Below, in pieces: positions 1 through 64,000 of a stretch of 64,000 bases of DNA. Each line of letters starts with the position of its first letter. Within the stretch, counting starts at the first letter, position 1. The notes below the pieces were generated by a model. That model was not told where the DNA came from, did not search any database, and saw nothing but the letters and a program-made list of their open reading frames with translations. The stretch is from Progne subis subis (Eukaryota > Chordata > Aves > Passeriformes > Hirundinidae), in contig JAKJHU010000023.1 in NCBI GenBank assembly GCA_022316685.1, positions 4,544,692-4,608,691 on the forward strand, written 5' to 3'. The translations under genes and the position numbers were made by a program.

Positions 1-3000
1 AACAAAGGGAGAAAAAAACAAATAAGGATTCCATGTAACAAAGGACAGAAACAAAATCTCAATCACGGGAAAGTAATGAGCAGAATCACAATTTACTTAT
101 ACCCATCTCTACCAAGTGAAAGAAAGTTCCCTACTGAGAATATAAATAAGACAAATCAAATACCTCAGGATCTATCTGAAGAAATTTTATTCTTATCAGA
201 TAATGGACTTGGGTTTTGTGATGAGAATGCTAATTAATTCATTTGTAATGTAGATAGCAATAATAAAGATAAAATTATTCTCCTGCAAGGATGGATCTAA
301 TTCTTTTTTAAAGTTAATCAGAAATTACAGTGACAGAAAAAACATAATGTTAAGTCTGATATCTGAGTTAATAACAGAAGCCTATAACTTTGAAAGCAAA
401 CTTTGTTATTATCAATATTGAGATGCTAAGAGACAAATATAAGGAGTTAGTCATCTGAATTTTAACTTATTTCTTCAACTCAAAGGTAATATAATGCCTT
501 TAGAATATGACCCTGAAAAGTTTTGCAATAATAACTTTTTGCACAAGTATATTTTCAACCTCAGACTTTTTTTGTTTAAGACAAATTTATATCACTACCT
601 CTTCTGTCCAAAACCTCTCCTTGTTCCTCTGAAACCTATCACAGATAATTAGTCATCAGATGAAATTCAGTGAGACTAAAACACATCTTGGCCTTTTGTT
701 CTGGAACCCTCAGACCCCTTCTCTATCACAGTGGACAGCATCATCGAATCTGCAGTCCTATTTGACTTCTATCATTCCAATTTGTCACATTGATTCTCTC
801 CTCATTTAATCTATCAATGACAAAGCCTTTTCTTTCTATATAATTCTAAATTTTACAAGGTTCATATAATTTTACTTTTCAGTACAGAAACATCTTCATT
901 GTGGTCCACATAAATTGTCTTTCTAACAACCATTCCAAATACTGCTACACAATATTTTTTGTAGGTCAAAATTATGTTGTTTCTCTTTGTCTGTTTTTCT
1001 AATGAGTGATCTTCATCACATAAAAAAACCCTGTTTTGAGGTAGTATTGTTTAAGGGTCAAAATGCCATGCAGGTGTTCTCTTACCCTCCTCAACAGGAC
1101 AGAGTGAGAAAATGTGATGAGAAAGCTTGTTGGTCAATAGAAAGACAGAGAGGTCACTTACCTGTTGCCATCATGGGCAAAAAATATTCAGCTTGCGAAA
1201 AATTAATTTACTTTTTGTAAGCTAAAATGCATTTGAGTGGTAAGAAACAGATGCAAACCAGGCTTACTTTTATTCCTTCACTCTCAACTCCTCTACATTC
1301 CACTTGTCCCACCTTGTGCAGCACATAGGGAATGAGGAATGGGGGATTTATGGCAGATCATAAAAAATTCTCTCCTTATTATTTTCTTCGGTAGAACTAC
1401 ATTCATAAAATCAACTTCCATGCCTAACTGGATTAATTTTTCATGCATTTTAACATCTTTTAGGAAGATAATATATTAAGAGGAATCACAGATTATTTTT
1501 TTTTTTTTTTTCTCCAGTAAAATGGTAGTTGCCTGGTATCAAGGAGTAACTTTTTTTTCAGTGTAGGATACAGCAAAAAAGGTTAAACTAGTAGGATCAA
1601 TTTTAGGATGAGAATAACAAATAAATAAATAAAAGGTCTTATAATTAGTGCACAGGGATGTAAAAAAAATATATTTATATCATTTAAGCTCTACAATGCT
1701 CAGTGATATTTACAAATTATACATGTCCTGTAAATGATAATTAATTGTTCAATCTATTAAAAAATCTATAAGAAAATACAGCTGTGCCATCTCACTTGAT
1801 ATTGACTATATGTTACAAAAAAAAACCTAATAGAGAATCCTGATATTTGTTATTGGTACATCCCTAAATTGCTCTATTTTGTCACAGCAACGTTTCTTAT
1901 TAGTACTGGAAAGCACATATGTACCTATTTACTTTTTTTATGGGGCTATTTCTTTGAGTCTTTAGAGTCAACTAAGATAACTTATCAAACAGGGACAAGG
2001 AGTTATTCCTGGGTCATGAGTGTATTCAGCCAAAAAGCATTGTTGTATAATAAGCCAAGGGAAAGGGAAACTCCAAGCCACTGGCCAATCAAATAACTGG
2101 TGTGTATTGCCCCAGCTCAGCTTCCTCTGTTCATACTCTCCATTTCAGAAGACATTCCTCAGAATATTTCTTACACAGTAGCAATATGATTTCATCAGGA
2201 CTATTGCATTGCAGTATGAGACTCTGCTTTTATCAGGCACAGAGGTTGCACTCATCAATTGGCTGTTTAGCTTTCTGCATATGCTTTAATCAGCAAATGC
2301 TTGCTCACCACCTATATTGCTATTTTCTGCTAGGGTTATCTATTAAGATTTACGTGGTCTCTAGCATAAGGTTATCAACTAAAAACTCTGAAGTAATGGC
2401 TGGAAAAGGAAAATTCACATTTCAGTGGCAATCATTTCTTATACATCCCAGCTTTACAGATCAGATAATGTTTCCTGAATCCTCCAGCATGAGGCCGTGA
2501 AGCTAACAGCACTCTGGGATAGAATAGCAAAAAGTACTGCCACAGCAGTCTGGGGTTGTGTGTGTGTGTGTGTGTCCGGTTGAATACAAAATGAAAGGCA
2601 GACTGTAGTCCTAGAAGTGGAAGTCAGCAAACTTAAATATGTAAGCTCTCTAGAGAACAAAGCACTGTGAAACACCAACACTTATGTGTGCTGGATACAA
2701 GAGTCCCCCTCAGTTTCCCTCAAATTCCACTGATCTAGTCCTGAACAAAACAAGTTAGAATCTGGAGGCCAACCCATTCACCAGATCCTAGAAAGGGGAT
2801 CTCATTCATCATCTTTTATCTCCTGAGGAGGCGCCTGCTATGAAATTGTACAAACTTTTGCAACAAACCACAGCCCACAGCCAGAGCTTTCACTGGCACT
2901 AAATCAGTAACTCCAATGAGCCAGGTCATTCCAGCAGGAGCAGATAACTTCAAATGGTTCAGGGATTAATTTGCAGATACAGAAGACAAACAGGATGCAC

Positions 3001-4322
3001 CTTGCTGGTTGTCTTGACAGGAATTAATTTTCTTCCTTATACTATTGCTGATGCTTACCTTGATATACCTCTGAATGGGAATCTCTAAGTACATAATTTT
3101 AGGCCTATAAAATTAATTCAAGTAAGTACATATCTAAAGTAAATGAACTCAGAATTAACCCTAAAATTAAAATAGCCACAAAATTATATTTGGTTTCGTG
3201 AGTGTTGCCCTAATGTACCCTGATACTTCAGCTGATGATCTATCTCTATGATTTTTTTTTTTTTTTAAGTCATACTTATTCAGCTATTTTAATTTTATAT
3301 GTCAGTCTTTCTCATTCATTCACAGTGAATACTGGGAGGACTGGTCTGTCTTTTGGAAGTACCTACAGGAAACTGTAAAACATCCTGGAGAGTTTATCTG
3401 CAGTTAAATAGACACGAAATTAAAAGGTCACATCTGTAGATGTTCTCAGAAATCTCAAAGTCCCTGTGATAAACAGTGGACAATAAGGCATTAAAACATG
3501 AACAAGAAAGCAAAATGTCTTCATATTTTTTGTTGTTAGAAACAGATAAATTATACTATTTTCAGTCCTTTCCTACACACACCACAAGAAAGATAAGAAT
3601 TTCTGAGCATGTTTAAACTAAAATGAAGTGAAACAACTGAGTTTCATTATCAAATAATTTTAATATAAAATATTTTGTTCATACTAGTTAAGGCTTTACC
3701 TAATAATATTTAATCTTAACAAAATATTAATAAATTTTAAAATAATATTAAGTCTTAAGATTTAATAAGTAGGTACAAGGCAATTAAATAATAACAAATC
3801 TAATTTTTAGGTTTTCATAACATGTGTAAGGTTTTCATAAATCAAGGTCCGCACATGCTTAGTATTTTTTTGATTGCTCAGAAATGTCAAATAAAACCAC
3901 ACGGTCAAAAGAAATATGTGATTCTCTGCAGTTCAACAAATGAGTCCACACAATAGGAAACTTTGTCCCTTACTTTCACTGCAGTCAGGGGCTAATTCAT
4001 GCATATGTACCCTGTTTTCCTACCTTGTAAAGATCATCCCTCCCTACTGGCAATGGCAAAACACGAGAAGAGCTGGATGCAATTTCACAGCATCTGACTG
4101 TGGCTGCCAAAGGCCCTTCACCCATGAGCTTGGGAGCAGCTACTTTCAGCACAAGCATGGACTTCCCACACTGTTTCTTGTCGAGAGCTGAAAAAAATTA
4201 AAAGTCTTTACCTAGAGGAGTGAAAGTTTTACAAGGCTGAATTAACAATTTAAAACATCATTATGATTATCTATCAAGCCAGAAAGTGTGCATTGATCAA
4301 TACAGTAATTGGACTACAACCC
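1..4322. other. AT-rich intergenic DNA, no gene recognised
   Basis: Short open frames here have no recognisable domain, biased composition or splice context, and I take them as chance. Low-complexity pieces include poly-T runs near 1495-1511 and 3250-3266 and a short TG run near 2555-2574. I saw no CR1 or LTR boundary. Old diverged repeats could be missed by eye. Confidence 0.6.
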
Positions 4323-4983
4323 TGTCTTGGTTTGGAGACAAATCTGGGGGAAAACCCCTGTATATGATCCCTCTGGGAAGCAAACTTAAGTGGCTCTTCC
4401 CTCTAACTAGTCTGAAAAAAAAAACTTTTGTGGAGAAAAGTGGAAAAAGCTATTTTACTAAACAAATAAAGTGCATATAAGTATAAAGAATGAATAATAT
4501 GAAACAATAAAATTTCTCGTTTTGAAGTGAGATGGCAAATTGAGAAAGTCCTTGCTGTGGGTGTAGCTCGGCTCTCTCTCAGTTTCTCTTCAGTTTTAGT
4601 CTCTCTGGCGCTGCTGGAAAATGCTGAGATCTAGGCCCCGGTGGGCCGCAGGTGCAGCCCCCAGTGCTCCCCTGGGTTTTCAGTCTAGAGCAGGTTTAAA
4701 CAGTTCCACGAAAAAGAAAGAAAAAAAACAGTCTAGGGAACTTCTCTGCTTTAGCTAGCTGAAACTAACTAAAAGCAAAAAAGATCTCTGTCTTGCAGTC
4801 TTTTTAAGCCTCCGCCGAACCCCGTCTGGAGAAGAATGTGGAGGAGTCAGGCAGTTTTCTTAAAACAAACTCCGCGCTTTTCCTTGCTCTTAGAACTAGT
4901 CTTAAAGGCACAGGACTTAATATACAGAGTCCAAACAGAACAGACGATTGGGGATACAAGCATTATAAAGTTACCTTAGGACA
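4323..4983 (-). repeat. 3' LTR of the edited provirus (hypermutated)
   Basis: A 661-bp LTR bounded by TG..CA. In the minus orientation it begins TGTCCTAAGG and ends CCAAGACA. Aligned by hand to the LTR at 10339-10997, it carries about 29 C-to-T changes on the plus strand, which are G-to-A on the proviral coding strand. About 23 are at GG, five at GA and one at GT. Other differences are a single G/T transversion near the left end, an A-run length change, and one G-to-A that is in the other LTR instead. Confidence 0.93.
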
Positions 4984-5003
4984 TTCTACTCTTTATCTCT
5001 ATA
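4984..5003 (-). other. Putative polypurine tract
   Basis: Directly upstream (minus sense) of the 3' LTR lies a run of almost only A and G, broken by isolated T residues. This is the expected position for the plus-strand primer. Some A residues may be edited G. It is assigned from position and composition only. Confidence 0.55.
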
Positions 5004-5339
5004 TTGTTAATTTACTAAAACTTATATATACTCTAGCTCTACACACACATACATCTATATAAAAAAAAATATGCAATATACAACTACATACAGTGGCAGT
5101 ATTATTCAATACACAATGATAATTACACATGGTTTTTACTTAACAATTAAATCTCTTTGGGGTACACATTGTGTGGTTCTATCTTTTTGCATTACTCACT
5201 ATGTGCAGCTTGGCTCTTGAGCAAAGATAATCTTACGGATGGGATCTTTTGTACTTGAAGTAGGATTGATCTAAACTGTCTTCTCTAACAGACTTTTTAC
5301 ATGTACTACTGGGACTTTTTCTTTATCTACTGTATGTAG

Positions 5340-6060
5340 GGGCTTAGATTGGGCAGGGCTTGCTCGGTTGGTGGAACTTCGGGTGTTAATTAACTAGGTG
5401 GCTTTTGCTAGATGCTGCTCCTAATTTTTGAATGATCCCCCACCCAGTGCTTTCAGGGTGGTTTTTAGCAGTCTATTGTATTTTTTTACTTTCTTTGAAG
5501 CTGGTGCATGATAGGGGATATGGTACACTTACTTAATGCCATGTTCTTTAGCTTAGTTGTTGATGAGGCTGTTTTTGAAATGAGTTCTATTGTCTGACTT
5601 AATTTTCTTAGGGGTACTATGCTTCTAAAGAACTTGCTTTTTAAGGCCCAGGATGGTGTTCTGGGCAGTAGCGTGAGGCACAGGGTAGGTTTTTAGTTAT
5701 TTAGTTGTGGCTTCTACTATGGTTAGCACGTAGCGCTTGCCTTGGCGGGTTTGGGGAAGGGTGATGTAGTTAATCTGCTAGGCTTCTTCATACTTATATT
5801 TGGACTATTGCCTACTATACTATAGGGGCTTTACTTGCTTGGCTTGTTTGATGGTAGCACACGTCTCACAGTCATGGATGACTTGAGAAATACTGTCTAT
5901 GGTTAGATTCACTCTTTGGTCTTGGGCTCACTTATAGGTGGCATTTCTGCCTTGGTGACTTGAGGCATTATGGGCTTATTGAGCTAGGAACAACTCTCTT
6001 TTGTGTTGCTAATCTAAGTCTATTTTTGACACTTTTATTTTTGTAGCTTGATTTACTTGC
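5340..6060 (-). pseudogene. pol: Integrase region of edited pol (broken)
   Basis: Integrase would join viral cDNA to host DNA. On the minus strand, HDCETC (zinc-finger cysteines) is encoded near 5861-5876 and a catalytic-core SDN at about 5589-5597. Both are in the frame shared with protease and RT. In-frame TAG stops at 5778-5780, 5805-5807 and 5820-5822 read CTA on the plus strand, each one G-to-A step from TGG tryptophan. I saw no frameshift between the landmarks. It is not functional. The overall layout resembles ERVL-type integrase, but that is a judgement by eye. The domain edges are approximate. Confidence 0.8.
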
Positions 6061-6099
6061 TTGTTGTTTTGGTGCTCTTCATTAGCTTGACTTTTGGGG

Positions 6100-6500
6100 A
6101 CATGGGCATTTACATGACGGACTTTGACAGGTAGCTTTTTTACTTGAGTGGCAATGTCTTTTTACTTATTTGCAGCTTAGATTGGCTTTCTCTTGCGCTG
6201 CTAATTGGTTTTTTTCTATTTTTCTAGCTATCTTTACAGAGCATTAGCTACTATTCACGAATCAGTGTAGAGGTAGAGCTTTGGCTACTTTTTTTTTTCA
6301 GCAATGTTTAGGGCTAGTTGAACAGCTTTGAGTTCAGCAAGTTGGCTTGACTCACTTTTTCTTTTAGTGGCTTGTGCAACTTGTTGTGTGGGGCTCTATA
6401 CGGCTGCTTTCTACTTTTGTTTTATTTTTACGATGCGGCAGGAACTGTCAGTGAAAAGAGCGTAGCAAGTTTCTTTTGCTGGCAGTTGGTTGTATGGTGG
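6100..6500 (-). pseudogene. pol: RNase H region of edited pol (broken)
   Basis: RNase H degrades the RNA of the RNA:DNA hybrid during reverse transcription. The minus strand reads FTDSS at 6441-6455, the position of the first catalytic Asp, where the family normally has TDG or TDGS. The serine is one G-to-A step from glycine. The landmark is in the same frame as RT and integrase. Edges are approximate and the region is closed by stops. Confidence 0.65.
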
Positions 6501-6699
6501 AGCTTCTTTAGCACGTGTTACTTGTTCTTGCTTTTTTTCATTTATGAGACTAAAGTTTTCACCTTCCGGCCAGTTTGTAATTATTTTTAGAATCTTAGGG
6601 CGATTTGGGTTTTTAATGTGGGCGCGCTGAGTGATGAGGGTAATCTATTTGCTTTATGTGGTATTGGTGGCATGGTGGGTAGAGGGTACTTCTGCTTTA

Positions 6700-7990
6700 A
6701 ACATCCATCCCAGCACTGGTAGTCGAGGTGCCAGAAGGAGTTGTGTTTCAGTACTTACTACTTCTGAGGCAGCTTGAATTCTTTTATAGGCGGCTAAGAT
6801 TTCTTTTTCTGTTGGAGTGTAGTTGGCTTTGGACTTTTTGTAGCTTTGGTTTTAGAATCTTAGTGGCTGGCTCTGAGTCTCTTCAGGTACTTTCTGCCAA
6901 AGGCTCTAGGACAGGCTATTGTTCTCGGCTGCTGAGTAGAGCACGTTCTTTACATCTGGTCTTGTCTTGACTGGGCTAAGGGCTACTGTATGAGCGATTT
7001 TTTGCTTGATCTGGGCAAAGGCTTGTTGCTGTTCAGGGCCTTAGTGGAAATTATTTTTCTTGCGGGTGACTAGGTAGAGAGGGCTTACAATCTGGCTGTA
7101 CTCAGGAATGTGCATCTTTTAGAAACTTATGGCGCTTAGGAAAGCTTGTGTTTCTTTTTTGTTAGTTGGTGGACACATTGCTGTGATTTTGTTGATGATT
7201 TCAGTGGGAATCTGACGCTTTCTATCTTGCTACTTTATTCTTAGAAACTGGATCTCTCGAGCAGGTTCTTTAACTTTGCTTTTCTTGATAGCAAAGCTAG
7301 CTTTTAGGAGAATCTGGATGATCTTTTTTCTTTTCTTAAACACTTTTATTGCTGTGTTCTCTCATACAATGATGTCATTAATGTATTGTAGATGTTCTGG
7401 AGCTTCACTTTTTTTTAGTGCAGCTTGAATTAGTCTATGGCAGATGGTGGGGCTGTGTTTCTACCCTTGGGGCAGTCGGTTCTAGGTGTACTGCACACTT
7501 TTCTAGGTGAAAGCAAACTGAGGCTTGCATTCTGCAGCCAGAGGAATGGAGAAAAATGCGTTAGCAATGTTAATTGTGGTGTATTATTTTGCTGCTTTGG
7601 ACTCTAGCTTGTACTGGAGTTCTAGCATGTCTGGCACAGCAGTGCTTAAAGGTGGAGTTACTTCGTTCAAGGCATGGTAGTCTACGGTCAATTTCTATTT
7701 TTCGTTAGACTTGCGCACAGGCTAGATGGGGTTATTGAAGGGTGAGTGGGTTTTGCTGACTACCCCTTGGGTCTCTAGCTTACGGATTATTTTGTGGATG
7801 GGGATCACAGTATTTTGAGTTGTTCTGTACTGTCGGCGATGCACTGTTGAAGTGGCAATTGGCACTTGTTGCTCTTCTACTTTTAGAAGACTTACAGCAG
7901 ATGGGTTTTCTGATAGTCTAGGCAAGGTATTTAACTGCTTAACATCTCTTGTTTTTACAGCTGCTATCTTGAATGCTTACTTAAATCTCT
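6700..7990 (-). pseudogene. pol: Reverse transcriptase region of edited pol (broken)
   Basis: The RT start is readable as an open stretch at 7722-7925, with the finger-region phrase GVVSKTHSPFNNPI at its end. The active-site box reads YIND at 7374-7385, where the family has YxDD, so the first aspartate has become asparagine. That is one G-to-A change (GAY to AAY) and would abolish polymerase activity. A connection-domain phrase, YTPTEKE, lies near 6800-6830. All are in the frame of protease and integrase. Numerous TAG/TAA stops interrupt it. Identification as RT is firm; class is less so. Confidence 0.88.
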
Positions 7991-7999
7991 TCGGGTTTT

Positions 8000-8260
8000 T
8001 GTAATAGCTATTCTGGAGGAAGTTTATGCTTAAAATGCACGGAGCCTCTGGGCTAGTCACAATAGGGTGTCTTTTCTACTCATTTTTAGTTAGGCTCACA
8101 TCAGCTTTTACTAAAGTAAAATTTTGTGAGCTCCCTGTCACTCTAGCAATGGAAACAGATTCTTCCCCCACATGTCTTGATGGGAGTAATGTGCATTGTG
8201 CACTAGTGTTAACTAAGGCTTCATATTTTTGTGGTTTTGATGTGCTAGGCTAACGAATTT
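8000..8260 (-). pseudogene. pro: Retroviral protease region (broken)
   Basis: The minus strand reads ALVNTSAQCTLLPS around 8190-8220. The family's catalytic triplet is DTG, usually followed by A. Here it is N-T-S at 8202-8210, both changes being single G-to-A steps. It lies just upstream of RT in the same frame, the usual order. A downstream in-frame TAG closes it. It would be inactive. The rest of the fold is not verifiable by eye. Confidence 0.75.
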
Positions 8261-8269
8261 ACACAGTCT

Positions 8270-9707
8270 AAAAAATACGGTTTTCTCTAGCTTTTACTTG
8301 GTTAGAGGCAGGGCCCCTCTAAGCTTGATTATCCCTATTTCCCTGGGTAACTGGAGCTGCTTCTTTCTTGATAGAACTTTTTTTTACAGTTTTGCTATCT
8401 AACAATTCATGCAGCTGTTGTGTTATAGCATTAGTAGATTCTCTATCTTATTTTTTCATGTTTTTTCTACAATCACGCAGGAAGGACTACAGCTTAGCTT
8501 GTGGAATGCTTTTTCTTTCTCTATCTAGGGAATGTTTGCGTGTGGTGCTAGAGCTCTTAACTTGTACTGCAGAGATTTGGAGAATGTTCTCTTTGAGTTC
8601 TTTGTGATTCTCTTCTATCTTGTCTGCTAATCCCTGCACTTGTGTTTCTAAAGCTGCGATTCTTGCATGTGTTGGACTATGCATGGCATTTGCATATGTT
8701 CGGAGCTTCTTCGCTATATCTAGCACAGTTTTTTCTGTTTTATCTCGCTTTATTATTGCTAAAGCAGAGGAGTATTTTTGTGGCTCAAGTTGTACAAGTT
8801 TTTGCTACATTACAGGTGTACATGGTACTAAGTCGGGGTTCTTAGTGTTTAGGTTATCTGAGAAGACAATCTCTGCTACTGCTATTTCTCTTAAGCGCTG
8901 AATTCTTTGTTTAATGGTTTTCTACTGAGTTTGCTGCAGATAGAGATCATCGGCACATAGATATCTTTGTGCCATGCTTCTCAAGACTTGTTTTTAGAGA
9001 TTGCAAGGACTAGCCTCCCTCATTATTTCTTGGTTAATAACTGGATCATGTGATAGGGATCTAAGATGTTTTGCTTTAGTGCTATTTAGTATTGTAGCTT
9101 CGCTTGCAGCATTTCAAAGACGGACTAACTAACTAATTATAGATTCATTAGGTTGTTGAGTATAATTCTTTCTTAGGCTATGAAGGTCTTTCAGGGACAA
9201 GGACTTAATAGTATCTCTTGATTTTGCAGCAGTTGGTTGGGCTCTTGATCTTGTAGCAGTTGGTTGGGCTCTTGATGTTGTAGCAGTTGGTTGGGCTCTT
9301 GATCTTGTAGCAGCTGGTTGGGCTTCTGATTGTGTGCTAGTTGGTTGGACTCTTGATTTTGTACTAGTTGGTTGGGCTTCTGATTTTGTATCAGTTGGTT
9401 CAGCTTCTGATTGTGTATCATTAGTTGCTTCAGCTTCTGATTGTGTGTCAGGTGGTTTGACTTCTGACTGGGTGTCAGGAGGCACTGAGGATTTTTTACT
9501 TGAATCATTATTTACTGGTCGATTGGTTTTTTCTGTGTGCTTTTTTTTTTTTTTTACTGCAGCAACTGCTGGTGTCTTAGCTTTACTGTCTGGTTTAGCT
9601 GCAGCCTGAATAGCTGTGGGGTTGGCTGCAGCTTGAGTGACTGATTTATTTTCTTGCTCCCTTGCCTCTATCTGCTGCCTTATAGTGTTTAGCAGTGTGT
9701 GACTCAT
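8270..9707 (-). pseudogene. gag: gag-like region with repeat-rich and coiled-coil parts (broken)
   Basis: A start ATG is at 9705-9707, opening with MSHTLLNTIRQQIEAREQEN. The frame stays open to a TAG at 9129-9131. The first third is rich in Ala, Lys, Thr, Gln and Ser with a run of seven Lys-type residues. A series of ~10-residue repeats follows. Further on, in the same frame, 8487-8726 encodes a Leu/Ala/Glu-rich helical stretch that looks like a coiled coil. Position between primer site and protease makes it gag, the virion structural protein. I see no CCHC zinc knuckle. The repeat part probably survived editing because its coding strand has few GG pairs. It is not clear which gag family this is. 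Confidence 0.7.
9213..9480 (-). repeat. Tandem ~30-bp repeats coding a gag decapeptide array
   Basis: About nine imperfect copies of a ~27-33-bp unit, plus-strand core gttggttgggctcttgat. On the minus strand they code variants of AQPTATRSR, SEAQPTSTK and SEAEPTDTK. The array keeps frame, and its units change gradually from acidic (SEAE) to basic (SRAQ) along the protein. Confidence 0.85.
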
Positions 9708-10310
9708 TTTAGAAAAGCTATAAGCTATATAGAGGAAAGTCACTAGGTGAAACACTAGAGAGGTGGGGTCTTTAACATTCAGGAGACTTTGAATATTTTC
9801 TAAAAGTGATGTAACTGACTTAAAAGAGAAGAAGGAAAAAAGAGGCTGAAGAGCCTCATTTCCTACTCCTCCTCTAACAAACTGGGTGCAGTTATTGATA
9901 AATCTCTAAAACATGTTGCTGGAACTAGGACGCAGGGTAGGACGAAAAAACTATAAACTGAACATACTTAGAACAAACTCTAGTATCTTTATAAGCTTCT
10001 TGTAAGCCATAATTACTGAACTTAGCAAAATAACTATTTTAATTTGTGCATCTCTAGTGTAAAAGCTGTATGTTAAGGACAATATTGGAGCTATTTCTGG
10101 GTACGAAAACAAACTTAGGGACTAGAAAGGTATTAAGACTTTAAAAAAGCTTAGGGAACAGAAATGCAGAAAAGACTTTATTCTAAGAGACGTTAGGACT
10201 TCAAGAAGCAATATGGCTACTGTCTGTTTAATCTTTACTTAAAGGACAACAACAACAACAACAATAAAAAATGCAGTTAATAGTAATACAAGTTTTTTTT
10301 ACTCTTTCGT
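9708..10310 (-). other. 5' untranslated leader of the edited provirus
   Basis: Between the primer site and the gag ATG. It holds a (CAA)6 run at 10247-10264. The plus strand is rich in CTA and TTA, so the leader seems edited too, although the adjoining 5' LTR is not. No packaging signal can be assigned by eye. Confidence 0.6.
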
Positions 10311-10328
10311 GCCCCACGTTGGGCGCCA
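10311..10328 (-). other. Primer binding site, tRNA-Lys(1,2) type
   Basis: The minus strand reads TGGCGCCCAACGTGGGGC, an 18-nt match to the 3' end of tRNA-Lys(1,2) as I know it. It lies 10 nt inside the 5' LTR. This fixes the element's orientation as minus. The site is unedited, as expected because it is copied from the tRNA primer. Confidence 0.9.
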
Positions 10329-10338
10329 ATTAAGGGTA

Positions 10339-10997
10339 TGTCTTGGTTTGGAGACAAATCTGGGGGAAAACCCCTGTATAGGATCCCTCTGGGAAGCAAA
10401 CCCAAGTGGCCCCTCCCTCCAACCAGTCCGAAAAAAAACTTTTGTGGAGAAAAGTGGAAAAAGCTATTTTACTAAACAAATAAAGTGCATACAAGTATAA
10501 AGAATGAATAATATGAAACAATAAAATTTCTCGTTTTGAAGTGAGATGGCAAATTGAGAAAGTCCTTGCCGTGGGTGTAGCTCGGCTCTCTCTCAGTCTC
10601 TCCTCAGTCCCAGTCCCTCCGGCGCTGCTGGAAAATGCCGAGATCCAGGCCCCGGTGGGCCGCAGGTGCAGCCCCCAGTGCTCCCCTGGGTTTTCAGTCT
10701 AGAGCAGGTTTAAACAGTTCCACGAAAAAGAAAGAAAAAAAACAGTCCAGGGAACTTCTCTGCCCTAGCTAGCTGAAACTAACTAAAAGCAAAAAAGATC
10801 TCTGTCCTGCAGTCTTTCCAAGCCTCCGCCGAACCCCGTCCGGAGAAGAATGTGGAGGAGTCAGGCAGTTTTCTCAAAACAAACTCCGCGCTTTTCCTTG
10901 CTCTTAGAACCAGTCTTAAAGGCACAGGACTCAATATACAGAGTTCAAACAGAACAGACGATTGGGGATACAAGCATTATAAAGTTACCCTAGGACA
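10339..10997 (-). repeat. 5' LTR of the edited provirus (unedited)
   Basis: A 659-bp LTR bounded by TG..CA. It closely matches the solo LTR at 57808-58468 (opposite orientation) and the 3' LTR at 4323-4983. It keeps the CC runs that read CT or TT in the 3' LTR, so it is close to the unedited state. Its outer flank is ttccc. Confidence 0.93.
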
Positions 10998-13900
10998 TTC
11001 CCAAATATCAAAACTATATTCATGCTTTTGCAAAAGATAGCAACAGTTCAGACCATCTCTATAAGAATGTCATGCTTAAGGCATCCACCCCTTCTTTCTT
11101 TTCAGTTACATTCTACTGGAACGTGTTCCTTTCTTACAACAGCCTGGCCTGTTATCAACAGTATGTAATACACATGTTCATGGTTTGGTACTGATTGAGG
11201 TTAATTAGTGGTTCTTCTTACATAGATGTCTGGAATTATAACAAAAGGTTCAAAACCTACAATTAACAGTGGCAAGTAACCTGTAATTTTTTTTCCAACT
11301 CCTCTACTAATTCTGATTATTATCCACTGCACATTTGATTTCTTGGCATTTTCTTTGACCTCTTCACAGTGGAGATGAAAATTTCACTGTTTAGGTAAGA
11401 GAAGTGCCATGTGGTTTCTCTACCACCAGAGATACAGCATGTTAACCTCTCATACTCATTTTGGGGGTACTGCCCCACCAAGACATAGCCTCTTACTCAT
11501 AATTCTTTATCAATTGCATTGCATAAAATGTGCTTGAATTCAGTGACCCTGACATTCATAACTGTGAAACGAAAAAGGTATTTTAATCACACAGCTAGGA
11601 CTGCAGAATTCTGTTTAAGACTAGTATACACTTTTTTTCTTTCCTCCCAATTTCTATATGAACCTTTCTGAAAGAAAAATTATGAAGGAGAAAATTATTT
11701 ATGTTGCTTTTGATGCAATATTCTCCATGGACAGTATCCTGAGGAACTATTCTCCTGTGAGCATATGCAGGTATAAATTTTCCTGAAATTTGAACTAGAG
11801 ATCTCTAAGGTAAATCTGAACCTTGACTGGCTTTGGAACTTTGGGATTGGTAACTAGGACTAGTGTGCTGGATTCAGTGTCTCATTTCAAGGCCCTTTTG
11901 AACTCCTTCTGTTAATGCTTGAAATCTGCAAAATATTCGGAGAACATTGAGATATTAAAGTTACATCTAGTTAAAACAGAAGTAAAAGGGATCAATGAAT
12001 CCTTTCAAGCTCATGCTGTCTGGTAGTCTGCATGTCACTCTCCAAAATGCATTACACTTTAAAAAAATGGAAGGTTACACTTCTCACCTCTGAAGGCAGA
12101 TGAAACAGTACGTGGCACTGACATTTGTCCACTAAAGCCCATTCAGTCTTTTTCAATCTTTTCAATAAGGGTCAGGGAGTCAGAACTCCCTCCTGCCAAT
12201 CACAAAATTATAATCTGTTTGCTGTATGGGAAAGTGCTCGCAGCAGGTTAGTTTTAGAGTTCACAGAAGATGTCTCAAAATTCTGCCCATGGTCCTGAGT
12301 TTGCAAGAAACTAATACAAATACACATAAAAACAGAAATATACCAGCATAATTCCTCCTTTCTTAGCTAAAGTCTGTAGTCTGCATCACTAGTTATTGAT
12401 CAGCAGAATTACCATACATATTTCAGACGCACAATACAATGGATCCACAACAAAGATCCTCAGAGCCCTCTCACAGTAAAGGAGAAATGGCTTAGCTGCA
12501 GTTGCTCTTCCTTCTTAGCTGCAGCTGCTGTATGGATGAAAGAAGCACCAAGCCTGGTATGGCAGGTTGGTGTGTATCCCCTGGGAGCATCTACACTTCC
12601 TCACCTTCCTGTGTGACTTCCAGGCATTCAGCTCCTGAGCCAGGCAGACAACAGGCCCTTGTCTTGCTGGTTAAATTGTGAACCATATGCAGAACCACTG
12701 ATGCAGTTCTGTGAGTATTCTGGGGTTTGTTGACTGGTTGTCACAAGCTTAGACACTCAGGAGCCAGTAGTTTATTTCAGGCTGCTCATACACGAGGGAA
12801 GTTGTTGAGAGTATGTCCCTCAGACATTACTGACAGGTGACCTTCATCTTCAAATAGTAATGAAATATGAGTCATTCTGATTCAGAAATAGGAAATCAGA
12901 GTCATTTGCCTCAGAAAAAATGTCTTTGAGTTCTCGGGACAACAGCCATTATAAACAGAACTTTAAAAAATGCAGGTGTAATGTTCTTTTCTTTTAATAA
13001 ACATGAATATTTCCATATCCAAATGATTAACTGCCTATACATGTCCTAAATTAAGCACCTACTGTTATGTCTGCCATATGGTAGCTCTTAACACATAATC
13101 CTTCCTATCTCTAAGACAACTTTGTGTACATTTGTTTGGAAGCCCAATAAAGCACAACATTTTTCCAGTTAATGTGGGGAGAACAGCTAAAACTAGAGTT
13201 CATTGATGATAAATGTATCCTTTATGTTAGTTGCAGACAATTTTAAATCTGCTTACATGCCTGTCCTTCCTAGTGATTCCTAAATAAGATGTTCTCCACC
13301 GTGCCACATGAACTCCTAGAATAATTACATTGATGTCAACAAAGAGGTACTGGAAGATACATCTATGAACAATTTTTTTTTGATGGACATAATACAAGGT
13401 TCTGTTTAAAAAAAGACAATTTTGAAAAAGAAAGCCAAAATACTATACGAATTTTTCAAATTATATCTTCTACATCTTCTACTGCTTCTCAAGTTCTTCA
13501 CAGTCTTTATCACAACTAAATCAAATACTTGTAGATGTCATGAAGATTGTCATCCTTCTGTCTGTATTTAACAATTTAAAGAAGATAATCTATCTTTGCT
13601 TTATATTTTGTCTCTTCCTTGTTCTTATGGCTGTACTTTTGTTTTCTTCTCCACACCCTAAATTTATTTAATAAAGTCACCAGAGGTATATCAAGGACTT
13701 TGTGAATGTTCAGTTAAACTATATCATATTTTTTCCTGACAGTTGGTGTTTGGCACAATCATAATTTTTAAAAAGTTTTGGCAGGAATTTGCTTAGGGAA
13801 AAATGCATTTTATCTTATTATTTCAAATTGCCCATCATCATTGTAAGGTCTGTAAGTTAAAAAAACCATTCAGGGTTGAAGCTTGGAATGCCAGTTACTG

Positions 13901-16407
13901 CACTACATTTTCATCTCATGTGAATACCTCCCTCCATACACATAAATATTCTGCCAAACTTGCATTAAACCTAGATTTTCCAATTTCTATTTTAGGACAT
14001 GAGGGCAATTTAGATATGAAAGGTACATTCAGTCTGTGAAACACAATGCTCTCTCCAGTGTACTGCTGCCTCCATGAATCAACTTTCCATTTCCTTCCTT
14101 ATCCAGAAGAAATTTATATTTTTGGTGCAAAGTGAAAGAACTTCAGCAGGGCACTGGAACCTGGCTGCCCTGGTGGGCAGCAAGAGCTGGAGCTGGAGGA
14201 TTTGGATGACTTTTAACTGCTCAGCCAGGGCATGGATCTGGTGCTGGCAAATGCTCAGGTGATCAGTAAAGGTTACCTCTAGGCTGATCAGGCTTTCAGG
14301 AAAGGTAGACCAAGGAACAGGGAGGGTGTAGATCCTGAGAGGGACAGGGCATGGCACTGTCAAGGATGAGACAGATGTTTCTTTGGTTCTGTTAAGCATA
14401 AAGGAATTTTATTGACAAAAAATTGTGACATATGTATGACTTTTGGTCATCTGCAGTGTTAGACACCATCTAAATAAGGAGGTTGAACACAGTTTTGAAA
14501 AGAAGGAAGCTAAAATAGGAGATAAGTGGCATTTAACTTTTTAAAGTACAAATGGGAGTCTGGCCTCAAGTCTCTCTACTTCTGTACGCAATAGATCAGT
14601 ATAATTCTCATACTTCCAGCTTCTAACATATTTAAACATTTTTTTTAATATATTTATCTTGGCCTAGCTTCCACCTTACACTTATTTGTTATTGTGGAAA
14701 TGGCAATTTTTGACATTTTAGTCCTTTAAAAGTGTCCAAATTTCTGAGAAAACAATATAAATTATGAGTGTAATATATACAATCTGAGACACATATGCAT
14801 AAATTAAATTATGATTTAAAGGTTTGGGAAGCCAGACTTTACCATTTCAGAAGGAGTTATGAAAATTTTTAAAACTAGCATACTCAATACTGTACTTCCC
14901 ACTGGTATGAACAAATACCATGAACTCTGTAAAATGCTGTGAGATATTTGTATGCCCCTGGATAAAGCCAGACATTCAGTAATGTGCCTGTAACAGCTAA
15001 TAGTCATTGGTGATACTGTGGTGGATTTATAATACCTGAGGAGCAAAGATCAGATATTAATAAAATAGACCATAATTTATACACTAAATGTAATCATTGA
15101 ACAAAGCAGAAATTAGCTTGACAACACAGGAAACTTAATTTGTCTGTTTTCTTTGTGAGTTCCAGCAGTTTGTTCCTTGATAGCAAGCAAGCACATTGGA
15201 AACATAATAGAACACTTTCTATTTCAAATTGTCCTCAAACACCATCTCGGTCTTTCAGAGAAAAGGCACTAATTTAGAGAAAATGAAAAAGGTTTTCTTC
15301 TACTCCTTTCAGACTTTGTCTTGAATTATAATCAAACACTGCAGAATCTGACATGCCTTGTCTGCAACATTAGTGTTCTATAGAGCCCATCACAATATAT
15401 ACATATAAACATATATAATGTATTCACACTTTCATTCTAGAGGCAATATTTATGTGCAGTTCAAAAACATTAGCTACAAACTTGATAAATAACTGTCTAG
15501 AATTTTATAGAAGTCTGAATGAACTGGGTAAGCTACATAATTTATTTTGAATAAATTATTTTGGATAATTTATGTCTGATGTTTGTCATAGCTGAACACC
15601 ACAAAATTTCCTTAGGACCTACTTTCAGTGTTGTTAAGAGGTGTCTAGAAATGAAGCACAAGAAAATTCTGTAAATTACATTAATTTTCAGGCAATCTGA
15701 GCTTGTCTCCCAATTCCTTGCTTAAAAAAAATCTTACAGAAATAAATATACTCTTGAAATGCTTACAATCATGAAAAGCTTATATTCAATGTCTTTGGAG
15801 ACTTAGATTCTCTCTTATGTTTCTGTTGAACATTCTTTTGTCCTCTCCCTCTGCTACAAACACCAAATCCCTGTCTTCCAGAAAATTTTTGTCGTTCTTA
15901 AGCTGAACATCTCTTAAATTAGGTTGGAAACACAAATGTAGAAACAATCTTCTCCATATGATTACTTGCTTTAACAAAGTTTTTGGAACAAGTATTTGGA
16001 ATTTGTTTTACACTAGAAGAATCCATTATGAGTGCTCTGATTCTCATCTGTGATAAGATAAAAGAAAGAAAATTATCATAAAAGTAATGAGGTTTTGCTG
16101 AAAGTGCACTCCTTTTCTAAACCATTATTTGACATAAAAGTAACCATAGATGTACATTGGTAAATAAAAATGTGTATCTACTGGTAATTAGTTTTTCAGT
16201 TTTTCAAATGCTGGGCAATAGAACTGTCTGCTAAAATATATGTAAATATGACAAAATAGATCAAAGTAATACTTCAGACTGTGTAAGAAAAGTTCTAAAC
16301 TTCATTTGGAAAGAAATACATCTTCACAGAGATGTTTACATGCTCTAGTTTGTTCCCACATAAGCAGATGGAGTTTCAAAAGATTAATTTTACTTGCTCT
16401 AATGCCA
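10998..16407. other. Intergenic DNA, no gene recognised
   Basis: AT-rich DNA without a clear gene or repeat boundary. 14100-14400 is GC-richer and looks slightly coding-like: one plus-strand frame gives acidic, Leu-rich text ending in LEDLDDF and then a stop. It cannot be assigned. The other short open frames look like chance. Confidence 0.55.
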
Positions 16408-16468
16408 GATATATATAGATAGATATAGATAGATATAGATAGATATAGATAGATATAGATAGATATAG

Positions 16469-16504
<36 letters not shown>
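16408..16504. repeat. Compound microsatellite (AGATAT)n then (AC)n
   Basis: AGATAGATAT-type units run from 16408 to about 16470, followed directly by about 16 AC dinucleotides at 16472-16504. The open frame read through it is low-complexity and not a gene. Confidence 0.97.
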
Positions 16505-16506
<2 letters not shown>

Positions 16507-19356
16507 GTTGCTCAGTGGAAGTGGGAGGGAATTCCTTTAGGATTACTCTGCAAATAAGTGCTCAACTAAAAAGATCCTTGAAAATGTAGACACATAAATA
16601 AAAATAAGTTGCTACCAGTTGTACAAGAGGAAAATTAATTCAAATATATATGACAAGATGCATATAATCAGTAACATTATGTAAAACCAGGAAGTTTTTT
16701 TTACCAAATCTTCATTAAATAAGATACAATATTATGCTAGTCATTAAAAAAATAAACAAACCTCCCAAATTCTAGAAAAAAAACTACATTTATTAGAAAA
16801 GGTTCTTGTTATGAGGGCAGGCAAGATATTTTGAGGTAACCAGCTCTGCCCACAAAACAGTGTTGCTAGTGAATCCTCAGCCTCACCTCTTTCACTCAAT
16901 ACATGCATTCCCTTTGGTCTGTGCTGTATCCTAATACAGACACACCTTCTCTCTTCCTTCTCTCTTCCTCTTCCTTCTGAATTAATAAAATGGGAAATTA
17001 ATCTGAGAAACATGCAGAAGCCCTATGGAGGTAACAGCATCTTCAAGAAAGCTAGATATGTATTCAAGTTTATTTATTTGAGATACGTTTCCTTAGAAAA
17101 CAACTTAAACTGTTTTATTTTAAAGAGCCTGACTGGACAGGGACAGTTATGTCTTCCCCACTGCCCTTTGCAAAGCTTCAGTGGGCAGGAGTGCAGCAGC
17201 AGTTTGGATGGGTGCTGCATTACAGTGCAGCCCTTCCTCCACCAGGTAGGCAGATGGAGAGCTGCTGCATTGGTCCATGCCAGAATTTTCACAGCCTTCT
17301 TACTCCTCCTGCTTCCCCCAGTAATTTTTGTTCATGAGCTAGAAATTTCTCAGATTTCTCAGATTGTTGATGCATAGATAAAAAGAGAAATCACACACTC
17401 AAGCAGAAGAGCACAAGCCATATACCAAGTATCTCAGAAGATATTTGACAGTCAGTGTAGGGTTACTACGCGTAGCAAAAACACACTGGAGACAGAGGAG
17501 CTCTCTGCCTAATTTAACAGAAAGATTGTTGTTTTCATGTTTGGGTGTATTTACTCTGTGATTGCACATGTACCTTTGATTAGGCAAGAGATTTCTGGTT
17601 TGTTTTATGTAGACTGATTGTTACAAGTCATGGTGGCCTTAAATATCTTGCCATCTCGCTTTACTGAACACAAATCATACCTCTACAAATTTATTGAATA
17701 AAGCTTGATCTAACTACTCTATCAAATCAACCTCTTTGTAGGCTTGAATAATATGAGGAAATTTTATGTCCTGAAATTATGCAGAGATAACTTTCATATA
17801 AAGTACAACATTTTTTCTTTAGACAAATTGTATGAAGAGCAATTCCCCTCCTTTGAGGAAAAACAACAAAACCTCCAACTTTGCAATAAAAAGTGAAATT
17901 TCAGGACAAAATTTATTTTCTTGGATGTGAACTTTAGTGCAATTTTCAGTCTTTCCTAGAACAAATGCACCTAGCTGAATCCCTTCTCTCATGACTCTTC
18001 CCAGATCTCACTTCTCTCTGCCCTAGTACTATGGTCGCTTGCATTCTACTCCACCCTCTCCATGGGACAGAGGGTCCATTTATACTACAACTCCAATGAT
18101 CTATCCATCTGTACTGCTATTTCATACCTTCATTGTATTCAGAACTTTTAATGGGGAGGAGAGGGAGGAGGAAGAAAGTGTATACCTTCATATTGTTTAT
18201 TTAATAAAAGGAGAAATACCTTAAAACTACGCCACAGTTGACACAGTAGTACCATGTCTCTTCTCACATGATAAAATAGTTTTCCATGATTATAAATACA
18301 ATATGTCCATTGACCAGATTTTTTAATTGCAAATTCAAGATAAAATTCACGTCAGAAAATATTCTGTGTTCAATAAAATGCAGTCTGTGTCTCTAGCCTA
18401 TTTGTGTAACATGCTGCACTTTGATAAACATTTCTGTCTACAGAAACAAATTCAGTCTCCATTGTCCAAGCTGTAGTGGATGCAGTAGAACACATTTACA
18501 AGGCAGATTTGTTACTTAAATTATGCATCTGTGGCTCAGAGTGTGCTTATAGTAAATCATTTCACTAAAGAGGTGCTGTCTTTGGGCAGCACTCTAGAGT
18601 TCTCTTTGCACTGAATATCACATAATAGCAATATGCTATAGTATTTTTTTTTTCCTTTCTCCATTTTTTCCTCTACTCTGCAACAAAGGTGATTCTTCAG
18701 CTTGCTGTCATTTGCCTCCAGTCTGAAAAAAATCTGAAACTTCACACAAGATAAAAATTGAAAGGCAGATGGAGGTGGAAACATGAATTTACTTTGCTGT
18801 CTCTTTTAAAGATTTTTTATTAATAAAAGAGGACTGGATTATTAGGGCATAATTATGTCATCTTGGTTATGTTTTGTTCTTGTCATTCATTTCAAATGGA
18901 TAATTCTCCATACAAACAAGTCTTATTTTATTGAATGCTATTATTTATCTCCCTTTTCTTCATTAAACATTAAAAAGAGAAGCACATACTGTGGAAATAA
19001 CTGTAAAGGTGCCTCGATAAGCTCATTCAGTAGAACAATGCAACAACTTCAAAAGGACTTTTGTCATATAACTGCTATAGCTGCAAGACTTTGTGTGAAG
19101 ATGATTTTGAAGTTTATGGATTTGAAAAAGAAAGAAAATCATATTCAAGGCTTCAAAAATGTTGAAGTGTGTCTATGCTTTTGCAACAGGTAACTGTAAA
19201 GATTCTGAGAGATTGTCTTTTAACCAGGTTTTATGCTATTCCCTAAAAATATTCAATGTTGTTCCTATATCCAGATGCCCAGGCAAAGTCATTTTGGTCT
19301 GAGGTCCAACTAATACAATGACTATGTCTATTTCAATTAATATCATAAAACTATTT
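16505..19356. other. AT-rich intergenic DNA, no gene recognised
   Basis: No domain, repeat end or RNA gene seen. A slightly GC-richer patch at 17130-17330 has overlapping open frames on both strands, without recognisable product. Confidence 0.55.
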
Positions 19357-19362
19357 CAAAAT

Positions 19363-19651
19363 TGCTGCCTCCACTGAGGCGTTCCTGGTTCAGGAACGTC
19401 ACGGCAGCCACACCCAGGCTCCTCGGGCCATCAGCTCACAGACACCAATATGGTGGATGGCAAATGGCATTTATTAACTGATTACATGGAGTTATAAAAC
19501 TTCTGTTCACTGCGTCACTTCAGTCTGCTTACGTTACAAACTAAGTGTCGCTTACCTTATCAGGGACACTAAACAACTAAGTGTTGAGGGAGGGGTTCTG
19601 TCTGCCCATACAGCGCGATATCTTCCGACCGCCTGTCCCTAATCTCCCACA
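19363..19651 (-). repeat. 3' LTR of the gag-env provirus
   Basis: A 289-bp LTR. In minus sense it starts TGTGGGAGATTAGGG. A polyadenylation signal AATAAA (plus-strand tttatt) is at 19470-19475. It pairs with 22537-22829, differing by scattered substitutions and small indels, including a 4-bp-longer left part in the other copy. Confidence 0.92.
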
Positions 19652-19665
19652 TTCTCCCCCCCCTC
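19652..19665 (-). other. Polypurine tract
   Basis: Minus strand GAGGGGGGGGAGAA, immediately upstream of the 3' LTR: a textbook position and composition for plus-strand priming. Confidence 0.88.
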
Positions 19666-19777
19666 ATGATTAAGTAAAAAACCTATAAAAGTATAAATGT
19701 TATAAAAAATGCAAAAGCTGTTAAAGTTAGTATAATAGGATACAAAAGTGATATAACATGTTAGTAATAAGTGCACT

Positions 19778-20950
19778 TCAAGGTAATTGCAGGCGTTCAA
19801 CAAATAAGATGTCGACTTTCTCTAAACGGCTTCTAACAAATGACACTAACTTGTTCAAAATGCAAGGCCCAAAAATCAATACCAAGAGTATCATGGTGAG
19901 AGGGCCTATCAGGGTGGAAACAAGGGTGGCCAGGCATGGGGACTGGTTGAACCATGACTCAAACCATCCTTGTTGGGACTCTCTCTTTCTCTGGGCTAAT
20001 CTTTCTCTTAGTTGGGCCATGGAGTCTCGCACGACTCCAGTATGGTCTGCATAAAATCAGCATTCTTCTCTCAAGGCGGCACACAGGCCTCCTTGCTGCA
20101 TGAGCAAGAGGTCCAGTCCTCGTCTGTTCTGCAGGATGACTTCTGAAAGTGAGGAGATAGACTCCTCCAGAGAGGAGATGGATTTTTCAATTCTTAACAA
20201 GTCCTCATCAATTGTCATTTACAGCTGAGAAAGTCCTTGGTGTTGGGTCATGAGAGCTGAAACACCTGTGGCTGTACCGGCAGCTCCTAGGCCAAGGAGC
20301 ATTGCAATGGTTATACCAGTCATTACTTCTCTTTTGCGGGGCTGGATGGTTTCTTCTAAAAAGCGATACATTTCCTCTTCTTGGTGATACAGGACTCTAG
20401 GAACAATAAGAACTTGGACACAAAAGTCAGCAAGGTTATTGAATTTACCAAGGTACACACAGGGGGTTATTCTAGATTGTTGACAAACCCACATTCCTGG
20501 TATGAACGGGACTGCCCACTTATCAGTCTTTTCGCTAGGTTGGATGAACTCAGCACAAATGTTTCCCATCTGCTTTGCTAAGGTTACATTGCCAAAGCAC
20601 TTGCCTCGGCCTGTGACTTGACTCAGGGTAATTTCCCTCCAGGGGGTGTCCCATCTACAGTTGTGTGGATTATCTGCTGCAGAATATTCGAAAGGAACAT
20701 CAAGGGCGACACCCTCATAAAAAGGAGGTTCTGCATTATAACATAACCAGCATGATTTTGTAAAATTTGGATTGGATTGGTTCAATGACAAAAAGGTAGC
20801 ATTTAACACACTAAGAAATGGATTGTAAGGAGCTGACTTAGGTTTTTGGTAAATAGCTAAAGGACTAGATGAGGAGGAGGTGCTAGGTGTGGCCTCCCTC
20901 TTGTGTCTGCGTGCTGTAAGATTCTGATAGGGTTCAATTGATTTGCACCA
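19778..20950 (-). pseudogene. env: Gamma-type retroviral env, SU and TM parts (broken)
   Basis: Env mediates receptor binding and membrane fusion. The minus strand at 20222-20950 reads part of the surface subunit with the covalent-link motif CWLC at 20741-20752. A basic cleavage site, RKR, follows, then a hydrophobic fusion-peptide-like stretch rich in Gly and Ala. A TAA stop at 20219-20221 cuts the ectodomain, and a TGA at 20057-20059 falls directly after the CX6C of the TM cysteine motif. The same frame reopens at 19778-20032 with the membrane span [20 protein letters not shown] and a short tail. So the frame is conserved and only stops break it. CWLC plus the TM cysteine motif mark gamma-type env. 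The amino end, including the signal peptide, is missing because gag capsid sequence adjoins near 20940. Confidence 0.9.
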
Positions 20951-22418
20951 GTTACTAAGGCTAGTTGCTTTGCACAATTGTCTTCCCACTCTTGTTTAAA
21001 AACTATCATCCCTGCCCCATCAAAAATCAATCTGCAAGTTTGCTTTATGTCAAACGGGAGCATGTCATCCCCTCCAAAACACTATCAATGAGAGTAGAAA
21101 CCATAGCTGAATTGATCCCTCTGTCAGTTATTGCTTTAACAATTGCTTGTACATCCTTAGGATTTACTGGTGAGTACGTTCTCTGGTTTCCACCTGCCCC
21201 CCCGTCTCTGACTGGAAAAGCCAGTGTGGCCGATGGACCCCAATCGGCGCATGCCATTTTTAATCTTGTCCAGTCTGTGAGAGGAGTTTGTTCTTTTTCT
21301 GACTTCCCCTCAACCCAAGTAGAAACATTGTTGTTACTGATTTTATATACTGTTACTTCTTCTCTGTCTGAGCCGGAGCCAGAGCCCGCTGCAGAGGACT
21401 GGCTGTCCCAGTCCTCTGAGCTAGAGTCTGATTCAGAGTCGGAACTCGACTGACTGGCTGCTTCCGGGCTCTGGACCCTTTTGGTGGGGCTCCGACCCCG
21501 CCCCTTTCCCTCAGGGCTGGGCCACTCCTTCCCTCTGGGCCCCCGCCCCTTAAAACTGTGTTCCTTAAAAGAATGTGCTTTTTGGCAAGCATTCTGATTA
21601 GCTTTAATTCCCCCTTTGAGTTTTCCCCCCTTCTTTTGCTCGCGCGTGTCCGCGTTATCAAACAGTCTTTGTTTTCATTGGCAATGTGCCTGCTATCTAA
21701 AAGACCTTCTTTGTTTTCTGCATCCCCGGTATCTAACAAACATTCCTTGTTCAGTCCAACTGCATTCCTGCACTCTCCCAGGGATTCAGTGCAATCCCGT
21801 GCCCACATAAGGTGGGGGTCCCTCTTCAACCCCCTCCAACAGCAATTCAGTGGCAGAATTTTTGGCAGCATTCCTGGCTTCCTCAGCTAAACCATCCCAA
21901 AATAATTGTGCCTGTCTTTTTCCCTCAGCAGGTGACCCTGGGCTTGAAGGCTTTGAAGAGAGCTTTTGTTCCTCCGAGTCTCTGCACTCGGCAGAATTAA
22001 CCTTATCAACAGCCTGAACACTGTCCCTGACCTTCAGATCACATTTTTTTACACTCTGACAATCCTCTTTAAAAGTTTCCTCTGAAAAAGTTTGCATTGC
22101 TGCCCGCACCCCTAATTGCGGAGTAAATCTTAAACAATTCTGGGCAGCTTTACAGGTCTCCTGCTCTTGCAGAGCTTTTTGCAAAGCCTGCACAACTTTT
22201 CCCCATGATTTAAGATTTTTCCCTGAGCCAGAAGACATTGTCTCCTGGGCCAGAGCTTTCGTGCATTGTTCCCAAATATCTGGGTGGAGAATGTCCACCG
22301 GTCGATCAATGACCCCAAGTTGCAGAAGCCTCGTCACTGCAAGGGTAAAATCTTTTGCTTAACAATCAATCCCCCACTGCTTATGAATCTGAGATACGAC
22401 CTTCACGAGAGCTTCCAT
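20860..22418 (-). pseudogene. gag: gag: matrix, PPPY late domain, partial capsid (broken)
   Basis: The start ATG is at 22416-22418, opening MEALVKVVSQ. A TAA stop at codon 20 (22359-22361) breaks it at once. The same frame then runs to a TGA at 21786-21788, and just before it encodes GPPPYVGTGL, a PPPY late-budding motif. The same frame is seen again at 21045-21257 (TYSPVNPKDVQAIVKAI), which looks like the capsid amino part. A frameshift near 21045-21063 moves the next piece (LPFDIKQTCRLIF) to another frame. Capsid text stops near 20940, where env begins. The matrix and PPPY region recalls alpharetroviral gag and the capsid recalls beta/alpha types. That is family knowledge, not a search. Confidence 0.82.
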
Positions 22419-22515
22419 CCTCTTCGCGGGTCCTGGGAACGTCCTCCTCACCGAGCTGGCCCACTGCTCAGCCGTCGTTCACCCATCCAGGCCATTCCCA
22501 TTCTCCCAGGCGATG

Positions 22516-22534
22516 TCCCGGGGTTTCGGCACCA
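22516..22534 (-). other. Primer binding site, tRNA-Phe-like with one extra C
   Basis: The minus strand reads TGGTGCCGAAACCCCGGGA, 2 nt inside the 5' LTR. As I know it, the tRNA-Phe primer complement is the same with three C in the middle run rather than four. The extra C is likely a later change or slippage. Confidence 0.75.
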
Positions 22535-22536
22535 CT

Positions 22537-22829
22537 TGCTGCCTCCGCTGAGGCGACGCGACCTGGTTCAGGAACAACACGGCAGCCACACCCAGGCTGC
22601 TCAGTCCATTAGCTCACAGACACCAGTGTGGTGGGCGGCAAATGGCATTTATTAACTGGTTACATGGGGTTATAAAACCTCTGTTTGCTACATCACTTCC
22701 CTCTGCTTACATTACAAACTAGGTGTTGCTTAGCTTATCAAGGGCACTAAACAACTAAGTGTTGAGGGAGGGGTTCTGTCTACCTGTACAACGCGATATC
22801 TTCCGACCGCCTGTCCCTAATCTCCCACA
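22537..22829 (-). repeat. 5' LTR of the gag-env provirus
   Basis: A 293-bp partner of 19363-19651, with AATAAA on the minus strand at 22648-22653. It is followed on the right by the TSD CAAAAT. Confidence 0.92.
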
Positions 22830-22835
22830 CAAAAT

Positions 22836-24273
22836 GGCCAGGCACTAGTACATATGTACATTAAATAAAACACTTTAAAGCAGCAATTAATTTATTTCTT
22901 CCCACTGTCAAAATTGGAAGTCCAGATAGATGGTTCTAATGTAAAAAGACTACATTCAGTCAGATGAATGCCATTTCAGCTGTTCGCTTCTGGATTCTTG
23001 ATGCCACATGAGATGTGTTGTAGGTCAGGATCCGGATCTGAAACACCAGCTCCTAGTGCCTGATAACCCTCTGTTCAAAAAATAATTGCTTGCTGTTCAA
23101 AAAATAATTCACCTTGTTCAAACAGAAAGAAATAAAAGCATGTAGCAAATCCATGTGTGTATTATTAATCTTTTTCAAGTCCATGACAAATGCTGTTTAT
23201 ATGTCACATAAAAAAAGGAACACATCTATCACCTTTGGCTCATGGTGCTTCAACTAATTGCTCTGTTAGCAAACCGCTACTGACTTCAAAGACTGATGAT
23301 TATGCAGCTACTGATGGAGAGTCTCAGCAGAAAGAAGGAGGATCGTGGGAGTATAGGCAATTAGCAAATGTTTTCACAGTCACCAAAGAGGGTGAGAGCA
23401 GTTTACACTGCATTATATTACACTGATGTTTAAGTGAAGGCCATTGGTGAACTGTTTTTACAGTGTTTTTGTTGATTATTTTTCTGAGGTTGTTGATGTT
23501 TGATTTGGTTTGGTATTTTCTTGTTTGTTTGTTTGGGGTTTTTTAGCAGCCAGTAAAATGTTAATTTTCATTGTAATTTTGCAAAATCACAGCCAGATGT
23601 GATAAAAGCTGCTTTTCAGCTGCCCACTAATATTTGATAAATAAGTTAAAACTTCACAGCATATTTGCATTTTTTTAAACTGATCAGCTATAATTTGGCA
23701 ACAGGAGAAGCAAGAAAAAACACAGTAAATCAAAGAAATCGGTATGCTCAAAATTTAATATGCCTAAAAGCAAAAATAATTTGGTAAAGAAAATCTGTAA
23801 AAGGTGTTAAATACTTAGGAAAGACCTTAGACCTTGTCTGATTACACTGAATATTTAACCAAGCATAGACAACTCCCAGTCTGAAAGATTATAAATTTCA
23901 AAATCTGAGAAAAGCCAAAACTCAGATTAAGGAAGCTAGATGACAATCAGATTCTTTTTACAAAGACGGAATTTAAATACTGGGTTTGGGCATAGTATCC
24001 CAGCACCTGGACATAGCACTTCATAAATATAAGACTACACCTAACAAGTGCTTCAGCTTTTCTCCCCTGAGCCTCTCTTGACTAAAACCCCAGAGAAAGT
24101 GTACCTGCTGTTGCTTGCACTGTCAAACTGAAACCAAATATTTAATCAAGTCTCCATTTAATTAACTGTTTTCTAACATATCATATTGTTCATATAGTTA
24201 CCTGTATTTCATCCTGTATGATACACATGTGGTTTTTTTTGCACTTCAGGAAACTACAGCTGTCTTTGCCCTT
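22836..24273. other. Intergenic DNA, no gene recognised
   Basis: AT-rich. A GTTT-rich low-complexity patch is near 23480-23545. Nothing else identified. Confidence 0.6.
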
Positions 24274-24490
24274 AATCACAGAATCACAGAACCACAGAAC
24301 CACAGAACCACAGAACCACAGAACCACAGAACCACAGAACCACAGAATCACAGAATGTGCTGAGTTGGAAGGGACTCACAAGGATCATCAAATTCAGCTC
24401 CTGGCCCTGCACAGGAACAATCCTCTTCCTCTGAAGGACAACTGCCAAAATTTCAACGTTTGAGTCTCAAGCATTTTCTTAATTCAGACT
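24274..24490 (-). mobile_element. CR1 LINE 3' fragment with expanded octamer
   Basis: The left end is a run of about ten 8-bp units (plus-strand ACCACAGA, with ATCACAGA at the edges), followed by the typical CR1 tail text agttggaagggactcacaag and cctggccctgcacagg. CR1 3' ends carry only a few octamers, so this one has expanded. The fragment is 5'-truncated, as most CR1 copies are. Confidence 0.9.
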
Positions 24491-26639
24491 CCACTGAAGT
24501 AGAAACAAACTGTGACTATAGAATGATAAGAGGAATAAAACAAAAACCAGGATACAAATAGAGGTTTTATTGGTTTTTCTTAATAGAAAAGCAAGAGTTA
24601 TATTGGAAATGCTATCATGTGTTCTGTTCTCTCATCTGACTGAAATAACTTTTAGGTTCCTGGAAAAGAGCCAAATGATAATAGGAACATTTCAGTGGGA
24701 GAGATTGTGGAAAAATACTGAAAGACAAAACTCAGCAAGAAGTGCCATGTTGGCAACAGTTCACCAGAAACAAACTGTCTGCAAACCTCTGGAGCAGAGA
24801 CTTTGAGGGAACTTGGTGTACCGCCCTGGGTGAGGCAGAAAACAAAGGATGGAGAGGCTCTGAGGGGTTGTGGTCATGTTCTGTTTAAATCAATGCAGGT
24901 AATGGGATCTAAGCCAAAGGAATGACCCAAACAGCAACCAAAAGCTGAGCCATGTTTCATCAACTTGAAAATACTCATGAATTTTTATGCCCCTGTATAT
25001 TTTAATGAAGTAAAACTTGCACATGCTTTACGTGTGTTACTAAAGTCACTCAAACTCCACCTAGTGATGAAATTATATCAAATGAAATTTTCTCTTTTCT
25101 CCACTCTCAAAGAAAATAATATAAATGTAATTCAGCAGGAGGGGAAAGTCAGAGGAGAGTCTACTGTATCCTGGAGGTCAAAAGGATGTACCCATCTCCT
25201 CCCCCACAAGAATGCTTATTGGACAAGCTTTATTCTGCAGTAATATTATTGCTTGGGATTTCTGATATCAGTGGATTTATCAATGGCAATTTCTGAACCA
25301 AGTCCTGTCACACTAATCAATAAATTACAGTATTTGAGATTCTGGAATGTTAATGAATGTGCCCAGGCTTATAGTGTAACTCATGCTATTTGTGTATCTG
25401 GGACTGCAAATGTGTCCAGACTTATTGTGTCAACACCACCCTATTTGTGCATATTTGGTCACGAGAATTCCAATGTGACCACACTTGGAGTGCCAAATTT
25501 GCTACTCTGCAATATTATCTGTGAAATTCTCCTGGGCTCTTGCACAGACAGAAAATACACCAGGTATGAAGGGGAAGATTCAGCTGTCCCTGCTTTTGCT
25601 GTGTTTGCAGTTAACCAAGAAGAAAACAGGAAGTCCCTTTCCTAAATTTTTACAAGATAGAGGTGCAGGCAGTGGTAACAGTATGGTTCCACAACTGAAT
25701 TCTTCTCCACGTGAACAATAATATGTTCAGCAAATTACAGTTAAAATTGTTTTCCTAGAACAATTGCAGGCATGCTCATTTTTCAGAAGATTTTTGTATG
25801 TTAAGAAAATTTCTTATTCTACTAATTCTATTTGTATACAATTGCATTTTCTGTTGAAATATCTTCAATGAAAAAGCCATTAAAATAGAACTTCCCTTTT
25901 ATCTTCACCAGAGATACATCCAGGACTCCAATTCATCAAAGGTAGAACAGAACATGAGACCTTGTAGCCTCAGCAAGCAAAGAAGAGTAGGGAAAAAAGT
26001 AGAGAAAAATTGATCATGAGTAGAGTTTCAGGAGAAATTTGTATTTTGAAAATAAAAACCTTTTTTGTCAATTTTTGGGGGAAATGGATCTTGTTTTCTT
26101 AAATACATGCAGTTCATATGCAGCATCCATAGGAGAAAGGTGTGAGATAATGAGAGAATTAAAGAAATCTTTTTTAGCTGTGTCTTATGATAAAAAACTG
26201 TTGAGCAGGAAATGCAGAGAAGCATAAGCTGGTTTTGAGACAGTATTTTAAACTAAAGAATTACATGGTTTATTTCTAGTGCTGTCAGGTTACAAAGCTG
26301 ATTTTTATTGCCATTTTTTTAAACAATAAAAGTCCCAATGTTTAATGGAAGTGCCTAAGTAATGTGGTTCAGTATAAATTTGCTGTACAAAATCAAAGGC
26401 AGAACAATCAGTTAATACTGAATGTTAAGGGAGCTATGATTCTAATTGGCTCGTGCTCTCCGAAGAAAGGAAAAATGCAAATTCAAGGAATAATTGATTA
26501 TTTCTTTCCAGTTACTCTTGACCTTGTAATCTAATGTTAAAGTTTAACTTTGTAGCAAGGCCTTTTTCACTTGCCTTTTCTTGGAAAGGAAAAGTTAAGG
26601 CAATAGAGATTTGTGCAAAGGTCCTTCCTTTAGGACCAT
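24491..26639. other. Intergenic DNA, no gene recognised
   Basis: The open frames at 25253-25645 and 25485-25721 overlap in different frames and show no domain. No repeat boundary seen. Confidence 0.55.
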
Positions 26640-26885
26640 CTTTGGCTTCAATCAGAATGGTTGAGATAGGATTGTATCTCTGGGGATCATCTGATCTCAA
26701 CTACCCTGCTCAGGAAGGGTCTCCTAGAGCCAGTTGCCCCAGATCCTGTTCAGACAGCTTTTGAATATCCTCAAGGATAAAGACAACAACTCTGGACAAC
26801 TTGTGTCAGTGCTCTGTCACACACAGGGTGCAAAAATGTTTCCTGATATTCAAAAAGAGCTCATGTGTCTCATTTGTACTTATTG
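26640..26885 (-). mobile_element. Old CR1 LINE fragment
   Basis: Contains the CR1 3'-UTR landmarks in minus order: a 'ctctggggatcatctgatc' block, 'ttgaatatcctcaagga', 'gtcagtgctctgtcac' and 'tgcaaaaatgtttcctgat'. It is diverged and truncated at both ends, with the terminal octamers lost. Confidence 0.8.
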
Positions 26886-29800
26886 TCTTTTTTAAGCTTC
26901 TTTAAAAATCTAAATGCAATATTTTGGGATGGGATCAAAGTAAGAAAAATTCATAAAAATTACAGTAACTCACAAGACTTTGTTTTCAATGAATTATTAA
27001 TTCATTAGGTTTTTTTATATATAGTATTTCTGCTTTGCTGCCATCTTTTTAAGTTCTTGGTTCTATATTATCAACTGAAATGAAATTCTGAACACTGCTA
27101 GACTAGGTAATTGTTGTAGTAATTTGTATTTTATGTTCAGGTGGCATCAAAAGACATTGAATTCCAAGCATTTTCCAAGCATATTTTCCTGATGCTTAAT
27201 GAGACAGCTTTAATATGTCCCTAATGTGACTTCAGTGACGTCTGTAGAGTTACAGAAAGGATCAGTTTAATCCACTTAATATTATTCCCTAAATTAAAAC
27301 AGAAATGAATAAAAAAAGATTTACCTTGGCAACTCATAAAAACTCTATGCAAAGCAGACATTTAAAAACAATAATGTCCCTGAAATAATTGCATATCTGA
27401 TAAATCTGAACTTTTGCTAAAATCTTTATCCAACATCTATGTCAAGAGTACTAGAGCACTGGAGGAAGACAAGCAGTGGGTAAACCAGATGTTGATGGCT
27501 TTTCTGGGATTTGAGATGAATTGTAAATCAAATCTGAAGCATTCTCTCTAAGGTGGCTACTCTTGCAGCTATGCTTGGATTCGACCTCTGAAGTAACATT
27601 AAAAATTATTTATGTTAGTTCCTTGAGCCCACCATTTTGAATGTATGTATGTCCAAGAGAATAGATCTAACATAATATTTTATTCCCATGATTAACTCAG
27701 GTAAAAGCTGATAGGAAGTTACTGATGATTATAAAAATTTTATAGTAATATCATGCATCCTTTCAGCTGACTCCAGAAGTTAGGTAATATTGCTTTCATG
27801 GATTGCAGATGTCAGTAAAAAACCCTGAGCTCTCTACATAAATTAAGTAGATTTTTTTTCCTAGAGCTTTCAGTGAAAAATAACAAGCACTCAACTGAGC
27901 AAAGGGGCAGAGACAGAGTTTGAGAAGTAAAATGCCCAATTAATCTTTTTTTTAAATGCTTCATTGAATTGCACAGTTCCTATCATGATACCTCATTTGC
28001 AAATACTTATCAATGTTGTGGTAAATACCCACAAAACAGGAGCAAGTTTTCAAAATTATTTGCATATACATTGAAACCTATGTGTAAATTTAGTTGATTA
28101 TTTTAATGTAAATTATCTTTATGTGTTTGGGAAAAAAAATGGAGTATATTCTTGGGTTCCAGTGTAGTTGAAATAGTGACAAAGAAGAAAGATAAAATGT
28201 TCTTTTTAAGTCTTCTCCAGAAAAGTACAATTCTCAGCTCTTAGAAATAATAAAATTGAGCACAAAGAAAGGTAAAGTGCAAATATTACAAACATTTTAA
28301 AATAGTCTCTTGCTTGTGAAGTTTCATCAGATTAGGTGCTCTGGTCATTCACTGTCCCTAAAATGCTTAGTCTTAAGTATTCAGAACATTATGATATGCA
28401 TGCACATGAAAGGCAGTCAAAATCCTACCCTCAGATAAATGAACACATTTTATCTGGCAGAGGCTGGGGCTGGAGGCTCCATGCAGTTCCTGTATTCCTT
28501 ACTATTGCTTCAGGACCCTGAGTGACACAAGTACCTGTCTTTTCCTTAAGAGGAAAGAGTTTATTTCTTTTTTTCGATTACATTAAAAGCATCTCATCTC
28601 ATTTTAGGTCCCACAGTAAACCAGTTGCATTGTAGATAACATTTTACCCACAGCAGAACCCTTCCTCCTTTATCTATTTTTCTGAATAAGATGAAAATAC
28701 ATATCTCTTCTCATTCTTTTCTCCTTCCCTCCTTGCAAAATAGGATAGGAATATTAATCATGTTCTTCAAGCAGGGTACCTGAGCTCTCCTGAGGCAGAA
28801 CACAGAGCCCAGAGCACATCACAGAGGTTAATCAGTGCCAGCCAGGAGCAGAGCTGAGCCTTGCAGAGCTTGGTGAGCAGTGCTCTGCTATTTCTTTCAC
28901 GGTATACCAGACAGTCTCTAGCAGGCTAGACCACATCATGCTTGCAACCACACATAACATTTTCAACACCTACTCTTCCATCAAACTTGTAAATACCTTC
29001 TCTCTAATTCTCTCTCAGCATTTGGCACAACCAGAAAATAGCAAGCAAGAAAACACTTATTTTTCTCATGAAAGAGGTAACTTGTTTTCCATAGAACTTT
29101 TTTCAAAGTTCCAGATAACAACAGATTTGTTTCTCCCTTGTTTTATATATTAACACCTTCAATGGAATGAAAAAAATATTTACTCCATTTCTTCTAATCC
29201 TCTTCTCTCTATGAGTATTACCCTATGCTGTTTTTGACTGAGACAGAATATTTTGTAGACACTTTGGAAGTCAAAAGTGAGAGAAAATAGTTATAGCTGA
29301 AAACACACAAGAATTTCACCCTACACACAGAAGGAATAAAAAGATGGAACTTTCCAAGAAGGTTAGTGACAGTTTTTCCAAACCTAGAGATTGCAGTGCC
29401 ATTTTCAGGAGCCATGTAAATAAGTATTTCAAGATCCCTTCAGAAGAAACTCATGAAGCCTTTTGCTACCCTCATCACCCCATTTTGCTGAGTGTTCTCC
29501 TTCTCTGAGGTCAGTGGGAGCACACACCAGGGGACCATCCTGCAGAGGGACCAAAGAGGAATGGGCGGTACATTCCTTACAGTCTCTTTGAAGAACAGTG
29601 GATAATGAGGAGTCCCTCCTTGAGGAAGGAATGGATAACTCACCCTTCATAAAAAACTGCAGTGCCACACTGCAGGATTCTGTGAGCCATGGGAGGAGTG
29701 ATTTTACATATCAGCAAGAGCTGTAAATTTGTCTGTCATCTGTAGGGATCACTCCTGGGGCGGCACAGCCCCATTCCATCACATAGAAGTGCTCGGATGT

Positions 29801-32800
29801 TGTAAATAATGTTGGTAGCACCAGGTTCTGGACTATTTTATGTCCTGGTAATGCTTTTGTCTCCAGGGCACTCATAGGATTAAATGGGTAGGCACTCCTC
29901 AGCCAAAATCTTTACATGACCTTTGATTTTGAATTTGAATTCATAAAGCTCAGTTCACAGCTATAAGAAGCTGTAGTTTCCATGCAGATAGATCTTCCCC
30001 AAAGAAATTTTAATTCATGGTGTGTAATTGGTTATTTTAATTTTTTGGGAAAACTAAAATCTTTAATTTACAAAAAGACTCTGCAGAACTTTGACTTTTC
30101 AGGCAAGTACACTGACAGACAGACAAACTGCATCAATTTTTGAAGATTATATGGGTAGGGCTTTTACCTGGCTTGAAATGTGACATAAATTTTAGGTTTC
30201 TTACTGCAATCCTATCAACAGACTTTCATAAGAAAGAGTTTGCTAAGCAAGTGTGATGAAACAGTTTCTTTGGGTGATGCTGCTCTGTGTGCTTTAAGAA
30301 ACGTGTCAATGCATTTAATAGCTTTGTCTGCTTGATACACACACATAAATCTCAGGTTTTCTCTAAAGAAAACTATTATTTTTTCCCTCTGGTTGACATT
30401 GGGCCATTTAGAAGAAGTTGGCTGCAAAACAGGCTAAGAACCGTGTCTCATCAGGAAATGAAAACTTTCAGACTCAATGAAGAAAATTATTTCTTTCCTG
30501 TAAAATACATAATACATGTCTCACAGAGGTTTGTGATGTCAATAAATTATCTTACTAGCTATCCATTAAGTCATGTTTAGTCTGTTTTAAGTTAATTCTT
30601 TTTAGTTAAAAGTGTGTGTGCAATTGATGAGTGATATAAAGCATTTATGCAAACAGAAATCTGCTGTGTAATTCACTGCGCAGTTTCAATAAAAAGTGGC
30701 CTAAATATTTTAAAATAGGGAAAGACTGGCTCATGGATTTTACAGGTACTAGAGTTCTCAAAGGAAGCACTGAAGTTCAGGGCATCAAACTCAAATGCCC
30801 TATGGAAAATGAATAGCATGGCACCGGTAATGGTCTGCATCAAGAGGCATCTTTGGTGCAGCTTTACACAGACTCCCCGGTCTCCCAAGGTGTAAAAAGG
30901 AGTCCACTCTGTGCTCACAGAGAGGCTGAACAGAAGCTCTGGGTTGAAGAGACCCGCAATAAAAAATGTCGATTGCATGGCACAGAAGTTTGTTTACATT
31001 ACTGATATTGCTGCTCTCATCTTTGTGAGAGCTCAGGAAAACTACTCTGGATGAAGCATAGGTTCACAATGTCCCATTTGGGGTTGTAATGATTTTTTAA
31101 TGATGGTTTGAAATTCAGCTGCACAGTCAAAGGTGATACCTACTACCAAAACAAATGAGAACATTGGCAATTCTGCTGCTGGGGTGCCAGCCTTTAGTGG
31201 TGATAAATGGTAGAAATGACCTGTGCTGTGCTGTGATGACAAGGCACTGTATAATCCCTGAATTATTTTGTTATCCATGGAGAGGTAGCCTGCTGTCTTT
31301 CATCCAGCATTGATCTCTGTGATGCAAAAGAATGAACCTGCTGAAAATAAAATGCAGTACCTCAAAAAATATACCTTGGGTAAGTAATGAAGATCCAGAT
31401 TTTGCAGCACAAAACTGCTTGAAGGTCTGGAAGAGGGAGGCTGTAGGACCGGAATGTTTGGTCATTACAGTCATAGGAAGATGATGAATTTTGACAGCAG
31501 CTAGCAAAGATGCTTTCTGTGAACTTTTTTTTTTTTTAAATATATATTCTATCTATAAGGTTGAAGGGCTAAATGTCACCCTGTCTCTGTGTAGTTTGAA
31601 CACTGAAAGGCAAAAAATAGTCTTTTTGTGGTTTCCCTAACATTAACAAAGCAAGTTGTGAGGATACTTGGCAGCCTAATCTCAAATCTGTTTTCTGGTG
31701 TGTTTATACTTCATAGTAGACTCTGTAAAGTCTGTTTCAAAATAAACCTTTTAATTTTTTTAAATGGGGAACACATAATAAGGTCCTAAGCAAGGAATTT
31801 GCTAATTAGGGCACAAAATAGAAACACGTTTCAAGAAATTTAGGAAGAGACAAAATTATCTGAACATTCTTTCACTGTGGGATGTCACACACTCCAAGAA
31901 GAAGCAACAAGAAAACATTATTTTAAAAGGTAAATGATTCTTAATCAGTCTTAAAATAGAAAAGAGCAGTATATATAGATCTAATGATAGAAGAATATGT
32001 TTCATAAATATTTTCCTTTTATATATATTATATATTAAAATATTTTCCCCTTATATGCTTGACGTGATAAAACTGACTCTATTATAACACAGAAGCTCTC
32101 ATACCACACTTCTAGGCACTGCAAAATCATTTTCCAATGGCAAATTCCTTGAATGTCTGTCACCATACAGGTAGTTGGGCTTCCAAGAATATACAGAATG
32201 GTCTACCACTAAATTGCAGATGTTTCATTGCAAATAGAGTCATGAATTGTCAGTTATAGAAAGATACATTTCTTGTCAAGGACTTTGCCAAGTGTCTTTG
32301 GCAAGGAGTGTGGTAGTAAGCAGGAAGTAGCAGGGACGCTGCGCTAGAGGTGCACTGAGTGTCCCTCTGAACTCCCATAGGTTGAGAAAAGGTGGGTAAC
32401 TTTTCTCTTCCTTACATAGACACACCTGGACATCTTACAGGACAATGATTCAGGTGGTGAGGCTTCTTTTCAAGTCAGTATCCAGCAAGAATTTAGGTCA
32501 CTTGCATTTTGGAAGACCCCCACCACTAAGCTATTGGTTATTCTGTTCTTTGAGCTGTGGGATGTTCTCTCTCATGTTGGCCAGGGTATTCCATTATGGA
32601 GGTAAAATCCTAGAGATTGAAAAGGGCATATTCGTTCAAACATACCAAATAGTGGCTAAAATTAGCAGCATTTACCCCCAAAAATGCTTTGGTAAAAATA
32701 TCTGATCACTTCTCTCGGAGGACTTTAACCTCATTTTCTGCCAGGGTCTTAGCTATTCTTTGGAAAAGAGTCACCCCATGAATTTGGTTAGAATCTATGT

Positions 32801-35800
32801 TTTCCCCACTGATGTAAATAAATTACAATGATGGTACTATCAGTCTGCCCTCAAATAAAACTGTTATGGTCAGCAGAGAAGCAGACTGTTCTTTCCATTC
32901 TCTGTGTAATATAAAAATTTTCCGAGGTTTTCTAAGACGATGAAATTTGTCATAAATTTAGAGGAACTCGAGATTACACAGCTGGGATTGCTAGTGCTCT
33001 GAGAGAGCAAAAATCTAACCACAGCAAAACAGTGGAGGCTCAAAAACAGAAATAACTCCCAGAGCTGGAGAAGAGCAAGGGGCCAGTGAAAGTCATCCCA
33101 AAGGATGAGATGTAACCACAGCTAGAATGAGCCAAAGCTGAGCTCTCTGGAGCAGCCAGCACTTCTGTCACAAAAGGTAATAATGACAAAAAAAAATGTA
33201 ATAATTATTAAAAAATGCTAACTAGCTCAATACCATAGTTCTATGAACTATCAACTGCCCATCTTATTCTCCTACACCAGACCCGCTCATCATCACCTCA
33301 GTGCCTTCTCCCTAGTCATGACGCATTACTGAACAGCCACATAATCAAAGGAGTGCTGGCTCAGCCATGGACCTGGTAAACCTTGCAGAGGACATTTAAA
33401 TGAAATGTTACATTTCCTAGACTGTGCTTCTGCATCCCAAAGTCATTGAATGTGTTATCAAAGAAGCTCAGGCTGCAATTCCATCTCTTTTTTTTTGTAT
33501 TGATGGAGTTCCAGCTCAGGCACCTATGTTTTATTCAGGCAGGCAGCATAATATTAGAAAATGGAATTTCCTCCTCTGTGTCCCTCATTTTACAGGTAAA
33601 CCCCTCAACCTTTCCAAGAAACAAACAAACAAAGATAAATCAGACAGAGATCCCTGAACAACCAAAAAATTCTAAGCTGTGTAAGTCAGGACCTTACCGA
33701 TTCCCACATTACAATGAGGTATTTGAGTAGTTTAAATCAATAGAATCGATTTTGTCACTATAAATTCATAAATCACTACTAAACTACCTAAAATGCATGA
33801 GTGCTGAATAAAATCTCAGCCACTGTTCCACTTTTGTCTGTTGTTATAGACTGCATTGCTCAAAGTATTCATGCTGTTCTCCGGAGATAATTTTGCATCA
33901 GACTTCCTTTTCACTAAATAAACTCACTGGTTCCGATGGTTAAGTTCAGCATCCGAGTTCGGTGTCCTTGGAAGGAAGGACCTGCTGTCATAGAGAGAAA
34001 AATCATTGCCTCTTCTTTCCACATATCAATAAAAATTCTAAATGAAAAACATCAACCAAGGTTCTTCGAAAAGTGTTTGTTGTTTTATTTCATTTAAGGG
34101 AGAAAAAAAGAGATGATTTGAATTTTCTTTTGTGTGCTAATTATGAGCTGCTTTTAATTTGTACATTTCACCAGACAAATAGAGATTGTGCAGATGTGTG
34201 TCAAGAAGCTAAGGGCAGGGAAATTTTCTTTCTCAATCCCATTTTTCCTATGCAGGATTTTAGGATTTTTCCAACCTTCTAATTACCTACAAAGAAAAGT
34301 ATTAATTTCTGTACATTAGTAGAAGCTTTCTTTTCTGTTTGGATATATTAAAATAAAATTTGGAGTTGCTTATATTTAGGTAATTTTACACATTGAATTT
34401 GCCTCTTACTTGTTGGCAAATGCACAGTAACTTTTTCCCATCTTATAGCTGTTCTGTACAGACCTCATAACTTTCTTCTTTGGAGCAATCTTAAAATTTT
34501 CTAAAAATAATTTCCCTGCAGTTAACATTATTTCACTAAGTTTTTGACCTTGAAGCAGGTATATTTTAAAATATAAAAATAATATAATGAATAAATGTGC
34601 AATTTATCGCATACCTTCTGTATGATAGTACATCCAGTAAATTTTCTACTGAATAAAAATAACCCCCTAACTATTAAGTCTGGCTTTCATCTTAAGGTAA
34701 ATCAAATTGCTCCATATTTAGAAGAACTGAAATTACTCTATTGATTTGCTTATAAGCCTTCTCTCCAATTCCTGAATCAACATGACATGCATGAGGGCTT
34801 AACCACATGCCAAAAGCAAAGTTTTATGTGTGTGTGTGTGTCTGCTTGTGTGCAACTGGTGAGTAAAGATTAATAATGATCATGGTGATTACAGTCCCTG
34901 GTATTTTGGGGATTCTCACTTCCCTCTCAGATCTAGAACAGATAATAAGTGAAGTAAACACTGCAATTTAGATGTCTTCTGCCTGCAGCTGCCTCTTTAC
35001 TCCTGAAAAGTTCTATGTGAAATTTAGTTGTTCAGAAAATATTTTATATGTCACGTCCTTCTTTCTGTGTTTTTTTCCACACTGGACACTTGCACTATTA
35101 TAATTGTATTTGTTTACAGTTATGAATTAGTGTAGATTAGAACTTGATTAGAAAAATTACATAGGGCAGGATCAAATCCATCTGCTAAAATTGTCTGCAA
35201 TTTTACAGCTGTTAGATATAGGGCTCTGAGTCCTGTGATGGCTGAAAATGTCAGATGAAAAAAATGAGCTCAGAATCCTTCAGGTAAATGAGAAAATGAA
35301 GCCTATCTCCCATGCCCATTAAAGCATTATCCAGTAAATAAAAAATGGATGCAGCTTCCTTCTCTAGAGCAATTTTGAGTAATTTCCTAAATAGAAAAAT
35401 CTGGAAAAATTGTATTGAACTAAATTATTTACCAAGTGTCATGTGAAAATTGTTCCAGATAATATAAGAGAGGAGAAATAATTTTGGGTTTTTTCCTCAA
35501 ATTTCCTATACCTGAAAATTTATTCAGTGGATCTGAGTTTCAGAGACCTGACATTTCAGTGTTGCCCATACCTTGTATTAGGAAAAAAAAAAGGTCATGT
35601 GAAGGCTGACTGCTCTGCACTAAAATGACTCATGCAGATATGGGTTGAAGTAACTGATTCATCTTCAGTCTCTCTTCTCTGGTAGTTCAAAACATTTTAG
35701 TCTTCCTCTATATGAAAAAAAAAACATTCCATACAGAGAAGCAAAAGGCAAAGTATTTCTGACGCCTATTTTTGGGGTTGGGTGTTTTTTTGGGTTGTTG

Positions 35801-36523
35801 CTGTTGTTGGTTTGGTTGTTTGTTTTTTTGTTTTGTTTATTTTGGTTTGGTTTTTTTCCAAATCAATTTATTTCAGCTATAGCAGATATAAGGAAATCTG
35901 CAACCTGACTTTCCAAGAGATGATCTTTGGAGATGCATTGCCTGAGTATTTCTATACAAAATATATTTTGTACATATTTGTATAGATTTGCTCTGTGGTC
36001 CAGGAGTAGTGTACAGCTAGTCCTGCCTTCCAGAAAGCTTTCCCACACTCAGAAAAACCAGAAACCCAGATTTCAGAAGCCACTAGACCCCAAAGTTTGC
36101 CTCACACTACTGGTGCAAAGAGAGGACAAATTCTGCTGCCTTATTTCCCCTCTACTGGCAGCAGAAAGCTGAGTCTTTAGAACCTTAGTGATTAAAACTT
36201 AACAGCAAACTTTCTGTGACAGCAGCAGATCAGCATCATCATCTTCTTTAAAAGCTTGATGTGAGAATGCACCCTCTCAGGAGAGATATTCAGTAACCAT
36301 CTGCACAGCATTATCTTGATTCAGGCAAGACTGACACTCTTTACTGAAGGGGCATCACTTGTGCTTAGAGGTAACTGCTGTGTGCCTGTTGCCACAATGG
36401 GTAAATCTGCTGTTACACCATTAATTTTGATATGATGAAAGATAAATCACTTTGAACACTCTTAAATACTTCAGCTTACATTCTAATAAAATTTAATAAT
36501 ATGCTTCAATATCGAGAGTATTC
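26886..36523. other. Long AT-rich intergenic stretch, no gene recognised
   Basis: About 9.6 kb with no recognisable gene. Patches that stand out in composition: 29430-29700 (GC-richer, overlapping open frames), 30720-31010 (a 101-codon minus-strand frame, no known domain), 33840-33990 (looks like a decayed LTR end) and a G/T-only tract at 35769-35858. None can be assigned with confidence. Confidence 0.5.
35769..35858. repeat. G/T-rich low-complexity tract
   Basis: About 90 bases of nearly only T and G on the plus strand, with many TTGG and TTTG steps. Its strand asymmetry is striking. No function is evident. Confidence 0.85.
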
Positions 36524-36667
36524 CTTTTCTGGTTGCATCATCCCCCATTTCTTTGGAAAAAATGGCTAAATTAAGTTTAAAGATTAGTAAATCTCAGTGT
36601 TATACAGTTTTGGTGATTCCTATCAGAATTAATGTAACATATCAAAATAAATGGTGTCCTTTTCTCC
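36524..36667 (+). repeat. Donor-like copy of a ~145-bp duplicated segment
   Basis: This 144-bp stretch recurs in the same orientation at 38321-38467 with only a few mismatches and single-base indels. Here it sits in ordinary unique DNA; the other copy sits inside a CR1. It begins and ends with the same short word, ccttttct. Confidence 0.92.
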
Positions 36668-38225
36668 TGAAGGGTGTACTATAAAGCTGCAGATGTATCA
36701 GTTTCCTTCACCTTTTATTTAACTTGTAAGATCCTATTTGCCACTCAGGTTGCAAGTTTCAAGGGACCAGAGACCCTTGGATTTAGTGCTTGATAACCCT
36801 TTCTAAGGCTTGTAGAGTTGACACATGTTGTATCTTTAGCTCTGAAAGAAATGCTAAAAGACTCTGCTGGCTGGCTGCATCAGCCAAAATAAAGTGTCCT
36901 GTAATAGTTTACATGAAATATAATTTGCTTGTTCATTCAGAGAGACATAAGTCCCAAACAAGGAAGGATAACTAATTTTCAGAAGATTAAAAATTATCAA
37001 AATGGTGCTTTTATAGTATATGTGAACATAATCTTTTACTAAAATGGAAATTAATGAGTGAGTAATATATATATTTTCAAGAAGGAATTCATAAGAATAA
37101 AAGCCTGCTTTTCTATAGAGGTATGGTAAACAAAATTATTAAGAGCATATAGGCTGTAGGAACACTGGTGAAAAGGATTGCCAAAATGCCAATACACAGA
37201 GGGGAAAATAAAAACAAGTCTCAAGTTTCCTGGTAGCTGTTATTTCACCTTAAGTATTTTTAGAAAGTGTTCTGATATTCATAAATATCAGAGTTTTCCT
37301 TGAAGTGATTAAAACTTTTCAATGTAACTTGCAGCTTTTCTACTTCCTTATATCTGTAAAAGTGGTAGTACCCTTAAGCATTTACTTGTGTTTTTAGACA
37401 TTTATGTTATTTAAAATCATGTCACTTCCCCCTAGTGTATCATGGAAATGTTGAGCATTACAGCTGTACACAACTGTGAAATAATGTGGCACATTTACTC
37501 AGCTACTGTAGGAAACCTACTCTGAACAGATGAAACTTAGCACTGCATAATATACATCCACAATCAAAAGAAAAATAATTCTGCTAAATTATCTCTAGAT
37601 ACATGGAAAGTAATAAATCCTTCAGAAATGTTTTAGGTACTGTAGGATATAGTATGAGTACTACACTAAGGATCAGAGTTCCCTAATAAACAGTACTGCA
37701 GAATTGGCAAATGCAACTAAACAAGTAATAAATGGGGAATGAAGAAAAAGAAGATGATAGAATTCAAATTTATTAGTTACAGAGAAAATCCAACCTTATT
37801 TCAAGCCAGAGGATCATATTCTCTCCACAGTGTTTTCAGTGTGATATTTTTCCTGAGTTATAATCAATTATGAAAGGCATAAGCTATGAATAAATTTCCT
37901 CTTATAAACATACAGGCCTTATTTATCAATGCATTGTATCAGTTTTTCTCCATTTTAATTCTGATCCTTTCAGTGGAGCCGCAGTGATGTACGAGGGTGG
38001 ATCACAGCAGGATATCAGTGAAAATAGTCTTTCTCCTAAATTAGAGCATGGTGAATTATTTCTCTTTTCCCAAAACAGATTAAAATTTGAGTGTCCATTT
38101 TTTATTTTGTCTTTTTTGATCAACTGCTTGCATAGATAGAAATGTGTGGGTGGGGAGAAGGTGGATCTGAGTGGGAGAAAGATTATTATTCTTTTATTTC
38201 CATTGATTCCAATCTGTATTCTCAT
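36668..38225. other. Intergenic DNA between the two duplicate copies
   Basis: AT-rich; no gene or repeat recognised. Confidence 0.6.
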
Positions 38226-38585
38226 AATCACAGATTGTGACTTGAGGTTGGAAGACACCTCTAGTTGTCACCTGGTCCAGCTTTGCCTGTTCAAGCAGTT
38301 ACACCTGGAGCTGGTTGTTACTTTTCTTGTTGCATCATCCCCCATTTCTTTGGGAAAAAAATGCCTAAATTAAGTTTAAAGATTAGTAAATCTCAGTGTT
38401 ATACAGTTTTGGTGATTCCTATCAGAAGTTAATGTAACATATCAAAATAAATGGTGTCCTTTTCTCCATGGGGCCATGTCCAGACAGAGTCTGAATATCT
38501 CCAACGATGGAGACTCCGTTACCTCCCTGAATAACCTTTTCTAGGTCACACCCAAAGATATTAACAAATATCTCTCTGAACATGT
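38226..38585 (-). mobile_element. CR1 LINE fragment interrupted by a duplicated patch
   Basis: CR1 3' text (aatcacagattgtgacttgaggttggaagacacct, seen as consecutive short blocks) runs to about 38318. It stops for ~147 bp of non-CR1 sequence and resumes at 38468 with ggggccatgtccagacag and gaatatctccaacgatgga in the same orientation. The interruption is therefore a later insertion. Confidence 0.85.
38321..38467 (+). repeat. Inserted copy of the ~145-bp segment from 36524-36667
   Basis: A direct-orientation copy of 36524-36667, about 95% identical by eye, lying between two halves of one CR1. It has no poly-A tail and no TG..CA ends. The repeat word ctttt(c)t at its edges exists in the donor too, so it is not a fresh target duplication. 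Confidence 0.9.
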
Positions 38586-41514
38586 GGGGAACTGTGTTAA
38601 GTATCTCTGGTGTTTCTGATTGAGTTTTGGTTGTAGGAAGACGAGTTCAAGAAAGGGGAGACTATTTAATATTAAATTCATAATTTGCAACTCTTTAGAT
38701 GCAAACTTTGTTTAGTTTTCCAGTGAGAAAGGACAGATAAAACAGACAGATAAAGGTCCTAATGGATCCCTATTTCCATCCTGTCAAAGTGACTCAAATT
38801 AGATATTTTGTCAGGTTTGGTTTGTTTTTTTTTCCCAAACTGAAAGAATCACTGTAAGAGTCAGAATAATGCATGAGGTGATGTGAAATAGAAAATAATA
38901 TCTCAATCAATTCTTTGTTTTTCATTGATGTGAAAGCAAAAAAAAATAATTTCTACTGTAAACTTTAAAACAAATTGTGATTTTTCTAAGAATTATCATT
39001 CTTTAAAAATGCAAAATATCTTTAATAATATTTTTTAAAATCTAAAAAATATATAATTTTTTGTAATGCCATTCTCTTTCATCTCTTTTTCTTTCTTTTG
39101 CTTTTTCTCATAAAGAGAGTAGCACCTGAACAGACAAGGTCCTGAAAATTACAAACTCTTTTCATTTCTCTTTAACCCTGTATAAAGGTTAGGAAAACCC
39201 TATAATTATGAACAGGGAAAAAGGAAAAAGAAAAAAAAAAAAAGTTTTATTTTCCTATTTAAAAGATCATCCAATTTCTTCAGGAGCACACTAGGTAAGC
39301 TATTAGGCAAATCCAATCAAACCACAGTAATTTCTGTTGTCAGGGCACTACCTGCAACTGTGTAATGGCTGATTCTAGCTCCCCAGGTTACTAGACTGCT
39401 CTTAAATTTGATACAAGTCTAGATCAAGATTCACATTTACAGGAGGCCATTACCGAGCCCCTGAGAAATAAATACCTCCAGTTACAAATAAATTCTTCCA
39501 GCTTGCCCATTTATCTGTTAAAATAGAACAGCACTGAGCTGTTCTGCTGGATGATCACCTCCAGCAGACTACATAACTTGGGACAAAATGACTATTGGAT
39601 TGTGAGACTCCTGCATGTTTGGGAAGGGGCAGGACACCTTCCTTCCTGCACATGGCCTGCTAGGTGTGCTTTATAGGTGAGTTGTCAGATTTGAGATTCA
39701 CAGAAAGGAATGATCCTTGTAAGCACTCTGTCTGTGGCAGTAGGCATTAAGGATATCTTTCTTTACATCAGCTCACACAGTGTACAATACCCTCTTTAGG
39801 TCTACACCAGTATTCTTTTTTTTTTTTTTTTTCCTGGTTACTTGAATGAAACTTTTATCTTTATGTTTTTATTTCCTGAAAACATGTTATTATTATCAAG
39901 AACAGTGATGGGTATTTTTAGTGCCCGGAATAGGAAAGGACAAGCTGAGGGCCCTTCCCAGCTTTGGAGTAGACTGTTGAATTCAGCAGGAGGTGTGAGC
40001 CAGCAGCAGATGCCTTTCTACAGGAGGATCTTTTTGCCATTTGCGAGGGACAGGAGCTCAGTTTCACCCTTCATTCTTCCTTCTGAGCATTAAGGAGGCA
40101 AGGGTTTCATCCTCTTTATGGGGACCTGGGGTGCCCCAGCTCTGACACAACCAGTTGCCTTCTCATATTTTACCAGGACTTCCATGAGGTTAGGACCTTA
40201 GCTGGATATTTCAGCTTATTCAGAAACATATATCACAGATAAATACAATAAACTACACAACACTGAAAATTTTACACTCAGGATTTTAGCCCTTTAAATG
40301 TTTGTTACATTGCAGTTTAATACTAGAGGCTTTTACAAAAACATATGAACACAAGCATATCCTGTTGTCTTCTTTATTTGGGAATTGTATTTGGTGTCTC
40401 AAAAAAAAAAAAAAAAAAAAAAAAGGCAAAACAGCTTTACAATCCTCTGAAATTAACAGAATGTTAGTTAACGAATGTTTTAAATTTCCTAGCAGAGGAA
40501 TTATGAAATGAACCGCTGATGCCACGTAGACTCAAATTTAACATAGTTAGAATAGCTGACAACAGAAAATTTCATATAAACACTGGAATAAAAATAATTC
40601 GAAGACTCAAGCAAAACAAGTACATATTCCTCAGATACACATTCCTAATTAAGTGTTCCAAACCTCTAAAATATCATCACCACCCTCCTTCCTCTCCCTA
40701 AATAAGCATGTAAAGAACAATGAGCTCTTTGCAGCTAATAGGCACTACAGAAGAATGAATTGCATTTTTCATTCCTTGCTACCACTTTTTAGACCTACTG
40801 TGTGTATTGTGGCCAGCAGAGTCTTTAAATCTATCCAAGAGCAGCTTGTGCTCCTGACCACATACCAGCCCAGTGGAGTAATACTTGCATGTATTTATCT
40901 CCTATGCAGAACGTGTTTTCAGTTACCCAGACCTTGTGCTTCCACTCACTGTGGCTGTGCATGTTGCTCCCTAGAGGTGGCTGTAAATTACTGGAGTGTG
41001 AAACTGCCAAGCTAAGAGGGTTTTGTTTAGTTTACTACAGCCATGAGCCAAAGCAAAGGAGAGTATTTGTGTAGGGTCCAGATACTGCAGTCATCTCATA
41101 TAAGCCTCTCCAGCGTACCCGGCAGAGAAAGGTGTCTTTGATGCCTTAAGTTTTAGCTTTCCTATTTTCCAGATTCCGTACTGCATTAGTACATAACTCT
41201 GAACTTCATATAAAGTGTTAGCAAGTTCTCTTCACAGAGTAGTTAGTCAAAACAATATTTTTACAGCCTGAGAACCAAGGACACCATTGCAGCTCTAGGC
41301 CCAGAAAGTATAAACAACAGTAAATTGAGTAATCTGGGAGGATGGGACTTCAGAGGCATCATTAATTTTATAATTCCCTGCTAGGAAATATAAAACATTA
41401 GTTAACTAACATTCTGTTAATTTCAGAGGGTTGTAAGGCTGTTTTTCTTCTTCCAGTAAAAGAGACAAACATACAGGTGCTGTCCTGCCAGTTCATTGGT
41501 CATTATAACTGTGT
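38586..41514. other. AT-rich intergenic DNA, no gene recognised
   Basis: Contains a 24-base poly-A at 40401-40424, with nothing resembling a retrogene or LINE directly 5' of it, and A-rich tracts near 39226-39243. Confidence 0.6.
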
Positions 41515-42000
41515 TATAATCACAGTATCATCATTGTTGGAAGAGATATTGAAAATCATCCAGTCCACCCTTCAATTTAGCACTACCATAATCATCTCCA
41601 AACCATATCCCCAGTGCAACATCCAGATACCTCTTGAACACTTCCAGAGACAATATTCCACCACCTCCCTGGACACCTGTTCCAGTGCCTGATCACTCTT
41701 CCAAAGAAAAATAAAAAATCTAATATCTAATTTGAGGCTCCCTTGACACAATTTGAGGCCATTTCCTCTTGTCCTTTCACTTGAGATATGGTAGAAGATA
41801 CCAACAATCTTTCAGGTAGCTGTAGAGAACAACGAAATCCTTTTCAGGTAGTTGTATAAAACAATGAAATCACTCAGAAGCCTACTTTTCTCCAGACTAA
41901 ACAACCCCAGTTGCCTCAGCCTCTTCTTACAGGACATGTTTTCTAGACCCTTCACCAGCTTTGTTGTCCTTCTCTAGACAAAGTCCATCACCTCAATGTC
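41515..42000 (-). mobile_element. CR1 LINE fragment with internal tandem duplication
   Basis: About 490 bp of CR1 3' region in minus orientation: cacagtatcatcattgttgg at the left (terminal end), then 'ccctggacacctgttccagt', 'ccatttcctcttgtcct' and 'tgcctcagcctcttcttaca'. A ~31-bp unit (ctttcaggtagctgtagag...) occurs twice in a row at 41809-41839 and 41840-41871. Confidence 0.88.
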
Positions 42001-43224
42001 CTTTGAAACACACTTGGAAAGCAAGAGCTTTTTGTCTAAAGTCCAAAAGGGAAGAACTCATAAATCAATTTTATTTCTTGTATCACTCATGGTCTCTTTT
42101 AGTCAGCTAACTAGCACCTATTGCAATGATTCATTATAAATTTAGCCATGAGTGTCCAGAAGACAAATAGAATTTAGGAGAGGCTGAGGTAAGAAAATCT
42201 ATAAAAAGATGCAGACAATTTTCATGCATTTCTGTGACTACATATGAATATTGAGTCTTAATATAATATCTGCAAGATATTATCCACTTGATGTACAGCA
42301 GCTACTGTTTGCTGTGTGATAAATTAGCCTAAACTTTTCTGTATGACAGCTGTATCACTTCCTAAGAGAGGACTGAGGAGACTGGCATGTGGATCAACTA
42401 GGCAAATATTTCACAAGCAGAAACATCAAGTGTTATCTAGAGTAACATTGATGATGATGTTACAAGACAGGCCAACATCAGTTCCCTCATTGGAAAATTT
42501 TAAAATATTGACTGTTGACAGTAAGGTTTCTTATCCATATATATTAAACATGTTTTCCTATAGAAAAGCATTGCCAAACACGAGGATGTTTAAAGGCTTA
42601 TGTCTCTCATGTTTTACGGGGCAAAAGGCTGGTACCAGAGATACATGTCTTGAAGGAGATTTGGAGGTGGGGCCGTGGATTTAATGGTGACATATGTTAA
42701 CAGTTTCCTGGTCACTGTCAAATATCAGTGTAGGGTGGAATTACTGGAAGCCATTAAATATAAAACTTGCTTGCAGCTTTACTACTAACATTCAGTCACC
42801 ACCAAACTCCAAGTAACACATGCCTTATATTAATCTACTGATAAAATCATATTACTGATATCTGGTCTGACTTTTGAGATGAATTTTCCCAACACACAAA
42901 AAAAGACATCTTTAACGCTGCACATCTCCTGTGGATGAGCCCCTGATGAGAAACTCTGCTTTAATAAGTCAACCAAGTTAAATAAATCATATTATGTGAG
43001 AAAGCATGAAATGATGTATCATGTCATAAGAATGGTGCAGCACAATCACCCTAATTCTTACCAAGTCTCTTTTTTACATAGTTTTTGTTTGCTCATGAAA
43101 CAAAAGTATTTGAACTAAAAACAAAGGAAAAAAAAAAGACGAAATGCAAAATCCAAACCACCACTGAGGATAACTAAGCATTGGCACAATCTGCCCCAAG
43201 TTTGTACAGTTGTCTTTAACAGAT
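42001..43224. other. Intergenic DNA, no gene recognised
   Basis: One 113-codon plus-strand open frame at 42343-42684 has no recognisable domain. Otherwise featureless AT-rich sequence. Confidence 0.55.
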
Positions 43225-43325
43225 TTAAAGACCCTACTCTATATGGCCTTGAACAGACCTTCTGTGATCAGGAGGTTGAACCAAAATCTCCCAAGGTCCT
43301 TTTCAACCTGAAATACTTGAGGACC
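43225..43325 (+). mobile_element. Short, diverged CR1-like 3' fragment
   Basis: The blocks 'caggaggttgaaccaaaatc' and 'aaggtccttttcaacctgaa' resemble the last ~100 bp of plus-oriented CR1. It is short and diverged, so the call is tentative. Confidence 0.5.
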
Positions 43326-46300
43326 ACATATGCAAAATTTAGGACTGTGATTGAAACACTTTCAGTGGTTCAGGAAGGAAAACCTTCCTACTGCTTTTGA
43401 ATTTTTTTATAAATATATAAAATACTTTTGACATATAGGATTTCTAAAAAATCATGGGTAAAAGAAAATGAGAAGAAGCAATGATTTGTCAAACTTTTTT
43501 TTTTTTCCTAGTAAATAAGATTGAAAATGTACTACTAAGGTACAATTCTGATGTCAGAGAATAAAAGAATCTAGACCCGCACTTCTGACTAATTGAGCAT
43601 TTTTTTAGCAGGCTTCCTATGTATTTAATATATATTTTTGTAGTCAGATCAAAATATCATCAGATTTCAGAGATATTTCTTGGTCCCAGGAAAGGCTTAA
43701 AATTAAGTATTAGCAAAAAACCTCTTAAAAATTACTTCATAGTTTGGAATCTTAGAAATTAAACATACTTTATGAAGCACTGCAATTTGTCACTATTTCA
43801 AGAAGGTAAGGAAAATGATAAATTTAAATTTTAATGAACAGAAGCAGTGGAATATTTCTACTTACTGAGCAAAGACCAAAAAAGGGAAAACGTTAACAGT
43901 TAAAACACTGAAAAATCTGAGCAAAATAGCCCTTTCTGGACTAGTAGTAACACATTTAAATGACCCTGTAAACACACCAACATACACATGGAATGCAGGA
44001 GCATGAAACTTTTCTTTTTTTCTGTCCTGAAGCCTACTTATCTAAGATGATGTTATTGAATTAATGAATGCAGCTTTTGATATCAGCAAACTACAACAGC
44101 AGCTCATTTTTATTCTATTCAGAAATCACCTTACATTTGGCTGGGAGAATAATGAGATTTGAGCTCCCATAATAAAATTCAGAAACAACCTCTTCAAGTT
44201 CTTTCAGGCAGCGCCAGCAAATAGAAGTTGCTCAAGTGTGTCACAAAGCTGCCAGCATATGAGTCTGGCTCTGAGAACGCTTTCAGGAGTTGCCTGGTGT
44301 GTGTGCAGGATATTTTGAGACCTGATTCAGTTTTAGATGAAGTACCTAGAAAACTTCCCTCTGATTTAAATGAAAGATGACTGTCTTTATGAGATTCCAC
44401 TTGTTGAGGATGAAAATAAACAGTCTCTGGTTTCTGGTTTGGTTAGAAAAAACAGGTTTAATGTCGTTAGTCTTCAGCAAGATGATTCTTAAGGCAGAGC
44501 TCCTACAGCTGTGTAAATCTACTCTATTAAGCCTACTACCACTTTCTGTGCAGTCAGAATTCACATGGAGTGTTTTGGAACTGAATTCTTATTTCCCAGC
44601 TGAAGAATTTTCTAGACATAATTTCAAATGCAACCATGTAATAAATTAAGAAAATTATGACCCAGAGCATGTAAGTAATAAAACCCAGATCAAATACTAA
44701 CTGCCTAATAAAATTCTATTTATATGAATTATTGGGTTTTTTCATTGAGGTATGGACATGAATTCTAATGCTAAAAATATTTTTAAACAGTAAAAGAAAA
44801 TAATTATTTACTCTGGTGGATCATAAATATGGATAGTTCTGCTGCTGGATGTCATTATGTTTCTGGAATTAACTAAGCTCTTATTTGACATTCCTTATGC
44901 ACCAACTAATTTAGGCATGTGATGATTTTAAAGTGTGTCCGTAAACCCATTGAACTCAGTGGTATTTAGGGATGTGTGTAATGTTAAAAACACCCTGAGC
45001 TGTTTTCCTCAACATTTGATAGTAATGAAGTCTAAGAGGATTTTAATAACTTTGGGTTTATTGATTTGATGGAAAACAACCATCATTTTATCTGATTATA
45101 AATAGCATATGAGTTCAAAGGGCCATAAAATAAATCATAAATTTAAGGCACCACAAAGAAGTACTTGAAACGAAAGCAAAACAAAACAAGCCCACAAGCC
45201 CTTTTGAAAACTGACTTGAACCTGGGTGAATCTTCCTATGGTTTTTAAAAACAAATAGTTTTTATTTCACTAGGTAATTAAAAGTCAAAATAATTCTATG
45301 CAATTTATTCAAATAATTATCAAATATTTTAAATTTTAAAAGACTTTGTGAAATTTTATGCAGAATTATAAGAAAAACTAGTGTGTGTTTTTCAATATTT
45401 CAAAAGAAAACATTTAATTACAGTAAGAGAGATGTATGTGTGCTGTTACATTGTCTCCTTCTCTTTGAACCAGTTTGTGGATGTATTCATTATGTTTGTA
45501 GTACTGATCAAGACAAACTTTATAATTGCCTTTAAAACTACAGCAAAAATTATGCCAGGACAGAAAATTCTGAGAGCTTTAGCTCTCTCTTCTTCATTTT
45601 TATGCATATTTATGTTATTTTCTACAGATCAGAACAGCTGTCAAGATATGGCAGTGCAGATATGTATTGAAGAGTACTCAGTATTCTACATTTATCTGAA
45701 AAATGTCCCTACCTCCAATTTTAATTATCTTGAAAAGATTTAGAAACCATTGACTTGATTTAGGTGACCTATGCCATACACAAAATGAAAAGGACCTCAG
45801 AATGGTTCATTATAGGAAGCAAATTTGTGAAATATTACTAACTAGCAAAAAACAATCAATGCATGCATAGAAAAAAATATCTTTTTGGTGGACGGTTTTG
45901 ATAGAAATAAAATATTTGTAAATTATTTTTAATCAGAATCACTTCATTGTTTTGATTTACTAGGTAGATTACCTCAGCCCTTATATCAACAGAGCAGGGT
46001 AGGTAATAACATTTAATAATGGGATAGGAATTACATGCCAATGATGATTACTTCTTCAATCAATTTTGTACTGAAAAAAAGATGAATGTCATTATAACCT
46101 GCGGAAATATTCAAAAACTAGTTAACTTAAAGCTTGTCATTCTTGAACTAAAATACTTGTATTTCCCAAGAACAGTCAAGTGTTTTACAGTTTTATACAT
46201 TTTTATTTTGTGGTAGACAAAGGAAAACAGATATGAAATCAAAATGTTCTTTTATAAGTTTTTATTATTTACCACTATAAAATTACTACCTTAATTTCAA

Positions 46301-49300
46301 TTTATTAGGTGTTCTGTGGTATTATGAGTAGATAAACTATGAAATATTACTTAGATTGATAAAAAATATGGTTTCACTTTTAATTATATTAACTTCATAC
46401 TAATAGGTTACATTTTTATAATTTGAAGTATGAAAAAAACATCACATCCAGTCTTAATAGATATTTTCATAAGTTCAAATACATAGTAATTCTAAGGCAT
46501 ATTATTTTATATCTTGTTCTGACCAAAAATGTTCTTGGTTGTGTTTTCCCATTGCTGCCTATATTTCTAAGTTTCATGAATTATCAAAAACTAAGTTTTG
46601 GTTAGTTGAGTTGCACTGAACTGTCAGAGGAACAAGCAGGGAGGGAGTCCCTTAATTTAGTTCATTGATGGAGAAGATACTTTTTCACATGCCATTTGAC
46701 TGTTGAGTTTGTCTAGTGCAAGACTTGTGCATCTTGTTCTGCTGGGCATGGCTAAATAAGCCAAGCTGAGGTTGTTTCACAGCTCATTACCTGCTCCTCC
46801 TGGCTTCTGGCAGACACTGGATGGAGCACCTGCTATTTGTCTCAAAGGATTAAAAGCACAAGAGACAATTCAGCCCAGCAAGCCTTGAGTTACTTAGCTT
46901 ATATCTTCCTCTTGCTGTGCACACACAGAGTGACAGAAGATGCTGTTATTCTTGGTGATTATATGATTCTTTTGCCCTTTCCATGATGCCATTCATTTTT
47001 TTTAAATTTTACATGCATTTAACTAATATATTATTGCTCTTGTTAAGCCCAGCATTTTGTGGTTCAGAGATGATGTCAGTTATTGCCAATGCTGGGTAAT
47101 GAAAAGGAGTTGATTAATCAAAACTCATGGTGTAATCGTGAATGTGGCAACAACTTAAAATGAGTTTAAATAAAGTGCCAGTTTGCAGCACTTAAAGAGC
47201 CATGAACTATGCAGACTTGAAAGTTGTGTTCCAGTTGTTCCCCCTTGTAAAGGAAATAATGAAAAATATTTTCATAGACAATAAAATTTCATAACCTCTG
47301 GGACCTGAGGATGCAGCTAGAAGCTTTGATCTCCAATTTAATATGGAGAGATCATCATGAACCATTATATGCCACATTTGCTCCTGTTGGCTTTGAACAC
47401 TAATTCATAGGCTTGCATCCTGCATTTGCACCTGTATTTTAGAACCAAGATTTCTAAAGCTGAATATATTTTTGGCTCTAAGTAAAGTCCACTGTAAACT
47501 TGGACAAGAAGCCAGCAAGGTTTTTTAACCTGAAGTATCTGTGGCAATTTTTTTTGCATCTTAAAATGTAATTAAAACTTTCAAATTACTGTGAGAAGAG
47601 AGTTTGCAACATTATAATAATTCTTCTTAATTTTCAAAGATTAAGAAAAGTGTGTTTACTATGTTAGAGGCTATTTCCCTCTCTTTAATTTTAATCTGTC
47701 ATCCAGTTACTGATGCTTTTGTGAATCAATTTTTTATTTAACAAACCTATCCAAACAAGAGCAACAGTGCATCTGAATGAAGGCATAGAAATATATATTT
47801 GAAGAGTTCATTGAGACATTAAAATATCACTTTTTCTTTTAAGAACCACACTGAGGTGATGAAAAGTAAATGAGTTTTAATCCAATCAATGAGAGCGGCA
47901 GCTCTATAAGTAATTTAAGCAATGCATGGGATTTGCATAAAATTTTACTAAGACAATTTCACGTCCCTAATGATTTGTGTTTTACAGTACTTTTTTCTGA
48001 TGCAGAGTTTCCCATTGACAACTTCCCAACATTTTGGATCCAGACTAAAAAGATGCTGAAAGGACAAATATCTGCTGATTCAAGCAGCATTGTGTTAATC
48101 AAGTAATAGTTTTAGCTGTACTCATTACAAAGCCTTCTTACCTAGATGTCACTACACACAGGTATGTCTGAACACATAGGAAGCCTGCTCAAACCAGCGG
48201 AGCTGTTTATTTAAAGTTATGGACCTTTGTAAGAGATGGTTATATCTGTTCTGAAATAATTTTATCCTTAATGGTAAGCAAGAGTTTTGGACAAACCTTT
48301 CTCTAATAGTTGATGCAGTTCCCAGTAGGAGAAACACAAAACAAAACCAATATCATGAGCATTCTCCCTCTGGAAGTAAAATAAAAATGTGCACTGAAAT
48401 TCTCAACATGCAGCCATATAGCAGATCATAGGGAATCCGAAGCTTTTCTAGGTGGAGAATTCCTGTTAGCTTCCACAAGAGGCAGAGAGTTTTTCAGCAG
48501 AAAAGCTATGATAAGCAACTTAAATCAGCACTTTGGATTCCACTCAAAAAATATCATTTAGGCTACAGATGATGGAACGATTGAAATGTGGTAAAACACC
48601 TTTCCATAAAGAGTACAAAACAGAGTAGCCTGAATTTTGCCTGTTCTGCAATGCTGCAAGAAACAACAGTTTCAATAGGAATAGACAAGCAACATTTTTA
48701 ATTACAAAAGTCATTTTCTCTTAAGAGCATTTAAAGGCACCAAAATGAACAAAACATGTTGCCCTCGCTTAAAAAAACAGAAAAGATGCTATGATTAAAA
48801 TCTCAAACCACAAAATTCATTATTTTTACAACAAAAAAAATTCTAATATCCACATTAGGACAACCCAGATCTGTTGTACACATGACCAGTAGGCTGAATG
48901 TATTAGCATAAAAAATAAGGGGTTTATAGGTAATAACACACATCTGATTATAATGAAAATATGTGTGTGACTGCCAAAGCTGACACAAATACCAAATACA
49001 TTGTTCTTGTCAGTTTTATAATAATGTGGAAATCAGCATTTTTTAAGAATAAGTATGCATATACATTTCTTTCTGACTCTATATCAGTAATTAAGCTCAA
49101 TTTTATGATTGATGATTGCCTGTTTAGTTTATATCCCTTCAAATCAGGGGCAGTTAACTAATAATTTAGATTATACTTATAGCTTAGAATACCACCATGA
49201 TCTATGAGTAATGTAAGTTAGTAATGAAAGAACTCATTGCCTCAAATGGGAACAAACTAGTTAAGTCACGTTGAAATCAGCAATATCTGTCTCTCACTGA

Positions 49301-51451
49301 GAAATAAAACAGTATTTAATAAAATGACACAGAATACTGCCAGCAGGAATTAATACCTTTATGTTTTCATTTATAACAACTGTGAAATTCTCCTGCCCTG
49401 ACAGCAGCCTTTTTAGGGCAACATTTCCATCACAGATTAGGAGGTGGATGAAAGCAGTAATGAGACAAATTGTTATCCAATACTGAAGTTAAACCTTTAG
49501 TCCAGCTCCTTCATAGCTTTATAAGATACCCAGCTCACTAGGTTCTTTTATACCTTTCTATATCTCCTCTGTGTAGTATCAGAGCTTGGTAAGTAAAGCT
49601 GTATGAGCCCTCAGCTGATCTGCTCAGAGATTTCATTTTCCGGAGTCCATCAAACTGAAATATCTTTTAAAATTTCTAGCAGGACATTTGGGAATCTCCC
49701 ATTATCACGACAATTCTGGAAATACCAAGGTATTGGAGGACTTTTTCTTAAAGGCATTCACAGAACAGATATTCTTTGAAATTCTGCAAAAGAGAACTCA
49801 TTTTTTATATTTCATTTAAATTTAGGGCGCTAAGATTCAATGTGCTACTTAGCCAAGGAGACAGTCCTGAAATCCCTCTCTTTTGTATGTGCACTTGAGA
49901 GGAAAACTCATCTCTACGTTTAACCTGAAAAGGTAGAATCCTTTTTCACTTGATGAGGTGCATTTGTGCATGTAGCAGAGAAATTTTGTTGGATGAATAA
50001 AAAGAAAAGAATCTCTGGTACATTTGAAAAATATGTCCCTCTTGACTTGTTTCAGTAGGATACAAGGCAGCCTTTCTCTTCCTTCCTGCCTCTTGGAACA
50101 CCCAATAGGCAAAAGACTAGTTTAAAAAAAAAAAAAAAAATGTGCACAGAGTTAAAATGCCCAGAAGCCCTTAAACTTGCAATTATCAACTCATCTGTTA
50201 TTCAGAGTGGGAAGAAGAAAATAAATAGCAATAGGAATATACCTGCTGATGAAAATAAATTTACAGTGCAGCAGGTGTATCAGTAAGTTACACATATTGA
50301 TAATTGTTGTGAAGCCTCTGTTGAAATTTGTGATGTCAAATAATAGATAGTTCTCCATATGCATCTCAAGCTGGCATACTCAACAAGGCCGCAGTTCGTG
50401 GCTGACAGAACAGAAAAAAGCCAATTTGTTTCTTCGCACTTTTAATTAAGGCTCTGAAAGTTTTATACAACGATGAGACAGCTCCTCACATTAGCTGTGC
50501 TGCTGTTCTGCAGCAAATAGCACATTCTGACAAGGATGCATTTTATTCACATTATTTCCTTAGATTACCTTCTGCATTTGGCACCTCTATTTTTAGCTAA
50601 TCAGATTTTTTTCCCCCCTTGGGAAAACCACTCTAAAAAATTGCACTGAGGGAACAAATAGAAGTATTTCGTTGGAAACCAACCCAATTGCTGCAGATTA
50701 TTCATGTTGAACACAAAGGCTTTTTAGCAGACCTTTATGCTTTAATCCCAATTATTATTACTAGTTTGGGCACATATAACTTGCCATTAACTTTCTAAAA
50801 CGTTTCCATTCTGTTTTCCTAGAGGGTTGTTTCCTTTAGCATGGAATACTCAGAGAATTGAGATCAAATGGAATCCTGGGCTTGATACTTCAAAGTTTTG
50901 CCCTTCACAGTTTTGAACAGTTTCCTTGAAGGACCCTGAACAAATACTTTTTATTTTCCTAGATAATCTTGCTAATATTCTGCCTAAATTTCCACTAACA
51001 GTCTTACAGACCAGAAAAGATTTTGTGTGTGGATGGCTGGCCTAAATAAAGTGTGTATATAAAAGAAATTCTACTTTTCATCTATATCTTCAAATTAATG
51101 CACATTTCATCCAGTAATTGTAACTATTGAAATAAAAAAGTGTGATGTTGCCTTCCTGCAAAATATTGCACAAAAGTTATTTCTGACACTTTATTTACAA
51201 ACATACATTTTTCAGTGAAATATTTACATAAAAGCAGCATACAATTAATGAAATTAAGCATGTAAAATCACTGATTTCTTTAAAATAAGAAAGATGTGGT
51301 AGGTTAACCTTCACTAAAAAACACCCACCCCAGTGATCAGCCACTCCCACTTTGCATATCCTTGAAAGCAAAATAATAGATGAGATCAATGATCAAAAAA
51401 ATATTAAACAGTTCCTTCCTACCTGTTAAAAAGGAGCTCACCGTGCATATC
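43326..51451. other. Long AT-rich intergenic stretch, no gene recognised
   Basis: About 8 kb without a gene. The open frames (for example 45381-45743) are AT-rich with no domain. A poly-A run lies near 50124-50140. No repeat boundary was seen, though very old repeats are likely present. Confidence 0.5.
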
Positions 51452-51623
51452 TGTCATGGGTTAGTACAGTTTGGTTTTTAGTCATAGACAAATGTAGAAT
51501 GATTCTCCAGGTCAGGACCTGGGCATTGCTTTGGAAGAGACAAGGACCTATCAGAGGGTTAGTTGGAATATTGACATCTATTCTGACCACTGAAATTGTT
51601 GGCTGCGACTTTGAGAAGTACCA

Positions 51624-51630
51624 TATAAAA
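51624..51630 (+). promoter_or_regulatory. TATA box of the ERVL-like LTR
   Basis: TATAAAA in the context ccatataaaacccc, ~170 bp into the LTR. This is a typical LTR promoter position, so transcription would start near 51650-51660. Confidence 0.65.
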
Positions 51631-52545
51631 CCCCTTGAGTTCCTGTAGGTGGGTCCTTTTTCCTTCTTCCTTTGGCCGGAGAGAGACAGGTAACATCGAG
51701 CTGGGCCTGCTGCTCCCCCCCTGCTGCTCCCCCCCTTTTTTGGGGGGGAAGCTGGCCTGAGGCCTGGCCGGATTCCATCGGCTCCCGGGTGAAGCAGGGG
51801 GAAGGAGAGATTGCTGTTTTGCAACAGCTACTTTCTTCAGACTTCCTTGGAGCAGGGAGAGATCTCTGCTGGGCCCTGATAAGAGCTACGGGCACCATTT
51901 GGGCTGAGGCCACCCTGAATTACATCGAGGGGTGGGCTGAGAAGGCATTTATGATCCTGGTTTTTTGTGATTCTGGACTGCCTGAGTGCTCCAATCTCTG
52001 ATGTTTCAGTGAGTTCTACTTCCCTCACCAGCACGGCCTTGAACATCTAACACCACGAGCTACAGAGAGAGAGACAAAGACTCCGAGCAGATTTAACTTT
52101 TTCTTAGCAACATGAAGCTTCCAGAGCTTAACCCTTCTCCGAGAGAGTAAGAAAGGACAGAGTGAACATAAAGAACAACAGAATGAAGTCAGTAGAGCAA
52201 GAGTGAAAAGACTATTGGGACAGAGGGCTGAAGAGCTGGTTGTTCCATTCCTATTTGAGCAATGGAAATGAACTCTGTATTTAGATTATTCCTTTAAATC
52301 ATGGGAAAAATAAGCATTTGGGGAGATGATTGTTTAGATTTGTGTGTGGATTTGAGCAAAGGTGTTTGTAATGGACCAAGTAATATTAATCTTGTCAAAT
52401 GCTTGAACAGAGATAAAGATGAGAAGCCCTCTGCGCCAGTGAAGAAGTGAGAAGATATCTCTGTTCCTTGAGATGAAGAATCCTTTGCTTTTGGAGTTAC
52501 TCATCTTTAAAAGGTGACACCCCAGCATGCAAGAGTCTAAGACCC

Positions 52546-53241
52546 ATAACCTGTGACTCGTTCCGTCCCCCACCGGGTGGACGCTGACCTCCGGGAAGCT
52601 CGGGTCAGCACAGCTACAAGAATGTTCCCAGTTCGGATGGGCACACAGGTTATCTTTACCTGCTGGCTCGGCTTCTCAGCAGCAGCTGGACCAAATAGTG
52701 TCGTGACAGCAATGGCAGCAGAAGAGAAGAGGATGGCTCTCAGCTTTGCAGGTTAAAAGGTGTTTATTCAGGCCCAGCTGCAGGAAGTCCGCAGCTGGTC
52801 CAAACCTCAGTCCAGAGAGACCAGTGAGCGAGAGAGGAAAGAAGAGCAGAGAGGATTTGAATCTCCCTCCTCCACCTTATAAGCGGGGGAAGGGTTCCAG
52901 GGAGGATACAACAAGACAACAAATCAGGGGATTCAGGGGGTAACAAGGTGTGCCCACCCCCAAGCCCTGGACTACTAAAATACAGAGCCAAAGGAATTCC
53001 CCCCAGGGAACCTATCACCTGAAGCCCTCTCCCTGAGATTTCACAATCTGGGAGGGATCCCCAAAGTGATAGACAGGCTGCCCCAGAGCGGGAGGTGGGG
53101 GGGGATGTTCCAGGTCAGGTGAGGGGTGGAGGGGTGGGAGGACTGACACAAAACACAGAATTGGGGATACAGTGAAATGAACCATAACATAAACTTCTTA
53201 TAAAAACCTAACAAAACAATTCTCGCACCACCACAATAACC
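52546..53241 (-). mobile_element. Nested solo LTR A with TSD ATAACC
   Basis: The LTR itself is 52552-53235 (684 bp), minus orientation. ATAACC lies directly on both sides (52546-52551 and 53236-53241), so this is a solo LTR left by LTR-LTR recombination, 6-bp TSD. TATA-like cttataag is at 52876-52883 and AATAAA (minus) at 52763-52768. It belongs to the same family as LTR B. Confidence 0.92.
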
Positions 53242-53372
53242 CATAAGCAGCTTGGGAAACTGCTAATGGGAGGGGTCACAAAAGCAGGTTTCCCTGGGCA
53301 GCTGTTTTTGTGACATTTAAAAAACCCACAAGGGAACTGTTCTAAGTTGTCAGTGGGATCCATGACTCTAAG
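53242..53372 (+). repeat. Outer LTR segment between the two nested LTRs
   Basis: About 131 bp that belongs to neither nested LTR. By position it is part of the interrupted outer ERVL-like LTR. It ends in TCTAAG, the left TSD of LTR B. Confidence 0.7.
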
Positions 53373-54057
53373 TGTGGCGGTGCAAGAATTGTTTTATCAA
53401 GTTTTATAAGAAGTTTTATGTTATGGTACATTTCACTGTGCCCCCAGTTCTGTAACAGTCCATCCCCTTTGAATTGTTTCATGTCAATCATCCCACCCCC
53501 CACCTATCATTGTCAATCCCCTCCCCCCCTTCTCCCCCCGCCCCCCCCGCCCCCTGCTCTGGGCCATCCTGTCTATCACTTCGGATCTCCTCCCCGGCTT
53601 GGGAAATTCCCGGAGGGGCGTCGAGTGATAGGCTGGTGCCCAGGGAATCCCCTTTTCCCTTTTTGTCAGTGGTCAGAGGCTTAGAAGTGGACATCCCCTG
53701 TTACCCCCCGAATTCCCTGATTTGCTATCCTGTTGAAACTTCCCCTGCACCCTCCCCCGCTTATAAGATCAGAGAGGGAAATTCAAACGCGCTCTGGCCG
53801 GCAGATTGGATGAGCTGCGGAGCTCCCGCAGCTCGGCTTGAGTAAACCATCTTTAAACCTGCTCAGCCAAGAGCCATCCTTTCATCTACCACCACAGTCA
53901 CAGCACAGTCTGGGCCAGCTGCTGCTGAGAAGCCGAGTCCAGCAGGTAAAGATAGCCTGCTTGCAAACCCGGACCGGAACGCTTTGGCCGCTGTGCAGAT
54001 CCGAGCCAGCCAGGGGCCTGTGTCCGCCCAGCGCTGAAAGGCACAGCCACATCTAAG
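53367..54057 (+). mobile_element. Nested solo LTR B with TSD TCTAAG
   Basis: The LTR is 53373-54051 (679 bp), plus orientation, starting TGTGGCGGTGCAAGAATTG. TCTAAG flanks it at 53367-53372 and 54052-54057. TATA-like cttataag is at 53760-53767; the poly-A signal is a variant, AGTAAA, at 53841-53846. Clearly related to LTR A but diverged from it (CG-to-TG type and other changes). C-rich runs lie at 53505-53555. Confidence 0.92.
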
Positions 54058-54260
54058 AGAGATTCTTCTCCTAAAGACTTGATGAAAGACTATTGTCAGA
54101 TGGTGAAACTGACTGAAAATTACAAGTTTTGTCTCTTTATGTTGTTTAATAGGAAAGTTAACAGTCCGTAAGGGGAGGGAAGAGTGGTTTTAGTTTCGTT
54201 CTGTTTTGTTTTAGGGTTTCTTTTCCCAACTTTATTTTTTCTGTTCTTTTACTGTGTGTT

Positions 54261-54266
54261 AATAAA
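54261..54266 (+). terminator. Polyadenylation signal of the ERVL-like LTR
   Basis: AATAAA in ttaataaaactatttg, followed by a T/G-rich stretch. With the TATA box at 51624 it gives the LTR its plus orientation. Confidence 0.65.
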
Positions 54267-54649
54267 ACTATTTGTTCATTTTTAAGGTTGAGCCTGCTTT
54301 GTTTTTCTCCTAGTCTCTCTCCCACAGAAAAAGAGTGAGTACTAAGACCAGAATTTAGTGAACATGAAACCACTACAGTATCTAATACATATGTTCACTT
54401 TTCTTTGCTACATTTAACAAATTGTCAATAAGTCAGACAAGTACTTTCCTACAGCCATTTTTGCATCAAGAACTTAGATCCAAATTTTAAAGGGCCTAAA
54501 TTATTCCTATGATGAATATGGGACTATTTTACCATTTTTACCTTGTCATAAGGGAAAGAGTATTGTCACTTGTCATACCGTAATCAAGAGTTTCAGAGCA
54601 GCTGATAGAGATAATAGCTTCTGTTTTCCTCTGGAAAAAATCTTGTAAC

Positions 54650-55640
54650 TATACATACCCTTCTGAAGAAGAAGCTGCAATCTTCAGATTGTCAGGGTAG
54701 TCTGCATGGAGCTCTGCCTGAGGACGGGTGAGAAGCTGACCTAGAATTTTTGGGTAAGGACTAAAGGGAGGGCAGGGACAGGAGACATTATACTGGGGAT
54801 CTGCTCCAGGCTGTCTGACCAGGAAAACTGAGCAGATGATGCTTCTGTAGACAGATAGGAGCAGCCTCATATTCACAAGCTGTGGTCCTCATGCGGAATT
54901 TTAACCACCCTGATACAGGATGGAGGAACAAAACAGCAGGGCACAGGTAATCCCAGAGGTTCCTGGGACAAGCTGATGATGACTTCCCTCTCCAGGTGAC
55001 AGAGACAACAAGGAGCGCTGCTCGGCTGGACCTTGTTCTCCCCAATGTGAAGCAGCTGCTGGGAAATGTGAAGGGCATCCTGGGCTGCAGCCTGGTCTGC
55101 AGTGACCATGAAGCAGTGAAATTCAAGATCTTTAGGGATATGAGGAGGGATAATAAACAAGCTCACTACCCTGTGCCTCAGGAGGGCAGACTGTGGGATA
55201 AAGTCCTGCAAGGAAGAGAGGTACAAGAAGGAGATGATTGGAGGGCTGAAGCAGCTTTGCTACAGAGACAGGCTGAAGGTTGTTTATCCTGGAGAAGAGA
55301 AGGCTCTGGGGATACCTTCTAGCAGCCTTCCAGTACCTAATTGGTGCCTACTAGAGAGCTGAAGAGGGACTATGTGCAAGAGCATGTAGTGATAGGACAA
55401 AAACTGAGAGTAGATTCAGATTAGATGTAAGGGGAAAAACATAACTCTGAGGGTGGTGAGACACTGGAGCAGACTGCCCAAAGAAGCTCTGGATGCCTCA
55501 TTCCTGGTGGTGTTCAAGACCATGTTGAATGGTTCTCTAGCAACCTGGTCTATTGGAGCGTTCTCGCCCATAGCAGAGAGTGTTGGAAGCAGAAGATCTT
55601 TAAGGACCCTTCCAACACAAACCATTCTATGATTCCATGA
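54650..55640 (+). mobile_element. CR1 LINE, 5'-truncated and internally deleted
   Basis: 54650-55200 matches the end of the CR1 endonuclease region: a plus-strand open frame at 54996-55322 reads RSAARLDLVLPN and then GCSLVCSDHEAVKFKIF, the last being the endonuclease SDH motif. Near 55215-55235 the text jumps to the 3' region ('ggagggctgaagcagctttg', 'cctggagaagagaaggctct'), skipping the reverse transcriptase. It ends in the octamer-like 'attctatgattccatga'. Inactive. Confidence 0.9.
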
Positions 55641-56232
55641 GAAACTATCAGTTCTTATTTTTATGTAGATTAAACAAAAGCCAGCCAGGTTGGAAGAAGA
55701 ATTTTGTAACAAGATCAATGCTCAGAGTCTGAGTTCTTCAGCTTGCACAGGCTGTCTGTTGTATCTGTTGGGGACATGCAGATGACTCCCTCCCACAGCT
55801 CTAGGGGCCTAAAAGACCTTTAGGCTTAAGGAAGCAACCCCAAATGATGTCAGTCTCCTGAGTGAATTCACTGTTCCTGTTTGTAATCAAATTTCTAGTA
55901 CCTTACTCCACTGAGAATTACTGGTAGTATTTATCATGCATCCAGCTAAGACTACAGCTGACATTGCTGTCAGCGCACCATATCCATTATGCACTAAATT
56001 CGATGTTCTGTGACTACTGCCCTATTTTCTGCTCTTAAGTCCTTAGTTTTGTACTTATGACTCCTCCAAACTCTTCTAGGATGAATATCATACCACAATA
56101 TCACACAGAGCAGGAAGAACTCACAAAACTCTTGTTTCAGTGTTGTTATAACATCTGTTCATCACTGGTCTTTGTTTCATAAATTTACATGCTTCAAAAA
56201 AATTATTTTTATGAAAGCAAAGTAGGAGTAGT

Positions 56233-56271
<39 letters not shown>

Positions 56272-57807
56272 AAAAAAGGCTGATTCCTATTCCTACCACA
56301 AAACACCCAAATAAAATAAAACCAAAAATCCCCCAGTATTTTCATGGGATCTAAGCATCATTGACCATGGTAAAAAGAGGTCAATTTATATAAATGTCTT
56401 ATAGTTAGTCAAAGCTCTGTATGATATGTTGAATTTTAACCTTAATTTAAAACTGCAGCAAAGCCATCGGGGAGCCAGTGGCCTGAAGTTAACATCATAA
56501 TTGTCAGTGGTGTTGCTGATCTCAGTGACAAAGCTTCTACTGCAGAGTAACACAGTTAGCAGAGGGAGCAGATGAAAGGATGTGTTGCTCAAATGCCTTC
56601 TCACTCAGTCACCCAGAAGATGCTGGAGATGCCACATAGAGTGGTCCATGGTTAATTCAGGTATTCAGATTAAATTTAACTCCAAAATATGCTTTCAGCA
56701 CACAAGTTTCTCTCTTAAGAGATAACACATTAATCCTTTTCCCAAGTAGAGTTCTTTGAAATACTACTATATTAATAGTTTCATTACTGAAACTATTGTA
56801 TTAAAGAAAATATCTTTTCAGTGCAGAATATGAACAGAAGATAGTATTTTGCACTAGACTTCTAGAATAAAACACTGACTAAAGAAGAGATAATGCAAAT
56901 GCAATTATGACAAGGCTAGAATAACATGTAAAATAGCAAAATATTCATTCGAGGAGTCTACTTGATAACATTTTCTATTTTTTGTGTATCTTTAAGGAAG
57001 TTTTTTTGACTAAAATTTATACCATTTATAATAAATGCAGATGGTTTTAAAAAACCCAAGCAATCAAACAAACAAACAAAAGAAAATTCTTTCAGAATTG
57101 ACAACTCAATACAGGACAGAAACTTTTCTAACCCAAAGTCATCCGAAACATTTCATCACAACTGAGAGATATAGAAATTTGTTTCAATACTTGCTTGTAA
57201 AAATTTCTGATGAGTTTATGGATTAAGAGGGAATGATCAGGCACTGAATAAAGCTTAATTAAATGAGCTTCACATGTTTTGAAGAAAAAGAAGTGACTTT
57301 TGCTAGTTTTATGATTGTATTACAGACAACTTTTTAAAAGAGAGAGGATTTAAAGACTGCCAAGAAACGAAATATCAAAATATAAGTTATTAATGCTTCT
57401 TCAGTGTCATAACTACAATAACATCTAGATAATTCCTCACAGATACAGAGCATTTGAATAGTTGACTGCAGAAAATGTATAGAATAGATGCTTAGCAATA
57501 TTTGCCATGTTCAACCTACATTAGTGTATTTACACACAAAGAACTGTGGCCTTGTTTTAATTAAAACAGTCGCCTCTAAAATAAAGCTCGGTGGACCCTT
57601 GCTGAAATACAAAGGTTAACATAAATCTAACACAACTGAGGACAACCAAAAAACCTCTTTGCATAAGGTGATGTGACAAAAAAGTGGTTTTATGACTATA
57701 GACCTAAGTGCATATCACATTGCACTCTTTATACAGCACTGGCTGCTCACTTTGTTTACCCTTCCTTGTAGTGCTCACATTTATGTTCATAACTTTACAT
57801 ATGAATG
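55641..57807. other. Intergenic DNA, no gene recognised
   Basis: Holds a 34-base poly-A at 56236-56269. No retrogene or LINE body could be seen directly upstream of it. Confidence 0.6.
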
Positions 57808-58473
57808 TGTCCTAGGGTAACTTTATGATGCTTGTATCCCCAATCGTCTGTTCTGTTTGTGCTGTATATTGAGTTCTGTGCCTTTAAGACTAGGTTCTAA
57901 GAGCAAGGAGAAGCGCGGAGTTTGTTTTGAGAAAACTGCCTGACTCCTCCACATTCTTCTGCGGACGGTGTTCGGCGGAGGCTTAGAGAGACTGCAGGAC
58001 AGAGATCTTTTTGCTTTTAGTTAGTTTCAGCTAGCTAGGGCAGAGAAGTTCCCTGGACTGGTTTTTTTTTTCTTTCTTTTTTCTTGGAACTGTTTAAACC
58101 TGCCCTGGACTGAAAACCCAGGGGAGCACTGGGGGCTGCACCTGCGGCCCACCGGGGCCTGGAGTCGGCATTTTCCAGCAGCGCCGGAGGGACTGGGACT
58201 GAGGAGAGACTGAGAGAGAGCCGAGCTCCACCCACGACAAGGACTTTCTCAATTTGCCATCTCACTCCAGAACGAGAGGTTTTATTGTTTCATATTATTC
58301 ATTCTTTATACTTGTATGCACTTTATTTGTTTAGTAAAATAGTTTTTTCCACTTTTCTCCACAAAGGTTTTTTTTTCGGACTGGTTGGAGGGAGGGGCCA
58401 CTTGGGTTTGCTTCCCAGAGGGATCCTATACAGGGGTTTTCCCCCAAATTTGTCTCCAAACCAGGACAGAATG
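57803..58473 (+). mobile_element. Solo LTR of the edited provirus family, TSD GAATG
   Basis: The LTR is 57808-58468 (661 bp), plus orientation, starting TGTCCTAGGGTAAC and ending CCAAACCAGGACA. GAATG flanks it at 57803-57807 and 58469-58473. It matches the reverse complement of the LTRs at 10339-10997 and 4323-4983. It keeps GG pairs where the edited LTR has AG, so it serves as an outgroup for the direction of change. Confidence 0.95.
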
Positions 58474-59630
58474 AAAAATGAAAAGTAGATGTAAAACTTT
58501 CAAGAATCCAGAGTATCAGAGTGGCAAGATTATGACGGTCTCTTTGCTTTTTTTTGTGGGGGTTTTAGTCAGCATTATAGTTACTGTGTATCAGATCAGA
58601 AGCAAGAACTAGATATTGTTTTCCTCGTAAAAAATAATTATCTGAAAAAGTTAATAATTTCATTAATTCTTCAGGAAAAGATACACACTAAAGTTACTGG
58701 AGGTTGAACCATTTCTGCAGCCTCTGTCTTTTTCTTTCCTGGCACTGTCAGCCTTGCAGGCTCCGTTGAAGTATGGGGCATGTTCATGGCCAGGTATTGC
58801 TGCCACATCTTGGGAATTAAAGGATTATTGAAGGAGTAAACTGCAAATTTTGATTGAGTCTACAATATTGTGTCATGGTGTAATTAGTAAATTACAACAG
58901 GAGTCCTGAGGGAATCACATATTAAAGCTATGTGATTACTCAATTTGTTTGCTCATGATTAATATTATTGCACTAAACATAAAAGGAGATGATTAATGAC
59001 TTATCTACAAATTACTTAGTACTGCTGGTAATGGTGCAGGAGAGCAGGTAAATGCACTTGGAAACTGGTTTACATAATCAGGGAAAATAAACCAGTGCTA
59101 ATATTTTTTTCTGGTAAAATGATACAAAAATGATTGTCCTTCAAGGAATAATGAATACATATAACTTTTTTTGTCACGTAATTTCAAATATAGTTGTCAA
59201 AATACTTGCATATAAGAAAAAAAAGTATCAATGTTTCCTCTCAGACTTTGCAGCCTCTTCTTAAGACGCTTCATACTTTTTTCTGGCTTGCAGCAGAAAC
59301 CAGCAGCAAAATATAATAAGGTTTAGAAATAGGCCTGTTTAAATAATAAATTACATAGCCTAGCTTTTTTCCTAGTATGGAATTGACTTTCAAGTGCGGA
59401 TATATTAGAAAATAAGATGGGTATGCTTTATATAATTTGTTCCTAGTTAAATTGCTATGATTTTAGGGGCTTTAACACAAATGGTAAAAGTCATTATATA
59501 AGTATGCATTGTTTTTCTCATGAAAAAAACCAATGTTCTCTTTCATTTTTCTGCTGAAGGCTCTTTTAAGGATGAATTAGAGACTAGAGGACAACTTAGT
59601 GTTCATCCTGATTAACATGTGAAACCTATA
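58474..59630. other. AT-rich intergenic DNA, no gene recognised
   Basis: No repeat end or gene recognised. Confidence 0.6.
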
Positions 59631-60720
59631 GTAGAAGGCAGCCAGACCTGGTAGACTTTGTGAGTCAGGGAATTCCTCCTCCTGGCCAAGGAGAGAGGAT
59701 TTTTATCCCTCTCAGACCTTGTGTTGTCTGCCATCCCAGACTCATGGATGCAGAGGCTCCCTGTGGCCATGCCCCGGCAGCAGTGAGGTGGGGAACACAT
59801 TTGTGGTACACACACGCAGGGTGTAACCTCACCAGCGGTTCCATGAGGACACCCTCGCTCTCCAGATCTGCAGGCACACCATATTTGCATATTAACCCAG
59901 ACTCCAAGTATATTATCCTTGTATATTACCCCAGACTCCAAGTCCCTGTAAGACCTTTGCCCAGATCCTAGGTGCCTCACACAGTTCCTTCATCAGATCC
60001 TGAGGCCCTGAGCCTTTCCAGGTGCTGGGATCCTGTTACCACACACTAGTCCTAGGCTACTAGTGGTTCTCCTCCACACCCTCACACACAGTATATCTTC
60101 CATCAGTGGCTGCACTCCGATCTCTCATCCTGCTCACTGACTAATCCCTCCTGAAGGTCGCAAGTGGTTCACACACTCGTACACAGGATGAAATGCGCTC
60201 GTGCACAAACTGGTTAGGAACAGAATTTAATAAGGACAGGACTCAACCAGAGGAGTATTCCAGCTAGCAAGTTTCTTGCACACAATTAGCCTCTCTTGTT
60301 TCAGCTCCTCTCCATTTCCCATGCTTGTTTTCCCAATCCATCAGCATCCCTCCCTTTCTCCACCTGTGTTTCATTCCAAATGAACACTCTATTGCTAATT
60401 ACACCTTCCCTGCTGGGCTCACTTTTTTTACACCTGTGCTCCAGTTTGGTGTCTCACAGATTGCAGTTGCTGAGGGTTTGCTTACCTTGCTATATCTCAC
60501 TTCTGAAAGATCCCCAGCTGACCCTTCAATTATTTATGAGATTTAGGCCATCTCTCACCTCACTGCCGTGTAACTTTATGGGAACTCTGGCCATTATTCA
60601 CCGTGCAACCCACAACACTTGTCAACTTTTCCCTCTGTTATCTGTCATACCCAGCAATTTCTCATGCCATGTCCAGCAGTTGCTCATGGTGAGTTTAGTT
60701 AGTTAAACCCCAGGCTGTAT
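59631..60720. other. GC-richer patch, unclassified repeat-like sequence
   Basis: Composition differs sharply from both sides. It contains a ~34-bp-period direct repeat (attaacccagactccaagt at 59891 and a near copy at 59925) and overlapping open frames on both strands (59612-59980, 59660-59971, 60296-60706). It may be an old LTR or other repeat in minus orientation. No boundaries or domains were found. Confidence 0.4.
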
Positions 60721-61869
60721 CCTAACGTGCATTTATTGTGCCCAGTCCTCACAAGATTTTCACTTGTGTTTGTCTGCCAGAATTAGTTAAGAATGTAACT
60801 TTTTGTAGCCAGACTGGATTAATAATTTTTAACACTTACTGCTCAGCATCAGAGCACATAAGAAATTAACTATTAAACTGTACCTCTTCTCAAAAGACCT
60901 TCATATTCTCATTTTAAAAGGATATTTTACTTTGGAAATTAGATTTAGAATAGGGAAGTAATGGTTTTTATAGGCAGAAGGAGAAGCAGATCAAAATTTG
61001 TGTATAACTAGGCATCTAAATTTCCAGAATGGATGAACGTTCTTCTGAAATATCAGCATATAAATGAAAATCAAACAATGCAAATGTATTAGATTATGTA
61101 GGAGAAAATGAAGAAATAATATCCATATACTAAATGTATGCCTTACATTTTAAAATAAGATATATTTCATGCTTTGCTTATATTATAGCAGTAGAAACAT
61201 CCCAGCAAGTAAGTTTATTGAAGAAAAAACAATCAAACTAACAAAAACCAAAACAAAACAAGGGCTAGATAATTACAAATTTATACAATCAGTTCACATC
61301 TTGAGGTTAAGATAAGTTTGGAATACAATTAAAGAAGATAATTTCTTTTTTTGCTAACAGTGTCATTTAGCAAGTATTTTTACTGAAAAGATATTGATGC
61401 CTTGCCTAACCTTTCTAATTGCTATCTTAAAATTCCACCTATGGACATTTAATTATGTCCATATACAAATTTAAAAATATTTAAGTAAGATTTTTTTGCT
61501 TTAGTCTAAAAAGAAAATAGGGCTTTCCATTTCATCTAAATCACAATATTTTGAAGAAATTTATACTTTTCTCAGTGTTATTGATCTATGTTTCAATAAT
61601 AATATCATTCACATTTGAGGTTCTATTAGAGAATAATAAAATAATCAGAGCTGTTATTTTTATATGCTAAAACCTCTGATAATTTGGAGGGTCACTAGAG
61701 CCCTGATATGACAATAAAACCAAAGAAAAAATTATTATGGAGCTAACTAGACAGTAATACCAAAAGTTTTAATCATTAGATACATAAATAATATCAACTG
61801 GAATATATCTTACAGTATGAAAATTTCACCAGTGAATGCTAGTTAGCCTTACTGCTACTGAAATCACTG

Positions 61870-61907
<38 letters not shown>

Positions 61908-63651
61908 AGTAAAAATCTTTTCCTAACTACTACCATTATTTCACCTGATAGCAATATTTTCAGAAGGTGATGGATGAAAATTCTGTTTGCCTGACATGGA
62001 TGCCAGAGCTTTTCAATGCATACAAAGTCTCCAGTTGTGTACTTCACTGAACCCCTTGCTTGTAAGACCGGTCTGGGAACAGAATTTATTTCAACTAAGG
62101 TGCACTTGTTATGTGTATAATCATTTACATGGAGGACGGTGTTAATTTAATTCTCTTTGCCTAAAACCCCATTGATAGGTCCAAATGAAAGGGAGAAGAA
62201 TGTGCAGGAAGTGGAGGAGTTTGTAGGAAGTGTTCAGTCCTCTAAAGCAATAGGAAGGTGGGAAAAAATAAAAAAACTTGGTGTTTGAGCAGATGTGTAA
62301 AGTTTAGAGAGTTCACTAGCCTGATGTCCTGTGCTGTACTTACCTGACACTTGCACCACCTCAGCATTTGGATTGGTGTCTACAGCTATTAGAGAGCAGC
62401 ATCATGTTTCTAAGGCACTCACTGTACTGCAGAATGTAGCCAGCTCCAGGGCACCTCTTCAACCAAGCTATGAGGATTTTTTCCCTTCATTTTATGGTTA
62501 GCCTTATATATTTCTCATTATTCCTACACAGTTGAAATTTGCAAGTAAGACCATGTGCTGTTTTTTTCTGAACAAACTATGTCCAGAGAAAGGTAAAAAA
62601 AAATAAAAATATAAAATAAATAATTAAAAAAATTAAATATAGACATGCACATTTTTAGAAATGGATGCTGGTGGGTAGTTTTAATTATGCTGGAAATTCT
62701 TCTTAGTTGCTTAGCAATTTTTTCATCTCTCTCTGAACCCTGTGCTTGGAGCTGTGATGCTGACCCTACACCTGTCTGTGGAACTGCAGATGGCTGGTGT
62801 AACACAGGCTATTGACTTCAAAACAGGAAGGAGGAGGAGAACCAGATTGCCTGTGAGATGCACACACGATTCCAAAATGCTAATTATTGGTCCCCTAAAA
62901 TATTATGAAGGCTTGTGCATCTGCAGCTGGGATTTGTCTTCATGGATCATTAAAGTCCTAATGTATACCTTTGGTGAAGGAAGGGAATCTGGTCAGAAAT
63001 TACACATTTTAATTGTACACAAAGTGACACTGCATTGTTCAGTAGTATACTCAGCTTCTTTCAGTGAAAGAGTCAGAGGCAGGAGGGAAAACAGCATATA
63101 GAGTAGCTTAAATAATGACTCAAGTATGTATCTATTTTTTCTAGTAATGAAACAGAATCCCAAAGTAAACATAAATCAAGTAAACTCACCCTCTTTAGCT
63201 TTTAAAAAAACTCAAGGAACTTAGCTGAAGCTAAAGGCTATGTTACTGTCCTTATGCAGTTAACAAGAGAATATTTAATAAAGAATAGTGGACTTTTTAA
63301 GGCCTAGAAATAAAACAAAATTTTGTATCTTTCCAAAGATATAAAGTGGCAGAGAATTAATAGCCCTACCAAGCAAAATAATGACCATCTTTATGATAGA
63401 AGTTCACATTCTGAATACAAAGACACAAACAGAAATAGGTATAATAAAAATTTGAACAACAGTCTTTGAACTCTGTTCATAGTCTATTTTAATATAGAAA
63501 ATATTGTTAGTCTCTGTTACCTTCATATGAAAAAGCTTAAAAAGATGATTGTAAAGTCCTGCAGAACTTCACATCTGTAAGGGTAGAATTTAAGGCAAGT
63601 CGACATAATATTATTAGAAGGTTGAAATCATCCTTATGAATCTGAAGAAGA

Positions 63652-63653
<2 letters not shown>
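60721..63653. other. AT-rich intergenic DNA, no gene recognised
   Basis: Includes a 29-base poly-A at 61877-61905 directly after a short GT run. No gene recognised. Confidence 0.6.

Positions 63654-63692
<39 letters not shown>
63654..63692. repeat. (TA)n microsatellite
   Basis: About 19 TA units, followed by a T/G-rich tract to about 63726. Confidence 0.97.
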
Positions 63693-63696
<4 letters not shown>

Positions 63697-64000
63697 GGGG
63701 GTTTTTTTGTTTTTTTGGGTTTTTTTACTTAAACTCTTCTCAGGTCTAGAGACATTAAATCAGCAATTTTCATCTTGCATTGAAGCAAAAAATATATCAC
63801 CTGCTAGCTTTTAAGTGTATGATCCATTTAGGCATTTCCTGTGTCAAAGGTGACACCTAAATGAGAGGAAACAGCTGGCTCATGTACATGCTGTGCCCCA
63901 CATTAGAAACACAACCATAGCTTCCCTTTTGAGGAAAGGAAATCCAAATGTGTAACCTGTAAGTGACCTCTAAATGATCTGCTCTGCTTAATCCAAAAAA

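Follow-up and report, generated by a model that had tools for sequence, protein, structure and literature searches.

A G-to-A-edited provirus with one largely spared LTR in the passerine Progne subis subis

Layout of the provirus

The window analyzed here is a stretch of 64,000 nucleotides of Progne subis subis DNA (assembly GCA_022316685.1, contig JAKJHU010000023.1, positions 4,544,692 to 4,608,691 of the forward strand). Its minus strand carries a provirus with an LTR pair, a primer binding site (PBS), and an interior. A solo LTR of the same family lies elsewhere in the window and was used as an outgroup. The features are listed below in window coordinates, with those of the provirus in proviral order.

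4323-10997 (approximate), minus strand: provirus
10998-11002, minus strand: 5' flank GGGAA, presumed 5-bp target duplicate, of which the last two bases may be retained viral AA
10339-10997, minus strand: 5' LTR, TG...CA, 659 nt, largely spared, GG 54 and CC 38
10311-10328, minus strand: PBS with its GG and GGGG intact, identical to the Lys1,2 PBS given in PMC8775094
4986-10308, minus strand: proviral interior, 5323 nt, with heavy G-to-A editing
9906-10308, minus strand: leader directly downstream of the PBS, 403 nt, GG 1 and CC 17 as a composition count alone
9132-9905, minus strand: longest open piece, 258 codons
8322-8939, minus strand: conserved segment upstream of the reverse transcriptase (RT) region, with relatives annotated as hypothetical proteins
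7584-7976, minus strand: pieces of the RT region
6204-6704, minus strand: pieces of the RNase H region, with several relatives named RNase H type-1
4984-5000, minus strand: AA dinucleotide ahead of the 3' LTR and a presumed, possibly edited, polypurine tract, with roles assigned from sequence
4323-4983, minus strand: 3' LTR, 661 nt, edited at 29 G and at 23 of 54 GG
4318-4322, minus strand: 3' flank GGGTT, presumed partner target duplicate
57808-58468, plus strand: solo LTR

The solo LTR is flanked by a perfect 5-bp duplicate, GAATG, at 57803-57807 and 58469-58473. Target duplications of 5 bp are described for avian ERV3/ERVL-like LTR elements (PMC6523648). The presumed duplicates of the provirus, GGGAA and GGGTT, match at 3/5 bases, and a match at 3/5 or more arises by chance with a probability of 0.10. 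The two mismatched bases would be accounted for if viral AA was retained at the 5' end, and within the element AA likewise stands ahead of the 3' LTR.

Protein searches with three open pieces of the interior returned 57 relatives in total (14, 19, and 24). Among the matches listed, those with a named organism came from Hirundo, Zosterops, Pitangus, and Turdus, all Passeriformes, and were annotated as hypothetical or by a domain name only. Thirteen open-piece queries from the provirus, two of them overlapping others, matched no Pfam family at the cut-off, and the whole window gave no Rfam match at the gathering threshold. When one relative was used as query against viral contigs, a single weak locus came up (41% identity, query residues 62-96). 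Within the longest open piece, a unit of about 27 bp (nine codons) is tandemly repeated at 9215-9467 on the minus strand.

G-to-A editing of the 3' LTR and the interior

Both proviral LTRs and the solo LTR were aligned on the proviral sense strand over 659 positions. The two proviral LTRs differ by 31 substitutions and one run-length indel of 2 bases. Twenty-nine of the substitutions are G>A, with G in the 5' LTR and A in the 3' LTR; the other two are one A>G and one C>A. C>T was found at 0/146 C (Fisher, G>A versus C>T, p = 2e-9). The sequence-only reading of this DNA had counted about 29 differences in one direction between these LTRs, and its counts and coordinates were right.

The base that follows the edited G is strongly skewed. 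G>A changes occurred at 23/54 GG, 5/46 GA, 0/32 GC, and 1/28 GT sites, giving p = 9e-6 for GG and GA against GC and GT and p = 3e-8 for GG against all other contexts. In 100,000 random draws of 29 guanines from the LTR, the mean number at GG was 9.8 and the maximum 20, so the observed 23 was never reached and the GG excess holds after base composition is allowed for. The stricter Hypermut-style GRD test gave 22/78 versus 7/82 (p = 0.0018).

The solo LTR has G at 28 of the 29 sites, which polarizes the change to the 3' LTR. At the one site left unpolarized, alignment column 191, the solo LTR also has A. The single A>G, in column 64, is not polarizable by the solo LTR and could itself reflect a G>A edit of the 5' LTR in GG context. 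The solo LTR departs from bases common to both proviral LTRs at 26 positions. At nine sites A is shared by the proviral LTRs where the solo LTR has G (4 GG, 4 GA, and 1 GT), with the reverse at two (p = 0.065). These shared A sites make up 9/15 transitions when 5 poorly aligned columns are dropped (p = 0.004) and 9/20 when they are kept (p = 0.04). Because nine such sites stand against two of the reverse kind, the 5' LTR is possibly not wholly unedited; it may carry a few first-wave or inherited, older edits, as in the mouse Mtv proviruses compared below.

Edited guanines in the 3' LTR include 5/17 in CpG, all of them CGG, and 24/143 outside CpG. Together with the lack of C>T, these counts support the earlier judgment that CpG decay does not explain the pattern. 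The unedited GG sites of the 3' LTR are clustered, with 12 consecutive at LTR positions 277-347 and 6 consecutive at 161-174. Such clustering points to stretches that were protected or structured, or to an enzyme that acted patchily. A quick fold of four LTR parts did not decide whether secondary structure lies behind the unedited GG block.

Four other repeat pairs in the window served as controls, and none was one-sided. The pair 19362/22536 had 32 substitutions (G>A 3, A>G 4, C>T 10, T>C 8, and others 7), and the pair 52856/53787 had 67 substitutions in 246 (A>G 15, C>T 14, G>A 7, T>C 7, and others 24). The pairs 40428/41445 and 36521/38318 had 6 and 3 substitutions, respectively. Two of these pairs belong to other elements of the window. 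At 19362-22829 on the minus strand lies a second retroviral element, with an LTR-like pair (19362-19651 and 22536-22829, about 88% identical) whose differences are not one-sided, an Env-like ORF at 20219-20989 (Pfam TLV_coat, E 1e-34), and a Gag-like ORF at 21786-22337 (Pfam Retro_M, E 6e-7). Diverged inverted repeat pieces span 52646-53959 (52646-53235 and 53373-53959), and the one piece tested showed mixed substitutions.

The proviral interior is depleted of GG, with 58 GG against 329 CC in 5323 nt. The host flanks have normal GG/CC counts of 58/52 and 51/47, as judged by composition only. One sense frame of the interior, read over 1544 codons, holds 49 stops (29 TAG, 16 TAA, and 4 TGA), only 3 Trp, and 20 Gly. 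Conserved Trp codons have become stops at 8807, 8489, and 8450 in the segment upstream of RT, at 7724, 7697, and 7586 in the RT region, and at 6656, 6647, 6413, and 6398 in the RNase H region.

The interior was then compared with its relatives, using 67 of 68 alignments. The 1965 amino-acid differences included 1039 G>A, 97 double G>A, 135 A>G, 73 T>C, and 53 C>T, and 128 of the 133 residues that relatives place opposite an interior stop are Trp; these hit counts are not independent. Therefore, alignment columns were counted as well, with conserved columns defined by at least three relatives and 80% agreement. Residues vulnerable to G>A were often lost, with 1/12 W, 3/12 G, 3/15 R, 9/17 D, 22/34 E, and 4/7 M columns kept. 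Columns of P (26/26), Q (20/20), T (21/21), N (14/14), F (11/11), H (7/7), and Y (8/8) were unchanged. Ala (GC) columns were kept at 37/40 and Val (GT) columns at 21/22. Expressed as columns changed, Gly (GG) stood at 9/12, Asp and Glu (GA) at 20/51, Ala at 3/40, and Val at 1/22 (GG and GA versus GC and GT, p = 4e-7). The codon context of the interior thus repeats the context of the LTR.

Of 512 columns with at least three relatives, 49 showed the same single G>A and 9 the same double G>A against at least 80% of the relatives, compared with 2 A>G, 2 A>C, 1 T>C, and 0 C>T. Against one relative (P0038), 144 codons held 26 single and 2 double amino-acid-changing G>A. Edits would be hidden wherever a relative is itself edited, as some may be. 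We found no clear 5'-to-3' gradient in 334-nt bins or across the three protein regions. At 9855-9872 on the minus strand, four GG survive within 20 nt beside the nearly GG-empty leader.

These results confirm that the footprint is real and very clear. It was proposed as the editing of one LTR; the 3' LTR is indeed edited, and that extent was too narrow because the interior is edited as well. The element is an edited provirus with one largely spared LTR.

Boundaries of the edited zone and the order of reverse transcription

A two-change-point fit of GG versus CC along 12500-2800 put the left edge of the edited zone between 10245 and 10373 (2 log units). The right edge fell between 4822 and 5160, where the 3' LTR starts. 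The best left edge is 10366-10372, about 30 nt inside the 5' LTR. Placing the left edge directly downstream of the PBS costs 1.45 log units relative to this best fit and stays inside the support interval. The roughly 305 nt after the PBS contain no GG where the minus-strand average of the window, taken as a stand-in for an unedited leader, would give 12. The editing load is also graded. Interior Trp columns were changed at 11/12, with the first G of TGG edited in all of them, versus 23/54 GG in the 3' LTR (p = 0.003). The load is therefore highest in the interior, partial in the 3' LTR, and low or absent in the 5' LTR.

In retroviral reverse transcription, the final 5' LTR and PBS derive from plus-strand strong-stop DNA. 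During the process, displacement makes the 3' LTR minus strand single-stranded for a second time. Our preferred explanation, with a probability of about 75%, is that a CC-preferring deaminase of the AID/APOBEC family edited the minus-strand cDNA mostly after plus-strand strong-stop DNA had been made. Before integration, a single-stranded-DNA cytosine deaminase with this preference would have turned many C of the minus-strand cDNA into U, and copying would have fixed them as plus-strand G-to-A at GG. Most of the deamination would have come later than the synthesis of plus-strand strong-stop DNA (U3-R-U5-PBS), which templates the 5' LTR. The 5' LTR and PBS would then be largely clean because their template predated most of the deamination. 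The minus strand of the 3' LTR would have been shielded at first as duplex and re-exposed by the strand-displacement synthesis that completes the 5' LTR, leaving it less edited than the interior. Deamination with this timing would thus leave the heaviest load in the interior, a partial one in the 3' LTR, and hardly any in the 5' LTR and PBS, which is the pattern observed. The analysis establishes the direction, the context, the unaltered flanks, the boundary position, and the graded load, from which the enzyme and the timing are inferred. Since the unedited GG of the 3' LTR are clustered, timing alone is not a full explanation. Of the explanations considered, only a deaminase acting on minus-strand cDNA, as was first suggested for this LTR, agrees with direction, context, and strand alike.

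The alternative that survives best, although we consider it unlikely, is that editing hit the whole provirus, both LTRs included, and that ectopic recombination or gene conversion afterwards exchanged the 5' LTR for an unedited family copy. The incomplete match of the target duplicates would agree with such an exchange, and the solo LTR shows that at least one other family copy exists. On the other side, GGG is common to both flanks, and the AA of the 5' flank has its counterpart ahead of the 3' LTR. Once the G>A edits are set aside, the 659 aligned positions of the proviral LTRs hold just 2 substitutions and one run-length indel. A replacement donor must therefore have been nearly identical as well, yet the one family copy at hand departs at 26 positions. 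Furthermore, the edited zone begins near the LTR/PBS edge, a position that is predicted by reverse transcription and not by recombination.

A still less probable alternative keeps ordinary timing and derives the strong-stop DNA, by intermolecular plus-strand transfer, from another cDNA of that particle that had escaped editing. This would also yield a clean 5' LTR and PBS with otherwise nearly identical LTRs. However, it requires a hardly edited and a heavily edited cDNA in one particle, and taken alone it gives no reason to expect the 3' LTR to be less edited than the interior. Plus-strand transfer is also mostly intramolecular, which counts against it.

Editing by AID itself, of either the cDNA or the integrated locus, is improbable. 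AID is present in birds, and its motif is WRC, or GYW on the opposite strand. On the minus strand, the edited C was preceded by C in 23/29 cases, by T in 5, by A in 1, and by G in 0, so that the next base on the plus strand was G or A in 28/29. Plus-strand GYW sites were edited at 1/41 versus 28/119 for other G (p = 0.0017), and the usual WRC preference did not appear. Editing was also limited to one strand and to the element. AID, which the sequence-only reading had listed among its candidate editors, is hence a poor fit. In favor of AID, APOBEC3 genes are described as specific to eutherian mammals (PMC5399452). A zebra finch APOBEC1 homolog is mentioned elsewhere (PMC3880073). Because AID-type sites are avoided, APOBEC3 is eutherian-specific, and a zebra finch APOBEC1 homolog is on record, an APOBEC1-like enzyme is a candidate editor.

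Ordinary decay after integration, by CpG deamination or regional mutation bias, has a negligible probability: its only point in favor is the 5/29 edited G in CpG, all CGG, and against it stand the absence of sense-strand C>T, the normal flanks, the control repeats without one-sidedness, and the intact interior residues that are immune to G>A.

Known edited elements and implications

The closest parallel to the proposed editing of cDNA after strong-stop synthesis comes from mouse. Shaffer et al. 2025 described 3'-LTR-specific G>A in the mouse proviruses Mtv17, Mtv21, Mtv61, and Mtv62 and in the MLV provirus Mpmv5 (PMC12548423). In the passages on the four Mtv proviruses, the LTRs have 2-16 differences, all but one being 3'-LTR-specific G>A, and strand displacement is proposed as the explanation (PMC12548423). 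The same authors state that such LTR differences were unreported for other retroviruses (PMC12548423). As described there, the Mtv proviruses resemble the present one in having G>A throughout the provirus, extra G>A only in the 3' LTR, runs of consecutive G>A, and normal flanks (shown for Mtv21), and the same displacement explanation applies. They differ in that the Mtv LTRs share many edits and are set apart by only 2-16 substitutions, whereas the present LTRs are set apart by 29 G>A and the 5' LTR has at most about 10 visible candidate edits. The host also differs, being a passerine and outside the eutherian range described for APOBEC3.

Strong editing of LTR elements has been described in songbirds, in zebra finch above all (PMC6523648, PMC6497032). 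Ultra-edited TguERVl1_I-int and TguLTRK1_1 of zebra finch are listed after Knisbacher and Levanon 2016 (Table 3, PMC12548423). The sequence-only reading had suggested that published cases of edited avian LTR elements exist, and these sources bear it out. The present provirus shares with these elements the heavy G>A of an LTR element in a passerine. The listed length of TguERVl1_I-int, 5,486 (PMC12548423), is close to that of the present interior, about 5.3 kb. The loads are roughly similar, with 71.5 G>A per kb given for zebra finch, against 44 per kb in the present 3' LTR (29/659) and the counts relative to P0038 given above for the interior. The passages on the zebra finch elements do not say which LTR was edited. 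We know of no report of 3'-LTR-specific editing in birds among the matches listed in the open-licence literature. The present provirus combines songbird ERV hypermutation with 3'-LTR-specific editing, both of them published phenomena, within a single element.

HIV-1 and HERV-K proviruses edited by APOBEC3G show a GG context and stops at Trp codons. The present provirus resembles them in its GG context, minus-strand deamination, and Trp-codon stops; the editor of HIV-1 and HERV-K, unlike that of a passerine provirus, is a mammalian APOBEC3 enzyme. Such proviruses are mentioned in PMC8775094 and PMC12548423. HIV gradients are described as peaking 5' of polypurine tracts (PMC12548423), while the bins of the present provirus show no clear gradient.

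The provirus preserves a strong natural record of how the steps of reverse transcription follow one another, with the interior edited more than the 3' LTR and the 5' LTR and primer site largely spared. If our reading is right, it extends to a passerine host the effect described for mouse proviruses in 2025. The sharp GG context, with GC and GT avoided, also provides a yardstick for passerine deaminases.

Beyond this element, we put forward tentatively, at somewhat under even odds, that a passerine deaminase other than APOBEC3 has converged on a CC preference and acts mainly after strong-stop synthesis, so that avian proviruses regularly keep a clean 5' LTR and PBS beside a ruined interior. If so, an edited provirus would still have an intact upstream promoter. 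Dating by LTR-LTR divergence would also be inflated about 15-fold in such cases, and the present element shows how far it may err: at an assumed rate of 3e-9 per site per year, its age comes to about 0.5 Myr without the editing and 7.8 Myr with it.
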